This document shows, one piece after another, positions 1 to 64,000 of a stretch of 64,000 nt of DNA (position 1 is its first letter; every line of letters starts with the position of its first letter). The stretch is from Mesostigma viride. Taxonomy: Eukaryota; Streptophyta; Mesostigmatophyceae; Mesostigmatales; Mesostigmataceae. The position numbers and the translations under genes are program-made. The DNA lies in contig RPFO01000017.1 of the NCBI GenBank assembly GCA_009746045.1, positions 1,849,452 to 1,913,451 of the forward strand. The letters run 5' to 3'. The notes beneath the pieces are model-generated. The model made no database searches, was not told the origin of the DNA, and saw only the letters and a program-made list of their open reading frames with translations.

Positions 1-421
1 ACACAACTGGAAACTCTCATGTGAGCCTGTGCCCTCCTCTTCCCCTCGATCAAGCCTGCGCTCTCCCTTTTCCTCCCTCTTCCCCAATCACGGCTCTACC
101 TCCTCGGTCTACGGCCTAGTGACCTGTGCCACCAGTGTGACAGAGCCAGGGTTGCTTCATTGAAAAGCCGCTCAACAATTAATTCTGCCTCAACAAACTG
201 ATTCCATGTACGGCCATGGCGCATCACGTAGCACTTACTGACAATTACATGGCCTGGAAGAAGGTAGCTGGAAGAAAATGGCTAGGTTGCTGGCGCCCCA
301 TGTTGGCCCCGGTACAGCCCTTTGTTCCTAATCCATGTCCGCCCAACTGGAGGCTCCCTCCCAGCCCGACCCCTTCCCCATCGTTGGGCGCCCTACCTCC
401 CCAATGCAACCGCTCCACTTC

Positions 422-470
<49 letters not shown>

Positions 471-591
471 GTTATTATTATTATTATTATTAGCCCCTTT
501 ACATCCGCATAAGTACAACCCATGGCAAACATTTGACAAACATCTACCCCTTTACCTCCGCATACGCTCCCCCCCTGCATTGGTGTGTTAC
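1..591. other. Presumed INTS11 intron or 3' region with ATT microsatellite
   Basis: No further INTS11 exon was recognised. The stretch holds an (ATT)n run at about 421-492. Two similar blocks at 505-520 and 551-566, on the minus strand TATGCGGA followed by a GTAAAGGGG-like donor, resemble junction-derived duplicates. Long open frames here come from the triplet repeat. Confidence 0.5.
421..492. repeat. (ATT)n microsatellite
   Basis: About 24 ATT units with one interruption. The open frames encoding poly-Ile or poly-Leu across it are repeat artefacts. Confidence 0.95.
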
Positions 592-679
592 CTCTTGTGC
601 ATGCAGCAGGCGCGGCCCTGCGCTGCCATGCCATCCGTCGAGCAGCAGCACGCCATCTGTAACCAACTCCACCACCGGC
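592..679 (-). CDS. INTS11: Probable INTS11 exon (C-terminal domain)
   Basis: Flanked by tctcccccag and gtaacac on the minus strand. The 29 codons read [15 protein letters not shown] then a short linker and PRLLHAQE, matching the 'TDGVL... / LLHG' strand pattern of the INTS11 C-terminal domain in plants and animals. It begins in phase 2, matching the donor at 1448. No later exon could be recognised in bases 1-591, so the gene probably continues beyond the window. Confidence 0.6.
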
Positions 680-3600
680 CTGGGGGAGATGTTGGCCACG
701 GACGCCAGCAGTCATGTGCCACAGATCCAGCAGTGTGTGTGTGTGTGTGTGTGTGTGTGATTTGTCCCGATTCCACAGTGTGTGTGTGTGGGGGGGGGGG
801 TGCGCGTGGGGGTTGGGGGGTGCGACGCGGGTGCCAGCATCCGCTGATCGAATTGCGGAGTGGAGCATGTGCTTCACCTGGCAGGGCATGGGGCACTAAC
901 ATGGAAATAAAATTCACTATGGGTGCCAGCCGAGGCATGAGGATGATCTAGAGGCCGGGCACATGGTGGCATGTGGATGTCAAGTCGTTTAACTTAGTCA
1001 TTAGTACCACAGGTGCCAGCATCACGCTTGGTCGTCCTCCAAAAGGACATAACATAGTGTCGCGCCTAACTTCAATTTCAGATGACGACTTAGCGCCAGC
1101 GGTCCTTTCTGCCCTTTCTCATGCTGACACGGCGGAAAGGAGAGGACACATCACAAACGGGTAGGAGCCCCCACCCGCCGCAATCCAACGTCACAGTCAA
1201 AATAAAGAAAATTAAGGAAGGAAACAAAACACATGACCCATGCCAACCGTTGGGCCATAGGTCGATGACTGCTCAGATATGATACATAAACACTGCGAGC
1301 ATGGACCCGAGCATCAGGCAGCTGCAAGGTTCTGCCATGGTGTAGTGGGGTGTGCTACCTCGGCGTGATGCTGCCATGATTTCCTGCCTAAGCCGGTATC
1401 AGTGAATACTGAGAGATTGTTCCTCGCATAAGCACCGCCTCACGCACGTGGCTCGCGAGATGGCGGCCTCCACGGTGTGCCACGTGGGTGAGGTGCTGCT
1501 GCCGTCGCGCCCCTCGTCGCTGACTTCAGCGTGGCAAGCGCGGTCCCAGGCATCCCTCACGACGCGCGCCGAAACGGCAAGCGGGGCCAGGCCGCGGGTC
1601 TGCGAGGGTGGCCAGGGGGGATGCGTCGCCAGGTCCCAAAGGGACAGACATCGAGGACTTTATTAAGCTGTTTGACAATGTGATTGCAAATCTGGTCACG
1701 TCTGCACATTCCCCCCCCCCCCCTCCCCGCCCCGGGAGTCTCCTGGGAGACTCGTGCGTGGCCAACAGAGAAAACTCTCAAGCATCCGTGCTCAGTGGGT
1801 CAAGACAAGCTAGGGACTACTGCACACACCAACAATGAGGCATACACCCCATACCCATACCATGGAACCGCACTCGTGCCCATCAGCAGTTGCCCAGACG
1901 TTCTTGGCCTATTCTCACGTGGGCTTTCTCCCCGTTTCCCTCCTCTCGGTCATGCGTGACTCTGACGTTGGAACCGAAGGAGGGAGACCGGAGACTCCGG
2001 CCTCACCCCGCCACAGACCAACTTCTCGGGACAGACGCCATACAATGCCATACACGCCATACACTATGCAGGATCCAGTATTCGGCCGTCCCCTGCCCCC
2101 ATGATGGGCTTGCTATACCTATAAAAAAATCTTGCAGTGCCTATCACCAAATCACGCCGTGCCTATCAAGAAATCTTGCCGTGCCTATCAAATGCGCTTA
2201 TGGCAGTTTTTAACGACACTTTCCATTGCTCAGGAAACAGCTGATGCGCACCCCCTTGCCAAGAGAAACCAAAAGAGCGTTGAAATGCGCAGTCGGGCTA
2301 GGGGCGTTGGGTGCATGGCTCTCTACAAAACATCACACACTCGTTCCCATGAGGCCTCGTTGAGTGCTGGGCAGGTGCTAGGTGACACAGCAGAATCTGC
2401 CCAGCTTTCGACAAAGCCCCGCCCCGTGGCTTCCGTGTCACCGGATGTGCTACTGGTGAACAATTGTGCTAGACACGGCCAAACATGCTTCCCATTAACC
2501 CAAGTGCTCCAAATGACCAGATGTGCAGCACGTGGCCAGATATGTGCAATTCAGTTCCCCATGGGCGTGGGGTGCTTGCAGGATGTTCATTCCGCAGGGC
2601 TTTGTAGAACAGAGGGGCTGCCACTGGCATACTTGAGCCATGGGTTGTGCGATGCTGGCACTTGGTGAAAGACAGAGGGAAGGGCCACGATGTCCAACAC
2701 AAAGGAAAGGATCGCTATTTCTCTGCTTTGCAACACGTCAGACACAAAGAAAAAAATCATGATGTCCAGGGGAATGATATGACACGCATGGGGGCACCGT
2801 CCGTGGCATGCCGTGCGGTAGCACATGCTTCACACGCGTTTATAATCAGCCAACCAGCCCCTCTCCGTGTACACGACAGCAACCCCCTCTGCGCAAGGCA
2901 ACATCTCCCTGCCGCGCGTATAAGCCGTACATCAACCCCACCTCTCCTCTGCGAATCGCTACACCCACCGCAATGGTGACCGTGACGCCATTGGGTGGGT
3001 CGAAGCAGCGCACTTGAAAGTCCTTTATTATCTTTGCCTGGCAGAGGAATGGCCGAGGGAAGGGTGGGCAGAGGGATGGCCGAGGGAAGGGTGGGCAGAG
3101 GAATGGCCGAGGGAAGGGTGGGCAGAGGGATGGCCGAGGGAAGGGTGGGCAGACGAATGGCCGAGGGAAGGGTGGGCAGAGGAATGGCCGAGGGAAGGGT
3201 GGGCAGAGGGATGGCCGAGGGAAGGGTGGGCAGAGGGATGGCCGAGGGAAGGGTGGGCAGAGGGATGGCCGAGGGAAGGGTGGGCAGAGGAAGTGCCAAG
3301 GGAAGGGTGGGCAGAGGGATGGCCGAGGGAAGGGTGGGCAGAGGAATGGCCGAGGGAAGGGTGGGCAGAGGGATGGCCGAGGGAAGGGTGGGCAGAGGGG
3401 GAGGGCAGGGGGAGTGCGCAGATCCGAACAAGAATCAGCTGCATGCCATGCCAGCATCTGCGTAAATCCAAGTGACTGGCTGGGTGGGTGGGTAGGTAGG
3501 TGGTTGGTTGGTTGGTTGGTTGGTTGGTTGGTTGGTTGGTTGGTTGGTTGGTTGGTTGGTTGGTTGGTTGGTTGGTTGGTTGGTTGGTTGGTTGGTTGGT

Positions 3601-6600
3601 TGGTTGGTTGGTTGGTTGGTTGGTTGGTTGGTTGGTTGGTTGGTTGGTTGGTTGGTTGGTTGGTTGGTTGGGTGGGTGGGCACATGCGTGCACAGGTGAG
3701 ATGGGGTGGGAAGCGGGTGCGACAGAAGCTGTGGCCGCCGGACTGTGGTGTAGCTGTGGGAAAAGGACCAAGACGGTACCAAAACAGCACCAAGACGGGA
3801 CCAAACTGAGGGGGGCGGCACCAGGGCCTCTGCATCACATGCCGCTAGTAGAGCTTTGTGGCACATAGGCCGAGGCAAAAGAGGACACGCATGGGCCCTT
3901 GACACATGGAACGACTGATGCGACGAAGCAGGATATGACGAGTCCCGGCAGGATATACCCCCCCCCCCCCCCCCCCCCCCAAGTCCCAGCAGGATATGCC
4001 TCCCCCCCCCCCCCCCGGCCCAAAGAAGCGCCCCCATGTGAGCACAGGTTTCTGGCCAAAACTGAACCTATTTTTCAGCCTCATTCACGCTCACCAACAA
4101 AGCCGTGCAAAGAGAGGGCATCGCTGTCACTCAGCTACCACCACCACAGCCATATGGCTTCCTCATCACCAAACACAGATGCTTCCCACTGGTATGGCTC
4201 AGCATACTACCGCGCGCAAATGAGAAATTAATTAATGTTTCCCACCCAATCCACGGACTTTGGCAGCAAACGCTGGAAGCATAACAACCACATGAACCGC
4301 CTGCATGCACACCCTGCCCCCTGGTTCACATGGGCCAGCCGGAGCAAAAAAAGAATGAGAACTCCTCTCAGTTTCTCGTGGGTAGTTCACTATGGTGGGT
4401 ACTGGACATTGCTCAAATATCGCGTGATCCTGCTTGCATCCGGCTGTCCAAACCGGCGACTGATTAATAAGCACATATTGTTATATTAGCACGTCTGAGT
4501 AGTTAATTAGCACGCAGACTAACCGGCGATATATGGGGACTGTCCCGGATTAATTAGCACACGTCCACGTGTCGCATGACCGTTTTTATTATTGTGTTCA
4601 TTATTCTACGACTTTTAAGTATGTGACTCTAGGGGGGCAAAGGCACCCATTGCAGAGATAGATGAAATTAAAAAAAATGACGAGTCGACCATTGACCCTG
4701 TGAGTCGACCATTTGACCCTGTCAGTTCATGTGCGGTGCCACCCCATCGTTCCTACCCCTCCCTACCTATCCCTACCCCGACTCACCCCTCCCTTTCGCT
4801 CCCACTCCCTAGCCCTACTACCGCTCCCATCCTAATTCTACCCCACCCCACCTTGAGCAGTTGCATCTTGTGCCTCTCGCCGTGGACGAGCATGACTGCG
4901 CCCGGGTGGCTTTGCCGCACCTGCAGTCGTAGACAGGGGGTGAATCAATGCAGCGAGTAAATAAATACTACTAAATAAAGTAAGGGGATGAAAAAAAAAA
5001 AGTAGACAGGGCATGAAGAGGGGGTAGCATTGGGTGGTTTATGGGGTAAAGGGTGGGGTGGAGGAATACGTGCTGGCAGCCACATTAATTACTTAATTAA
5101 TGATCATGTAGGTACCAATGAAGGAGGTGGGTAAGAATGAATGAACCCTCAACGCCTATACACAATGAGAAGAAGGGAGGGCGCCCTAGCTTCTCTCACT
5201 GCCTCAAGTGGGCAGGCCACAGAGCGCTCTCTCCGCATCATGGCGCGGGCACAACTGTCAGTGCAATAAAGCTTCGGCATAGCAAAAGCATGGCGAATGC
5301 AGCCACATACAGGCCATCAACCAATTGAATGCTTACTTGTAAGTTGTAGACCTAAACTTTGTGCCGCATGACACCCCGCAGCCGGCAGCAGTGTGTCCAT
5401 GCAAGGGAATGTCACAGGAGCGGAGGTGAACAAGTTCGGGACTTTGATGGCCGTGCAACTTGCAGCCAGCAAACAGCGAAGCAAAATCTCATGCAGGCAC
5501 AGGCCAGGTGAAGGGGGACTCGCGTGGGGTGGCGGCCATCCAGCCATCCAGCCATCCAGCCATCCAGCCATCCAGCCATCCAGCCATCCAGCCATCCAGC
5601 CATCCAGCCATCCAGCCATCCAGCCATCCAGCCATCCAGCCATCCAGCCATCCAGCCATCCAGCCATCCAGCCATCCAGCCATCCAGCCATCCAGCCATC
5701 CAGCCATCCAGCCATCCAGCCATCCAGCCATCCAGCCATCCAGCCATCCAGCCATCCAGCCATCCAGCCATCCAGCCATCCAGCCATCCAGCCATCCAGC
5801 CATCCAGCCATCCAGCCATCCAGCCATCCAGCCATCCAGCCATCCAGCCATCCAGCCATCCAGCCATCCAGCCATCCAGCCATCCAGCCATCCAGCCATC
5901 CAGCCATCCAGCCATCCAGCCATCCAGCCATCCAGCCATCCAGCCATCCAGCCATCCAGCCATCCAGCCATCCAGCCATCCAGCCATCCAGCCATCCAGC
6001 CATCCAGCCATCCAGCCATCCAGCCATCCAGCCATCCAGCCATCCAGCCATCCAGCCATCCAGCCATCCAGCCATCCAGCCATCCAGCCATCCAGCCATC
6101 CAGCCATCCAGCCATCCAGCCATCCAGCCATCCAGCCATCCAGCCATCCAGCCATCCAGCCATCCAGCCATCCAGCCATCCAGCCATCCAGCCATCCAGC
6201 CATCCAGCCATCCAGCCATCCAGCCATCCAGCCATCCAGCCATCCAGCCATCCAGCCATCCAGCCATCCAGCCATCCAGCCATCCAGCCATCCAGCCATC
6301 CAGCCATCCAGCCATCCAGCCATCCAGCCATCCAGCCATCCAGCCATCCAGCCATCCAGCCATCCAGCCATCCAGCCATCCAGCCATCCAGCCATCCAGC
6401 CATCCAGCCATCCAGCCATCCAGCCATCCAGCCATCCAGCCATCCAGCCATCCAGCCATCCAGCCATCCAGCCATCCAGCCATCCAGCCATCCAGCCATC
6501 CAGCCATCCATATAAACACGCGCAGCTGGCCCCTCGCGCCATGACAGGGCGGACGGCTGGTCAGGTGCATGCCCCTTCTCGCTGGCAGGCGTGCGTGAGC

Positions 6601-9600
6601 GAATATTCCGCATGCCATTGCATGTAGGAGACATGACGATTGCACTGTGAATGATACTGTAAAACGTGCGCGCAGGAGCCAGCGGAGCATCCCCTGACTT
6701 CTGCCATTGGCCACGCCATTACTGTCGGGGCGGGTGGCAAGGGAGGAAGATCAAAGATGGATAAACTTTGCCATATGCTGGAAAACCCATGGAGCTTTTC
6801 GTCCTTCAGGAACTTGGTGCGCTTCCGTCTTTTGGTTGTGGCTGGGGTTGTGCCCCCAGCCGAATACAAACTTCACAGCAGCTACTATGATTGTTGCCGT
6901 TACTTCAGGTATTAAAATCTTCAGTTGGTTAGCTACAATGTGGGCGGGAAGTATGGAATTACCGACTTCAATGCTTTTCGCAGTTGGCTTTATTTTCCTT
7001 TTCACTGGGGGAGGTGTACTGGAATTATTTTAGCTAACTCTGGGCTTGGCATTGCTTTACATGATAAACTAAATATTTTATACTAATGTTTTAGTAGTAC
7101 AAATAATAGTTCTTATTTCTTGGTTGGTTCAATGGATGATGATGGAAGTATTCAGGTAAATCACAACAAATGAAATAACATACGGGATATGCCTTGATCT
7201 ACTTTGCTTGGAGACACACGCACACGGGTAAGCCCTCGCATATGCGTGCAGCCATGTCCCTGATTGGTGCATAGGAAACATGTTGGCTGAGTACATGCAT
7301 GCGCGGCCAGGGTACCCCCCCCTGTCAATAATACCTCGTGCATACACACATGGCTGATGTGCCAACCGGGGGCATAGATGTGCTGACGGCCTGCCTCACC
7401 ATCTCAAGAAAAGGGCATGACTCACGACGCACCATCTCAAGAATGCCGTTGGCGTCAGCGTGAGCTGAGAAGGACATGGTGCAGACCTGCAGGGAGACCC
7501 ACACATACATGCATAAAGAAACCACACGCATGACGAATTTGGAGGTGTAGCATGGACTAGACAGGGCGTAGTGCTAGGTAGGCCTAGTCACGATCAAAGA
7601 CGGCTTTTGAGTGTCAACCTCAGAAGCTAAAAAACTCTTCTTGAACTGAGCATGCTTTCCAGCAAGATACTGCATGGAGAAGAAGATTCCCTTTGGGGAT
7701 CACTTAATCGCAGAAGTATACTTCCTTCGGGGGTCACAAACTCACCATATGGCAATAGTCAGCTACCATGCCTTCAAAACCATGCCATCGTGTACGTACC
7801 ACATGAAGGTTTTGAAAAATATATACAAGAACTGTAACATTATGTATCTGCGCACAAGTCGTTCGGGCCCTACGCACGCTCACGTAATAAGCCAGTACGA
7901 ACCGGTTTATCCATACCACGGTTTATCCATACCAGTCCAAGACCCAGCGGCTACAGCATCTCATAACAGCACCCGCCCCTAAACGGCACTTCTTGAGCCG
8001 GTATCCAACCAGCCGTTCACCTCACACTCCCGGCAAGCCTGCCTCTGCAGGTATGGCCGTACTGACTCTCATGTACCAGCCGCTCACCTCACACTCCACA
8101 GCCGCTCACCTCACACTCCACAGCCGCTCACCTCACACTCCACGTCCATGGTGGTCTTGTGGTCCACCACCACGCCCGCCCGGTGGCCGGACATGAGCTT
8201 GTGGCCCACCGTTCCCTGCACACAGTAGCTGCCAGGCAAGAAGCGGCAGGGGAGTGGCATGGAAGCGGCAGGCCATGGGAGCAGCAGGTAAAGGGGGCTG
8301 GAGTGTGAAGATGTTGAAGAAATGGTCACGGTCCCCATGAAGGGGCAGGCGTCAGGCATCAGGCATCAGGGGACCGACCGTATTGCCACCATGACGACAG
8401 GGATGCGACCATGAGGACAGTGATGCGTACAAAAAAGTAACAAGCATACTACACAACGGCTGGTTGTGAGCACGAAGGATGAATGCGTGAGGACACCAGC
8501 AGCGCTAATCTTTACAGAAAACGCACAGGGCGTTAGCAAGGGATGGTTGGCTGATAGTTGGCGGATGAGCACTACGGGCGGACGTTATTAAGTACATCAA
8601 GAGACACAATATGATGGTGAAGGATGCATTAATTAATTAGGAACATAACTCCTGATGATGCTGAAGGATGCATTAATTAATTAGGAACATAACTCCTGAT
8701 GATGCTGAAGGATGCATTAATTAATTAGGAACATAACTCCTGATGATGATGAAGGATGCATACCATGGCCATATGCACGAGCTCAAGCAAGGCCTGTATT
8801 GAAAAGATGGCGAGAACAAAGGCTTCACAGAAATAGCAACTCACGGCACAAGCGCCACTCGGGTGGGTGCCTGGTCATGCAAAGGGCTGCTTTTAATGGT
8901 GGTGTTTTGCAGAGGTGTTTCTGCTAGTGTTTCTTGATACTGGTGTTGTTAGTGGTGTTTATATTGGTGTTTCTACTGGCGTTTGTAAGCAATGATGATG
9001 TTATTGAGAATCCATGCTGCTCGCAGCCATGTCGCATGCACGCGTACATGAGTCCTGCCGGCTCATTACCCACGGGCAGTTCAAGAGAAGAGGCAAGTTG
9101 CCTTCCCTTGACGCCCATGGCCGTCCACGCGCGTGCTCTCCCAGCAAACTGCCTGATCTGCCCTTCAACGACAAACCTGCAGCAACTGTCGCACATGGGC
9201 ACCGCTGCATATGAGTTATCAAACAGTACATCGACCTCCCCCCCAAGGACGACATTAGAGTGACCAACAGTACAATGACGATGACAGTACAGTCACAGCC
9301 ATGGTACTGTTACCTAGCACAGCATTATGATGCTACAGTGGCCTACCCCGGCAGAATGACAGTGTTGCGCGCGCTGCGTCCCCAGTGTTTGAAGACCTCG
9401 AGGGAGAGGCCCCCGTGCAGCATGCCGGGCGTAGCGAAGAGCACGCAGGGCCCGTCCTGGTCGATGAGAGAGCGGTCAAAGGGTCGCACTGCGCCGATGC
9501 CGGATGATGCCGGGCGATGTCGGACGGCATAGAACGAAAGAGAACGAAAGAGAACAAAAGAGCCACGAAAGAGACACGAACGAGACACGAAAGAGACACG

Positions 9601-11964
9601 AAAGAGACACGAAAGAGACACGAAAGAGACACGAAAGAGACGCGAAAGAGACGCGAAAGAGACACGAACGAGACACGAAAGAGACACGAAAGAGACACGA
9701 AAGAGACACGAAAGAGACACGAAAGAGACACAAAAGAGACGCGAAAGAGACGCGAAAGAGACACGAAAGAGACACGAAAGAGACACGAAAGAGACACGAA
9801 AGAGACACGAAAGAGACACGAAAGAGACACGAAAGAGACACGAAAGAGACACGAAAGAGACACGAAAGAGACACGAAAGAGACACGAAAGAGACACGAAA
9901 GAGACACGAAAGAGACACGAAAGAGAATGAGTACAGAACGAAAGAGAAGAGTACAGAAGAGCCAGTACAGAAATATGCAGAGGGATAGCGAAGGACATGA
10001 AAGAGGGAGGGAGTCATTCACCGTGGAACAGGAGCACAGGACCAAATTGAGAGAGACGTGCCTGCTGGACTCGAGTATTTTGGGCAAGAGAAACAAACAG
10101 TTATTTTATTACCTCACACCATCGCATCATCAAGTACTTCACAACCAACTAATTACTTAGTACTTCACTACAAACACTCAGTTCGCCACGTATAAGGGGC
10201 GCCGAGCCACGCCGGGCCAGACACAGGGGGCATCTTCCTTGACACGGAACAGCCCAGTGCATTAAAGAGCTACCAGCGACGCCGACGTCTGCGAAAGTGA
10301 CACGAATGCCTAAAAGGATCAATGCATGATGGCTCAGGCTTATCTGACTGTACATGGAAGGATAGTAATCAAATGATAGTAATCAAAACAACAGCAATAT
10401 TTATCTACACAAAAGCAATCTATCAAGGAGACAACCAGAGCAGGCCAGAAATCGCGAGAATCCGGACCATGGTAGCTCGAGCCTGCCGTTATCTTACAAA
10501 AGCAATACTACTATATATACTAAACTACATATTTATGTAGTAGTACAATAGCGACATTACAGTAGCTATGAATACAATAACAACCTGTATGATAGCCATC
10601 TGCATATTAGCACGATACATAGTTACCAGTCCTCAAGCATCATCCCGTCACCTTGCTTAATGGGCACCCCTCCAGGGGGGTCTAGTGCGGAAAACTCATT
10701 TGATTCCCTCTGCTCAAAACATTCTCATTTGATCCCCTCAACTCTATCCCTATTTGATTCCCTCTGCTCAAAACATTCTCATTTGATCCCCTCAACTCTA
10801 TCCCTATTTGATTCCCTCTGCTCAAAACATTCTCATTTGATCCCCTCAACTCTATCCCTATTGGATTCCCTCTGCTCAAAACATTCTCATTTGATCCCCT
10901 CAACTCTATCCCTATTTGATTCCCTCTGCTCAAAACATTCTCATTTGATCCCATCCCCTCAACTCTATCCCTGTACGGCTACGGTCCCAGCCGATGCGTG
11001 CACCATTTTTGTGGCCAAAGGGGTTGGAATATGGCACGTTCAAAGTGTCAAATGGATGTAGCCGAAGGGGTTGGCATGCTGGTCTAGGGTCAAAGGGGGT
11101 GGCATACCATGTGTGTTTAGAGTTGAAGGGGCTGACAGACCTTGCATCAAGTGAAAGGGCTGGGCTGCCGTGTGTGACATCAAAGAGATTGGCATAGCCT
11201 GTTCAAGTGGCAGACGGCTTGGCATACCATGTTTGAAGTCAAAAGGGTTTGAATGCAGCGCTGACTCCCTCAGGTTGCGGCTGGTCCACTTGATGAGCAT
11301 GCGGTAGTACGTGTTGGCCTTGGCAGTGAGCGCTGTGCGGGGGGGTGATGGTGGTTGTGGGGGGTGGCCCACATGCGGCGCGTGCATTGGCAAAGAGGGG
11401 CGACCGCCACGGTTAGTGATTTGGTCGATGTGCTGATTGTAACATGCGACACCACAAACCCAGTTAGCATTTCAGCCCTGCTGAACGTTCTCTCAACAAT
11501 ATGGATACGAGGAAAAAGGCACAGACACCAGGAGGCTCTTAATGCTAGCTAAAACCCCTGGCAACAAATGCACAAAACCAGTACAGATGACTTGTCAAGC
11601 TCTAGAGTGGTCATTATATGACAATTGTCACAGGCGCCGCAACGGCCTCAGCACGCTTCCGGCATCACACAAGCGGCTGGTTACCCGATTGTGACGTTGG
11701 GCCACGGGCAGCAACACTTGTGCCCCCGTGCTGTCAAGGCCCTGCAGGCGCACCTGGCGCCTCATCATGCTGTCCTGTCAGGCATGTCCATGCAAGTATG
11801 CCATTGGAAGCTTCGGGACACAGGCGGTGCTAATAGGAAACAAGAAGAGTGGTGGAAATGATGGGCTCTTGCGAAAACAGTAGGCTATTCTTGCTCCCTT
11901 TGTAGGCATGCGTATAATAATGATAGTAGTAATAGTAGTAGTAATAGTAGTAGTAATAGTAGTG

Positions 11965-12022
<58 letters not shown>

Positions 12023-12029
12023 CAGCAGC

Positions 12030-12100
<71 letters not shown>

Positions 12101-12105
12101 AAGGG

Positions 12106-12199
<94 letters not shown>

Positions 12200-15100
12200 C
12201 AGTAGGGGTGGTGGTGGTGGTGGTGGTGGTGGTGGTGGTGGTGGTGGTGGTGGTGGTGGTGGTGGTGGTGGTGGTGGTGGTGGTGGTGGTGGTGGTGGTG
12301 GTGGTGGTGGTGGTGGTGGTGGTGGTGGTGGTCGTCGTCGTCGTCGTCGCCGTCGTAGCAGCAGCGGTAGTAATAATAACAACAATAATAGTAAAATTAA
12401 TAATGGGCTAAGCTTGCTCCCTTCACAGCCATGAACATGGGCTAAAAGCACAGGCACATGAACTAGAAAGCCAACGGGCAACCTTGACAGTGACGATGCA
12501 AGTGCACATATGAAGGGAACACTATATGGTAAAGTAATCAGATATCACTATTCCGTCATCGGCTAGTATAGTGTCATAGCGAAAGGCACGACTACACCAA
12601 GCCCTCCCCCTACCAAGCCGGTGAGGAATCCTAATGCTGATGCCACACTCTGCAGGACTTGCTCACCGGACGAGAAGTAAATGGGCGCGTCCAGGTTGTT
12701 CCTCTGCCAGAAGTCCTCCAGTAAAATGCACAGCTCCTGCAGGCAAGTTCCAGAACGGTAGTGGCAGGGGTGGCGAGCAAATCAAGTCGATCAGTTGGAC
12801 CTTACCGTCGTCGCGAACGACCACCAAGCATGGCAGCAGACAACAACAGGGCAGCAAGAAAGGGGGCCTTTTAGCACTGGAGAGTCCTTTCCGGGGCCAT
12901 AAATGCAGCAGCAAACAACCAAGATCAAGTACGAACTCGCCAATTTGCAATGTGCATGCACACTTCCTCCGTACTATGCACATCACTTACTCCGTACTAT
13001 GTACATGTATTCAAGCTGCATAGCACGCAGTACATGCTGAGGTACAGCTGAGGTACAGCTGACAGTACACGCTTAAGGTGTGATCGAAGCTCGATAGAAT
13101 CCAACGACAATTGATACCTTGCTCCGTCGGCGCCCACCAGACAAAACAGGAAGCATTCAAGACAGAGACACGCAGCCGACAGGGGGAGCAGCTACCATGG
13201 TATTCTCTGTATTCTTATCAATGCTATTATGAATAGATGTTGTCAATAATATTAGTATTGTTACTACTATTATTATTGCTATTATTGCAGTATTGCATTG
13301 GAACAGGACATGTCCTACTCTACTTCCTCGTGAGCTCCCCGCCACCGCCCCACACCCTGACAAAATAGTTCAAATAACCTAATGTGCATGGTAGAATCTT
13401 TCCCTCACGATACACACGTCCGCCCATGCGACAGGGTCCCAGCGGAATAGCCGCACCATCCTAGCTGGCAAGCAAGGGCTGTTCAGCCACACAACCGGCC
13501 CTAATCCCTCTATAAGCCAATGTACATCGACTAATGAATCCATGCCATGCCCACAAGCGGCCGTAACGGCAGCACTGTAACGCTCCCCACAGCAGCATGG
13601 AAATGCATAGCGTGGTTACCACTTGGTTTTTCTGGACGGCTCATGTGCTTGAGCGGCTTGTGACGAATGAAAGTGCAGGCCTACATCAGTATTCGTTCGC
13701 GCTCCCCCAAACGCTCCTCCCCGGCGCCCGCGCACCAAAACCTCAGCTACCACGAGCCTGCAGCCGCTTTCCTGCATACCACTCAGTCGTTTGTTCATTC
13801 ACGACTCCGGACACACACATCCATGACTGCCTCCCTACCAGGAGCCTTCGGCCTACTATTCTATGCTTTACCCGCACGCACCCAACCCATAGACTGGAAA
13901 ACTCACCTGTACGCGTCCGAGGGCAAAGGCAAATGTCTCACCTGCACACGCCAAACAGCAAACATCTCCAGGCATTCGCCGCACCTGCATGCGCCCAAAG
14001 ACCACTTCACCTGCACGTGCCCAAGCGCCGGCGTAATTAAATAGGGCCGCTCACCTGCACGCGTCCGAGTGCGAACACAGGTATGAGCAGCTTGCCCCCC
14101 CGCTGGATGCACGCGTGCACTTGCGAGAGAAAGTCGTGCTCGCGCGCCTGCTTGCTCGAACGCATCGTGGTCGCGTAGGTGGACCTTTGTGGCACCGCAT
14201 GCCACGTCCAATCCGTGGCCCAGGGTGAAGCAGCAAAATTAATCCTATTGTTAGTCCAGTTTAAGATTACGTGCTTTGGTAAACTCAAGTAACCACTCAT
14301 GACAAGACTCAGCACATAAGAGTGGTTGGGCAAACGCCTCTGTGTGAAGGGCATGCAGCACTTTGAAGAAAGATGACCGAAGGTGTTGTAAGGTGTGCAA
14401 TGGAAGTTGCCTAGGGAGTTCACATGAAGAAAAACCAGCGTCATTACGGCTTAGCAATGCAAGAGCGCCACACCCAAGATGACGGGAGCAGGGAGACCGC
14501 CAAGACAGGGTCATGCAAACGGTAATGGGTGTGGGCCACGCAGACATGTCAATAGGGTCCACACACCCGGTCTGGCCATGTGTCAGAGCTGTGAAATCCC
14601 TGTCTACACTCAGCAAGCATGCATGCTGACTGTCCGAAACCGGATGAGCTGGTTGGAGTGGGCACCTCTGGGCAACTTGATGACCATCCCAGGCCCCATG
14701 CCAAATTGAGGACTAAAACTTTCAGTGGGCATGCTTTCCACCCCACCAATACCAGGCCTGGGCATGCCCTTATCTCTATCCTGTCCCTGCTCTGCCTGAA
14801 GTGAAAATGTGCCCCGAAAGAACTGTTGAAGGGAGGCACCCTCATGCGGGCCAATCGCCAGACACAGGCCCCCTGCCTCCCTCCCTCCCTCCCTCCCTCC
14901 CTCCCTCCCCCCCTCCCTCCCTCCCTCCCTCCCTCCCTCCCTCCCTCCCTCCCTCCCTCCCTCCCTCCCTCCCTCCCTCCCTCCCTCCCTATTTCCCCCC
15001 ACTCCCCCTCATCCGGTTCTTACGCCCACACTCAAGGAGATGACGTTGCCAAGCCTTACCTCCCTTCCCTCACCCCTAAACCCTCCCCCCCCATTAACCC

Positions 15101-18100
15101 CCCCCCCATCCCCCCGAGCCACCCCACCACCCCACCACGCCACCACCCCACAACCACCCCACCACCAACCCCACCACCCCACCACCCCACCACCCCACCA
15201 CCACCACCCCACCACCCCACCACCCCACCACCCCACCACCCCACCACCCCACCACCCCACCACCCCACCACCCCACCACCCCACCACCCCACCACCCCAC
15301 CACCCCACCACCCCACCACCCCACCACCCCACCACCCCACCACCCCACCACCCCACTACCCACCACCCCACCACCCCACCACCCCACCACCCACCACCCC
15401 ACCACCCCACCACCCCACCACCCCACCACCCCGCCACCCCGCGACCCCGCGACCCCACGACCCCGCGACCCCGCGACCCCACAGTTAGTCTCCATGCTTT
15501 GTAGCAGACCAAGTCTCAAAGGCATTGTGAATACAACGTATGAATAAGCCTTGTAAACCTACGTTGGTATGGGAATATAATTACCACGTGGGCTATGCAG
15601 ATAGGACTGCTACTTGAGTCACATACCTTTCCCTAGATAGGTACTTTGGGTACCGGGGTACGTGACAGATGTCAGTACCCACTATACGTAGTGTCCTACC
15701 ATTGGACGGTACTAGAGTATCCTAGATAGGGAACGTACTGCATTGTGCATTGATCTGTGATCACACGATGCTGTGACTAGACTGCTACCTGTAATCGTGC
15801 GGCCTCGGGCCAATGGTCTGCACCCAACGGTCACTGGCGGCACGGCTAGTGAGAGGAACGTTGATAAAGGGTAAACCTATTTTCTAATGAACCAAGCAAT
15901 TCATTGCCAACAAAGCTCTCTGTGCTCTCAAGCAACGAATCCAACCGCTAACTTGAATTTTATAATCGCTATGGCTATCGAGAAGAACATCGCTAAGAAG
16001 TTGAACTTTGATGATGAGGACAATGGCCAGGATAGGCGGCTGCCGAAGGACAACAACAAGAAGCCGGCTGGCGATGCGGCGATTTCAAAGAAAAAGAAGA
16101 AACAGAAAAAGAACAACCATGTCAATGACAGCCAGGCGGAGGGTCCGGCTGCCGCAAGGCAGTCCGAACAACCCCCCTCCCCTGCGCACCAGCCGGAGGC
16201 AGAGCCGGTTCCCCCAAGGGGAACCGAACAACCCTCTCCCCCGGTGGCTGCGACAGCCGCACCCACGGCTGAAGCAGCCATGGCTGTGGAACGGCACTCG
16301 GAAAACAACCCCCTAGGTGGCACCGGCCCCGTGCCGGCCCCTGGGGCTTCCGCGGCCCCACAGTCCGAACCACGGACATCAACTATCCGGGAGTTTTTGC
16401 CCCGGCAGACGGCGTCCGTGGCTCCGGACGGGACGATCACTTTTCGTCCTGCCACATCTAACATCACCGTCCCGTTCGCCCAGGGACACAATTTCATTGA
16501 GCTACAGCTCGGGCGGCCCTCCAACCTTCGCAAGAAGAAGGACATGGAGAGTGTAAAGCTCACGCGGGTGCTGCGCAGGCCCGTCGCCCCCATCGCCGGA
16601 CAACCCATGTCCGACGATGAGGTGTCGGACACTGCCAGCCTCCCCGACGGGAAGCAAGAAATTTTTCTCACACCAGCGCTCCTGGCAGTGGAGCAGGCTG
16701 CGCTGGTGGCAAACGAGGAACGTCGCGCGCGTCAGCGTGACCGGGAGGTGCGCCGTGAGGCGGCCTTCCGGCTCGCTGAAAAGCGGCGACAGATTGAAGA
16801 GGAGGCTGCACGTCGCATGGCCACCCACCAGGCGATGGCAGCCGCGTACCGCGAGGCAACTCAGCGGTTACGTGAACTCCTTACCCAACCTGACTATCAG
16901 CTGGAATACGCTGATGGCCAAGACCTGGCCGCCTTAGCGCGGTCAGCGCATTTTAATCAATGGACTCCATCACCCGATCCCGGGTGACGGACGCAATTTT
17001 AGCCAAGCATGGGGTGGTGCCCGAGGAGGCCCCCCCGCTGGCAGCTACTAAGGGCCCCTCCCCCCCCCCAACCCAACAAGTCCAAGGAGGGCCTCCTGGT
17101 TCTGGACATGGGGAAGGGCAAGAGAAATGACTTTGAAGTCCGGGACGCCCTAGTGGTGGGAGACCCCATGCCTGACATCCCAGCTGATGAGGAGGCCTTC
17201 CAGGCTGCCCTCATGGAGCAGGAAGTCAGGAAGGAGATGAAGCGTCTCCAAAGGGAGGAGGCCGCTAGGAGGGCAGCGGCAGACAACCCTGCCCGCCCCT
17301 CCTCGGCTGGGGCTGGACCCAATGGGGTTCCAAGGACCCCCCCGGGCTCACCCCGGGCCCCCAGGGCCTCCCCTCCCCCTCCCCCACCACCCCAGGTTCG
17401 CCCTGTGGGCTGGGGCACCCTCCCTACCCAGGGGGAGGTGCCAGGACCCCACGAGGCCCTGGGGGGAGGTAAAGAGGTGCCAAGGGCACCCCACAACCCT
17501 CCTGCAGAGGTAACCCCCCGCCAAGGGGATATCCAGGAGCAGCTAGCTATCCTCACGGCTCAGCTAAACTCCTTGCAGGACCCCCAGCTGACACCATCTC
17601 AGCTGCAAACAATGGACGGGCTCAGAGCCTTTATGTCCCGGTACGAGCGGGGAACAATCAACTTGGACCCAGCTCGCCTCCAACACGCTACAGATGCCTT
17701 CTTGAGGGCCAACCCCCCTCTCACAGGTGTGTTTAACCCTAATAAAAAGGAATCCAAAATAAATATTGCTGGGTTACCTGAGGGGCATACCATTGAACAG
17801 GCCAAACAGTTTGTCTTTGCTCTGGAGTATGGGATGGAAGGCCTAAACCTTAGGCATCGGTTTAAGGCACTCAGGGCCTCATCTACATTCCACCAATCAT
17901 CTCCTGCAAAAAGAGCACTGATTCAAACCTATCAGGAACGCACCCTCACATCTGAGGCAGCCCTTGAGCAATGGCCTACATTCATCACTGATTTGAAACA
18001 ACTAGTGCTTACCAACAACCACATGGAAGCAGTAGAGCGTTTCAACTGGCTGGCTGCCTACAAGGTTAATAAAAACAACCTGTCTGGGGATGCCAAAACC

Positions 18101-21100
18101 TACAGGGTCATGATAGAGAAAGACTTGGAGCTATTAAAGCTACAACCAAGGTATCTCATTCACACATGGCTAACCAAAGCTGGCTTGCAACCATCTGTGT
18201 TGGCCACCCTGTTAACAAGCTTGAAGGCGCTCTGGGACAACTTCCGTGCAGCCATGCTGTACATTGAGGAGGCTGTGGACCCCCTTGGCACTGGCGACCC
18301 CCAGGCACAGGACCCCAAGGTCCGAGCCAACCAGGGACACAAGAACAAGGGGGGGGCAAACCAGGGGGGGGGCTCCAAGAAACAAAAGTCCTCCCACCCA
18401 GGGGGCAGTGGACCTCAGGGGCGTGGCTGCCCCTGAGGCATGACCCCTGAGGCGTGACTGCCCCCTGGGTGGGAGACTTTTGTTTCTTGGAGGCCCCCCC
18501 CTGGTTTGCCCCCCCCTTGTTCTTGTGTCCTTGGTTGGCTTGGACCTTGGGGTCCTGTGCCTAAGGGTTGCCAGTGCCAAGGGGGTCCACAGCCTCCTCA
18601 ATGTACAACATGGCTGCACGGAAGTTGTCCCAGAGCGCCTTCAAGCCTGTTAACAGGGTGGCCAACACAGATAGTTGCAAGCCAGCTTTGGTTAGCCATG
18701 TGTGAATGAGATACCTTGGTTGTAGCTTTAATAGCTCCAAGTCTTTCTCTATCATGACCCTGTAGGTTTTGGCATCCCCAGACAGGTTGTTTTTATTAAC
18801 CTTGTAGGCAGCCAGCCAGTTGAAACGCTCTACTGCTTCCATGTGGTTGTTGGTAAGCACTAGCTGTTTCAAATCAGTGATGAATGTAGGCCATTGCTCA
18901 AGGGCTGCCTCAGGTGCCTGAGGTGCTTCCAACGAGGGCACATCCGTGATAACTGCGGCAACCACGATACCCTCGCCAGGGAGGTGGATCTCTGCCCAGG
19001 CTGCTGGTACGCGAGGCACCCCCTTGGTCCCCCAGGCTCCCGCTGCAACAGGACCCGGTTCAACCCCAATAAATGTGAGTTCTCTCACCTTGCTTCTTCT
19101 GAGGATGATGATCTCAGTTGCATTGGGGATGGCAGCAAAGGCCTGGTTGATCTCGAGGCAGCAAAAATTCTGTCCTCCCAACACCCTGTACTGGAACCTT
19201 ATATCAAACCTCTAACCCCCACTGTTGACAACTCCATTGATATCAAGGAGCTTGCTCAACAGCTGCACTTAGCCATGGGTCATGAGACAGTGGCTGAGGA
19301 TCTGGCCAAACGCTTGGGGGGTATTAGCATGGGAAAACCACTCAGGAATGCAGTAAAACTGGCTAGACAACACTGTCAAGAATGTCAGTTTAACAGCCCC
19401 AAACCTCAAAAATGGCATACTGCAACTCCCTCCACCACTAGAGGCATGATAGTGGGGGATGTAATGCACATCAACAAGGATGTCCAACCCTACCTGATCC
19501 TAAAAGACTCATGGACCAAGTTCACAGTCATGGAACCACTACCTGGCAGGTCAGCAGGGCAGCTACGTGTTGCACTCATGATTGCTTTACCCAGATTCCA
19601 TCCAGTTGACAGAATTTTGCTTGATCAACAATTTTCCTGTCTGACTGACCTGGAAGGATGTGAAGCAATAGAGATTGCTGGGCTGGAAGATCATGAAGGT
19701 CAGGGGGTAATTGAAAGAACCATCAGATCTGTCAAAACCCTACTAGCCTATGACCTGGATGAGGAAAATCCGGGGAGGAGAGAGCGTAAGGAGGCAGAAT
19801 GGGTGAAGTTTTTGGAGGAGCTGCCTCTAGAGGGGGGAGGAATGGCATGTGCAGTTCTGATTATGGGATTTGGGGAGAACGCAGACATGAAGGCCTTATT
19901 GGAGAGGAGGTGTAGGGAGGAGGAGATGGCAAGCGTTTTGGTGGAGATAGCTATGGACGTCCTCGGCGGAAGAGTGGTGTGGCCGGATTATCTCAAATTT
20001 TTTGGGGGGAAGAAGGCACGATTGCTGTATTTGGCCGAGAGTAGTATGTACAAATGGAACGGGGACGTGATGTTGTGTTTGGATGAGGATTCTGAAGAGG
20101 TTGAATGATGAAACATAAATTTCATTAATAAATTTTGAATTCTAATATTGAATGAAATTTGCCATTTTTTGCTGATGGGTAAAGATGATGGCTAAATAAT
20201 TGGAGTAAAATTTACCTTCGTTTCTCCATTTGCATGAAAAGACTGTAGTGGGTTAAACAACAATTAGTGACCCAACGGCCGTTAGGGATTGGAAACCTCG
20301 CCTCACGTTTGCATATTTCCTTTCGGACAAAACCTCATTTTTTTTAAGGGATGGACGTCGTATGTTATGTGCAGAGGGGACAACTTGGACGTCGGGGCCG
20401 GATCTTAATGGAAGGGGATATCTCACTGCCGTGGGATGTTTGGACCACAGTCGCAGCTTATATGGAGGCGCCCGACGTAGCCCGCTTTGAAGCTGTTTGT
20501 AGAGGGGCTAGGGAAGCGGTGTCGTGGAGGTTTGAACCCCAATTCAGCTTTAAGTTAATTTCTGGGTTAGTGGACGAATTCGGGGATGGTCCTCGTGCTT
20601 TGATAACTGAGTCTCTTTTCCGAGAATTGTATGGCGAGCAAGTCACGTGTGCAAACGTTGATATCACCCCCTACACACTCGTCACAAGGGGAATGTATTT
20701 TAAGGTATATTGTGAAGAAGTTGAGGTGGTGTTGGGACGCCCGCCAGTACTTATGCCACATGCACGACCAAGGACGATGGGAGGGTTGTTCATGTCCCAG
20801 CGTGCTCAGGAGAGGAGACGTGTGTTGGAGAGGAATGGAAGGGGGTGGAAAGCTCGCTTACGCCGATTGGGAAAGGAAATGGATGACTTGTACGATAATA
20901 TGGGGGTTAATTATGCACTATGGGGGTTAAGGAGCATTTTCTGGTTCTGCCAAACTCCTGATGACCTGGATGAGGAAAATCCGGGGAGGAGAGAGCGTAA
21001 GGAGGCAGAATGGGTGAAGTTTTTGGAGGCGCTGCCTCTGGAGGGGGGAGGAATGGCATGTGCAGTTCTTATTATGGGATTTGGGGAGAACGCAGACATG

Positions 21101-24100
21101 AAGGCCTTATTAGAGAGGAGGCAGAACGAGAAAATGCTCCTTAACCCCCATAGTGCATAATTATCGTACAAGTCATCCATTTCCTTTCCCAATCGGCGTA
21201 AGCGAGCTTTCCACCCCCTTCCATTCCTCTCCAACACACGTCTCCTCTCCTGAGCACGCTGGGACATGAACAACCCTCCCATCGTCCTTGGCCGTGCATG
21301 TGGCATAAGTACTGGCGGGCGTCCCAACACCACCTCAACTTCTTCACAATATACCTTAAAATACATTCCCCTTGTGACGAGTGTGTAGGGGGTGATATCA
21401 ACGTTTGCACACGTGACTTGCTCGCCATACAATTCTCGGAAAAGAGACTCAGTTATCAATGCACAAGGACCATCCCCGAATTCGTCCACTAACCCAGAAA
21501 TTAACTTAAAGCTGAATTGGGGTTCAAACCTCCACGACACCGCTTCCCTAGCCCCTCTACAAACAGCTTCAAAGCGGGCTACGTCGGGCGCCTCCATATA
21601 AGCTACGACTGTGGTCCAAACATCTCACGGCAGTGAGATATCCCCTTCCATTAAGACCCGGCCCCGACGTCCAAGTTGTCGCCTCTGCACATAACATACA
21701 TCGACGTCCATCCCTAAAAAAAAATGAGGTTTTGTCCGAAAGGAAATATGCAAACGTGAGGCGAGGTTTCCAATCCCTAACGGCCGTTGGGTCACCAATT
21801 GTTGTTTAACCCACTACAGTCTTTTTATACAAATGGAGAAACGAAGGTCAATTTTATTCCAATTTCAAAGTGAAAAGAGAATTCACCATTACACCATTTT
21901 ACAACACAAATCAGGACTCTTTATACACAAATTTCAAACCCAAAATGCATCATCCAGTTATCCAACCTCAAAAGCAAATTATTACTCTACATTTCCAGTT
22001 TTTCTATGAGGCAGAGCCGTCATAGAAGGTGAAAGAGAAGTCGACCTCAGACCCCATAGTTCCATCCAGTATTATCGTCCGGTCTACCCCGCACTTCACC
22101 CCTGCCAGCCCCTCCCTTGCTTGCCTCAGACGTTCGCATGTATCCTTATGCCTACTCCAGTCAGCACGCTGGCACTCCTCACTGCAGTATCTGGCATCCC
22201 TACATCCTCTACACCACTTCTGAGGGCCTGTTTCGCACCCACACCCCTCCTTGGAGCACTTTCGCATACCACGTATGCGATCCCCATCCCTCACGATCGG
22301 GTCAGAGACCAAGAAAAAGTTCATGTTGAGGGGTGTTTCTGCCCCTACACACGCATCAGCCCTCACGCGCAGAGAATGCGTAACATTCGGGTAAAATGGG
22401 CGCGCGTAGGTGCAACCAAACTGAGCCCCTTCCTCTTCCCCCAACTCTATCTTTGGCCCCTTTGTAATGAACGACACCAAAAGGCGGAACTCATTCCTTG
22501 GGTCTATTGGCACTCTTAGATCCATCTGTGGTTTGAAAAACCCCTCTTGAATACAGAAGTTCATATCAGCCAGCTGGGCGTACATAGCCCTCTCCATTAG
22601 GCTGAACGAATCAAACGCCAATAAAACGGCCAAGTGGCGGTCTGTCCTCTCCTGCGCGAGACTAACTTCCTCAAATATGACACGCGACGGAAAGCGAACT
22701 TGTTTGTTAACGTTTTGAAGGACGCTTCCGTAGACTTGATTGACGATCTCGGACTCCATCTTTTTCAGGGAAAAAACGAACAAAAACATTTACATCCCGG
22801 CCAAAAAACGCGTTTTCCCATTAGTCTGTTTGCCTAATTTATTGCATTTTTAAATCAGTCAGGTCCTTGACAACCTCTGAGAAAATGATTTCATTAAAGG
22901 CATATACATTTAAAAACATTTCTTAGGTCGCACTACTTTTTGGGTTCCAATTTACGTTTGTTTCCCGGTTGAATAAAGAAGTTGACACCATCCCCTTCAT
23001 CGTCGGAAATTAAGGCCGGCATTTCGTCCACTTCATCTTGTACATCATCTTTTTTCATCACAACCGTGGCTGGCATTGAATCCCAAAATTCCTCAATCGC
23101 TCTAACAACTTTGGCTGGCATTTTTTTTAAAAAAGGTTGGGACTTGGCTAGGTCCAGTTACCATCCGTGGATTTACCAAAAAGAGCAAGACAGTGGATGT
23201 CAACCACAATACCAATGGAAAGCGTCACAGGGTGAGCTGTCATAGAATTAAGAAGTATTATTCTCCCATGGCAGACGAGCCTGGGGAAGAGTCTTTAAGC
23301 ATGGACTCACTACTTCTATCTGGCAACTCCAGCATGCCCAGCAGTACCAATGAGCCACCTTCCACTGCTGTTGACAGCACCACAGCACCCTCTGTGAACC
23401 CTTCCACCTTCAGTGAAGCCGGTCCCACTTCACAACCTGGGGATTGCTTAACGAGGCACCAGGTAGCTGGTCTGGAAGCACATCAGACCCAAGGCACCAA
23501 CTTGTCTGCCAACCTCCCGCTCTGAGGTCAAGATTGGCAGTCGCCTTGCAAGCATTACACAGGTCACATAAGCAACAAGCTGCTGTGGCCGAAGGGTTGG
23601 CAAAAGTCTCAGCTGTGTGCACTAGTCAGGACCCCTGGACCCTGGCAATAGACACTCAGGCACAGGTCAGTGTGATCAGTGCACAAGCCATCCCTGGTCT
23701 TGAGATTGCACCTTCATTTTGGGCACGGGTGCAGGATTTCTCAGGCCAAAGCTCACTGGATGTAGTGGGACAAGTGATGCTCCCTATACTTGGTATTCAG
23801 ACACCCTTCCAGGTGGTGGAGGGGTACTCTGGTAACACCTTGTTGGGGGAACCTTTTGTATCCTATCCTGGGGTGCTTATCTCAGCTAATGAGCTCAGTG
23901 TCACAGGGGTGGGTGCAGTTCCTCTGGACCACTTTAAAATCCCTCTCTCCAGTATTGTCCCTGGTATGGATGCTGTCATCAAGGCAGTCAACACTCAGTA
24001 TGCACCAGGGGAGATCCCTGATTTGGACAAGTTAGTGCACAGCCAGTTCCTCCATCCCTCAGCCTTTGGGCTGGGTAAGTGGGACATAGCCATGCACTCA

Positions 24101-27100
24101 CCCCACCAAATCTCCCACGTCATACAAGAATGCAAAACACAAAAAGGGTTTACCAAGTGGCTGATGGCCATTGTCCACCAAGCCAGGCAGGAATGGGTCC
24201 TGCCCAACCCCAAAACCCTCAATACAAACCTCCTGTCACCCCTTCATGGGACGTGCCAGAGGGAGCCAAAAAGCTCAGATTAAAATTTGTTCTCAAACAA
24301 AAACCACAAAAAGTGGGCTCCCCAATCTTCCATGCCAGACCATGTGTCACAGAATTAAAGGGGACATCCACACTGCCAAAAGGGGAAACCTACACACCTG
24401 GGCTGCAACAAACCTCACTCAGGATCATGCTCTCCCTGTTCCTCCACAACCTCAATGCAGGCCAAGACTTTGTCTGCAAAGCCACTGATATAAAAGGGCC
24501 TTCCTCAAGGGGGACCCAGAAAAGGCTGAATCTGTGTGGAAAGGGAAGGTGTACGTGGTAGACACCCGAGCTGTGTGGAAACCTTACATTGATGAGCCCC
24601 ACCTTATCATCAACATTGGGGTGGAAGGGCTTGTCAGTGCCCGCAAAATTTTCAGGGACTCAGCAGAGGAGGTATTCAGAAAGCTCAAGGCCACGTATGA
24701 TGACCTGGACCCATGCTTTTTTGTTGTACCCACCCCCTCTGGACTGCTGTTCTTTGTGTGGCATGGAGATGACCAACTCATTTGTGGGCCTAGAGCTGAG
24801 GTGGAAAAATTTATTTAGCAGGTCCAGGAATCATATGAGATTGGCAAGCAGGGGGAAGTGAGCACAAACCCTATCCAGCTTTGTGGCATCATGTTGCAGC
24901 TGCACAAGCAGCAGGATCAGTGGGTCTGCTCTCTCTCCCCTCCTGCAGACTATATTCAAGATTGTCTAGATCTGATGCAACACAATCACCTCCCCATGCA
25001 CATGTGTGCCACTGTTCAGGGCAAACTGGGGTGGTGGTGAGCCATCTGTGGGGCTCCCTTAGCTGTCATAAGCAGGGTCACCCATGATGTTCTAGTCAAA
25101 ATCAAATGCAGTCAAATCAGGAAGTTGGTCAAGACTGCCCCCCCTCATCCTCCATGGTCTGAATCTCATGGAAGACATTCACATCCATCGTGTCATGGAC
25201 AGCTCCATGGAGAGCAGAACAATCAATCAGAAGGGGGCTAGGGAATCAGGGCTGTTTTTTCTCACCAACAGGTCAGATTACATGTCCCTTACTTCCTGGT
25301 ACAACAGACTGCACCGCAGAAAACCTGGCAGCAGCAACTCAGCAGAATGTCGTGCTGTGGTGTCTGCTGCATTGCATGCTCGCTCCCTGCAACACATGCT
25401 CACCTGGTTACAAACCCAGGCAGGCAGCACATGCAATGTCATCTCACATCTCTATACTGACAGCTATTCTGTGATCAGTTTTCTAACCAAGAAATCTGTT
25501 TCTGCTGCTGTCCACAATGACCTGGATTGGGTGATCCTCAAACAGGAGGCCACCTACTTTTCCAGTTGGCATCATGTTGAAGATGAACAAATCCCGGCAG
25601 ATGCTCTTACAAAGCTGCGGGACTCAGCTGGCCCACAATACCAGCTATTATTTTGACAACATGAATCCATATGGAATTAGAGTCAGTGTCTGAATAATTG
25701 TATGGCTCTGGCTTAGCACTTGCATCAGCCACACCCCTGCAACCACAGCGATAGCTGCTGGGCGCCTTATAAAATTCAACACATTTGCTGTGGGGTGTGG
25801 GTGCTGGCAGGTCATTGTCATATCCATTTTCAGCTTGAGGGCACAAGCCTTATGTTTTATACACTTTATTTAATGTGTACTCCAATACCTGGCCAAGCCA
25901 GCCAGCTGTGTACACCTTATTTAATGTGCAATCCAACCCCTGGCCAGAACAGCCAGCTGTAACCAACCTGGCCCAACCAGCAATGTTTATTTTGTACCCC
26001 TAATCAACTTAAACAATAACAATAATGTGGGGGGTGCAGACCTGCATAATAAATAAAGAATAAAACAATACTGGAGTTAGTCTCCATGCTTTGCTGCAGA
26101 CAAAGTCTCAAAGGCATTGTGAATACAACGTATGAATAAGCCTTGTAAACCTAGGTTGGTATGGGAATATAAATACCACGTGGGCTATGCAGATAGGACT
26201 GCTAGTCGAGTCACATACATTTCCCTAGATAGGTACTTTGGTAACTGGGGTACGTGCCAGATGTCAGTACCCACTATACGTAGTGTCCTACCATTGGACG
26301 GTACTAGAGTATCCTAGATAGGGAACGTACTGCATTGTGCATTGATCTGTGATCACACGATGCTGTGACTAGACTGCTACCTGTCATCGTGCGGCCTCGG
26401 GCCAATGGTCTGCACCCAACGGTCACTGGCGGCGCGGCCAGTGAGAGCAACGTTGATAAAGGGTAAACCTATTTTCTCATGAACCAAGCAATTCATTGCC
26501 AACAAAGCTCTCTGTGCTCTCAAGCAACGAATCCAACCGCTAACTCCCACCACCCCACCACCCCACCACCCCACCACCCCACCACCCCACCATCCCTCCA
26601 CCCCACCACCCCACCACCCCACCACCCCACCACCCCACCACCCCACCACCCCACCACCCCACCACCCCACCACCCCACCACCCCACCACCCCACCACCAC
26701 CACCCCACCACCCCACCACCCACCACCCCACCACCCCACCACCCCACCACCCCACCACCCCACCACCCCACCACCCCACCACCCCACCACCCCACCACTT
26801 AATCACCCAACTTCTTGCCCTTACTCAGTAATCAGCAGGTCGGGGCACAGGCGGTCCACCGATGCGGCGCCCAGGTGGCGGTCGGGCGTCATGTTATAGT
26901 CGCCCGTATACAGCACACTCTGGTGGCCGACGCGTGCATAAAACATGGCCGCGCCCAGCACCTGGACGGCAGGGTGGGCAGCAAGGTGAGGAGCAGCAGG
27001 TGTGGGCAGGAGAGAATGGGCCCACTGTGCGTGGTATGCCTGGAGAGTGCTCGATCGGCGATGCTCTTATGAAGGGCTGCTGGCAGCCGTGTCCCAGGCA

Positions 27101-30100
27101 TGGGTGTGCGCACGCCAGGTCATCACGGTCCATCAAGTGACTTCCAGTAGGCTACTGCTACCGTACCAATCAGCAGTCATTAATAAATGGACATGACAGA
27201 CACCTATTCGTCCCCTGCACCCATAAGGCTGCCAGTGCTTGCACCATTTATATGCCATACCCACACACCCTCCCGCCTGCCCTTAGGACAAAGCATGCAA
27301 AACTCATACCTACAGGACAATCTCATGGGTTGCGCTCGATGGTATCAAGATGACGCATGCGACCAGGTCACACCCCAGTGCTTGCCACATCCGCAAGAGT
27401 GGGCACTGTCGTCGACACAGCAGCAGCGCAGTGCAAGGTACAGCGCCACTGCCGACATTTGGCTCCTGTTAGAGAAAGGAAATTACATAAGGTACAAAAT
27501 AAATCACATAAGGTAAAAATATAAAGCAGTACTACTATAATACTATATCAAAGGCTTGCCCCCCACCATTCCTCTCACATCTAAAGGGTGCATACGTGCA
27601 CACCCACCTACATGCACACACACATAGGCCCCCCTCCCTTAAAAAAATGACGCGCGCCCACGTACATGGCCCGCGTAGTAGGCGCGCAGCTCCAGCTGGT
27701 CGTCCACAGAGATGGTTTGGAGCAGGTCCACCGGGGTGACTGGCATCGCGACAGGTGGAGTCACCACGACATTCATGCAACAAGACGCGGGATGCACCCA
27801 CACCGTTTAACAGTCAGTTTGTACTTTCGTGCAGGCACACAGTTTTCACAACAGACGGTTTGTTACTTTGTGCAGGCACACGTACATGATGGGCAGCAAG
27901 GGTGTGACACGGAAGCCAGGGAAGCTTTTAAGAACGTTAATATTCGCAATAGTGTTAATAGCTGTAATTTTTACGAGTATCCATGGGTTGACAGGTGGCG
28001 AGTGACAGGTGGCGGGTGGATGCAGTTACCAATGTTTAAGTCAGCGCGGTCATGACAAACGAGTCAGCGCACCTATCCATGGTGTGACAGGTGGCGGGTG
28101 CAGGAGGTTGCACGTTTCATTCTGGCAGACTACAACTACTACCAAGGTTGACGGGTGGGTGGGGTGGGTGGGGTGGGGGTGGGGGCCCTTGCAATGCTTA
28201 GCTAATGGACGCCGTGCAGGAGAAACAGATGGTGCGGGTGAACACAGACCCTCATCATCCCTTGGACTGCATTCACGCCCAAAGTGCATATGCGTTGCCC
28301 TCCACCATCCACAGTCCTAAGAACCAATTCATGCACCCACCAATTCTCCTCATCAAGCGCGGCGCAGGGGCCTCCCGCATGAGGCTTCGTGGGGGCTAAC
28401 CCACCACACCATGAGCGGGTCAGCTGTCTAATCCTAGTCTCAGTCACCAGCCCGCGCACCTCTCTGCATGCACTGCGCGATCTGTGCCGACGAAAAGTGC
28501 TCGCTCTCCGCCCCCCCCTTGCGGTCCACCAGCACGCGCCGGAAGTCCTCCAGCATCAGCGGCACAATCCCCTTGGTGGCGTACTGGCATGCATGCGTAT
28601 GCGGGGGCATGTGCATGAGCATACCGAGACCAAAATATGAATGTCAAGCACCGCAGGAGGCGGAATGGTCGCGCCTTGGTGGCGCCTGGGTGCGTGCAGA
28701 TATGCGGGGTAGCGCCGCGCATCCACATGACAACACCCCGTACGAACGAATGCCACATTAGAACACGAAAACACCACATGAGAATTGATACCGCGGCAAG
28801 TTCCGCCACGGGCCGCCTTGGTGGCGTACTGGTGTGGGTGCGGGCAAATGCGGGGCACCCACAAGGGGCAGGCGCCAGCATACAGGGTTGGGGAGCACAG
28901 TCCCTAGCATCCTAGTATCCTAGTATCCTAGTATCCTAGTATCCTAGTATCCTAGTATCCCAGTATCCTAGTATCCTAGTATCCTAGTATCCTAGTATCC
29001 TAGTATCCTAGTATCCTAGTATCCTAGTATCCTAGTATCCTAGTATCCTAGTATCCTAGTATCCTAGTATCCTAGTATCCTAGTATCCTAGTATCCTAGT
29101 ATCCTAGTATCCTAGTATCCTAGTATCCTAGTATCCTAGTATCCTAGTATCCTAGTATCCTAGTATCCTAGTATCCTAGTATCCCAGTATCCTAGTATCC
29201 TAGTATCCTAGTATCCTAGTATCCTAGCATCCTAGTTATAGGGTTGGGGAGCAAATTCCCTTGTAAGAAGTAGCCAGGAAGCCCCACACAGCAGGGGTTA
29301 AGCAGCCCCAAATAGCGGGGGGTAAGGAGCTTCAACTAGCAGGAGTTCAGAAGCCCTGAAAACAGTAAGTTAAGCATCCCCACATAACAGGGCGTAAGCA
29401 GGTGCCATGACCAGCGCAGCTCGACCAGGCCCCGGCAGCACCACGAGTAGGGCGACCAGAGAGCCCCCACATCCCCCGTCAAACAACCATCTGCTGCTGC
29501 CTAAATGTGGCCACAGATGCAGGACACGTTGACTGCATGGGAACGGACAAGGAAGGGCAGGTAGATATCACCCACCATCATGTAGATGCGTGGCCCACCA
29601 CCATCATGTAGATGCGTGGCCCACCATCATCATGTAGATGCGTGGCCCACCACCATCATGAAGATGCGTGGCCCACCACCATCATGTAGATGCGTGGCCC
29701 ACCATCATCATGTAGATGCGTGTCCCACCACCATCATGTAGATGCGTGGCCCACCACCATCATGTAGATGCGTGGCCCACCACCATCATGCAGATGCGTG
29801 GCCCACCACCATCATGTAGATGCGTGGCCCACCACCATCATGTAGATGCGTGGCCCACCACCATCATGTAGATGCGTGGCCCACCACCATCATGTCGATG
29901 CGTGGCCCACCACCATCATGTAGATGCGTGGCCCACCATCATCATGTAGATGCGTGTCCCACCACCATCATGTAGATGCGTGGCCCACCACCATCATGTA
30001 GATGCGTGGCCCACCACCATCATGCAGATGCGTGGCCCACCACCATCATGTAGATGCGTGGCCCACCACCATCATGTAGATGCGTGGCCCACCACCATCA

Positions 30101-31091
30101 TGTAGATGCGTGGCCCACCACCATCATGTAGATGCGTGGCCCACCACCATCAGGTAGATGCGTGGCCCACCACCATCAGGTAGATGCGTGGCCCACCACC
30201 ATCATGTAGATGCGTGGCCCACCACCATCATGTAGATGCGTGGCCGCGCATGCCCCACAGACACAGACAACAGAACGGGAGCACGAAAAGCTACGCACCG
30301 TCATGTAGATGGGACCCCGGTAGCCGCAGACCTCTGTGAAGTAGGGCAGCGCGCCGCAGTGGTCCAGGTGGCTGGTGGGGGGGGTTGTATGGGGGGCAGG
30401 TTGGTGGCGGTTGTGGGGGGCAGATTGGTGGCGGTTGTGGGGGGCAGATTGCTGGCGGTAGATGCCGCAAAAGGACAGCCATCTCAATGGGATGCTGGCA
30501 GATGCGATGGTGCAGTAACCTCCCTACACGGCCAGGGACACATGCATGCTGTATTGATCGTAAGCAGAAGGGAGGCTCCCACCAGGGGCACGCAGCCCAG
30601 GGTAGGATGTCAGGGTATCTGTAAGCACAACAAGCTACAGACCTAATATCTTGCCCTCCTGGAAGCTCAAATCCATGGTTTTCCAAGCAGCAGCGGCCAG
30701 GCGAGACGAATGGCTACGGCAAGAATGGGATGCTGGGCTGCAACTTGCCACCACCTCACCCTAGCTGGTGCCGTACGCCAGTCCACCGTCAGTGACACGG
30801 CTTCCGACAAAAACAAGTTGCAGAGCTGGTGCATGGTTTCGCACTAAACGGCTTCCTTTTGGAGGTTAGTACAGTGTCATAGTTATCTCTGACCAGGCAT
30901 CCTCGCATCTCACAAGTGGGTGATGATGACGCAGCTGATCGCCTTGGTGTAGTTGCCGTCGCGCGAGATGGATTTGAAGTCCGGGTACCGCCGCTCGTCC
31001 GCGTAGCCCATGTGGATCCCGCAGTCGAACATGATGGTCTTGGAGCCCAGCGACACCAGCACGCAGCTCTTGCCGACATCTTGGCCCGCCC
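592..31091 (-). CDS. INTS11: Integrator complex subunit 11 (CPSF73-like RNA endonuclease), split gene, partial at both ends
   Basis: Metallo-beta-lactamase/beta-CASP endonuclease of Integrator, cleaving nascent RNA in the nucleus. Exons in transcript order (complement): 30914-31091, 30299-30371, 28460-28583, 27666-27739, 26825-26961, 14055-14184, 12667-12736, 11228-11332, 9347-9488, 8132-8228, 7433-7486, 4852-4920, 2969-3037, 1448-1599, 592-679. All junctions are GT/AG and keep frame, giving about 520 residues against roughly 600 in animals and plants. Catalytic motifs are all visible: FDCG, HFHLDH across the first junction, AGHVLGA, YTGDYN, ITESTYAT, FSAHAD and LVHGE. It reads closer to the plant than the animal protein (for example [15 protein letters not shown]). 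The first exon (about 8-12 residues ending in a phase-1 G) was not found, and the last roughly 90 residues are expected left of base 592. Intron phases are mixed. The 12.6 kb intron holds an antisense Copia element. Exons 1-13 are sure; the last two are weaker. Confidence 0.9.
733..806. repeat. (GT)n microsatellites and G-run
   Basis: Two GT tracts (about 733-759 and 777-790) followed by a run of ten G lie in the INTS11 intron at 680-1447. The rest of that intron shows no other recognised feature. Confidence 0.9.
1448..1599 (-). CDS. INTS11: Probable INTS11 exon (C-terminal region, residues after the LVHGE domain)
   Basis: This stretch is open on the minus strand, preceded by ctcgcag and followed by a strong donor gtgcgtgag. 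It enters in phase 0 and leaves in phase 2, which is exactly what the exon at 2969-3037 and the exon at 592-679 require. The product (50 codons) includes [19 protein letters not shown], which sits where other INTS11 proteins have a hydrophobic strand and helix after the PANGE-like motif. The sequence match to the family is weak, so the assignment rests on phase, GC content and position. Confidence 0.5.
1600..2968. other. INTS11 intron without a recognised gene
   Basis: Contains a C-run at about 1711-1727, short duplicated phrases such as 'gtgcctatca' and 'cgccatacac', and no coding similarity I can recognise on either strand. Confidence 0.5.
3041..3405. repeat. 27-bp minisatellite abutting the acceptor of an INTS11 exon
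   Basis: About 13 copies of a 27-bp unit (plus strand GGAATGGCCGAGGGAAGGG then TGGGCAGA). On the INTS11 sense strand it is C/T-rich and ends at the acceptor ctctgccag used by the exon at 2969-3037, so it extends the pyrimidine tract of that acceptor. Confidence 0.95.
3499..3672. repeat. (TTGG)n microsatellite
   Basis: More than 40 near-perfect TTGG units in the INTS11 intron 3038-4851. Open frames on both strands here (poly-LVGW, poly-NQPT) are repeat artefacts. Long C-runs follow at 3957-3980 and 4002-4017. The rest of the intron has no recognised gene. Confidence 0.97.
5110..5275 (+). repeat. Short interspersed repeat family, copy 1
   Basis: Preceded by TTAATTAA. It shares GGAGGGCGCCCT, CTTCTCTCACTGCC and CCACAGAGCGCTCTCTCC, and ends near GTGCAATA. 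An inverted relative lies at 52480-52705 and more distant ones at 52915-53090, 53185-53360 and 58795-58990. The length of about 170-220 bp with no ORF suggests a SINE or MITE. Confidence 0.6.
5537..6512. repeat. (CCAGCCAT)n octanucleotide satellite, about 120 copies
   Basis: Almost perfect 8-bp array of about 975 bp in the INTS11 intron 4921-7432. Because 8 is not a multiple of 3, all six frames are open and give spurious 350-465 residue repeat peptides; none is a gene. The remainder of the intron (6513-7432) shows nothing recognisable. Confidence 0.98.
7397..7444 (-). repeat. Splice-donor echo behind the INTS11 FSAHAD exon
   Basis: On the minus strand the exon end TTCTTGAGATG plus gtgcgt recurs 33 bp into the intron as TTCTTGAGATG plus gtgagg. 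Confidence 0.85.
8008..8141 (-). repeat. Splice-donor echo array, 22-bp unit, behind the INTS11 exon 8132-8228
   Basis: On the minus strand the exon end GGAGTGTGAG with donor gtgagcggctg is followed by two further near-exact 22-bp copies and a more diverged one at about 8010-8030. Each copy carries the same exon-end bases and the same GT donor. Confidence 0.93.
8612..8762. repeat. 44-bp tandem repeat, three copies plus a partial
   Basis: Unit GAAGGATGCATTAATTAATT then AGGAACATAACTCCTGATGATG. It lies in the INTS11 intron 8229-9346, which otherwise shows no gene. Confidence 0.95.
9536..9927. repeat. 11-bp satellite (GAAAGAGACAC)n upstream of an INTS11 acceptor
   Basis: About 35 copies, varying mainly as GACAC, GACGC or GAACGAG. 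On the INTS11 sense strand it reads as a CTCTTTCGTGT polypyrimidine array ending about 50 bp before the acceptor of the exon at 9347-9488. Open frames ([13 protein letters not shown], [15 protein letters not shown]) are artefacts. Confidence 0.96.
10425..10500 (-). repeat. Short copy of the Penelope-like element 3' end
   Basis: Shares ATCAAGGAGACAACCAGNGC and CCGGACCATGGTAGCTCGAG with the 3' end of the Penelope-like element at 42018-44344. It is a severely 5'-truncated insertion in the INTS11 intron 9489-11227. Confidence 0.8.
10700..10970. repeat. 54-bp minisatellite, about 5 copies
   Basis: Unit contains TTGATTCCCTCTGCTCAAAA and CATTTGATCCCCTCAACTC. The unit is a multiple of three, so open frames persist on both strands, but nothing supports expression. 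Confidence 0.95.
10990..11245 (-). repeat. Degenerate splice-donor echo array behind the INTS11 exon 11228-11332
   Basis: On the minus strand the exon ends AACCCTTTTGACTTCAAACA then TG, followed by gtatgcc. At spacings of about 35-45 bp the intron repeats related phrases: CAATCTCTTTGATGTCACAC, CAGCCCTTTCACTTGATGCA, CCCCTTCAACTCTAAACACA followed by CATGgtatgcc, and AACCCCTTTGGCCACAAAAA then TGG. I count at least five echoes. Confidence 0.8.
11911..12371. repeat. (AGT)n and (GGT)n trinucleotide tract
   Basis: About 280 bp of AGT units passing into about 120 bp of GGT then CGT units, in the INTS11 intron 11333-12666. The poly-Val, poly-Leu and poly-Pro frames are artefacts. Confidence 0.97.
13902..14062 (-). 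repeat. Splice-donor echo cluster behind the INTS11 exon 14055-14184
   Basis: The exon end CTCGGACGCGTGCAG with donor gtgagcgg has degenerate copies in the intron. Seen on the plus strand, these are ctcacctgtacgcgtccgag (13903), ctcacctgcacacgcca, gcacctgcatgcgccc and tcacctgcacgtgccc. The remainder of intron 12737-14054 shows no gene. Confidence 0.8.
14185..15117. other. INTS11 intron segment left of the satellite
   Basis: No gene was recognised. It contains a (CCTC)n tract at about 14876-14990 that opens several low-complexity frames. Confidence 0.6.
15118..15482. repeat. CCACCACCCC-type satellite, left half
   Basis: Imperfect ACCACCCC array directly left of the 5' LTR. The same array resumes directly right of the 3' LTR (26546-26800), so the retrotransposon split one pre-existing satellite. 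Confidence 0.95.
15483..15953 (+). repeat. 5' LTR
   Basis: 471 bp, about 96% identical to 26075-26545 by eye. Begins AGTTAGTCTCCATGCTTTG and ends CCAACCGCTAACT. Confidence 0.95.
15971..18436 (+). pseudogene. gag: Retrotransposon gag region (frameshifted)
   Basis: Structural polyprotein of the Copia element. A first open part (15971-16985) is lysine-rich then proline-rich with a charged helical end. A frame change near 16961 continues as [20 protein letters not shown], and a C-run near 17060 returns to the frame open at 17070-18436. That last part holds the likely capsid-like helical region (for example [19 protein letters not shown]). The frame breaks mean it cannot be made as one protein without recoding or repair. 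The call as gag rests on position and composition, since capsid domains are poorly conserved. Confidence 0.7.
17952..18913. repeat. Palindrome: inverted duplication of the gag 3' part
   Basis: Arms 17952-18436 and 18438-18913 are inverted copies of each other with scattered substitutions (for example CCATCTGTG against CTATCTGTG). The right arm encodes the gag segment on the minus strand. Divergence between arms argues against a simple sequencing artefact. Confidence 0.92.
18894..19757 (+). pseudogene. int: Gag zinc knuckle and retroviral-type integrase, interrupted
   Basis: The open frame starts with a CCHC knuckle ([14 protein letters not shown]). The HHCC zinc-binding domain of an integrase follows: HLAMGH, then CQEC about 30 residues later. 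The catalytic core has candidate acidic residues in VGDVMHI, RILLDQQ and [14 protein letters not shown], fitting a DDE integrase. The frame stays open to 20108, but after about residue 288 the protein belongs to the nested insert. The C-terminal SH3-like part resumes at 23133. Confidence 0.82.
19757..20108 (+). pseudogene. C-terminal fragment of the F-box-like protein gene
   Basis: Encodes about 117 residues ([20 protein letters not shown] onward) fused in frame to the integrase. Its first 160 bp are repeated at 20958-21120 behind the F-box ORF, so it is the detached 3' part of that gene. The rest of the protein (LEERR to the stop at 20106) is unique here. Confidence 0.7.
20351..21160 (+). 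CDS. F-box-like protein, left palindrome arm
   Basis: 269 codons. Residues about 22-60 ([15 protein letters not shown] then [15 protein letters not shown]) fit the F-box consensus, which recruits SCF ubiquitin ligases. The middle ([20 protein letters not shown] and beyond) is unrecognised. The end reads into the spacer repeat and terminates in the right arm ([11 protein letters not shown]), so the natural C-terminus is probably the fragment at 19757-20108. No intron is seen. Confidence 0.6.
   Translation: MDVVCYVQRGQLGRRGRILMEGDISLPWDVWTTVAAYMEAPDVARFEAVCRGAREAVSWRFEPQFSFKLISGLVDEFGDGPRALITESLFRELYGEQVTCANVDITPYTLVTRGMYFKVYCEEVEVVLGRPPVLMPHARPRTMGGLFMSQRAQERRRVLERNGRGWKARLRRLGKEMDDLYDNMGVNYALWGLRSIFWFCQTPDDLDEENPGRRERKEAEWVKFLEALPLEGGGMACAVLIMGFGENADMKALLERRQNEKMLLNPHSA
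20911..21712 (-). pseudogene. Inverted copy of the F-box-like gene, with a stop
   Basis: The minus-strand copy of the ORF at 20351. The F-box LPWDVW has TGG changed to TGA, which breaks the frame near its start; the rest stays open (from about 21597) with a few substitutions and a 12-bp deletion. Confidence 0.8.
22004..22759 (-). CDS. MYND-type zinc finger protein
   Basis: 251 codons from [11 protein letters not shown]; an upstream in-frame ATG at 22789 would add a hydrophobic decapeptide. Near residues 165-210 is a MYND finger with [36 protein letters not shown] fingers bind proline-rich partner peptides. The N-terminal part is unrecognised and no SET domain is seen. It is intact and single-exon within the block nested in the integrase. 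Confidence 0.85.
   Translation of the reverse strand: MESEIVNQVYGSVLQNVNKQVRFPSRVIFEEVSLAQERTDRHLAVLLAFDSFSLMERAMYAQLADMNFCIQEGFFKPQMDLRVPIDPRNEFRLLVSFITKGPKIELGEEEGAQFGCTYARPFYPNVTHSLRVRADACVGAETPLNMNFFLVSDPIVRDGDRIRGMRKCSKEGCGCETGPQKWCRGCRDARYCSEECQRADWSRHKDTCERLRQAREGLAGVKCGVDRTIILDGTMGSEVDFSFTFYDGSAS
22933..23121 (-). CDS. Small acidic ORF of unknown function
   Basis: 62 codons beginning [17 protein letters not shown], acidic in the middle ([16 protein letters not shown]) and basic at the end (NKRKLEPKK). It is co-oriented with the MYND gene and separated from it by about 170 bp. No family recognised; start chosen as the only ATG. Confidence 0.4.
   Translation of the reverse strand: MPAKVVRAIEEFWDSMPATVVMKKDDVQDEVDEMPALISDDEGDGVNFFIQPGNKRKLEPKK
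23133..23525 (+). pseudogene. int: Integrase C-terminal domain, displaced by the nested block
   Basis: The frame reads [11 protein letters not shown] then [20 protein letters not shown] and KYYSP, the pattern of a small SH3-like integrase C-terminal domain, followed by a Ser/Pro-rich tail. It completes the integrase broken at 19757. Confidence 0.6.
23444..24283 (+). pseudogene. pr: Retropepsin-like protease region
   Basis: Contains [15 protein letters not shown] (retropepsin DTGA with Q in place of G) and, about 60 residues later, [16 protein letters not shown], the flap and second-hairpin pattern of retroviral proteases. The Gly to Gln change at the active loop suggests loss of activity or an unusual variant. 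It lies between integrase and reverse transcriptase, whereas Copia elements normally place protease before integrase. Confidence 0.7.
24290..24818 (+). pseudogene. rt: Copia-type reverse transcriptase, frameshifted
   Basis: Fragments in three frames align to the Copia [33 protein letters not shown], then a shift to [20 protein letters not shown], then [20 protein letters not shown]. The active site is [11 protein letters not shown], where YVDD is expected: both aspartates are kept but Tyr-Val is His-Gly. At least one frameshift (near 24500) disables it. Confidence 0.75.
25168..25656 (+). pseudogene. rh: Copia-type RNase H domain
   Basis: About 160 codons with [20 protein letters not shown] (the acidic S-x-E-x-E-like site), [12 protein letters not shown] (second Asp) and the signature [18 protein letters not shown]. 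The match to Copia RNase H C-termini is clear. It is separated from RT by a frame break near 25037. Confidence 0.85.
25657..26074. other. Retrotransposon 3' untranslated region
   Basis: No ORF. A duplicated phrase (CACTTTATTTAATGTGTACTC / CACCTTATTTAATGTGCAATC with CCTGGCCA) lies at about 25860-25970. Confidence 0.6.
26075..26545 (+). repeat. 3' LTR
   Basis: Equal in length to the 5' LTR. A weakly purine-rich stretch (aaataaagaataaaa) ends about 15 bp before it. The right flank is CCCACC satellite. Confidence 0.95.
26546..26800. repeat. CCACCACCCC-type satellite, right half
   Basis: The continuation of the satellite at 15118-15482, ending just before the INTS11 donor at 26824. The satellite therefore starts about 25 bp inside the intron. 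Confidence 0.95.
28671..28860 (-). repeat. Two splice-acceptor echoes upstream of the INTS11 exon 28460-28583
   Basis: The true acceptor reads gccag then TACGCCACCAAGGGGATT. Minus-strand copies lie near 28690 (cccag then GCGCCACCAAGGCGCG) and near 28825 (caccag then TACGCCACCAAGGCGG). The other parts of introns 26962-27665 and 27740-28459 contain no recognised gene. Confidence 0.75.
28907..29236. repeat. (CCTAGTAT)n octanucleotide satellite, about 40 copies
   Basis: Nearly perfect 8-bp array in the INTS11 intron 28584-30298, with two CCCAGTAT variants. Confidence 0.98.
29577..30246 (-). repeat. 26-bp minisatellite seeded from an INTS11 exon-intron junction
   Basis: About 26 copies. On the minus strand the unit reads CGCATCTACATGATGGTGGT then GGGCCA. 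The exon at 30299-30371 ends CCCATCTACATGACG followed by gtgcg, so each repeat unit contains a copy of the last coding bases and the donor GT. Variant units recur at about 240-bp spacing, suggesting higher-order duplication. Confidence 0.92.
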
Positions 31092-31439
31092 CTGGGACGC
31101 ACATGCAATTTTACGTGAATTCACACCCGGGTGCACGGAAGAATACAATTAGGCGGCACACAGATGGAGAAATGGCCTCAGCACCCGGCCCTGTAGAGCT
31201 TGATTTGATAGAAGACATCGTTAATAATGTGCACAAAGAAGCAGACGCAGAGCGAGATGTAGTTGGACAGCTTGAGGCACAGAAGCGGGTGGAAGTCTCA
31301 GGAACTGGAAGACCGACTTTAGAAATAGTTGTCTATCCTGGTTGCATGGCTGCATGTGACCAAGGGCGCCCCTGCCCTGAGCATCCACGGCGTATGGCTA
31401 CTGGCGTGATGCAAGTGGACAAGTGCATAAGGTTTACAA

Positions 31440-31660
31440 TGAACTCCCCCCCGCAGGGAAGATGGCAGCACAAACTTGCCCAAGGGGACGACCCGCAGTG
31501 ACATTGAAGCCTAATGCGTTTGCGATGTCTCCAGGAGCCAATGTAATCTCCGGTTGCGGAACCCGTGTCCAAGGCTGCGACAGTTTGCGCTGAATTTACA
31601 ATTAAGTGACGTCGCAGTTGCCATCCGGCAGGCACTGCACCGTTAGGATAGCATAGCAAA
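31440..31660 (-). pseudogene. Retropepsin-like fragment
   Basis: The minus strand encodes LIVNSAQTVAALDTGSATGD then YIG, with an active-site DTGS pattern, followed in another frame by GDIANALGFNV. It is probably a retroelement relic between the two divergent genes. The rest of 31092-32986 (the shared upstream region) shows no gene; a first INTS11 exon should lie here or further away. Confidence 0.4.
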
Positions 31661-32986
31661 GAAAAGGCTCTGTGATGTAAGTCAACTCTATTGAGAAATA
31701 CGGAATGATCTGTATTCTTGTTCTCATTGCTGTCAAGGACTGCACTTAGTTGCTGCGATAATAATCATAAGATAACCGACGTCATAACTGAGTTACCAGG
31801 TGGACTTCACAACGTGGGAGAAGCTCCACGAAAACAACTTAACGCTAGATTCAACGCTCAGATAAATAGACGCCCCGAATTCTGGGTAACCCATGTCAAT
31901 TTCCTTCTGCTAATTACAAAAACGAAGCTACTGCATTGCTCTGCATTGTAACTAAACCATAGCTGTAGTGTCGCTCGTTTCCTCTGTCCTGTGCAGGAAT
32001 GTCGCCTCGATTTTGTTACGTGAGACACGTGCAGCTGCCACAAATGTGTTTCTTATTCTGGCTCTCTCCCCGCGCAATTCTTCTCGGAGACCTTTCCACT
32101 GGCATTCGTGGCCAGGGATTTCGCAATCGCTGATTATTTTGGCATTTCGCAATTTTTTCCAGGTAAATAGGTGTACGTTTATTCCAAATATAGCATTTCG
32201 CAATTTTTCTACAGTACATACCTGGTACATACTACTGTACATACACATTTTTTCTACTGTAAAGCATCGTTCCATAGTACTGATTCACCAGATATAAGCG
32301 CTCCACCCTGGTATGAACGGCCGGCTACGGCCGGCCACCTGTCACGCGTTGCGCGAGCGCATGCCCACTTGCCTAGCTGTGGCACTCATGAGACTTCGGG
32401 CACGCGCTACGTATGTACCCCAGAGAAAGCCTGGCAGAACAAGGCCGAGAAGGCATGCAAGTCGCAGCTGTTGAATTTGACCCTTTTCGGTGACAGCACA
32501 CTTCGTCGAAATGAAGGCATGGAAATCATAAGTTGACTGGCAGAGAATGGCGTGCTAGAGGAACCTCTGAATTTAGCGTGGCAAAAGGCCGTTGTTGGTT
32601 GCCGTGGTCTGCCTCTGCCGCAAGGCATTTTAAGAGCTGCGTGCACTTCCGAAAATGATGGTGGCTTAGTTTGGCACTGCACCCTTTGGGCAATGATGGA
32701 TTTGCATGCCCGACGAGCATGCGTCACGGGTGTGTTACGTTTGGACGGCGTGTCCTGTACGAGGAGACCTGCATGCTACATCGGTGTGGTTCCCAACGAG
32801 ACTCACTCAGCGTCTAGCGTATTAATGCAGTGGTTATATAGCCAACATAGTGCCCGCAACGCTGTCCTGCACGGTGAAAACTAGATATCCGTGTGAATCT
32901 TGGTCACTGCCATAGAAGATTTCCTCTAGCGCGTAGCCAATCTTCCAAACCCGTAGCCTGGCCGCGGGAGCCTAGTTTTAGTACAA

Positions 32987-35900
32987 ATGAACGCCATGAG
33001 CAAGGAGTTCCTGAATCTGGTGCGGTCTATCGGCGAGGCCAAGTCCAAGTCCGAAGAAGATCGCATCATTCTGTCCGAGCTCGAGACGCTGAAAAAGCGC
33101 CTCGCCGAGCCCGATGTTCCTCGCAAGAAGATCAAAGAGTACCTCATCCGCATGGTGTACGTGGAGATGCTGGGCCACGACGCCTCGTTCGGCTACATCC
33201 ACGCGGTCAAGCTAACCAACGACACCAACCTGATCCTCAAGCGGGTGGGCTACCTCGCGTGCACGCTCTTCCTGGAGGAAGGCCACGACTTCATCATCCT
33301 GATCGTGAACACGCTCCAGAACGACCTCAAGTCGGACAACCATCTAGTTGTCTGTGCGGCCCTGAACACGATCTGCAAGATCATCCACGCAGACGCGATG
33401 CCCGCCGTGCTGGGTCCCACAGTGGAGCTGCTCAACCACCCGCAGGAATTTGTGCGCAAGAAGGCCGTCATGGCGCTGCTCTCCTTCCACCAAAAGGCCC
33501 CCTCCCTCGTCTCCCACTTACTCCCCAAGTTCCGCCAAGCGCTGTGCGACAAGGACCCCTCGGTCATGGCGGCCTCGCTATGTGCGCTGCATGACCTGGC
33601 GTCGTCCGACCCTGGCCCCTACAAGAACCTGGTCCCGTCCTTTGTGAGCATCCTCAAGCAGATCATTGAGCACCGGCTGCCCAAGACGTACGACTACCAC
33701 CGCACACCGGCGCCCTTCATGCAGGTATGGCCATGCTTTTCCATTCAGGTAGGGTGTGCTTTTGATGGAAGTAGTCATGGCCTTGATGCAGGTTGGCGCG
33801 GCTGTTATGCAGGTGTGGCACACTCTTTACAGCTTTCTTGGATTCATGCTCTTTGCCAGATGCAATATCGGATGTCCACATGAAGTTGGAAGAGGGTGAA
33901 GGGTGGGAGCTGTGCGCTTGGGGGGCCAAGGGACTGTCACGGTGGGTGAGTGACAGGGTTGTGGGTGGGGTAAGCTCCTGGCATGTCATCGGGTGAGTAC
34001 AGGCACGTGGACAGTGGGCGTAACGTCACCACGCAACGATGTCTCCACTCCCGGCAGTGGTGGATCGCTATCCTCTGCACCATGGTGCTGGCCGACGTGC
34101 CCCCTACCCAACGTGGTTCCGACACGCTGCTGCCAGGTCTCTGGCTGCTGGCCTGTAGGATGGGAGTCCAGCCATCTGAGGAGCGGTTGCGGCGAAGCCA
34201 TAGACTTCCCGGGGAACGGTGCTGTGGGTTCCACTCCTGCCTCCCCCCCCTGCCCCCCCTGCCCCATGGTCTGAAGACCCTTGGCCCATCGGAAACACAA
34301 GACATCGGAATACCGTGATCTGGGCCAGCCATGCAAACACAAATGAATCTCTGCATCCCTCTAGTGCAGCAAACTGTGCTGCAGGGTACCCTTCTCCCCA
34401 TCTGCCAGCCAGTTAGTAGCGGGTGGCTGACAAATGCCTCGCTATCTAAGTGCTTAGGCAACCGCCTGGTTGGCAAGGTGTGCCCTTGCCTCCGACCGAG
34501 CCCCAACTGCCGCACCCCATTTCCCCCCTTGGATTGCTTCCCCGTTTATATCCTCCTTTCATTACCCTCCCCATCCCTGGGGCCATCTTCCCTCCCACTC
34601 TCCTTTCCCTTCCCTTCCGTCCTTCTTCCCCCCCTGCTCTTGCAACCCTGCCCTGAAGCCCTTCCCCCCCCCACACTAACACCTCACACCCCCTTGTTCC
34701 CCACTCACGACCTTTTCCCTTTCTGGCCCGCGCTCCCTGCTCCCCGTTCCCCCCTACCCCCTATCCCCTACCCCCTACCCCCTACCCCCGCCCCCCACCC
34801 CCCCCCCTTCCCCTCTCCCCCCCGCTTCCCCCTCCCCCAGATCCGCCTGCTCAAGATCCTGGCCCTGCTGGGCGCGGGCGACAAGAGCGCGAGCGAGGGC
34901 ATGTTCTCCGTGCTGGGTGATGTGCTGCGGCGCGGCGACAGCGGCATCACTATCGGCCACGCGGTCGTGTACGAGTGCGTGCGCACGATATGCCGCATCT
35001 GGCCCAACGCAAAGCTGCTCGAGGCGGGCGCGGAGGTCACCTCACGCTTCCTCCGCTCGGGCTCCCACAACCTCAAGTACATTGGGATCGACGCGCTGGG
35101 CCTGATCGTCAAGATCAACCCTAAGTACGCGGTTGACCACCAGCTGGCCGTCATCGACTGCCTCGAGGTGAGGGGCGTCTGCGGATGGTAGCAATAGGCC
35201 GTGTTGCTCTGCTCAGCAAAGCAATCACCTTGGTCATCGACTGCATTAAGGTATGTGGTGTCTGCCGAGGCTGGTGCCATATTCACCCTGGAGCTACATT
35301 TTGTGCCTGCGCGTGCTATCAGTCGTCATCCATGTCCGTGGTGTCGTGAGTTGAGTTTGCCCATGAGGTTTGCTTCTCCTGGGATGGGTGGGGTCTTGAT
35401 GGGTGGTCGTGCCGTGAGCTACCTGCGTCTCCAACAGCTGCTGCTGGCAGCTCGTCGTCACTTAACTGCCTGGAGGTACATGGGATTCTTGTGACCTTGT
35501 CACCTCTACCCATCGAGAGATGTTGGGCCTCTCCATGACAGCCGTCCGCCATGTTTGCCTGCCTGATGATACTTGGGGGCGCTCGTTGGTTGTGATGCAA
35601 TCATGGACACTCGAGGTACCTGGGTTATTCAGATGCCCATGACCATGATGTCTTCTGAGTCATGTTGTGTCGCCAGATGCCAGCGTGGGCTGTAGTGCAT
35701 GCGGAGGGTAGCGGGTGCCAGTTGTTAGACCTAAGACTCGCCACAAGCATGGGTGGTTGCGGTTTCCCTTCTTGCACACGTTTGCCACTAAGTGCACTTG
35801 TTTTTTACTTCGCCCCCCCCCCCCACTTCGGTCGTCTGCCAAGTCCTTGCCTTGGTCGGTTATGTCATTCCTCCCATTTAAAAATTTTCCTTTGGTACGC

Positions 35901-38900
35901 CCGCGCCACCACCACATGGGCGCTTGCTTGGCCAGGACCCCGGCGACATGCTTCCGTGCGCTCGGTGTTGGCTCGGTGCCTCCTTCCCCCCCCCCCCTTT
36001 CATGTCTGTCTCGGCTTTAGGACCCCGACGACAGGCTGGCGTGGCCCCATATTTGCTTCCATGTGGTTGCGTATAATGACTATCCTTCTATGGCCTTGTG
36101 GCCTTGTGTCATTGCGTGCCCCCCCCCCCCCCCTGGCCCTGCCTGCTCCTACTGTCCCAGGACCCCGACGACACGCTCAAGCGCAAGACGCTGGACCTCC
36201 TGTACGCGATGACCAAGCCGGCCAACGTGGAGGTGATCGTGGAGCGCATGATCGCGTACATGCGCTCCACCACCGACACGCACACGCGGGCAGAGATCAT
36301 CGGGCGCGTGGACGAGCTGGCGGAGCGATACGCGCCCAACAACGAGTGGTTCATCCAGGTAACGGCATGCGGGGGGATAGGGGGGATGGGAGTAGAGGGA
36401 TGCAAGCAAAAACTGTACGCACCCAACGAGCGGGTCTTCCAGGTGGGTATTTTAGTGTCCAACAAGCAGCGGTGCGTTGCAGTTTGGAAGTGGCTGTATG
36501 GTCGCTGTATGGTCGCTGTGGCGTGCCAACACATGCCCCTGGCACACGGCGCACGCATTGTGTCCCAGCAATGAACTACCTGGGCGATGTGATGGCCTGC
36601 TTTTTCTGGCACACATTTCCTGCTGGGACACATTTCTTGCGGCCGTTGTCTCTGGCATCTGCATGCACCCCTGTACTGACTCAAGTCCTCCCCCCCGCGC
36701 CCATGTGTGCGCGTGCACAAGGGGCACTCCTCCCATGTGCCACCTTTCCCATGGCCACATGGCATCCCTCTCACCCCCCACACCCACCCCACCCCCTCGA
36801 TCCCCCCTACCTGCAATAAACACGGCAGACGATGAACGCGCTGTTTGCGCTGGGTGGCGACCTGGTGCGTCCCGAGCTGGCACACAACCTGCTGCGGCTG
36901 ATCGCAGAGGGGTCAGGGGAGGAGGATGACGACGCCGACACGCAGCTGCGGGAGTCCGCGGTGAGAGGGGGCGGGGTTAAGGGGCAGGTATGATGGGGTT
37001 GGAGGGTGGGTGGGTGGGGGATCTATAGTGGGAAGGGATGAGGGGGGAATGACCCACCGATGCTTCAAGCTAGATGATTCCCCGAGAGTTCCCGGACCGC
37101 TTCCTCCCAGATAGCATTTTCTGCTGATAGCATTCTTGCCTGATGGCAAACTGTGGTGGTTCCATGGTGCTGTCATCCGTGATGGTGCCGGTATAACTGA
37201 CCTGCTCTCCCACGTGCCCTCATCCGTGCCTAACCTGCTCTCTGTGCCCTCAACCGTGCAAGCGTGGTCTTCCCCCCGCGCTTGCACAGGGCCTTCCCCC
37301 AACCCAAGTTTTCCCCTGCACCCCTCTCCACCCTTGTGTCCCACCTTTCCCTGTCCCCGTCAGGCAAAGCCCTCGTCCACTCAAATGGCAAATGGGGACG
37401 CTTCCGTGCCTACGTACACCCGTGGCTCCGTTCACCCACGTGACACCGGTGATGTCTTTTTTCGTGTGTTCATGGTACCTGCCCCTGCTGTCCTTGCCAT
37501 GCCCTGGACTGCCCAGTGGCCCATTGTGTTGATTTCTTGCATCGTGCCCTGGCCATCTATACATACATGCCGAGGCCCTTATGCCCGAGTATACGGCAAC
37601 CGCGTGTGCCTTCTTACCTTGTTCTCCATCCCCATGCCTTGCTGTTCTTGATCTCCACCCCACCCCCTTGTACTGCTGCCTGCTCTCCCCACGCACCAGG
37701 TGGCATCGTACCTGGAGCTGCTGGAGGAGCCGCAGCTGCCCACCATCCTGCTGCAGGTCATCTGCTGGGTGCTGGGCGAGTACGGCCTGTCTGCGAGCGG
37801 CCTGTCGGCGTCGGAGCTCATCCGCACGCTGGTGGAGATTTCCGAGCGCACATGCGAGGAGCAGCTCACCGTCACGGTATTAATATATTCAGTCCACCGT
37901 CACGATATCCGATAATCTGTTCACCGTCACGGTAGGCAGGGAGGAGAGGTTTCCGATGCAAGACTAGGGTGATGACCTGACCACCGTCACGGTACGCAGG
38001 GCACGTTAACCTGCTAGCGCTTGTGCGGCCCCGTGATGCTCCTTATTGGCGTTTTTGTCGCTGTCTTTTACGATTGGGTTGCCATCTGTGCAGGCTTCTG
38101 ATGGCAGGTGCGGGCACCCCTATAGCAGCCAGATCGCGGAGCCACGAACAACGTTTTTTTAATGCCCGCTGACGATGTTTTTTGAATACCCGCGGCCATC
38201 CTGCGTGCGCATGTCTGTGCTGCTGCCACCTGTCACCTGTCACCTGCAGAGCTTTGCCATCAGCGCGATCCAGAAGGTGCTCGCGCAGCAGCTGGCGCGG
38301 GGAGAGGCCGCCGAGCTGGGTCCCGAGGTGGGCGCGTCTGAGATGGATGTGTGGTGGGGGCCGTGGTAGGCGCGCATGGGGTGGGTGTGAGGTGGGGGGC
38401 GAGGTGGGTGCGTATGGGATGTGGGTGGGGTGGGGACCGAGGTAGCTGGCGTGGGATGGATGTGGCGTGGGGGCGGAGGTCGTCGCGTTTAGGTCAGGTG
38501 TCCGTGTTGTGATGGGGTTGTGAGGCCTGAGGTGGGCATGTGCTGGATGCTGGTGGTACACTGTACATGGTGGGGCAGGGCCGGAGGGCCGTCTTGAATG
38601 CATGCTTTGGGTGCATGCTTAGGGTGCATGCGGGGGAATGGCAGGGGCAGGGGCAGGGGCTGTATTTCCCCATCTGGATGGCTTAACTTCGCAGACCCAG
38701 TTATTGCAAGCCTCGAGTTTTGAGGAACTCTGCAAGCACGAGTTCCCTGAATTTGGAGAGGATGGTTACAGAAACCCAAAGGTTAGAACTCGCGGGCCTA
38801 AAATCGACACTCTTAGCCACACCCAAGAGTGCTCATATGGGCACTTCCCTCGTCTTTGATAGCGCATTTTAGGCTGGCATGGGGTGCTTAGGAGGCGCAC

Positions 38901-41135
38901 CCGCCATAGTCGCAATTGGACCCGCGTAGTCTCACGGAATGGCCTGTAAAGCCAGCGACCTTATCAGCATCGGTTTCATACTATCTTCCACTTCTGGGGC
39001 CCTGTCAAGGGTGAGCCTTCCCCCAATGTGGTCTTAGCCCATGCCTCATGCGTGCCCGCATGCCCCCCCCCCCACACACACACTGCGCGCCTGTATCTAC
39101 TGCACCCCCCGCCCCCAGGCGTCTGCGCTGCTCAAGTCGCTGAAGAAGAGCCAGTCGACGGACCTGCAGCAGCGCGCGTACGAGCTGCAGGCACTGCTGG
39201 CACAGCCCCCGGATGTGATGGTGCAGGCGCTGCCCGAGGACGCCAGCTGCGAGGACATCGAGGTGGGCGTTGTATTGGTTGTACTCAGAGTGGAGGACAT
39301 CCAGGTGGGCATGAGGTTGGCGTGGAGGACATCCAGGTGGGCATTGACAGAATGATTTGCTACTATATACTCAGGTTTGGGACATCGAGGTGGGTGGCGA
39401 GTTGGGCAAGGGGTTGAGTGAGGAGTTCGAGGTGGGTGGGGGCATGCTTGAGGACATCGTGGTGGGCATGGATAAAGTCATGTCCTAGTATCTACTGAGG
39501 GTAGAGGACATCGAGGTGGGTGGGGGCATGCTTGAGGACATCGTGGTGGGCATGGATATAGTCATGTCCTAGTATCTACTCAGGGTAGAGGACATCGAGG
39601 TGGGTGGGCATCAGTGTATGTATGTGCGGCAAGACATCTAGGTGGGTAGGGTGTGTGGCATGGGTTGTACGAGGTCATCAAGGTGGGTGGGCATTCATAC
39701 CTTTACAAACATATCTTCCCTGGGGCGTACATCGAGGCATGTACTGGGTGGGCACAAGCTTGTATCGTTGTGGGTGCGATGCTTAGGTGGGTACTGGGTG
39801 GGTCGCTGCACAATGGTTGCGTGGGGCAGGACACCGCTGTGGGAGTGCCACGGGCTGGGCATGTGGTTTTGTAATCGCTGGTCACTGCCCTTGGCCCCTG
39901 CGTTGCCTTTGCCAATGTCAGTTTGCTCGCTGTGCAACCTGGGGGCTATCATCTTTCACTCTACGTGCTGAGTCCACACCCCGCACGAACATAACCCACA
40001 CCCTCCATTCCCAACCCATCTCCATCCACACCCTCCATTCCCAATTTACCTCCTTCCCCTGCAGGTGGATCCAGCACTCTCCTTCTTGGACGGATACGTG
40101 ACCAACGCAATCACGGCGGGCGCCCCCCGGTACAAGGCCCCCCACGAGCGCGTGCGGTCAGCCAGCGGCGGCGGGCGCTCCGACCGCGACCGCCTCAAGG
40201 GGGCCGCGGGGGGGGCCGAGAGCTCCCTCCGCTTTGAGGCCTACGAGCCCGCGGTCGCGCCCGCGGTCAGCCTGCAGGACAAGCGGGGGTTGCCGCGAGA
40301 GGACGGGGCCGGTGCAGGTGGTCGGGCGGGAGGGGCAGTGGGGGCAGACGCCAGCAGTGCCGCGCTGGCCGGCCTGGCCACGGTCGACCCGATGCTAGTC
40401 CTGCGCTCGGCCGGCGTGGGCGGGGACGCGCCGCCGCTTGGGCCAGGGTCCCTGCGTGGCGCGGGCATGGCTGCGGGGCTTGCGTCGGAGAGCACGTCGC
40501 TGCGCCTCAACAACGTGCAGCGCAAGTGGGGCAAGGAGGGGTTTGTTGCCGCCACGCCGCCACCGCCGCCCGTCGCAAGCGCCTCCTCGTACAGCTCGTC
40601 CTATACCGGAGGAAGCGGTTCATCCTCCTCCTCTTATGGCGGGTTTGCCCCCACGGTTGCCAGCATGTCATCGGGAGGGGCGGGGGGCAGCAGCGGCGCG
40701 TACGTGGGGCCGTCGTCGGTCCCGGACCACCCTGCACCCGTCCCTGAGCGCCACGTGGACACGCGACCCACCGCGGAGATGGCCCACAAGGCTAAGCTGG
40801 CCGCGACGCTGTTTGGGGGGAGCGGCGGGGCGGGAGGGAAAGTGGGCGGCAGCAGGAGCCGGCCGGCAGCAAAACCTGCAGCAAAGGCGGGCACGACGGG
40901 CAAGCTTGCACGGTCTTCTAGCGGGTCCCCGCAGCAGGCGGTGGAGGTTGACCTGATGGGGCTGGACGATGGCGATGAGCCGCCACCGGCAAAGACGGCA
41001 CCCCCAGCAGGCGGGCAGGGTGGTGCGGGATCGAACGACCCATTCTCGTTGTTGCAACAGCTCACATTGGATGGGGGGGCGGGCGCGGGTGGTCAGGCGG
41101 GGAAGCATGGCGGAGGGGACTCCTTGTTGTTATGA
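32987..41135 (+). CDS. AP4E1: AP-4 complex subunit epsilon (large adaptin)
   Basis: Large subunit of the AP-4 adaptor, which sorts cargo at the trans-Golgi network. Exons: 32987-33724, 34841-35167, 36161-36358, 36829-36960, 37700-37876, 38250-38327, 39119-39262, 40065-41135. All introns are GT-AG and phase 0. The product is 954 residues, close to the plant protein. Residues 1-600 form the helical trunk (KEFLNLVRSIGEAKSKSEED, VYVEMLGHDASFGYIHAVK, LPKTYDYHRTPAPFMQ, DLQQRAYELQALL, DASCEDIEVDPALSFLDGY). The rest is a Gly/Ser/Ala-rich hinge with KAKLAATLFGGS, DLMGLDDGDEP and NDPFSLLQQL, resembling plant AP4E; no folded ear domain is evident. Identified as epsilon rather than gamma or alpha by exact trunk phrases. 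The ATG at 32987 was chosen because the family begins just before SKEFL; 32996 is possible. Confidence 0.96.
33736..33818 (+). repeat. Donor echoes in AP-4 epsilon intron 1
   Basis: The exon ends CCCTTCATGCAG then gtatgg. Within 95 bp come CCATTCAGgtaggg, TTGATGCAGgttggc and GTTATGCAGgtgtgg. The rest of intron 1 (33725-34840) is C-rich toward the acceptor and has no gene. Confidence 0.75.
35210..35626 (+). repeat. Donor echoes in AP-4 epsilon intron 2
   Basis: The exon ends GTCATCGACTGCCTCGAG then gtgaggggcgtctgc. Copies: GGTCATCGACTGCATTAAG then gtatgtggtgtctgc (35232), CTTAACTGCCTGGAG then gtacat (35461), and ATGGACACTCGAG then gtacct (35603). Confidence 0.85.
35930..36042 (+). repeat. Acceptor echoes upstream of AP-4 epsilon exon 3
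   Basis: The true acceptor at 36160 reads cccag then GACCCCGACGACACGCTC. Upstream copies read ggccag then GACCCCGGCGACATGCTT (35934) and ctttag then GACCCCGACGACAGGCTG (36015). Confidence 0.88.
36412..36448 (+). repeat. Donor echo in AP-4 epsilon intron 3; acceptor echo before exon 4
   Basis: The exon 3 end CGCGCCCAACAACGAG then TGGTTCATCCAG and gtaacg is echoed as CGCACCCAACGAGCGGGTC then TTCCAG and gtgggt. Near 36565, cccagcaATGAACTACCTGG partly echoes the exon 4 start CAG then ACGATGAACGCGCTG. Confidence 0.75.
37890..38000 (+). repeat. Donor echoes in AP-4 epsilon intron 5
   Basis: The exon 5 end CTCACCGTCACG then gtatta is followed by GTCCACCGTCACG then atatcc, TTCACCGTCACG then gtaggcagg, and GACCACCGTCACG then gtacgcagg. 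Two of the three keep a GT donor. Confidence 0.88.
38328..39118 (+). other. AP-4 epsilon intron 6 with GAG-GTGGG repeats
   Basis: The exon 6 end CCCGAG then gtgggcg is followed by several GCGAGgtgggtg, CCGAGgtagct and CGGAGgtcg-like phrases within 160 bp, probably degenerate echoes. No gene is seen in the rest. Confidence 0.5.
39290..39760 (+). repeat. Long donor echo array in AP-4 epsilon intron 7
   Basis: The exon 7 end GAGGACATCGAG then gtgggc recurs at least ten times over 470 bp. Examples are GAGGACATCCAG then gtgggc (39295, 39327), GGGACATCGAG then gtgggt (39378), GAGGACATCGTG then gtgggc (39453, 39534), GAGGACATCGAG then gtgggt (39503, 39588) and AGACATCTAG then gtgggt (39630). Confidence 0.95.
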
Positions 41136-41577
41136 TGCCGATCATTGAGGTGGCACAGATGCTTGGGGAACCACAGATGCTTTCTACTATGTAGCAGACC
41201 CATGCATGTGTGATCATGAATCAGGGCTTCATGTGTACTGGATTGATCAGGGTGCGCGAGCAACTTCAAGAACTCTTCTTGCAAAGATTTCGAGCGCGTA
41301 GCTCACACATGCCCGGCCTGCATATATTGATATGATATCCGTGGGTCATGCATGCAATATATGGATCATACAATAATGCAATGATATAACTGAACCACAT
41401 TCATACTAGAAATATATATTCTTATAGTTGTCTCATTAATATGGTCATGCAACTACGTATCACACTCTAGATCTGCATGCATGCAGTGCGAGCGCTTCAA
41501 GTGATCGCATGCTTGCAATTATAACATGTGAGTATTTGCGTGTCATGCGCATGGGCATGCATGCCACGTCCAAGTAC

Positions 41578-41730
41578 TATCAAGGAGGCAACCAGCGCAG
41601 GCCAGAAATCGGGAGAATCCGGACCATGGTAGCTCGAGCCTGCCGTTATCTTTTCCGCGTTTTCGAGTCGTTCAGGATGATTAATATGAATGGTGATGGA
41701 AATGTGTAGCCTTGTGCATTGCAATAATTC
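41578..41730 (-). repeat. 5'-truncated copy of the Penelope-like element 3' end
   Basis: Matches the 3' terminal 130-150 bp of the element at 42018-44344, in the same orientation, 290 bp away from it. Confidence 0.85.
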
Positions 41731-41804
41731 TGATTGGGCACGCCGCCCAAAAATAGTGAAAACCATTTCCGCTCAGTGCCGGTCCGCGGAAAACGCGATC
41801 TGCA

Positions 41805-41935
41805 AATGAATCCAGGCCGGAATCGAACTGGGGACCTCTCGCACCCACTTTTGCTGACTATATAGGACGGACGTCTCCTGATCCTAAGGCATCGCCAGCT
41901 GACACCTACAGGCCAACCGCAAAAGTTCTCCTGTC
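41805..41935 (-). repeat. Possible tRNA-derived SINE fragment
   Basis: On the minus strand it contains AGTTCGATTCC, a near-perfect Pol III B-box, and about 55 bp upstream TTAGGATCAGGAGACG, a loose A-box. The T-stem does not pair well, so this is a tRNA-like relic rather than a functional tRNA gene. Confidence 0.35.
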
Positions 41936-42009
41936 CGGGGAGTGATGCAAGCCAGTCGGATTTGTACTAGATAAATCATTCGAGATATGTGTGTGTAGGA
42001 GTGATTGTG

Positions 42010-44345
42010 GATTGCAATTATCAAAGAGACAACCAGCGCAGGCCAGAAATCGGGAGAATCCGGACCATGGTAGCTCGAGCCTGCCGTTATCTTTTCCGCG
42101 TTTTCGAGTCGTTCAGGATGATGAAGATGAATGGTGATGGAAATGTGTATCCTTGTGCATTGAAATTATGGCTGGCTTACGTGTGGAGCGACTAGATGAC
42201 CTAGACGGTGGGGCCGGAAACAGCATGCTTGATCAGGGCGTGTGTTTCTAGCCTAACTGGCCGGGAGTGTCTAGTGGTGAGCACCATTGCTGCGATCGCT
42301 CTCCCACCATTTACGAGGAAATACCCGCAAATGGAAAACCACTGAAAAGGTCTAGCTAGTCAGTCATCACGTTAGCCATGCCATGATTCCAAACGTCCAA
42401 GAACTGCACACGGTGCAAAGGCAAAAAGCCGGAGGACAGCACTTTCAAATGTGCGGCGGGAACCAAAAGCCCGCGGATGCCAGAAAACATCGTGTTGCGG
42501 CAGCGACGCGACGATGTGGACAACGAATCCAGTGCCAAGCTCGGAACGGCCGCAAAGGAGATCTGGCATCACAGGGTTCAGATGTGCGGAGATACTATGC
42601 GATCCAGCCGGTCCACGACCTGTTTGTAGAGCTTGTGCCAAGGGGCAGCACCGAACAGATGTGGGTGACGTTGCAAAAAACATCGGACTTGACGGAGCAT
42701 AATGGCTCGGTCATAGTCTTTGACCAATAAACGCTGCAAGAGTTCAACAAGAGTCGTGATGAAATCAACACGATAAGAACAAAGACGGGAAAAACGATGT
42801 AACTGAGAAAGAACAACACCATATTTTGCTGTGTGGGAAAGGAGACTGTGAATATCGGGGTAACGAATAAAAGGAATTTGCTGGTATTTAGGATCCTTGC
42901 GCTTATCATAGATAGCCGTACGCCAGCCCTTCTTGTTATGGGTAATGTTAAGATCGAGGTAATTGCAATGAGTATCCTCCGACGTGAGCTTTAATGTGAG
43001 GGACGCTTGCGGGTAGATGCCAGGCAGACCAGCGGTGATATACAAATGGGTTGCGAAATCAGGGTTGTCGAAAGCGATGACATCATCAATGTATCGACAT
43101 GTATGGATAAAACGCCTGATGAGAACATCATCGTTTGAGGCAATGAGATTCTCCATGAATGCAAGCTCATAAGTGTATAGATAGAGGTTTGCAAGGAGCC
43201 CGGCACAGTTAGTGCCCATAGGGATGCCGATAGCTTGTTGGTATACATTGCCCGCAAAACAGATGAAGGTGTTATCAACAAGATAAGAGATCCAATGGAC
43301 AAGGTCAGCCTTCGTGATAATATAATTATAACCATCCCGCACGATAGCACCTGCCGCGATCCCTGAGAGCCACGTTGCCGTGGGCTTGGTCTGAGAAACA
43401 CGCACGTGCAGGTGGTTGCGCCCGTGAGGCCTACGTGCATACAGACGAGTAAGGAGGCTATCTAAACGAGCTTTCAAATCGTGCAAATCTAGTGTGGTAT
43501 ATAGAGTGGTGAAATCATAGGTGGCTATGGGCATAGGTATACGTTTCTCTGCTGCTGTCTTAGAACGGCTAAGGGCGGCAAGGCGTAGGCGTACTTGGGC
43601 TGAGTCTATGACGATCCAACTACCAGCGCATTCATACCCGGCATTCGACAGCACCTCCACCCATAATGCATTGGCTTCGGGGAGAAGAGCATTCAAAGCA
43701 TGGCAGATGAGTTTCGAGAGAGGCATCAGTGGGGCTGAATGCGACGCAGCAATGGTGCGCAAAGCAACAGGAGTTTTGTGCAGCTTAAGAGTGAGATACA
43801 GATATGGGAACGTAGTGGTGGTGGCGCGTCGCTGCCGCTTAAGGAATGCCCGAGCAAAAATGTTTTGGCTGTGCAGAAAAGCCCGATGAGCAGCGGTGAT
43901 ACTGGCGGTGGACTGTGCACGCTGAACATAGGTAGGGCTGGACGCCAACTCGTGTTGCAAAGTAGCAAGGTAGTGCTTCTTGCATATGAAAGCAAAGTTG
44001 TTGGCACTCTTGTCAACACACGTGATGATTAAGTCCTGCTTGAAGTGGTCAAGAAGTGCTTTATCTGTGGTGTTGAGCCAGGTGGTGCGGTGGACCTGCT
44101 GGAGACGGTAATCAAGCCTGGTGAGACGTGCATTGCATTCGTGAATGACGGCGCGAAACCACGGTTCCATGGCAAGGGGAGCAAGCTGTAGGTCCGTGCT
44201 CATGGCATTGCAAAATTTGCGCAGTGATGTGGAGAGCAGTGCATTCACCTCTTTGGCACACGTGCTCTGGACCCACGGCCGAAACTTGGTGCCTTTGGCA
44301 AAAAGGTCTACAAGCGTGTGGCTCGGCAGGATGCTGAGGTGCAAT
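42010..44345 (-). mobile_element. Penelope-like retroelement
   Basis: One long RT ORF (42578-44344) plus about 560 bp of 3' sequence ending in ...GCTGGTTGTCTCTTTGATAA. A piece of the same 3' sequence (ATTATGGCTGGCTTTCGTGT and following) also lies just upstream of the ORF at 44345-44400, as expected from the tandem or pseudo-LTR arrangement of Penelope-like elements. Other copies sharing only the 3' end lie at 10425, 41578, 46930, 59345 and 63419. Confidence 0.85.
42578..44344 (-). CDS. Reverse transcriptase of a Penelope-like element
   Basis: 588 codons, intact. Palm motifs: IATYDFTTLYTTLDLHDLK, QAIGIPMGTNCAGLLANLYL, CRYIDDVIAFDN (catalytic YIDD), CNYLDLNI, and KYGVVLSQLHRFSRLCSYRV, a pattern characteristic of Penelope-type RTs related to telomerase. 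The N-terminus has the family's 'G-x-KF-x-P' start (KGTKFRPW). No GIY-YIG endonuclease is visible, so it may be an endonuclease-lacking type or the domain is missing from this copy. Start taken at the first ATG; upstream sequence is 3'-end repeat. Confidence 0.88.
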   Translation of the reverse strand: MHLSILPSHTLVDLFAKGTKFRPWVQSTCAKEVNALLSTSLRKFCNAMSTDLQLAPLAMEPWFRAVIHECNARLTRLDYRLQQVHRTTWLNTTDKALLDHFKQDLIITCVDKSANNFAFICKKHYLATLQHELASSPTYVQRAQSTASITAAHRAFLHSQNIFARAFLKRQRRATTTTFPYLYLTLKLHKTPVALRTIAASHSAPLMPLSKLICHALNALLPEANALWVEVLSNAGYECAGSWIVIDSAQVRLRLAALSRSKTAAEKRIPMPIATYDFTTLYTTLDLHDLKARLDSLLTRLYARRPHGRNHLHVRVSQTKPTATWLSGIAAGAIVRDGYNYIITKADLVHWISYLVDNTFICFAGNVYQQAIGIPMGTNCAGLLANLYLYTYELAFMENLIASNDDVLIRRFIHTCRYIDDVIAFDNPDFATHLYITAGLPGIYPQASLTLKLTSEDTHCNYLDLNITHNKKGWRTAIYDKRKDPKYQQIPFIRYPDIHSLLSHTAKYGVVLSQLHRFSRLCSYRVDFITTLVELLQRLLVKDYDRAIMLRQVRCFLQRHPHLFGAAPWHKLYKQVVDRLDRIVSPHI

Positions 44346-44523
44346 TATGGCTGGCTTTCGTGTATAGAGCGACTAGATGACCTAGATGGTGGGGCCAGAA
44401 CTATTAAGGAGACCAGCGCTTATCTCATTAGGGAGCACGAGTCTAATTAATTAATTAATTAATCTCATTAGAAAAATAATTACACGAAAGATAACTAGTA
44501 TATGAAGTGAGACAACTAGTTAA

Positions 44524-46809
44524 GGGGAGGGGACACCCCTAAAGGGCACTTTTCTGGAAACCATACCTATGCATGTGCTAAAAATCCAATGATGATTGGG
44601 GACCATTAATATGATTAAAAAAAAATTTCCAGCCACTTGGGGGGGGTACTAACCCCCACAGGGCACCGGTAACGCGCTAAAAATAGAAAAAGACGCTATT
44701 CTAGTCACATTTTTCCTAGGGCAGTGGGCAAACATATTGGGACCAAATCATATATTCCCATATAGTTCCCTGACTTTTGAGAAATGCTACCTAATTTTGA
44801 GCACAAAATAATCATGTTTACACACATTGATGGATTTTCCCGCAAAAAGGGTACTTTTTTAATGAAAAAAAAAAATATCAAATCATAAACACATGGAATA
44901 GGGCCAAATCATATATTCCCAAATACTAGAGGTTGGGGGACATGCAGCCCCAAATTTTCAGGTCATTCTGACAAGCGCAGCCCTATTTGATGGATATTCC
45001 TAGATTGCCACCTGTGACGAAGCTAAGGGAGGTTTTAGCTAGTATTTAACCACACTAACACCCCTTTATACATCTAAGCCTCATGAAAACTGGCCAAACC
45101 ACATACTACCATTCTCTGCACATATGGTACCTCCTATGTTCAAGGTTTGACGCCATTCTGACAAGAACTGCCCAAGTTGCAACCATTCCAAGACGGCCAC
45201 CCATGTAGACGCTACAAGGAAATTAGAGTAACCATTTAGCCACACTAGCACCTCCTTCTTCATCAAAGACATCTGCAAACTGACCAAAGCACACATAATC
45301 AACTCTTGCACGCTGACGGCAACGCATGCTCAATGTGGGGGGTCATTGCGACAAGAACTGCTCAAGTTGATGGGTTTCCTATATGACCACATGACAAGGC
45401 GCTAAGGACCACTCAGTAAGTTAGTAACCCCACAGTGCCACTTAATATGCCATCCAACATGCACCAAAACCATGCAGAGTATGTTTACAAAGTACAAAGG
45501 GGTGGCCACGCACCTCATATGTCTTCATCATCCCTCCAGCATGGCCAGCCTTGTAAATATGTGCATAGCCTTGACGATGGTAGCCCTAACATGCCTAAGC
45601 GGCATTTCCTATGTTTCTCCCAGGTTAGAGTGTAAGGTTGATGCCAACCAAGCTAATCAACACAACAACACCTCCTAAACTGTCCTCCCCGGCATGGATG
45701 ACAAACGGGGACTATGGAGGGCAAGGAACCAAGTAAGAACATGGTATATATAGCTTGCATGCAGTCATGCATGTCAACCATGGTTGGCTCAGCACATTGT
45801 AGTCTTGTCACATCATCATAACAAAGGAAAGCTCAAACAACCATTGGTGCCAGCTATCTACATGCAGTCACACAAATGCAATATCTCCAACATCATCATC
45901 ACTATAACACTTCCATCCCTGCACGATAAAATGCAAAGAAACCATTGGCGGCCCTTCACCGCATGAGCGCTGTGATGCCGCTGCGGCCTGTGAGGAGAGG
46001 GTGCGTCACTCTCAAACAACAAGAAGCGTCCATACGCACAACATCCTTGCCAGAACACGTTTTATGAAATGCCTTATACCTTCCCGAAGAGCTATAGGCT
46101 GCGACTGAAGCGGCCCTGATCACGACATCAACGAAAACAATCTAAACCTGCCAGGTATTCGACAACACAACGGCAAGCGACGGCGAGCTAGCTGGCGGAA
46201 ACTGCCCAAAAAGAACGCAAAAAACCTCGAACGATGAGCTCATAGAAGAAAGCACCGATAGCAGATAACGTTCGCGACAAATCTGTACCTTGCCCTCGTA
46301 AATCCCTCGCCCAGGCGCGCAACAACAGCCGTTCTTCCATGGACAGGTCAGACACGCACTGCGCAGGTCTGAACAATTACTTACCGATAATGGCCGAAAA
46401 TCTGGCAAAAAGCACCAGCTCGGTTTAGAATTCGATGCAACCGATATTAATGCCTGCTTCAAGGTCAGAACAGCCCCCAAAACCGCTATTTTACAGCCGC
46501 TATCATAAATTCTATTTCATTCCGCGCGACCAAAAAATTCAGATTACCCCCCATGCCGATGGCATAAAAAAACAACAGCGATATTGTAAACCAGCTGATT
46601 TCCGCCACAAACTAACATCATAAACTCATCTACTTTTAGATTCGAGTAAAATTTTTGCATTTCGCCTGCCCTAGTGTGGTAGTTTCGCCTGAACGCAGTC
46701 GCCATGGCCACTTCCGCAAGGGGTGCGCGCACCGTGCACGTGAAATTTGTGACCTTCGGCTCCGGCGCGAATTGTTTGGCGCCAAAAAATTCGGGGGTGT
46801 CCCGTCCCC
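44524..46809. mobile_element. TTAA-flanked inverted-repeat element (piggyBac-like boundaries), non-autonomous
   Basis: Both ends abut TTAA. Left end GGGGAGGGGACACCCC and right end (reverse complement) GGGGACGGGACACCCC match at 15 of 16 bases. No transposase is recognised in the 2.29 kb interior. It holds divergent tandem units of roughly 190 bp (about 44920-45450; shared phrases GACAAGAACTGC, AAGTTG, AACCACACTA). A minus-strand 93-residue ORF near the right end (46544-46825) is unrecognised. Confidence 0.6.
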
Positions 46810-46929
46810 TTAAGTCCCTTTCCACATTTGTTTTGAATTAGCCCGAAACTTAGAGCACGGATTGGTCCCGAAACAAATATGAGGCCTCCAGCCTAGTCAG
46901 TTCCGGCGCATGAATCCGTAGCGAAAATG

Positions 46930-47577
46930 GAAAGTCATTTCCACACTGGAAACTTCCTCCGCGCGTCGGCGCGTCCGCACCAGACCGCAGAGAATCTATT
47001 CAAGAAGGTTCCTCTAGTAATGTTGTCAGTGGCATACGTGGGCGCGTTTGGCTCACCCTGCACATTTGAAAGTGATGTCATCCGGACGGATTTTTGCCAT
47101 TGCACAATGTGCAGTTCTTGGATGTTTGGAAACATGGCATGGCTAGTGTAATGACTGACTAGCTAGACCTTTTCAGTGGTTTTCCATTTGTAGGTAATGC
47201 CTTGTAAATTGTGGGAGAGCGATCGATCGCAGCAATTAATGGTGCTCACCACTAGACACTCCCGGCCAGTTAGGCTCGAAACACATGCACGCCCTGCTCA
47301 AGTGCTCAAGCTGTTTCCGGGCCGTCTACAGGGCGCTGGTTGTCTCCTTGATAGGTCATCTAGTCGCTCTTCGCGTAAGCCAGCCATAATTTCAATGAAC
47401 AAGAGCTATACGAATTCCATCTCCATTCATATTCATTTTAAGTGAGACAACTATACTGTTCATCATCCTGAACGACTCGAAAACACGGAAAAGATAACGG
47501 CAGTCTCGAGCTAGGTACCATGGTCCGGATTCTCCCAATTTCTGGCCTGCGCTGGTTGTCTCCTTGATGTTTCTTGA
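46930..47577 (+). repeat. 5'-truncated Penelope-like element copy
   Basis: Runs from sequence like the ORF end through the 3' tail to GCTGGTTGTCTCCTTGAT. Substitutions against the 63419 copy are numerous in the first 200 bp. Confidence 0.8.
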
Positions 47578-48791
47578 CAAAAAAATTAACAACAATATTC
47601 AATTAAATTACTGTATTAACAACAGTCTTACCAAATTTGTATATATACACTCTCCTTGATACACTATTGCAATCACAAATGTCGGGACCATTCATGGTCG
47701 GACATGTGAATAGAGTACCTATTCTATATTCGACCCAAGCCGCTGTAGGTTCCCTTTACAAGATACACTTTGTACGTGCCGACAGCAGCATCGATCTCAA
47801 AAGCTCTGCCACTTGATAATACGTGGTACCATGGCCATGGTAATGGTCAATGCGGCTCAGGTCAGCGCTACTTTGGGCATAGCTGCTACAACCTGAGAGT
47901 GGCCCCACTTGGCAACTGTCACGATGGTTGGTTGCCTTACCAACACGCAGCGGTCATCCCATAGAGACAACTATTCCTGGACATTCAATCATTCATTAAC
48001 TCATTCAGTCATTCATTCACGCGCGTCCGTTGGGAGTGTCATGAGGTACTGACTTTTGGAGTAGGCACCTTTCCTGGACATGAGCACGGGTATAACAGCT
48101 GCTTGGTTGGGTCCGCAAGTGATTTGATTCGGAAGCTGGGCTTCACGTATGCCAGCACAAGTCCCCAGCGGCAGGGAAAATCAAGGAATTCCCCGGTAAG
48201 AGAAAATGTCGGTACAACAGGGCTCACCCTGCTGCCCTTCAGCATACCCTCCTGCACAACTTGGGAAATGTACTTGAGATGGTGTGGCTTCACTTGGTCA
48301 TGCATGCCTGGAAAAACAAGGCCCTGACTGCCCAGCACCAATGCAGCTGGCGCTATGCACAATGACCTGAATGGGATGGAACTCTTATCCCCACTTCAAA
48401 ATTGATTACCACATCACCCCCACCAAAATCTGTCGAGCTTGCCTTCGTTGAAAGTACACATGCAAGAGCAGAGGCTGAAATTCCCTCAAGCCCACAACAA
48501 ATAGGCTCGAAAAAACCTGCCGCACTCCCCGGCTCTAGTTCCATATGCCTGGTGCGCCGCGGGAAAAAAATCTTTCTTTCTCAAACACTGCACTTGCCGG
48601 CGGTTTACCCCATGGACCCAAACTGGCCCGGACCACAAATGCAAATAGAGCATTCAGTGGGCATAGGCCTCAGGCCACAGACTTGGAGACTATTCACGCA
48701 CAAACGTTACTTTGCCCTTGAAGATAGCTTTCCAGGGGCCAGCAGAACTCGTATAAAGAAATTACGATCCAGTTGTGCCGGTGCATCTCCC
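47578..48791. other. No recognised gene; degraded minus-strand frames
   Basis: Minus-strand open frames at 48039-48362 and 48353-48544 are adjoining but unrecognised, and may be remains of one coding region. An alternative is 3' sequence of the neighbouring RING gene. Confidence 0.4.
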
Positions 48792-49466
48792 TTAAGGTTC
48801 AGCAGGCAGCTCGTAGCGGCATGTCGGGCAAGTATTACGCCTTTCCAGCCAGGGACGCAAACAGTCCTCGCAAAAAAGATGCTTGCACGGCATCTGCACA
48901 GCACTGTCTCCCACGGCAAAATCATTCTTGCACACGTTGCAGGCTACGCCCTCGTCCACCTGGGTCTGTTCAACTTTTACCACGGGCAATTCCGCTACTG
49001 CAGACTTCAGCGCCGGGTTAATTCCCGTTACATACTCGCCCGCCAAATCCGGAAACTGCCCCCGCAACAACGAGAAAATGTCATCCAAACCGGAAGGAAA
49101 GAATCCATGCCCGACAGTAGGCTCCATGCGGAAAGGCCCGCCTTGCAAAAATTGAAGGAATGGGAGAAAGCCTTGCGACATATCTCCTCGAACCGGGAAT
49201 TGAAAGTGAGGAAACCCAGCCACGGTCTCAGCTGAAGGACGCGCGAGTGGCGTGGCCTGCTGAACATTGTCAGGCTCCGGTTCCCCTTCCAATTCCTCCA
49301 CAAAAGCGCCCCCGCACCCATTGCACTTAACCTCCCCACATGCGTCGCCGCACACTTGAACCTCATTGTCGCAGGTGTGGCAAAAAAAGCGCCCATCTAA
49401 AAAATTTGCATCTGACGTCCTATCTACTGCATCCATGATGCTAGCCGATCGCACGGAAGCCTCCAT
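48792..49466 (-). CDS. RING finger E3 ubiquitin ligase, RNF126/RNF115-like
   Basis: 224 codons, single exon, intact. N-terminal zinc ribbon with CxxC pairs at C29/C32 and C48/C51 (FFCHTC, KCNGCGGAFVEEL), as in the RNF126/BCA2 family. The middle contains GLDDIFSLLRGQFPD, matching the family's 'GLDAIITQLL' helix. The C-terminal RING spans residues 176-216: C176, C179, C194, H196, C199, C202, C213, C216, with CLRPWLERRNTCPTCR. Position 199 is Cys where the family usually has His, making it C3HC4 rather than RING-H2. It should transfer ubiquitin from an E2 in the cytosol. Start at 49466 gives about 20 residues before the zinc ribbon; an ATG ten codons later is possible. Confidence 0.9.
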   Translation of the reverse strand: MEASVRSASIMDAVDRTSDANFLDGRFFCHTCDNEVQVCGDACGEVKCNGCGGAFVEELEGEPEPDNVQQATPLARPSAETVAGFPHFQFPVRGDMSQGFLPFLQFLQGGPFRMEPTVGHGFFPSGLDDIFSLLRGQFPDLAGEYVTGINPALKSAVAELPVVKVEQTQVDEGVACNVCKNDFAVGDSAVQMPCKHLFCEDCLRPWLERRNTCPTCRYELPAEP

Positions 49467-49903
49467 GGCTGAAATTTCTGCAGCAGGTATCGTTGCCTTC
49501 CAACTCGCCCCAATTCAACCTGTTGAGGCTCCACGCGGTGTGAACACGACTGGGCTTCCCTGCAAAAAGTTACGCATATTGACCTCAGCAGTTGGCAGGA
49601 CTCGGGGCGCCCTCGTCATGGCTCCTATTCGCGCTTGCCAGGTCATCACTTCAACTCATCAGCACAAAAGGGGAAAAATAGATTTGCCGGGGGGATGGGG
49701 CGCGGTTGCTGATCGGACGATTTAGTTCAGTTCAGTTCAGTTGTTTCGGACGATTAAGTAGATGGACGTCTATTGGAGGTAAGTACTTTTACTATTCGTA
49801 CTTTTAGTACTGCTACCATAGCGCTGGGATTCCACGGACCTTCTACAGGCTTCCCACGGCCGCATATATCCTGATTTCCAGGTAAATAGGTGTACGTTTA
49901 TCT

Positions 49904-50096
49904 GGCGGAGCCAATTTTCGGAAGAACCGTTAGGTTCGCCAGAATTGGCGAAGCTTATAAGGCCGTACACGTGAGAAAACATAGGAATAGGGGATGAAAA
50001 TCCGTCAATCCATCCATCCATACATACATACATCCACCGAATTTGTCCCGAATTTGCAAGCATAAGGGTGAGGTTCTTCCGAAAATTGGCTCCGCC
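49904..50096. repeat. 25-bp perfect inverted repeat (possible fold-back element)
   Basis: 49904-49928 and 50072-50096 are exact reverse complements (core CCAATTTTCGGAAGAACC) with a 143-bp loop that contains a GTTCGCCAGAATTGGCGAA inner dyad. Confidence 0.85.
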
Positions 50097-50129
50097 GTAG
50101 AGTTTCAACGGGCAAGTTGCAAACACGCA

Positions 50130-50548
50130 CGTTACTTGATTCCAAATATAGCCAGTAGTTAATCCCTGCTAAGCCGCTGGGAGGCGGATTTCAGCTGTGG
50201 ACGGACGATTCACCGGTCAATAACTCAATATCAACCATCAAGACGCTCTCACCTTGTTTGCCAACCCCCGTAGGGCACGACCAGCCGTTGGATCCACTAT
50301 TTCCGGTGTTCAAAATGGGTGTTTTTTATCCAACTATCTAACCATAATGGATCCACTATTTCCAGATAAATAGGTGTACGTTTATTCCAAATATAACCAA
50401 TAGTTAATCCCTGCTAAGCCTAGGGTATCAAGAATTATGGATCCACTATTTCCAGGTAAACAGGTAGTCATACGTTTCAGTATTCCACTAAATATAACCA
50501 GTAGTCATTAATCCCTGCTAACTGAAGCCTAGGGTATCAAGATGTCAG
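50130..50548 (+). repeat. Degenerate tandem repeat of roughly 110-130 bp
   Basis: Shares GGATCCACTATTTCCAG, GGTGTACGTTTATTCCAAAT and AGTTAATCCCTGCTAAGCC across about three units. The phrase TTCCAGGTAAATAGGTGTAC also occurs at 49876 and at 32157. Confidence 0.8.
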
Positions 50549-50606
50549 TGGCTAAAACGGAGCCTTACTAGACCACGGAAGCCACTGGACTTCTAATGGG
50601 TTGTAA

Positions 50607-50978
50607 TTGGGCATGTGGCGGGGTAAAGATCCTGTTTTTGCCCATGAGGTCATGAAAGATCTCAAGTGGGTTGGGCTTATAAAAGTCCTGGTCCGCGCCA
50701 GGGTCCCAGATTTTGTTTTGTTCATTTGCAACCATCCAATACTACAATACGCTTCCGCGGACACCTTTTTCAGCGGGGAAAGTGCCCCCGGGCTTCCGGG
50801 GCAAATTCAGCAAGCGCTGCGGAACTTAGATACTAAAATTTCGTTTTTGGTTCGTACCGTACAGCCAATCATTTTGCGCCCGGATCAAATTGTGATCTGG
50901 GCACTGAACACAAAAATTTCAGCGGAACGTACGAAAAACCAACGCAACTACAGAAAATTTTCAGTGACGAAACTGTAG
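50607..50978 (+). CDS. Unrecognised ORF
   Basis: 123 codons, no recognised domain, in repeat-rich surroundings. It may be chance or a transposon fragment. Confidence 0.2.
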   Translation: MGMWRGKDPVFAHEVMKDLKWVGLIKVLVRARVPDFVLFICNHPILQYASADTFFSGESAPGLPGQIQQALRNLDTKISFLVRTVQPIILRPDQIVIWALNTKISAERTKNQRNYRKFSVTKL

Positions 50979-51198
50979 TACCGTGTACCAAGCAAAGTAT
51001 AGTAGGACTTCGCTAAAATCACGTTCGGAATTTTTCCCCGCAAGATTCCCCCGCAAGATTCCCCCGCACGATTCCCCCCGCTAGGTTCAGGCTCCAGTCG
51101 ATGCTCGCCAAATGGCGCAAAAAAAGAAACATATGTTAAAATCAACGGTGCAAATCCTCGTTACCGCTCGGGTAACATTCTCACTCATTTCGCGTCTC

Positions 51199-52200
51199 CT
51201 ACGAACCGTATTGTAGTGAGCGTCGCATGCCAGAGTTCCATAGGTAAATGAAGCGTGAGAGAATCCCAGCTTTGTCGAACACTGTGCGCCTATTGAACAC
51301 CGCATCATTTCGCACCGTCCAGATTGTATATAACATGCATGTGCGGAGCCGGCATATCCACGGCACGCTTCTTGTGCAAAGGCCGGTGAGCTCAGGGCCA
51401 GGGGTGCCAGTGATGCCAAAGATAATTGAGCGTGTAGACACCGGTATGATAGGCTCAGACGTCCAGGCGGCTGCCCATAAACCAATCAACCAGGTCAAAC
51501 CTCCCTGGAGGTTACACCATAAAAATGGGTGTTCCACCGTGTCATTGGGGTTGGTACATAAACATGTGGCAGGATGTTGAAATCGCCGGTGGAGGATCTC
51601 CCCGACCCCGATGGACCGGTGCATCAAGAGGTGTTGTACGTCGGTCGCGCGGCGGTCGACCAGCGGGTGGTCAGCGGCGAGGGTGATGTTGCGGACCCAG
51701 GTGTGGCCAGGCCACTCAGTAGCGCCCCAGCGTGTCCGTCCGGGGTGGAATTGATGGTTTTTAGGCAAGAGCATTGTGTAGCCCCACTCTGCCGTGTCAG
51801 TACTCGTAAAGGCCTTTTACAATTCTGGTGTCACCCTGATTTAGCACCCAGCCAAATTCCACTGGATCCATTGACAACATGTCAAGGCGGGTTGATCCCA
51901 CATGTAGCCAAATAATAGCAACGTCGGGAAGGTTGGGGTTGGGTTGGTATACACATGATTGTTCAAGGGACCAAGGTACAACCCGAATCCGGTGGCCGGC
52001 ATAGCTGAGTGGGGAGGAGCACAACTGCAGATGTAAGTTGAGCTAGACAGCCGTTATGGCCGCTCAGCGGCGCCAGTAATTGAACGTGCAGGGTTCCAGG
52101 GGGAAGTTCTGCGATCACCTTCCTAGAGCATGTTGCGGTCGATCGTGCTGTGTGGACAAAAGCAGCACCATTCACCAGCTTTATAGGGGGCACGGGGAGA
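51199..52200 (-). pseudogene. LINE ORF2 C-terminal fragment (RT-associated zinc-binding domain)
   Basis: The minus strand encodes LLMHRSIGVGEILHRRF, then CLCTNPNDTVEHPFLWC, the C-C-H-C pattern of the zinc-binding domain that ends many plant-type LINE reverse transcriptases, then WTVRNDAVFNRR. Upstream frames to 52193 continue the same element with frame breaks. No RT palm is seen here. Confidence 0.65.
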
Positions 52201-52479
52201 AGTCATGAGTGTGTGCCAGCGGGGGGGTATGGCTTGTACTAGCGCGGCCCAGGCAGCATAAGTAGGCATATTGGGGACCCAGGCAGCCAATTCGTTATAT
52301 ATATGTTAAGAGGCGGTAGCAGTCACCGTGGAGAATATACAGGTGGAGAATAGTGGTTACAGGGTGGGGGGATGTTATGAAGCCTTCGTAGGCCGGGTTA
52401 GGGCCACTTAAGCATCCAAAGGCCTTAATTAGCCGACGTCTTGAGCCCACCTCACATTTGTAGCATAAGCTATGCGTCA

Positions 52480-52705
52480 GCCTACCTATGGTATTGCACT
52501 GGTTGTATTGCACCCACAGTGTTGCGCCCCGGCACCATGCCGTGGAGAGAGCGCTCTGTGGCCTACCCACCTGCGGCAGTGAGAGAAGCAAGGGCGCCCT
52601 CCCTCCTTCTCGCTGTGTATATAGGGTTGAAGGTTGTCTCCTTGATATAGGGTTGAAGGTTCCTTTACTCTGTATTGGCACCCACGTGACGCAGTCACGT
52701 GCTTA
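52480..52705 (-). repeat. Short interspersed repeat family, copy 2
   Basis: Reverse-complement relative of 5110-5275. Its outer end carries the dyad CACGTGACGCAGTCACGTG next to TTAATTAA-rich DNA; its inner end is TGTGGGTGCAATA. Confidence 0.7.
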
Positions 52706-52914
52706 TTAATAATTAATCAATTAAGCATCCAAAGGGGCGATTAAGGGGGTTGAGGTGTATTATTATCATTATTAATTAAGAATAGGGGTTGGCGTTGACT
52801 AACGTACCAGTTTACGTATGTACACTAGCACTGCCTGCTTACGTACACTGAGCAATGCCTGTTTGCTCGCGTCACCATGGTCGGTAATGCAATGTTAACA
52901 CGGGTCATATATAT

Positions 52915-53090
52915 TGCACCCACAGGGGATGCCAGATCGTTTCGACGGGTGCGATTAGTGCACCCTGTGGCATGAGGGAAGGGGGGGGTCTCGATCTGCC
53001 CCCTTCCCACTGTGCAAACTCAGGGATTCAAGCACTCGGGTGCTCCGTGACTCCCCAGTGGGAGCACGTGTTTAATTAATAATTATTTTA
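52915..53090 (-). repeat. Short interspersed repeat family, variant copy 3
   Basis: Carries a hairpin GTGCTCC...GGAGCAC beside TTAATTAAT and ends with TGTGGGTGCAATA. It matches 58795-58990 in inverted orientation. Confidence 0.7.
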
Positions 53091-53184
53091 TTATTAACTA
53101 ATTGATTGGTTAACTAATTTACTTACGTACGTCAATGCATCTCCGCGTATGGGAAGCATTACAGGGGGAGCCCTACACTGCCAC

Positions 53185-53360
53185 TGATCCTTAGCGCCCG
53201 GCACAAGGCCTTCTTGCACCCATGCACAGCTGTGTCTGCACCATGATGCAGAGAGAGTACACTATACCGACTCTGTGAAAGAAGCTTGAGTGCTCTCCCC
53301 CATCGGCGTGTATAAAAGGGGTTGACCGTTCCTTATTTGGTACCCACGTGACGCAGTCGG
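53185..53360 (-). repeat. Short interspersed repeat family, diverged copy 4
   Basis: Head CCCACGTGACGCAGTCGGGTG (reverse orientation), with the family's GAGAGAGTAC / CTCTCCCCCAT segments and a GGGTGCAAGAAG tail. Confidence 0.5.
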
Positions 53361-54185
53361 GTGATATAAATTTCTCGCCATGCAACAGCAGGCCGGCCCC
53401 GTAGTCAAGGTGGCATGCGGAGACAAGTATAGCTGGCATGAGTCTTTGGAATCCAGGGACTGCCTTCTAGAACCCGATATGTATATATGCTATAGATCGC
53501 GTTTTTCCGCGTTTTCCGCGGCCCGGTACTGAACGCAAATGGTTTTCACCTTTGCGGAGTGCCTGATCAAATATGCTATATCGTCGGGGCCCATGACACC
53601 TCATGCGCATGCAAAACTACTGATGGCATGGTCCGTTGTTGTATTTCTTGTCTAGCAGTGCCGAGTCCAAGCAGAACCTGAGTAACAAGTGCATGCCTGA
53701 ATAACATTGAAAGTGCTTTCCAAACGATTGTGCCCTGAACATGCGTCTGTACATATGCCTAGTAAATAATTTTTGCCTTTTGCCGATACCGACCGACCGG
53801 ACCCACAGCAACCGCCTGCCTAACCTGGACATGCACCTACTACGGCGTAGTGCTGCCTTTACCCGCTGGCTCATTACAGCCTTGGTACCTCATCTCGATA
53901 GGACAACCTTCTTTACTATCTTCTGGCCAAATAAATTGGCAGCACATTAACAGGGAAAATGATAATAATTTTAAGTTCATTGCACCTCGCCGGCTCGCCC
54001 CTCGCCAATGCCGCGCTGTGAGCACTACTCGAGTGAGCAACGGTGTTGCAGCATGCATGGAAGGTGTGTAAACAAGAACAAACTTGAAGATCGACTCGGG
54101 CCTCTGGCATCAGTGAACACTGAACAGACACGGGCACGGCCCGTCCCGTCTCATCCTGTGGCGCGCCAGACGCCGCGCCTTCGGA
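53361..54185. other. No recognised gene
   Basis: Open frames of 60-85 codons on both strands have no recognised family. Confidence 0.4.
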
Positions 54186-54189
54186 GTTG

Positions 54190-54762
54190 AGTTGATGAGT
54201 TGAGTTGAGTTGAGTTGAGTTGAGTTGAGTTGAGTTGAGTTGAGTTGAGTTGAGTTGAGTTGAGTTGAGTTGAGTTGAGTTGAGTTGAGTTGAGTTGAGT
54301 TGAGTTGAGTTGAGTTGAGTTGAGTTGAGTTGAGTTGAGTTGAGTTGAGTTGAGTTGAGTTGAGTTGAGTTGAGTTGAGTTGAGTTGAGTTGTCAGAGTT
54401 GAGTTGAGTTGAGTTGAGTTGAGTTGAGTTGAGTTGAGTTGAGTTGAGTTGAGTTGAGTTGAGTTGAGTTGAGTTGAGTTGAGTTGAGTTGAGTTGAGTT
54501 GAGTTGAGTTGAGTTGCATGAGTTGAGTTGAGTTGAGTTGAGTTGAGTTGAGTTGAGTTGAGTTGAGTTGAGTTGAGTTGAGTTGAGTTGAGTTGAGTTG
54601 AGTTGAGTTGAGTTGAGTTGAGTTGAGTTGAGTTGAGTTGCGGTGAGGTGAGTTGAGTTGAGTTGAGTTGAGTTGAGTTGAGTTGAGTTGAGTTGAGTTG
54701 AGTTGAGTTGAGTTGAGTTGAGTTGAGTTGAGTTGAGTTGAGTTGAGTTGAGTTGAGTTGAT
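54190..54762. repeat. (GAGTT)n pentanucleotide satellite, about 114 copies
   Basis: Near-perfect 5-bp array with three small interruptions. The apparent 247- and 232-residue NSTQL repeat proteins on the minus strand are artefacts of the open array. Confidence 0.98.
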
Positions 54763-54852
54763 TCCCGCGCCGGCGTACCGGGTTATTAATAGTGGATCCA
54801 TAATCATCAACAGGATAGCCGTATTCAAGGCTACCCCCTCCCTCACCACACA

Positions 54853-55862
54853 CGTCCAGTCTGTTTCAAACTGCTTACGCTGATGACACTACTAACATTT
54901 GCACCTCCCTGCGTGATGTTGATGCTGTGCTTGACAACATATCTACATACTGTACCGCCTCCCAACAACGCTGCAACGTGCAAAAGTCCACGGGCTTGCA
55001 TATTGGCAGAACAACCAACCCGACTCTCCAACCTACTAACCTGGCGGTGACATGGGTCCCGCCGGGAGGATACCACCTTTTGCATAACTGCCCTATTATC
55101 GGTCGGACAGCCGCAGGGAGGTTATTGGAAGTCAAAACCTTTTTATACGACGAAGGCACAACAAGTGGGCAAACTTACTGGTGTACAACAGGTGGCCAAC
55201 CGCTGGGCTGGCGTACACTGCATGCCTCAGCATCCGGGGCAAGGTCCTCGTTACGGACCAGCTGCTATTCTCCAAGCTGCTGTACTTCGGTCAGGCCCAC
55301 CCACCGGATGAACACACCGTGTCGCTTATTCAACGACTGGGGCATAACTTTGTTTGGAAAAAATCGAGCGATCTCAACCGCCAGGTACACGGATGGATGA
55401 GAGAGGCAATGCATGTGTTTTATGCCGTGGCCGGCTCTTCTTGGAGGACTAGGCTTACACAATATTTATGCAATGGCGTTTATATGGTCTGTGTATGCCA
55501 AACAAGTTATTTCTGCCCACATTGGTGTCAACACACACCCTGGATGTCTTCTGGCACGTGTAACCCTCTCACTACGTCTTACTCATCACTCCAATGGTAT
55601 ATCCTTGCACACTGGAGCCGCACTGCTTAAACTGCTCGCCTCCCCTCCCCCAAACTCACCAGAGGTCTTCCTTGGTACTGGGCTCGTATATGGCCAGGCT
55701 TTATGGCCCGACCGCCTACTATTCCCCACACTACGTGAGGAAGTTCAAGCTTGGTGTATACAACGTTCCAGCTTGGTGTATACAATGCACTATAGTTTCC
55801 TTTGGTTACGAAGGTGCCCAGTCTCGAGACAGTCTGCATGATTGTCCTTGAATTCCCTGAAC
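54853..55862 (+). pseudogene. LINE reverse transcriptase fragment
   Basis: Starts mid-domain at QTAYADDTTNICTSLRDVDA (catalytic YADD), followed by ASQQRCNVQKSTGLHIG and, after frame changes, the W-rich thumb region (GKVLVTDQLLFSKLLYFGQA, LGHNFVWKK). The N-terminal half is absent and at least two frameshifts are present. It follows directly on the GAGTT satellite. Confidence 0.75.
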
Positions 55863-56278
55863 GACTAGCTGGCTCCTGCTGGTCAGTGCGCATAGTAATC
55901 AATGCTCCTTGATAGTAATCAATGCTGGACCATGGCCCGGCCTGATGAATAACCTCCTCATATATTCATGCATGCAGTGTTCACAAGCGTCGCTTGCAAG
56001 CAGCTCGGTGGGACCTCCGACACGTTGGACGAGGACTCGACCCTGGCGCAGCAACAACGGCGGTACCGCGTGGGAGCTCTGGCCGTCCTGTACCTCCAGC
56101 TCTGGCAAGCAGAAGGGAAGAGGCCGGTTACTGGAATTAAAGGGGCTGCCACTACGCATAGATCTACGTCGAGCACAAGCCATATGGCAGGCGACCCCCG
56201 CCACGGCGCCACCCCAGCAAAAACCCAGCTATATAGCCTAGCTAGGGGAAATGTAGAGTAGTCTCGCCATTTGAAAAC

Positions 56279-56345
56279 CGTATCAAGGAGACAACCAGCG
56301 CTGGCCAGAAATGGGTCCGAGAATCCATATCAAGGAGACAACATA
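56279..56345 (-). repeat. Terminal scraps of the Penelope-like element
   Basis: Two ATCAAGGAGACAAC phrases, one followed by CAGCGCTGGCCAGAAATGGG, in 60 bp. Confidence 0.6.
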
Positions 56346-56684
56346 TGCCCATTCCATATGCCCCTTCTCAGGGATATGTGTTAATTACTATTGTCTATTC
56401 GTCCCGCCTATTGAGATGTAACTATTCCTGAACACATGGCGATCCAACGTCGTGGAAGGACTAGCGGGTTACTAGTTGTCTGAGAGGAATGACGCGAAGA
56501 CAGCGGGAGCCGCGTGGATAGCTACTATCTGTAGGAAGACCTGCATGGAGGGAGACAGATGTTAACAAAACTTCCCACGGAGATCGATACGTTTTAAAAT
56601 TAAATTTAATTTTAAGTATAACATGACGTACTCCGTGGGGAGATCATGTAGCACATATTCCCAATTACTTGATGGATGGAGGTG

Positions 56685-56890
56685 AGCGAAGCCGCGAAAC
56701 CTAACTAAGCTAACTCAAAGCTAATCTTATTAATCTAGAAAATCCTTACTACTCTACTCAGCAAAGCGCCCCTTCCTCCTGGGGGGGTGGGGCCAGGGGC
56801 TTGCATGCCCACAGGCCGGGCTGGCGTGTGGGCCTGGACAATGGTCTGCCACCTCTTGTTCTGCATAGCAGTCGGAGCAAGAGAGATGGA
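56685..56890 (-). pseudogene. LINE ORF2 extreme C-terminus and 3' end
   Basis: The minus strand has KRWQTIVQAHTPA close to a TAG stop, then about 80 bp related to 62826-62915 and a short CCATCCATC tail. It is one of three copies of the same LINE 3' end in the window. Confidence 0.6.
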
Positions 56891-56946
56891 GGAAATCAAT
56901 TAATTAATTCATTAATAACATACCTCCGTGGGGAGGATACGTTTAA

Positions 56947-58650
56947 CCCTTAAACCGTACTCGGTCCGTTTTAGTGGACTGAGTTTTTCTCAGTCCTATT
57001 AAACGGACCGAGTTTGTGGCAGAACTAGCTATAATTCTAGCATACTTTTGAATATTCTGTTTGGACCAGCTTCGAGATCTAGATTTGTACTTTCACGTAC
57101 ACCCCTGGTTTGCTACTTTTGGACACCTGGACAGGGACCTATGGTCAAGGAAAGTAGGGGGGGTACCATGGCCAAACGAGGACGACGTGAATAAAAATTA
57201 TTCACGTCCGCGGCTATGGTGGCACAAACAACTGACTGGGGCGAGAGCATGGCTTGACGTATTCGACTGAAACTTTGTAGACATCATCCCTAGGTCTTGT
57301 AAATGCTATTTGCCTAGCCATGCAACATTTACAAATGCCTAGATATGTCTCGAGGTTATGTGGCGGCGCAGCAAATCGCGTGAGCAGCCAGGCGATGACA
57401 GTGCAAGCTGTACTTGTTGCTTGGCAGAAAATGTTCGGATTTTTGCGTATGGATGAGTTATTTACGTCGTTCCTAGCACAGTTGACCATCAATGGCGGCC
57501 AGGACATGCTTGCGGCTACGTTCGTCGGGTGGGCGTGCTAGCTCCTGCAAACAAGGTAATCTGCGGTTTCGACCAGGTACGTTTTAGCCTTTTATCATGT
57601 CTCAGTGACCGCGCATGTGTCATATATTGTTTCGATACCAGACTCGGGGCTATAATCGAAGCTTTATGACTGTCTTTTTGTTGTTTTATTGCTTCTGTGC
57701 ATAGGCTTGTGATGGTTGGGTAGTAATGTTACCTCGGCCAGATTTTGGACGAGTTTTGACTGCTTTTAGCGTATGCTACAACATGAATGTCGGTATAACG
57801 ACAGATATCGTTTGTAATAATGTTCAGTGTGATGATACGATGCTTTCCGTTGCTTAAACAACTCAGGACGAGTGTTTTTCTGCCCAGTTCTAGGCATGCA
57901 TGCTGGCCAAGTCCGCCTTCTTTTTGTGTGTTTGCTGTGTGTTAGAGACATAGAGATGCCTGGGATCTGCTTGCATTTAAGCATCAGCAAGTTGCTAATT
58001 TTGTTTCTTTCCTTTTTCCTTGTATTTTGAAGTTGTTTGTAGCGTATAGGGTACGTTGGTAATAAGCTCCTTGCATGTGCCTTCTACGCGTGCTTTCTGC
58101 CCAATGGCACTAGATTTACAGTATTATATAGCATGAGCTGCTGTTTTATATGCTGGAAATGTGTTGGAGGATGCATGTGTGGCCAGCTATGATGTTTTAT
58201 GCCACATTGGGATAGGAAACCAAAACGGTAGTGCTAGCCACCCCCCCAAAAAAACTCAGTCCTATTAAACGGACTGAGCTATTTTGGGATTTTTGCTAGC
58301 TAGCTTGTGCAGTTCTGTAGCATGTCATGTTGTGAATGCATTGATGGCATGCCTGTGATATAAAGTAACTGCCTTTGAAATTCCAGGGCCTATATATTTG
58401 TGTAAGTGGTCCATATTGCATGATGTATGTCTCAAACCCCATTTTTCCGTACCCCCCTGGGGTTGGTGCTATTTATAGCACCCAAAAGTCATAGATATGG
58501 GACCGGTGACATGTCCCCAAAGAAATTCAACATAAATGCATGCTTGGTACCAAGGGGTGGCCAGAAATTGTTTTTAGGCCATACACAACAAATGTGCAAA
58601 GATGTGCAACTCAGTCCGTTTTTTAGGACTGAGTTGCTACGGTTTAAGGG
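56947..58650. mobile_element. TTAA-flanked inverted-repeat element with subterminal palindromes (piggyBac-like), non-autonomous
   Basis: TTAA at 56943-56946 and 58651-58654. Ends CCCTTAAACCGTA are perfect 13-bp inverted repeats. Four copies of a dyad built on ACTCAGTCC/GGACTGAGT lie just inside the ends and at 58254-58280; similar subterminal repeats bind transposase in piggyBac-type elements. TTAA targeting and CCC-starting ends are known piggyBac traits. No transposase is recognised; a 69-codon plus frame (57061-57270) is unidentified. Confidence 0.72.
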
Positions 58651-58794
58651 TTAACACATATCCCTGAGAAGGGGCATGTGCATGGTTTTTAATACATGCT
58701 AGGCGACAACCTGCGTGTGGTGGGTGTAAACTACCACCTACTCGCGGGGGTGCACAACTGAGCTGCACCTGCAGCACCATGTAAATGTTAATTA

Positions 58795-58990
58795 ATTAAT
58801 TAATTAATTAAACACGTGCTCCCGTTGGGGAGTCATGGAGCACCGAAGTGCTTTTGATCCCTGTGTGTGCACAACAGGAGAAAAGGCAGAGACCCCCATC
58901 CTCCTTCGTGCTAAAGGCACATGTGCCACAGCTGCACGTACTCGGACACGCTATAAACGATCCGGCAATCTGTGGGTGCAATAAGGTAGA
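58795..58990 (+). repeat. Short interspersed repeat family, variant copy 5
   Basis: (TTAA)n then ACACGTGCTCCCGTTGGGGA then GTCATGGAGCAC, with a tail CTGTGGGTGCAATAAG. Matches 52915-53090 inverted. A truncated head also occurs at 61300-61350. Confidence 0.7.
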
Positions 58991-59344
58991 CCCATGTGAG
59001 CATGGCATAACAAGGAGCGTGGGCAAGTAATCTGATCATAGCCAGGACGTAGCATGGCTGTACAAGGACTAAGCTAAGGCTATGGCTGGTTGTGTACCGT
59101 GCGTTCGGTTAGCAGTGCACGTGACTAGGTAGTGTTGGCACAGCTAGGCAAACATTCTAAGCATGGCTGCCGTAGCGGCAGTGACTACCAATGGATACAA
59201 GCTAGGGCTATTACGCAAGCTGTTCTAGCCCGCTGGCCGGCCGGGGCGTCCACATCTTGTGCATGGTTGATCATCAGCAGGTCCCCGCACCTCCAGTACA
59301 CCTTGGGCTTCTGGGGGTCCTAGCTGCTTGTGGCGGAGGTATTC

Positions 59345-59722
59345 CCATTAGATCTTTTTTATCAGTGGTTTCCCATTTGCATGCGGGTATTCTGTGTAAA
59401 TGGTGGGAGAGCGATCGCAGCAATGGTGCTTACCCCTAGACACTCCCGGCCGGCGGCCAGTTAGGCTCGAAACACACGCCCTGATATCAAGCAAGCTGTT
59501 TCCGGGCCCACCGTCTAGGTTATCTAGTCGCTCTACACGTAAGCCAGCCATAATTTCAATGAACACAACAGCACAATTGGCTAAACATTTCCATCACCAT
59601 TCAGTATGGCATCATCCTGAACGACTCGAACATGCGGACAACAAGATAACAGCAGGCTCGAGCTACCATGGTCCGGATTCTCCCGATTTCTGGCCTGCGC
59701 TGGTTGTCTCCTTGGTATTCCG
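59345..59722 (+). repeat. 5'-truncated Penelope-like element copy
   Basis: Shares CAGTGGTTTYCCATTTGC through GCTGGTTGTCTCCTTG with the copies at 46930 and 63419. Confidence 0.85.
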
Positions 59723-59929
59723 GCCACAGGTCGCGTCGCTGCTGCTGCTGAGCGGGGGCGATCAGGTCGATCGTGGTCCAGCGTCCAGGTGAGGTCGTGC
59801 AATTAACCGCTTGCGGCGAGAGAGGAACCGCTGCTTCATCCTCAGGGGAGGGGAAGGTGCATGAGCAGGACTGGTGGGGGAGCCGCCTTGTCCCGTGAGT
59901 GGGGGAGGCGGTGGCACCCACGCAGTTCT

Positions 59930-60915
59930 ACGTCATGCACCTACCAGGCCCATGATGAGGGTAATAAGGAGCTGGTCCTTGAGCTCGTCGGCAAGGGAGG
60001 TTGACGTCTCACCTGGCTTCAGGGGGAAACGGCGCAGCACCACCACTCGGCACTCGCGGCGAGCGCGGTCGGTGGCCTCCCGTTGGTTGGCCCGTGGCGG
60101 CACCTGGTCCTCCAGGTCCTGGAGCTTCGTGCCCGTGGCGATGGCGCGTCGGTGGTTGAGGCGGTCGCTGACCGCAGCAGGTTCGCGTAGGAGAGCTAGC
60201 GGCGGGAGGTCGCCAGCATCAGGACTGCCGAGGTGGCTGGGATGCGATGGTGGCCGTCTCAGCTCAGCTATCTTTGGGACCTGTGTGGCCAGGGCGCCTC
60301 AGTGTGGGCGGTGATGGCTTCAAGCTTGATCTTCATGAGCACACCGCACTTCCCCTCCACCTGGTTGAGGCGGGAGAGGAGTGCGCAGCATGTGCCTCGG
60401 ATGCCTGCGCCGTGGTCTGCAGCGCCGTGAGCTGAGTTTGTAGCTTGTGTGCGACCTTGGTTTCTGTATTGGAGACCTTGGCCTCCACCGTGCATGTTGA
60501 GCTAGCGCTGTAGTCATCAATGTCATCTTCTGGGCCAGCGGCCAGGTCACGTGCTCCTCCAGCACTGCTCGGAGGTCATCCTTGCAGAGGGAGGCAGCCG
60601 GTGTGGCTGCCGGCTGCGCAGGCCACGCAGCCTGGGTTGCGGAGCCGAGCGTCGAGGTCACGTGTGCACAGTTTAATAGCTGGAAGAAGCTAGCTGAAGA
60701 GGATGGCGAGGCGATGGTTGAATGCTGGCAGGGCGAGGAACTCCTCCACCTTGTCGGCGGGGATGGGCCCATCGGGCCCACAACAGAGCTTGTGTTCCCG
60801 GCGTGCGTAATAATGCACTATCTCGGTGCATTCGGCGTGACTCGGGCAGTCGCATCCAGCCGCTGACCGTAAATTAAGCATGCGTAGTCTAGGTACTGTC
60901 GCCATTTGCATGTGT
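59930..60915 (-). pseudogene. Possible LINE ORF1-like remnant
   Basis: Minus-strand frames give a cysteine-rich start (CDCPSHAECTEIVHYYA), a probable coiled coil (VSNTETKVAHKLQTQLTALQ) and a basic end (ECRVVVLRRFPLKPGETSTS) across several frames. The order coiled coil then basic region suits a LINE ORF1, and a LINE ORF2 fragment lies nearby on the same strand. No family is firmly recognised. Confidence 0.3.
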
Positions 60916-61370
60916 CATAGCAGAATTTCTTGGGCTCTGGCGAGGCGCTGGGCGATGGGTTTGCGGGCCCAGTCGACTGGGCAAGGACGATGGAGATTGG
61001 GTTGGGCTGGGAGCCGGAAAGCTCCTTTTCCAAACCCCGTTTGTAGTTTGCTTTTAATCGGAGTCGTCATAGCTGCAGGCTGCTTGTCACGTGCTGCTTT
61101 TTGGAGTCGATACTGCGTTTCAGCCGTAACGACTACCGTGTACTGGCGAGTGCGTCTTATAAAAAGGCGCATCGAATGCAAGTGGTCTGCATGCTGACCG
61201 AATTTGGGGCTCAGACGCAAAAGATCGAACTCCGCAGTCAGCCATACCGCCGTCAGCCATTTTCGTTTCGAACCGGATCCACTCGTTTATTTCACACCAT
61301 TAATTAATTAATTAATTAATTAATTAGACTCGTGCTCCCGTTGGGGAGTCACGGAGCATTAACCCCGATG

Positions 61371-61540
61371 GATGGATGGATGGATGGATGGATGGATGGA
61401 TGGATGGATGGATGGATGGATGGATGGATGGATGGATGGATGGATGGATGGATGGATGGATATGGATGGATGGATGGATGGATGGATGGATGGATGGATG
61501 GATGGATGGATGGATGGATGCATGGATGGATGGGTGGGTG
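61371..61540. repeat. (GGAT)n microsatellite, likely the 3' tail of the adjacent LINE
   Basis: About 40 units with two small interruptions. On the minus strand it reads (CATC)n and lies about 85 bp beyond the stop region of the LINE at 61620-62560. Confidence 0.9.
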
Positions 61541-61619
61541 CAAACAGTCCTACCGGTCTAATCTATCTACATTGGCTACATACTACATCTATCTAACTGC
61601 ATTCTAACTACAACATCTA

Positions 61620-62560
61620 TCTAGGCAGCCGCACGCTGCCCTAGGGGAGCTATCTGGCGTGCCTCCCACGGGATTGCACACGCGGGCGCTTCCCCACTGG
61701 GGGGGGCTCGTTGTCCTCTATGACCTGGGCCCACTTGGCCTTGTCCATCATCTTCTTCCAAATCACGGAGAGGCCTAGGCCGGCCCCCCATGTCCTCTAC
61801 TTAGCTGTTCTTTGAATGTGCGGGCCTTGCGGCGTCTAACATCACTGGGCCCAGCCCACGTCAGGAGGTGCCGGCCAGGCGCTGGGCTGGTCGCAGTCCT
61901 GCGGGGGGGGCACGTGAGGTGTCTACCAGGTTGGTGCGAGCTAGGTGCCCTACTAGCTGCAGGCGTCTTTGCTGGTGATATATGGCATGCCCTGGTACAG
62001 GTCCTCATTGCGGACATGAGCAGCATATCCCACTCTGAAAATGGAACGCAGCATGCTGGTGACCGCGCCGTCCAGCTTGCGGGCCAGGTCGGCGGTGAGG
62101 GTCCACGTCTCGGCTCCATACGTGAGAACGGGAAGGACGAGGACCTTGATTAACAGGTCCTGTTTCTCGATCTTGCCCAGGGGCTTGCGCCACAGGGCCC
62201 GGTACTGGCGTAAAGCGTGCCATGCGAGCCTGGGAGATGCGATGGTCCACATCAACCTCGCAGCTGGGGAGCAGGCTGCCCAGCAGCTTAACTAACGCGG
62301 TCCCGATACAGGACTCGAGAGCCGTCTAGGAGATAGAGGGGCGGCGGTGAGTTGGTGAGCCCAACCGCCAGGGCCTCTGTCTTCTTGCTGACCTCGATCC
62401 AGCCCCACTGCACGGGCCTCGAGAGCCAGGCAGTCAAGCCATGTCTGCACGTGCTCAGCGTCCTCGAAGAGGGTGGTGTCGTCTGCGTAGATGATGTCAC
62501 ACCATGTATTCCAGCATCTATGCAAAGTTTCCCTTAATTGGTCTGGCCGGCCCCCAGCGG
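61620..62560 (-). pseudogene. LINE ORF2 C-terminal half with YADD reverse transcriptase motif
   Basis: The minus strand encodes IIYADDTTLFEDAEHVQTWL, then SKKTEALAVG, LYLLDGSRVLYRDRVS, then in other frames ARLAWHALRQYRALWRKPLG and KVLVLPVLTYGAETWTL, all standard for the palm, thumb and post-thumb region of LINE reverse transcriptases. The end reads AKWAQVIEDNEPPPVGKRP, then a basic tail and stop. Frameshifts near 62250 and 62000 show decay. Confidence 0.8.
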
Positions 62561-62699
62561 CTTGGCCAACCAGGTCGGCACATCCTGACCTGGCCCTAAG
62601 GACATAATTCCTAGAAAACTAGGTAAACCTGCCATGAACTACGTACGCCCAGATGTTGCTGGCCGACCTAGTGGTCCCAGCTCAGTTTGAACACCGCAT

Positions 62700-62925
62700 T
62701 CACTCCCTCTCTCTTCTTTGAACTGCTATGCACTGAAAACAAAAAGAGGTGGCAGAAGATTGTCCAGGCTCACACGCCAGCCCCTGTGGGCAAGCCCCCT
62801 CCCCCCAAGCGGAAGGGGCGCTTTGCTGAGTAGTGTAGTTAGGATTTTCTAGACTAGATAGCTTAGTGTTAGGTTAGTTCGATTACGCGGCTTCGCCCAC
62901 CCCCACCCATCCAGCAAGGAATATT
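62700..62925 (+). pseudogene. LINE ORF2 extreme C-terminus and 3' end, second copy
   Basis: KRWQKIVQAHTPAPVGKPPP then a basic tail and TAG, followed by a 3' region ending CACCCATCC. It parallels the end of 61620-62560 and of 56685-56890 and is a strongly 5'-truncated insertion. Confidence 0.6.
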
Positions 62926-62944
62926 AATTAATTCATTAATTTAA

Positions 62945-63410
62945 TAGACACGTGACTGCGTCACGTGAGCATAAGTCCTCAGTGGGAGGGGAACATGGGA
63001 TGGAATGGATGGTGCAAGGAATATGTGCTACATGATCTCCCAACGGAGTCATCTTATAATTTTTATCGATGTATTAAATTATATTAATTTAATGCAAAGT
63101 TGCGGACATGGAGTGGAAGATGATCATGGCTAAGCAATGGCTAGGGCATGATGGCGTCTCAGCAGAGAGTGGCTGTCTGCATGGGCAAAGCATGGCTGAC
63201 TCATAGCGGATGCAGTATTCAGGCTGCCCCATGGTCCAGAGCCCACAACAGATAGGCTTGGAACACATTTAGAGGCGCCGGTTTTGGGAGAATATAAAGG
63301 CCTCTCCCAGAGCATGAGGGAGGAAATGCGGTGTCCAAACTGGGCTGGGACGACTAGGTCGGCGCCAGCATGCAACTGACTGGTATGAAGTGAGACAACT
63401 ATATGACTAG
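62945..63410. other. No recognised gene; CACGTG dyad at the left edge
   Basis: CACGTGACTGCGTCACGTG at 62951-62969 is the same dyad, reversed, as at 52683. Two minus-strand frames are unrecognised. Confidence 0.4.
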
Positions 63411-63418
63411 TTCACACT

Positions 63419-64000
63419 AGCTCTACAAACAGGTCGTGGACCGGCTGGATCGCGTAGTATCTCCGCACATCTGAACCCTGTGATGCCAGATCTCCTTTGC
63501 GGCCGTTACGAGCTTGGCACTGGATTCGTTGTCCACATCGTCGCGTCGCTGCAGCAACACGATGTTTTCTGGCATACGCGGGCTTTTGGTTCCCGCCGCA
63601 CATGTGAAAGTGCTGTCCTCCGGCTTTTTGCCTTTGCACCGTGTGCAGTTCTTGGACGTTTGGAATCATGGCATGGCTAACCTAATGACTGACTAGCTAG
63701 ACCTTTTCAGTGGTTTTCCATTTGCGGGTATTTCCTCGTAAATGGTGGGAGAGCGATCGCAGCAATGGTGCTCACCACTAGACACTCCCGGCCAGTTAGG
63801 CTCGAAACACACGCCCTGATCAAGCATGCTGTTTCCGGGCCCACCGTCTAGGTTATCTAGTCGCTCTACACGTAAGCCAGCCATAATTTCAATGCACAAG
63901 GCTACACATTTTCATCACCATTCATCTTCATCATCCTGAACGACTCGAACTCGCGGACAAGATAACGGCAGGCTCGAGCTACCATGGTCCGGATTCTCCC
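63419..64000 (+). repeat. 5'-truncated Penelope-like element copy, cut by window end
   Basis: Begins in the last codons of the RT ORF (LYKQVVDRLDRVVSPH then stop) and continues through the whole 3' region to CCGGATTCTCCC at the window edge. It is about 95% identical to 42018-42630 by eye. Confidence 0.92.

Follow-up and report, generated by a model that had tools for sequence, protein, structure and literature searches.

Six of the seven introns of a predicted AP-4 epsilon gene (introns 1, 2, 3, 5, 6 and 7) carry degenerate copies of the end of the preceding exon, here called donor echoes, which we read as what remains, in worn form, of repeated small duplications straddling the 5' splice junction, mostly tandem, with the outermost donor kept. 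We put the probability of this reading at about 0.6. The copies match their own exon rather than mismatched ones, lie beside the donors and are in most cases followed by GT; in introns 1, 2, 6 and 7, similarity to the true intron start continues beyond the GT. Each of the six introns is backed by at least one statistical test, not all of them by one and the same test.

The gene occupies positions 32987..41135 on the forward strand, as do all of its features given below, of the window (the whole 64-kb stretch of DNA that was analysed; GC content 53%). Conceptual splicing, homology and splice consensus predict eight exons, at 32987-33724, 34841-35167, 36161-36358, 36829-36960, 37700-37876, 38250-38327, 39119-39262 and 40065-41135. 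All seven predicted introns are of the GT-AG type and in phase 0, and the spliced model reads as one uninterrupted frame, 954 codons long before the stop. In the PDB, exon 1 has AP-4 epsilon-1 as its best match (2e-66) and AP-3 delta as the runner-up (2e-24), and exons 1 and 2 match the Adaptin_N domain. It is this homology, together with the unbroken frame and the splice consensus, that makes the eight-exon model the probable one. An earlier account made from the letters alone (the sequence-only reading) had placed the echoes within 32987..40064, correctly so, 32987 being the ATG and 40064 the final base of intron 7. Pattern scans of viral contigs and prokaryote genome contigs yielded no close relative of AP-4 epsilon, nor did a DNA-level scan of phages, and Rfam gave no match at gathering thresholds. 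No second intron-bearing gene was recognised in the window by reading of the long frames and by Pfam searches on 10 frames, two of which matched, a RING protein and a MYND protein. The RING-finger protein gene (48792-49466, minus strand, 224 codons) is intronless and has a zinc-ribbon match just under the Pfam cut-off. Most other long frames of the window resemble, by eye, mobile elements and repeats; an open frame of 588 codons at 42578-44344 on the minus strand has reverse-transcriptase-like motifs by eye and no Pfam match.

The pooled evidence for donor echoes comes from scans with the terminal 12-mer of each exon, run against its own intron and against mismatched introns; exon bases alone were used because the G-rich donor then cannot contribute. 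At a threshold of at least 9 of 12 bases, the seven exon ends found 21 matches in their own introns, 17 of them followed by GT, compared with 14 matches in 42 mismatched exon-intron pairs (2.3 per seven pairs), of which a single one was followed by GT. At 10 or more of 12 the own introns gave 15 matches, 13 then followed by GT, and the mismatched pairs gave one (0.2 per seven pairs), with no GT. The background frequency of GT is 0.072. Control 12-mers from exon interiors (16 offsets, ending 24-69 bases inside the exons) gave means of 2.1 and 0.3 matches at the two thresholds. When intron 7 is left out, own matches number 10 against 2.0 expected at the lower threshold and 5 against 0.2 at the higher. 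Permutation of the exon-intron pairings led to the same result: the sum observed with 25 exon and 8 intron bases was reached by 2 of 5040 pairings and that with exon bases alone over the whole intron by 20 of 5040, the true pairing included in both counts, while over the first 300 nt exon bases alone ranked the true pairing best of all 5040. In the scans, permutations and tests described here exon 8 was extended to 41138, three bases beyond the stop, which affects control 20-mers only.

Matches within one array are not independent, and tests made intron by intron therefore weigh more. We compared the exon-only 20-mer at each donor with exonic 20-mers (1361 minus those at the intron's own junctions). 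Over the first 300 nt the p values for introns 1 to 7 were 0.077, 0.0007, 0.0022, 0.90, 0.0044, 0.29 and 0.0015; over whole introns they were 0.28, 0.0037, 0.0022, 0.99, 0.0074, 0.48 and 0.0015. The Fisher-combined donor p for the first 300 nt is 2e-7, and 5e-6 without introns 6 and 7. A test for multiple copies against dinucleotide shuffles gave p = 0.0005 for introns 1, 5 and 7 and 0.011 for intron 6, and was not significant for introns 2, 3 and 4 (p = 0.12, 0.33 and 0.84). Introns 2 and 3 have few but long copies. In an ungapped scan at 12 of 16 bases, the counts of introns 5, 6 and 7 were reached by none of 300 shuffles; introns 1 and 2 had one match each, reached by 18 and 11 of the 300 shuffles, and introns 3 and 4 had none. 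The five introns to which the sequence-only reading had attributed donor echoes are thus borne out, introns 2, 3, 5 and 7 by exon sequence alone and intron 1 by copy number, and intron 6, which it had called suggestive, is still best described by that word.

The echoes differ in form from intron to intron. Those of intron 1 (33725..33828) comprise three ATGCAG/GT-like ends, the slash marking the junction, at 33748, 33791 and 33812. Their three best matches (11, 10 and 10 of 14 bases) account for the multi-copy p of 0.0005, and all three show intron-side similarity (p 0.005-0.02). Intron 2 has a first donor echo at 35233..35268, +83 from the donor, in which 18 exon and 18 intron bases are copied with 15/18 and 13/18 identities (local alignment score 20). 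A second, at 35448..35489 (+308), starts at exon position -27 and aligns with a score of 18; a weak third echo ends at 35615. Intron 3 has only one echo, a degenerate copy of some 30 bases from the exon end plus GT (36416..36444, score 15), with one 3-nt gap read from the sequence and nothing similar past the GT (intron-side score 0); as this copy ends at +84, the description of the introns as beginning with tandem copies fits intron 3 only loosely. Intron 4 (36961..37699) is the negative case, without a donor echo.

The remaining introns carry arrays. Copies in intron 5 (37877..37994) end at 37904, 37931 and 37991 and share the ten-base core CACCGTCACG, which is invariant in the exon and all three copies, and the spacers and flanks differ; a tandem row of period 27 spans the donor junction. 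Intron 6 has a degenerate 38/76-nt tandem array (38323..38549; TRF rows at 38323-38488) that starts in the exon end, with copies ending near 38365, 38403, 38441, 38479 and 38531. This G-rich intron is the weakest of the cases. The array of intron 7 (39263..39740), detected by the 12-mer scan and TRF rows, has the unit GAGGACATCGAG and contains an 84-nt tandem duplication at 39420-39608. Eleven copies reach at least 9 of 12 bases, 10 of them with GT, in agreement with an earlier count of at least ten. The introns also share a gradient of composition: from the first to the last fifth, pooled, G falls from 40% to 16% and C rises from 17% to 46%, and the first fifth is G-rich and the last C-rich in all seven, the echo-free intron 4 included.

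For a view of what was copied we assembled by hand, from scans, alignments and reading of the sequence, a list of 26 echoes; it omits two of the 21 scan matches (33752, which overlaps the copy ending at 33748, and 37094, in intron 4 and without GT) and adds seven weaker echoes in introns 1, 2 and 6. The exon part of the copies is about 8 to 40 bases long. Intron-side similarity, defined as a match to the true intron start at p <= 0.05 against 200 mononucleotide shuffles with 28 bases compared, was seen in 3/3 echoes of intron 1, 1/3 of intron 2, 0/1 of intron 3, 1/3 of intron 5, 4/5 of intron 6 and 5/11 of intron 7; in arrays it may stem partly from the next copy's core within the 28 bases, and the stretch compared for the one positive of intron 5 does include the next exon core. 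In introns 1, 2, 6 and 7, some or all of the echoes thus include repeated intron sequence, whereas the echo of intron 3 and the two later copies of intron 5 do not. The echo donors are in frame in 7 of 26 cases, three of these without a stop, and 18 of the 26 would add an in-frame stop. Given such mixed frames and stops, the echoes look like non-coding leftovers rather than coding alternatives, and functional in-frame alternative donors were dropped as a candidate explanation.

We propose that the introns grew as follows. A segment made up of some 8-40 bases of exon end and the donor, often with some intron, would have been duplicated, each event setting an extra exon end and GT on the downstream side of the true junction. 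Provided that splicing takes place at the 5'-most copy, the one attached to the intact upstream exon, any additional copy would become intron, the protein would be unchanged and the intron would lengthen from its 5' side; in introns 5, 6 and 7 the duplications would have grown to minisatellite-like arrays. Selection would tolerate such duplications, since the outermost donor, whose exon end is intact, stays in use. From one gene and seven introns, then, we infer that the mutation was tandem duplication, that splicing uses the 5'-most donor and that the copies are neutral. Own-exon specificity, the intron-side similarity in introns 1, 2, 6 and 7, a peak of self-similarity at the junction (see below), the TRF rows lying over the donors of introns 5 and 6, the abundance of tandem repeats in the region and the mixed frames and stops of the echo donors all favor duplication. 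Less easily accommodated are the end of similarity at the GT in intron 3 and, for the most part, in intron 5, the invariance of the intron 5 core while its flanks differ, and the presence of only two of the seven donors in TRF rows.

Work by Eperon in 1993 is said to show that, in mammalian extracts, splicing at duplicated strong donors has a tendency to prefer the intron-proximal (downstream) copy. If that preference is general, echo arrays would be harmful unless this organism chooses differently. A bolder form of the duplication account makes the 5' splice junction a preferred duplication site in this lineage, with the exon end and GT recopied into donor ladders, introns growing from the donor side, under a strict rule that the first donor wins; we regard this as speculative. 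The duplication account itself, if true, already requires the organism to pick the 5'-most among up to twelve similar donors, and the strict rule would also account for the rarity of acceptor echoes.

At the acceptors, two echoes are plain. Both lie in intron 2 and repeat the start of exon 3: CCAG plus 17 exon bases at 35932..35952 (19/21 identical) and AG plus 17 exon bases at 36019..36037 (18/19 identical), the latter preceded by a C/T-rich tract. Over the 12 bases scanned they match at 11/12 and 12/12 exon bases, each after AG, so that these two copies, also reported by the sequence-only reading, are real. Pooled, acceptors exceed mismatched pairs (13 of 5040 permutations), with a combined p of 0.0014, or 0.055 without intron 2, on which the group-level signal mostly rests; the acceptor of intron 4 has p = 0.029. 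Echoes are thus present at 6/7 donors and clearly at 1/7 acceptors (Fisher p = 0.03, rising to 0.10 when intron 6 is left out). An acceptor counterpart presumably succeeds less often because an upstream acceptor copy is easily used by mistake, and the scarcity of acceptor echoes fits order-dependent splice-site choice, seven introns being few. The general proposal that introns lengthen by duplication outward from AG/GT sites therefore survives in part: it describes what is found beside the donors of this gene, and is not supported for AG/GT sites at large, with donors at 6/7, acceptors clearly at one, and the true donors following AG in 5/7 introns and CG in 2/7.

The least improbable of the alternatives is chance overlap with a repeat-rich background, in which arrays occur everywhere, introns tolerate them, some happen to start in an exon end, donors are not preferred and the frozen exon copy eases detection. 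TRF reports 79 tandem-repeat rows that cover 12% of the window, 14% of introns and 0.7% of exons. One of the many arrays of the window, at 5535-6510, consists of 976 bases of the 8-base repeat GCCATCCA in 122 copies with 100% matches. Rows cross two of the seven donors, those of introns 5 and 6, compared with 12% of intron-internal positions, and the seven donors stand moderately above sampled gene positions (p = 0.014) and not above the whole window (p = 0.11). Neither comparison singles out the acceptors (p = 0.18 for the gene, 0.40 for the window). These figures speak for a background origin. Against it, the best downstream self-similarity over -60..+160 peaks at the junction, where 25-mers ending at +5 to +10 have means of 12.9 and 12.7, compared with 6.0-6.7 at offsets -60 to -35. 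Introns 1-3 show little that is comparable elsewhere in this range: values are 13-15 at the junction and 5-10 beyond +25, save 11 at +135 and +140 of intron 2, where the junction value is 14. Selection freezes the exon copy, so exon-derived parts stay recognisable longer than intron-derived ones, and this visibility effect may explain part of the peak. The difference between donors and acceptors also speaks against a background without preference, at the significance given above (p = 0.03, or 0.10 without intron 6).

Unlikely, in our estimation, is short-patch copying, such as polymerase-theta-like templated insertion, or selection that maintains decoy donors or alternative ones, as might serve unproductive splicing. 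Several features point this way. Similarity ends at the GT in intron 3, in 2/3 copies of intron 5 and in the ungapped average; the exon core of intron 5 is invariant; and the U1 consensus match equals or exceeds that of the real donor in 18/26 echo donors, one of these 18 being without GT. The ungapped average comes from 19 echoes of six introns at 9 or more of 12 bases, whose identity is 0.81 on the exon side, 0.34 at +3..+7 and 0.25 at +8..+12. In an ungapped simulation of uniform decay after junction-spanning duplication, run at 16 settings, the observed identity at +3..+12 after the GT fell below the simulated one at 15 settings (p <= 0.03), the last setting giving 0.08. Junction-adjacent indels, visible in intron 1, weaken this ungapped simulation and the echo list is partly hand-picked, so that the result is a tension with tandem duplication and not a refutation. 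The intron-side similarity in introns 1, 2, 6 and 7 speaks against copying or maintenance of exon ends alone, and the mixed frames, with stops in 18 of the 26, argue against a conserved coding alternative.

That the echoes are a trace of intron birth, a further suggestion of the sequence-only reading, now appears very improbable. Under this model tandem duplication of a coding AGGT segment made the introns, and the echoes are leftover copies, with further copies expected at opposite intron ends. By permutation over the seven introns neither expected copy is significant (upstream exon end at the intron 3' end, p = 0.11; downstream exon start at the 5' end, p = 0.085), and there is a hint in intron 6 only, where the start of exon 7 matches the intron from +7 (38334-38345) at 10/12 bases, a match that alone may be chance. 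Exon 8 begins GTGG, as does the donor of intron 7, but 5/7 downstream exons lack a GT start and 2/7 upstream exons end in CG. Low complexity or compositional similarity alone, named beforehand as something that might explain the echoes away, can be set aside for introns 2, 3, 5 and 7, even though all seven introns are G-rich 5' and C-rich 3', because their own-exon specificity contradicts it, because own versus mismatched pairing controls for composition and because echo cores, CACCGTCACG and GTCATCGACTGC among them, lack low complexity; it still stands for the G-rich intron 6, with its exon-only p of 0.29.

If repeated duplication across the 5' junction proves to be genome-wide, the echoes would be a readable record of how introns lengthen. 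The donor ladders would then be a natural experiment on donor choice, revealing the copy that has to be spliced if the gene is to survive, and the asymmetry of donors and acceptors would count as direct evidence from evolution that the choice of splice sites depends on their order. If instead it is limited to this gene, or to genomes prone to repeats, we are dealing with neat but ordinary minisatellites creeping over splice junctions.

Titles and the starts of abstracts were screened for a precedent. Among the matches listed there, in which few subscription journals are covered, none describes a gene with donor echoes in most of its introns. Amoebophrya introner elements have 3-5 nt direct repeats overlapping the exon-intron junction (PMC7789003), and resemble the present case in having direct repeats at exon-intron boundaries. 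Introners form families common to different introns, with inverted repeats, whereas the AP-4 epsilon introns each echo their own exon; in an echo-versus-exon comparison the echoes match their own exon far above other exons and are therefore unlikely to be a shared family. Inverted repeats of the introner type joining the intron ends were not found in the seven introns. Base pairing between the ends was dropped as an explanation, own ends pairing no better than mismatched ones (-93.0 and -91.9 kcal/mol on average).

Intron gain by tandem duplication, the subject of a review (PMC3443670) and of described Drosophila cases (PMC2891723), likewise involves splice sites doubled through duplication of exon sequence; it differs in that the opposite-end copies it leads one to expect are not significant in AP-4 epsilon. 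In a potato RdRp gene a tandem duplication crosses an intron-exon boundary (PMC4974935), and there, as here, the duplication spans a splice junction and takes its signals along. The potato duplication spanned an acceptor and made a new intron, whereas in AP-4 epsilon it is the donors that are spanned, with no sign of a new intron. Human segmental-duplication genes (PMC2812944) have variable internal tandem repeats at exon-intron boundaries, with 27 intron modifications. These are similar in that tandem repeats at such boundaries change what is intron, and the exon-end copies described here do sit downstream of the junction, inside the intron, as in boundary-spanning tandem repeats. The human case concerns new introns or alternative exons in recently duplicated paralogues, while AP-4 epsilon has worn copies in existing introns, at 6/7 donors of a conserved gene. 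Boundary-crossing duplications are thus known from other systems, and it is their recurrence at six of the seven donors of one gene that is unusual.
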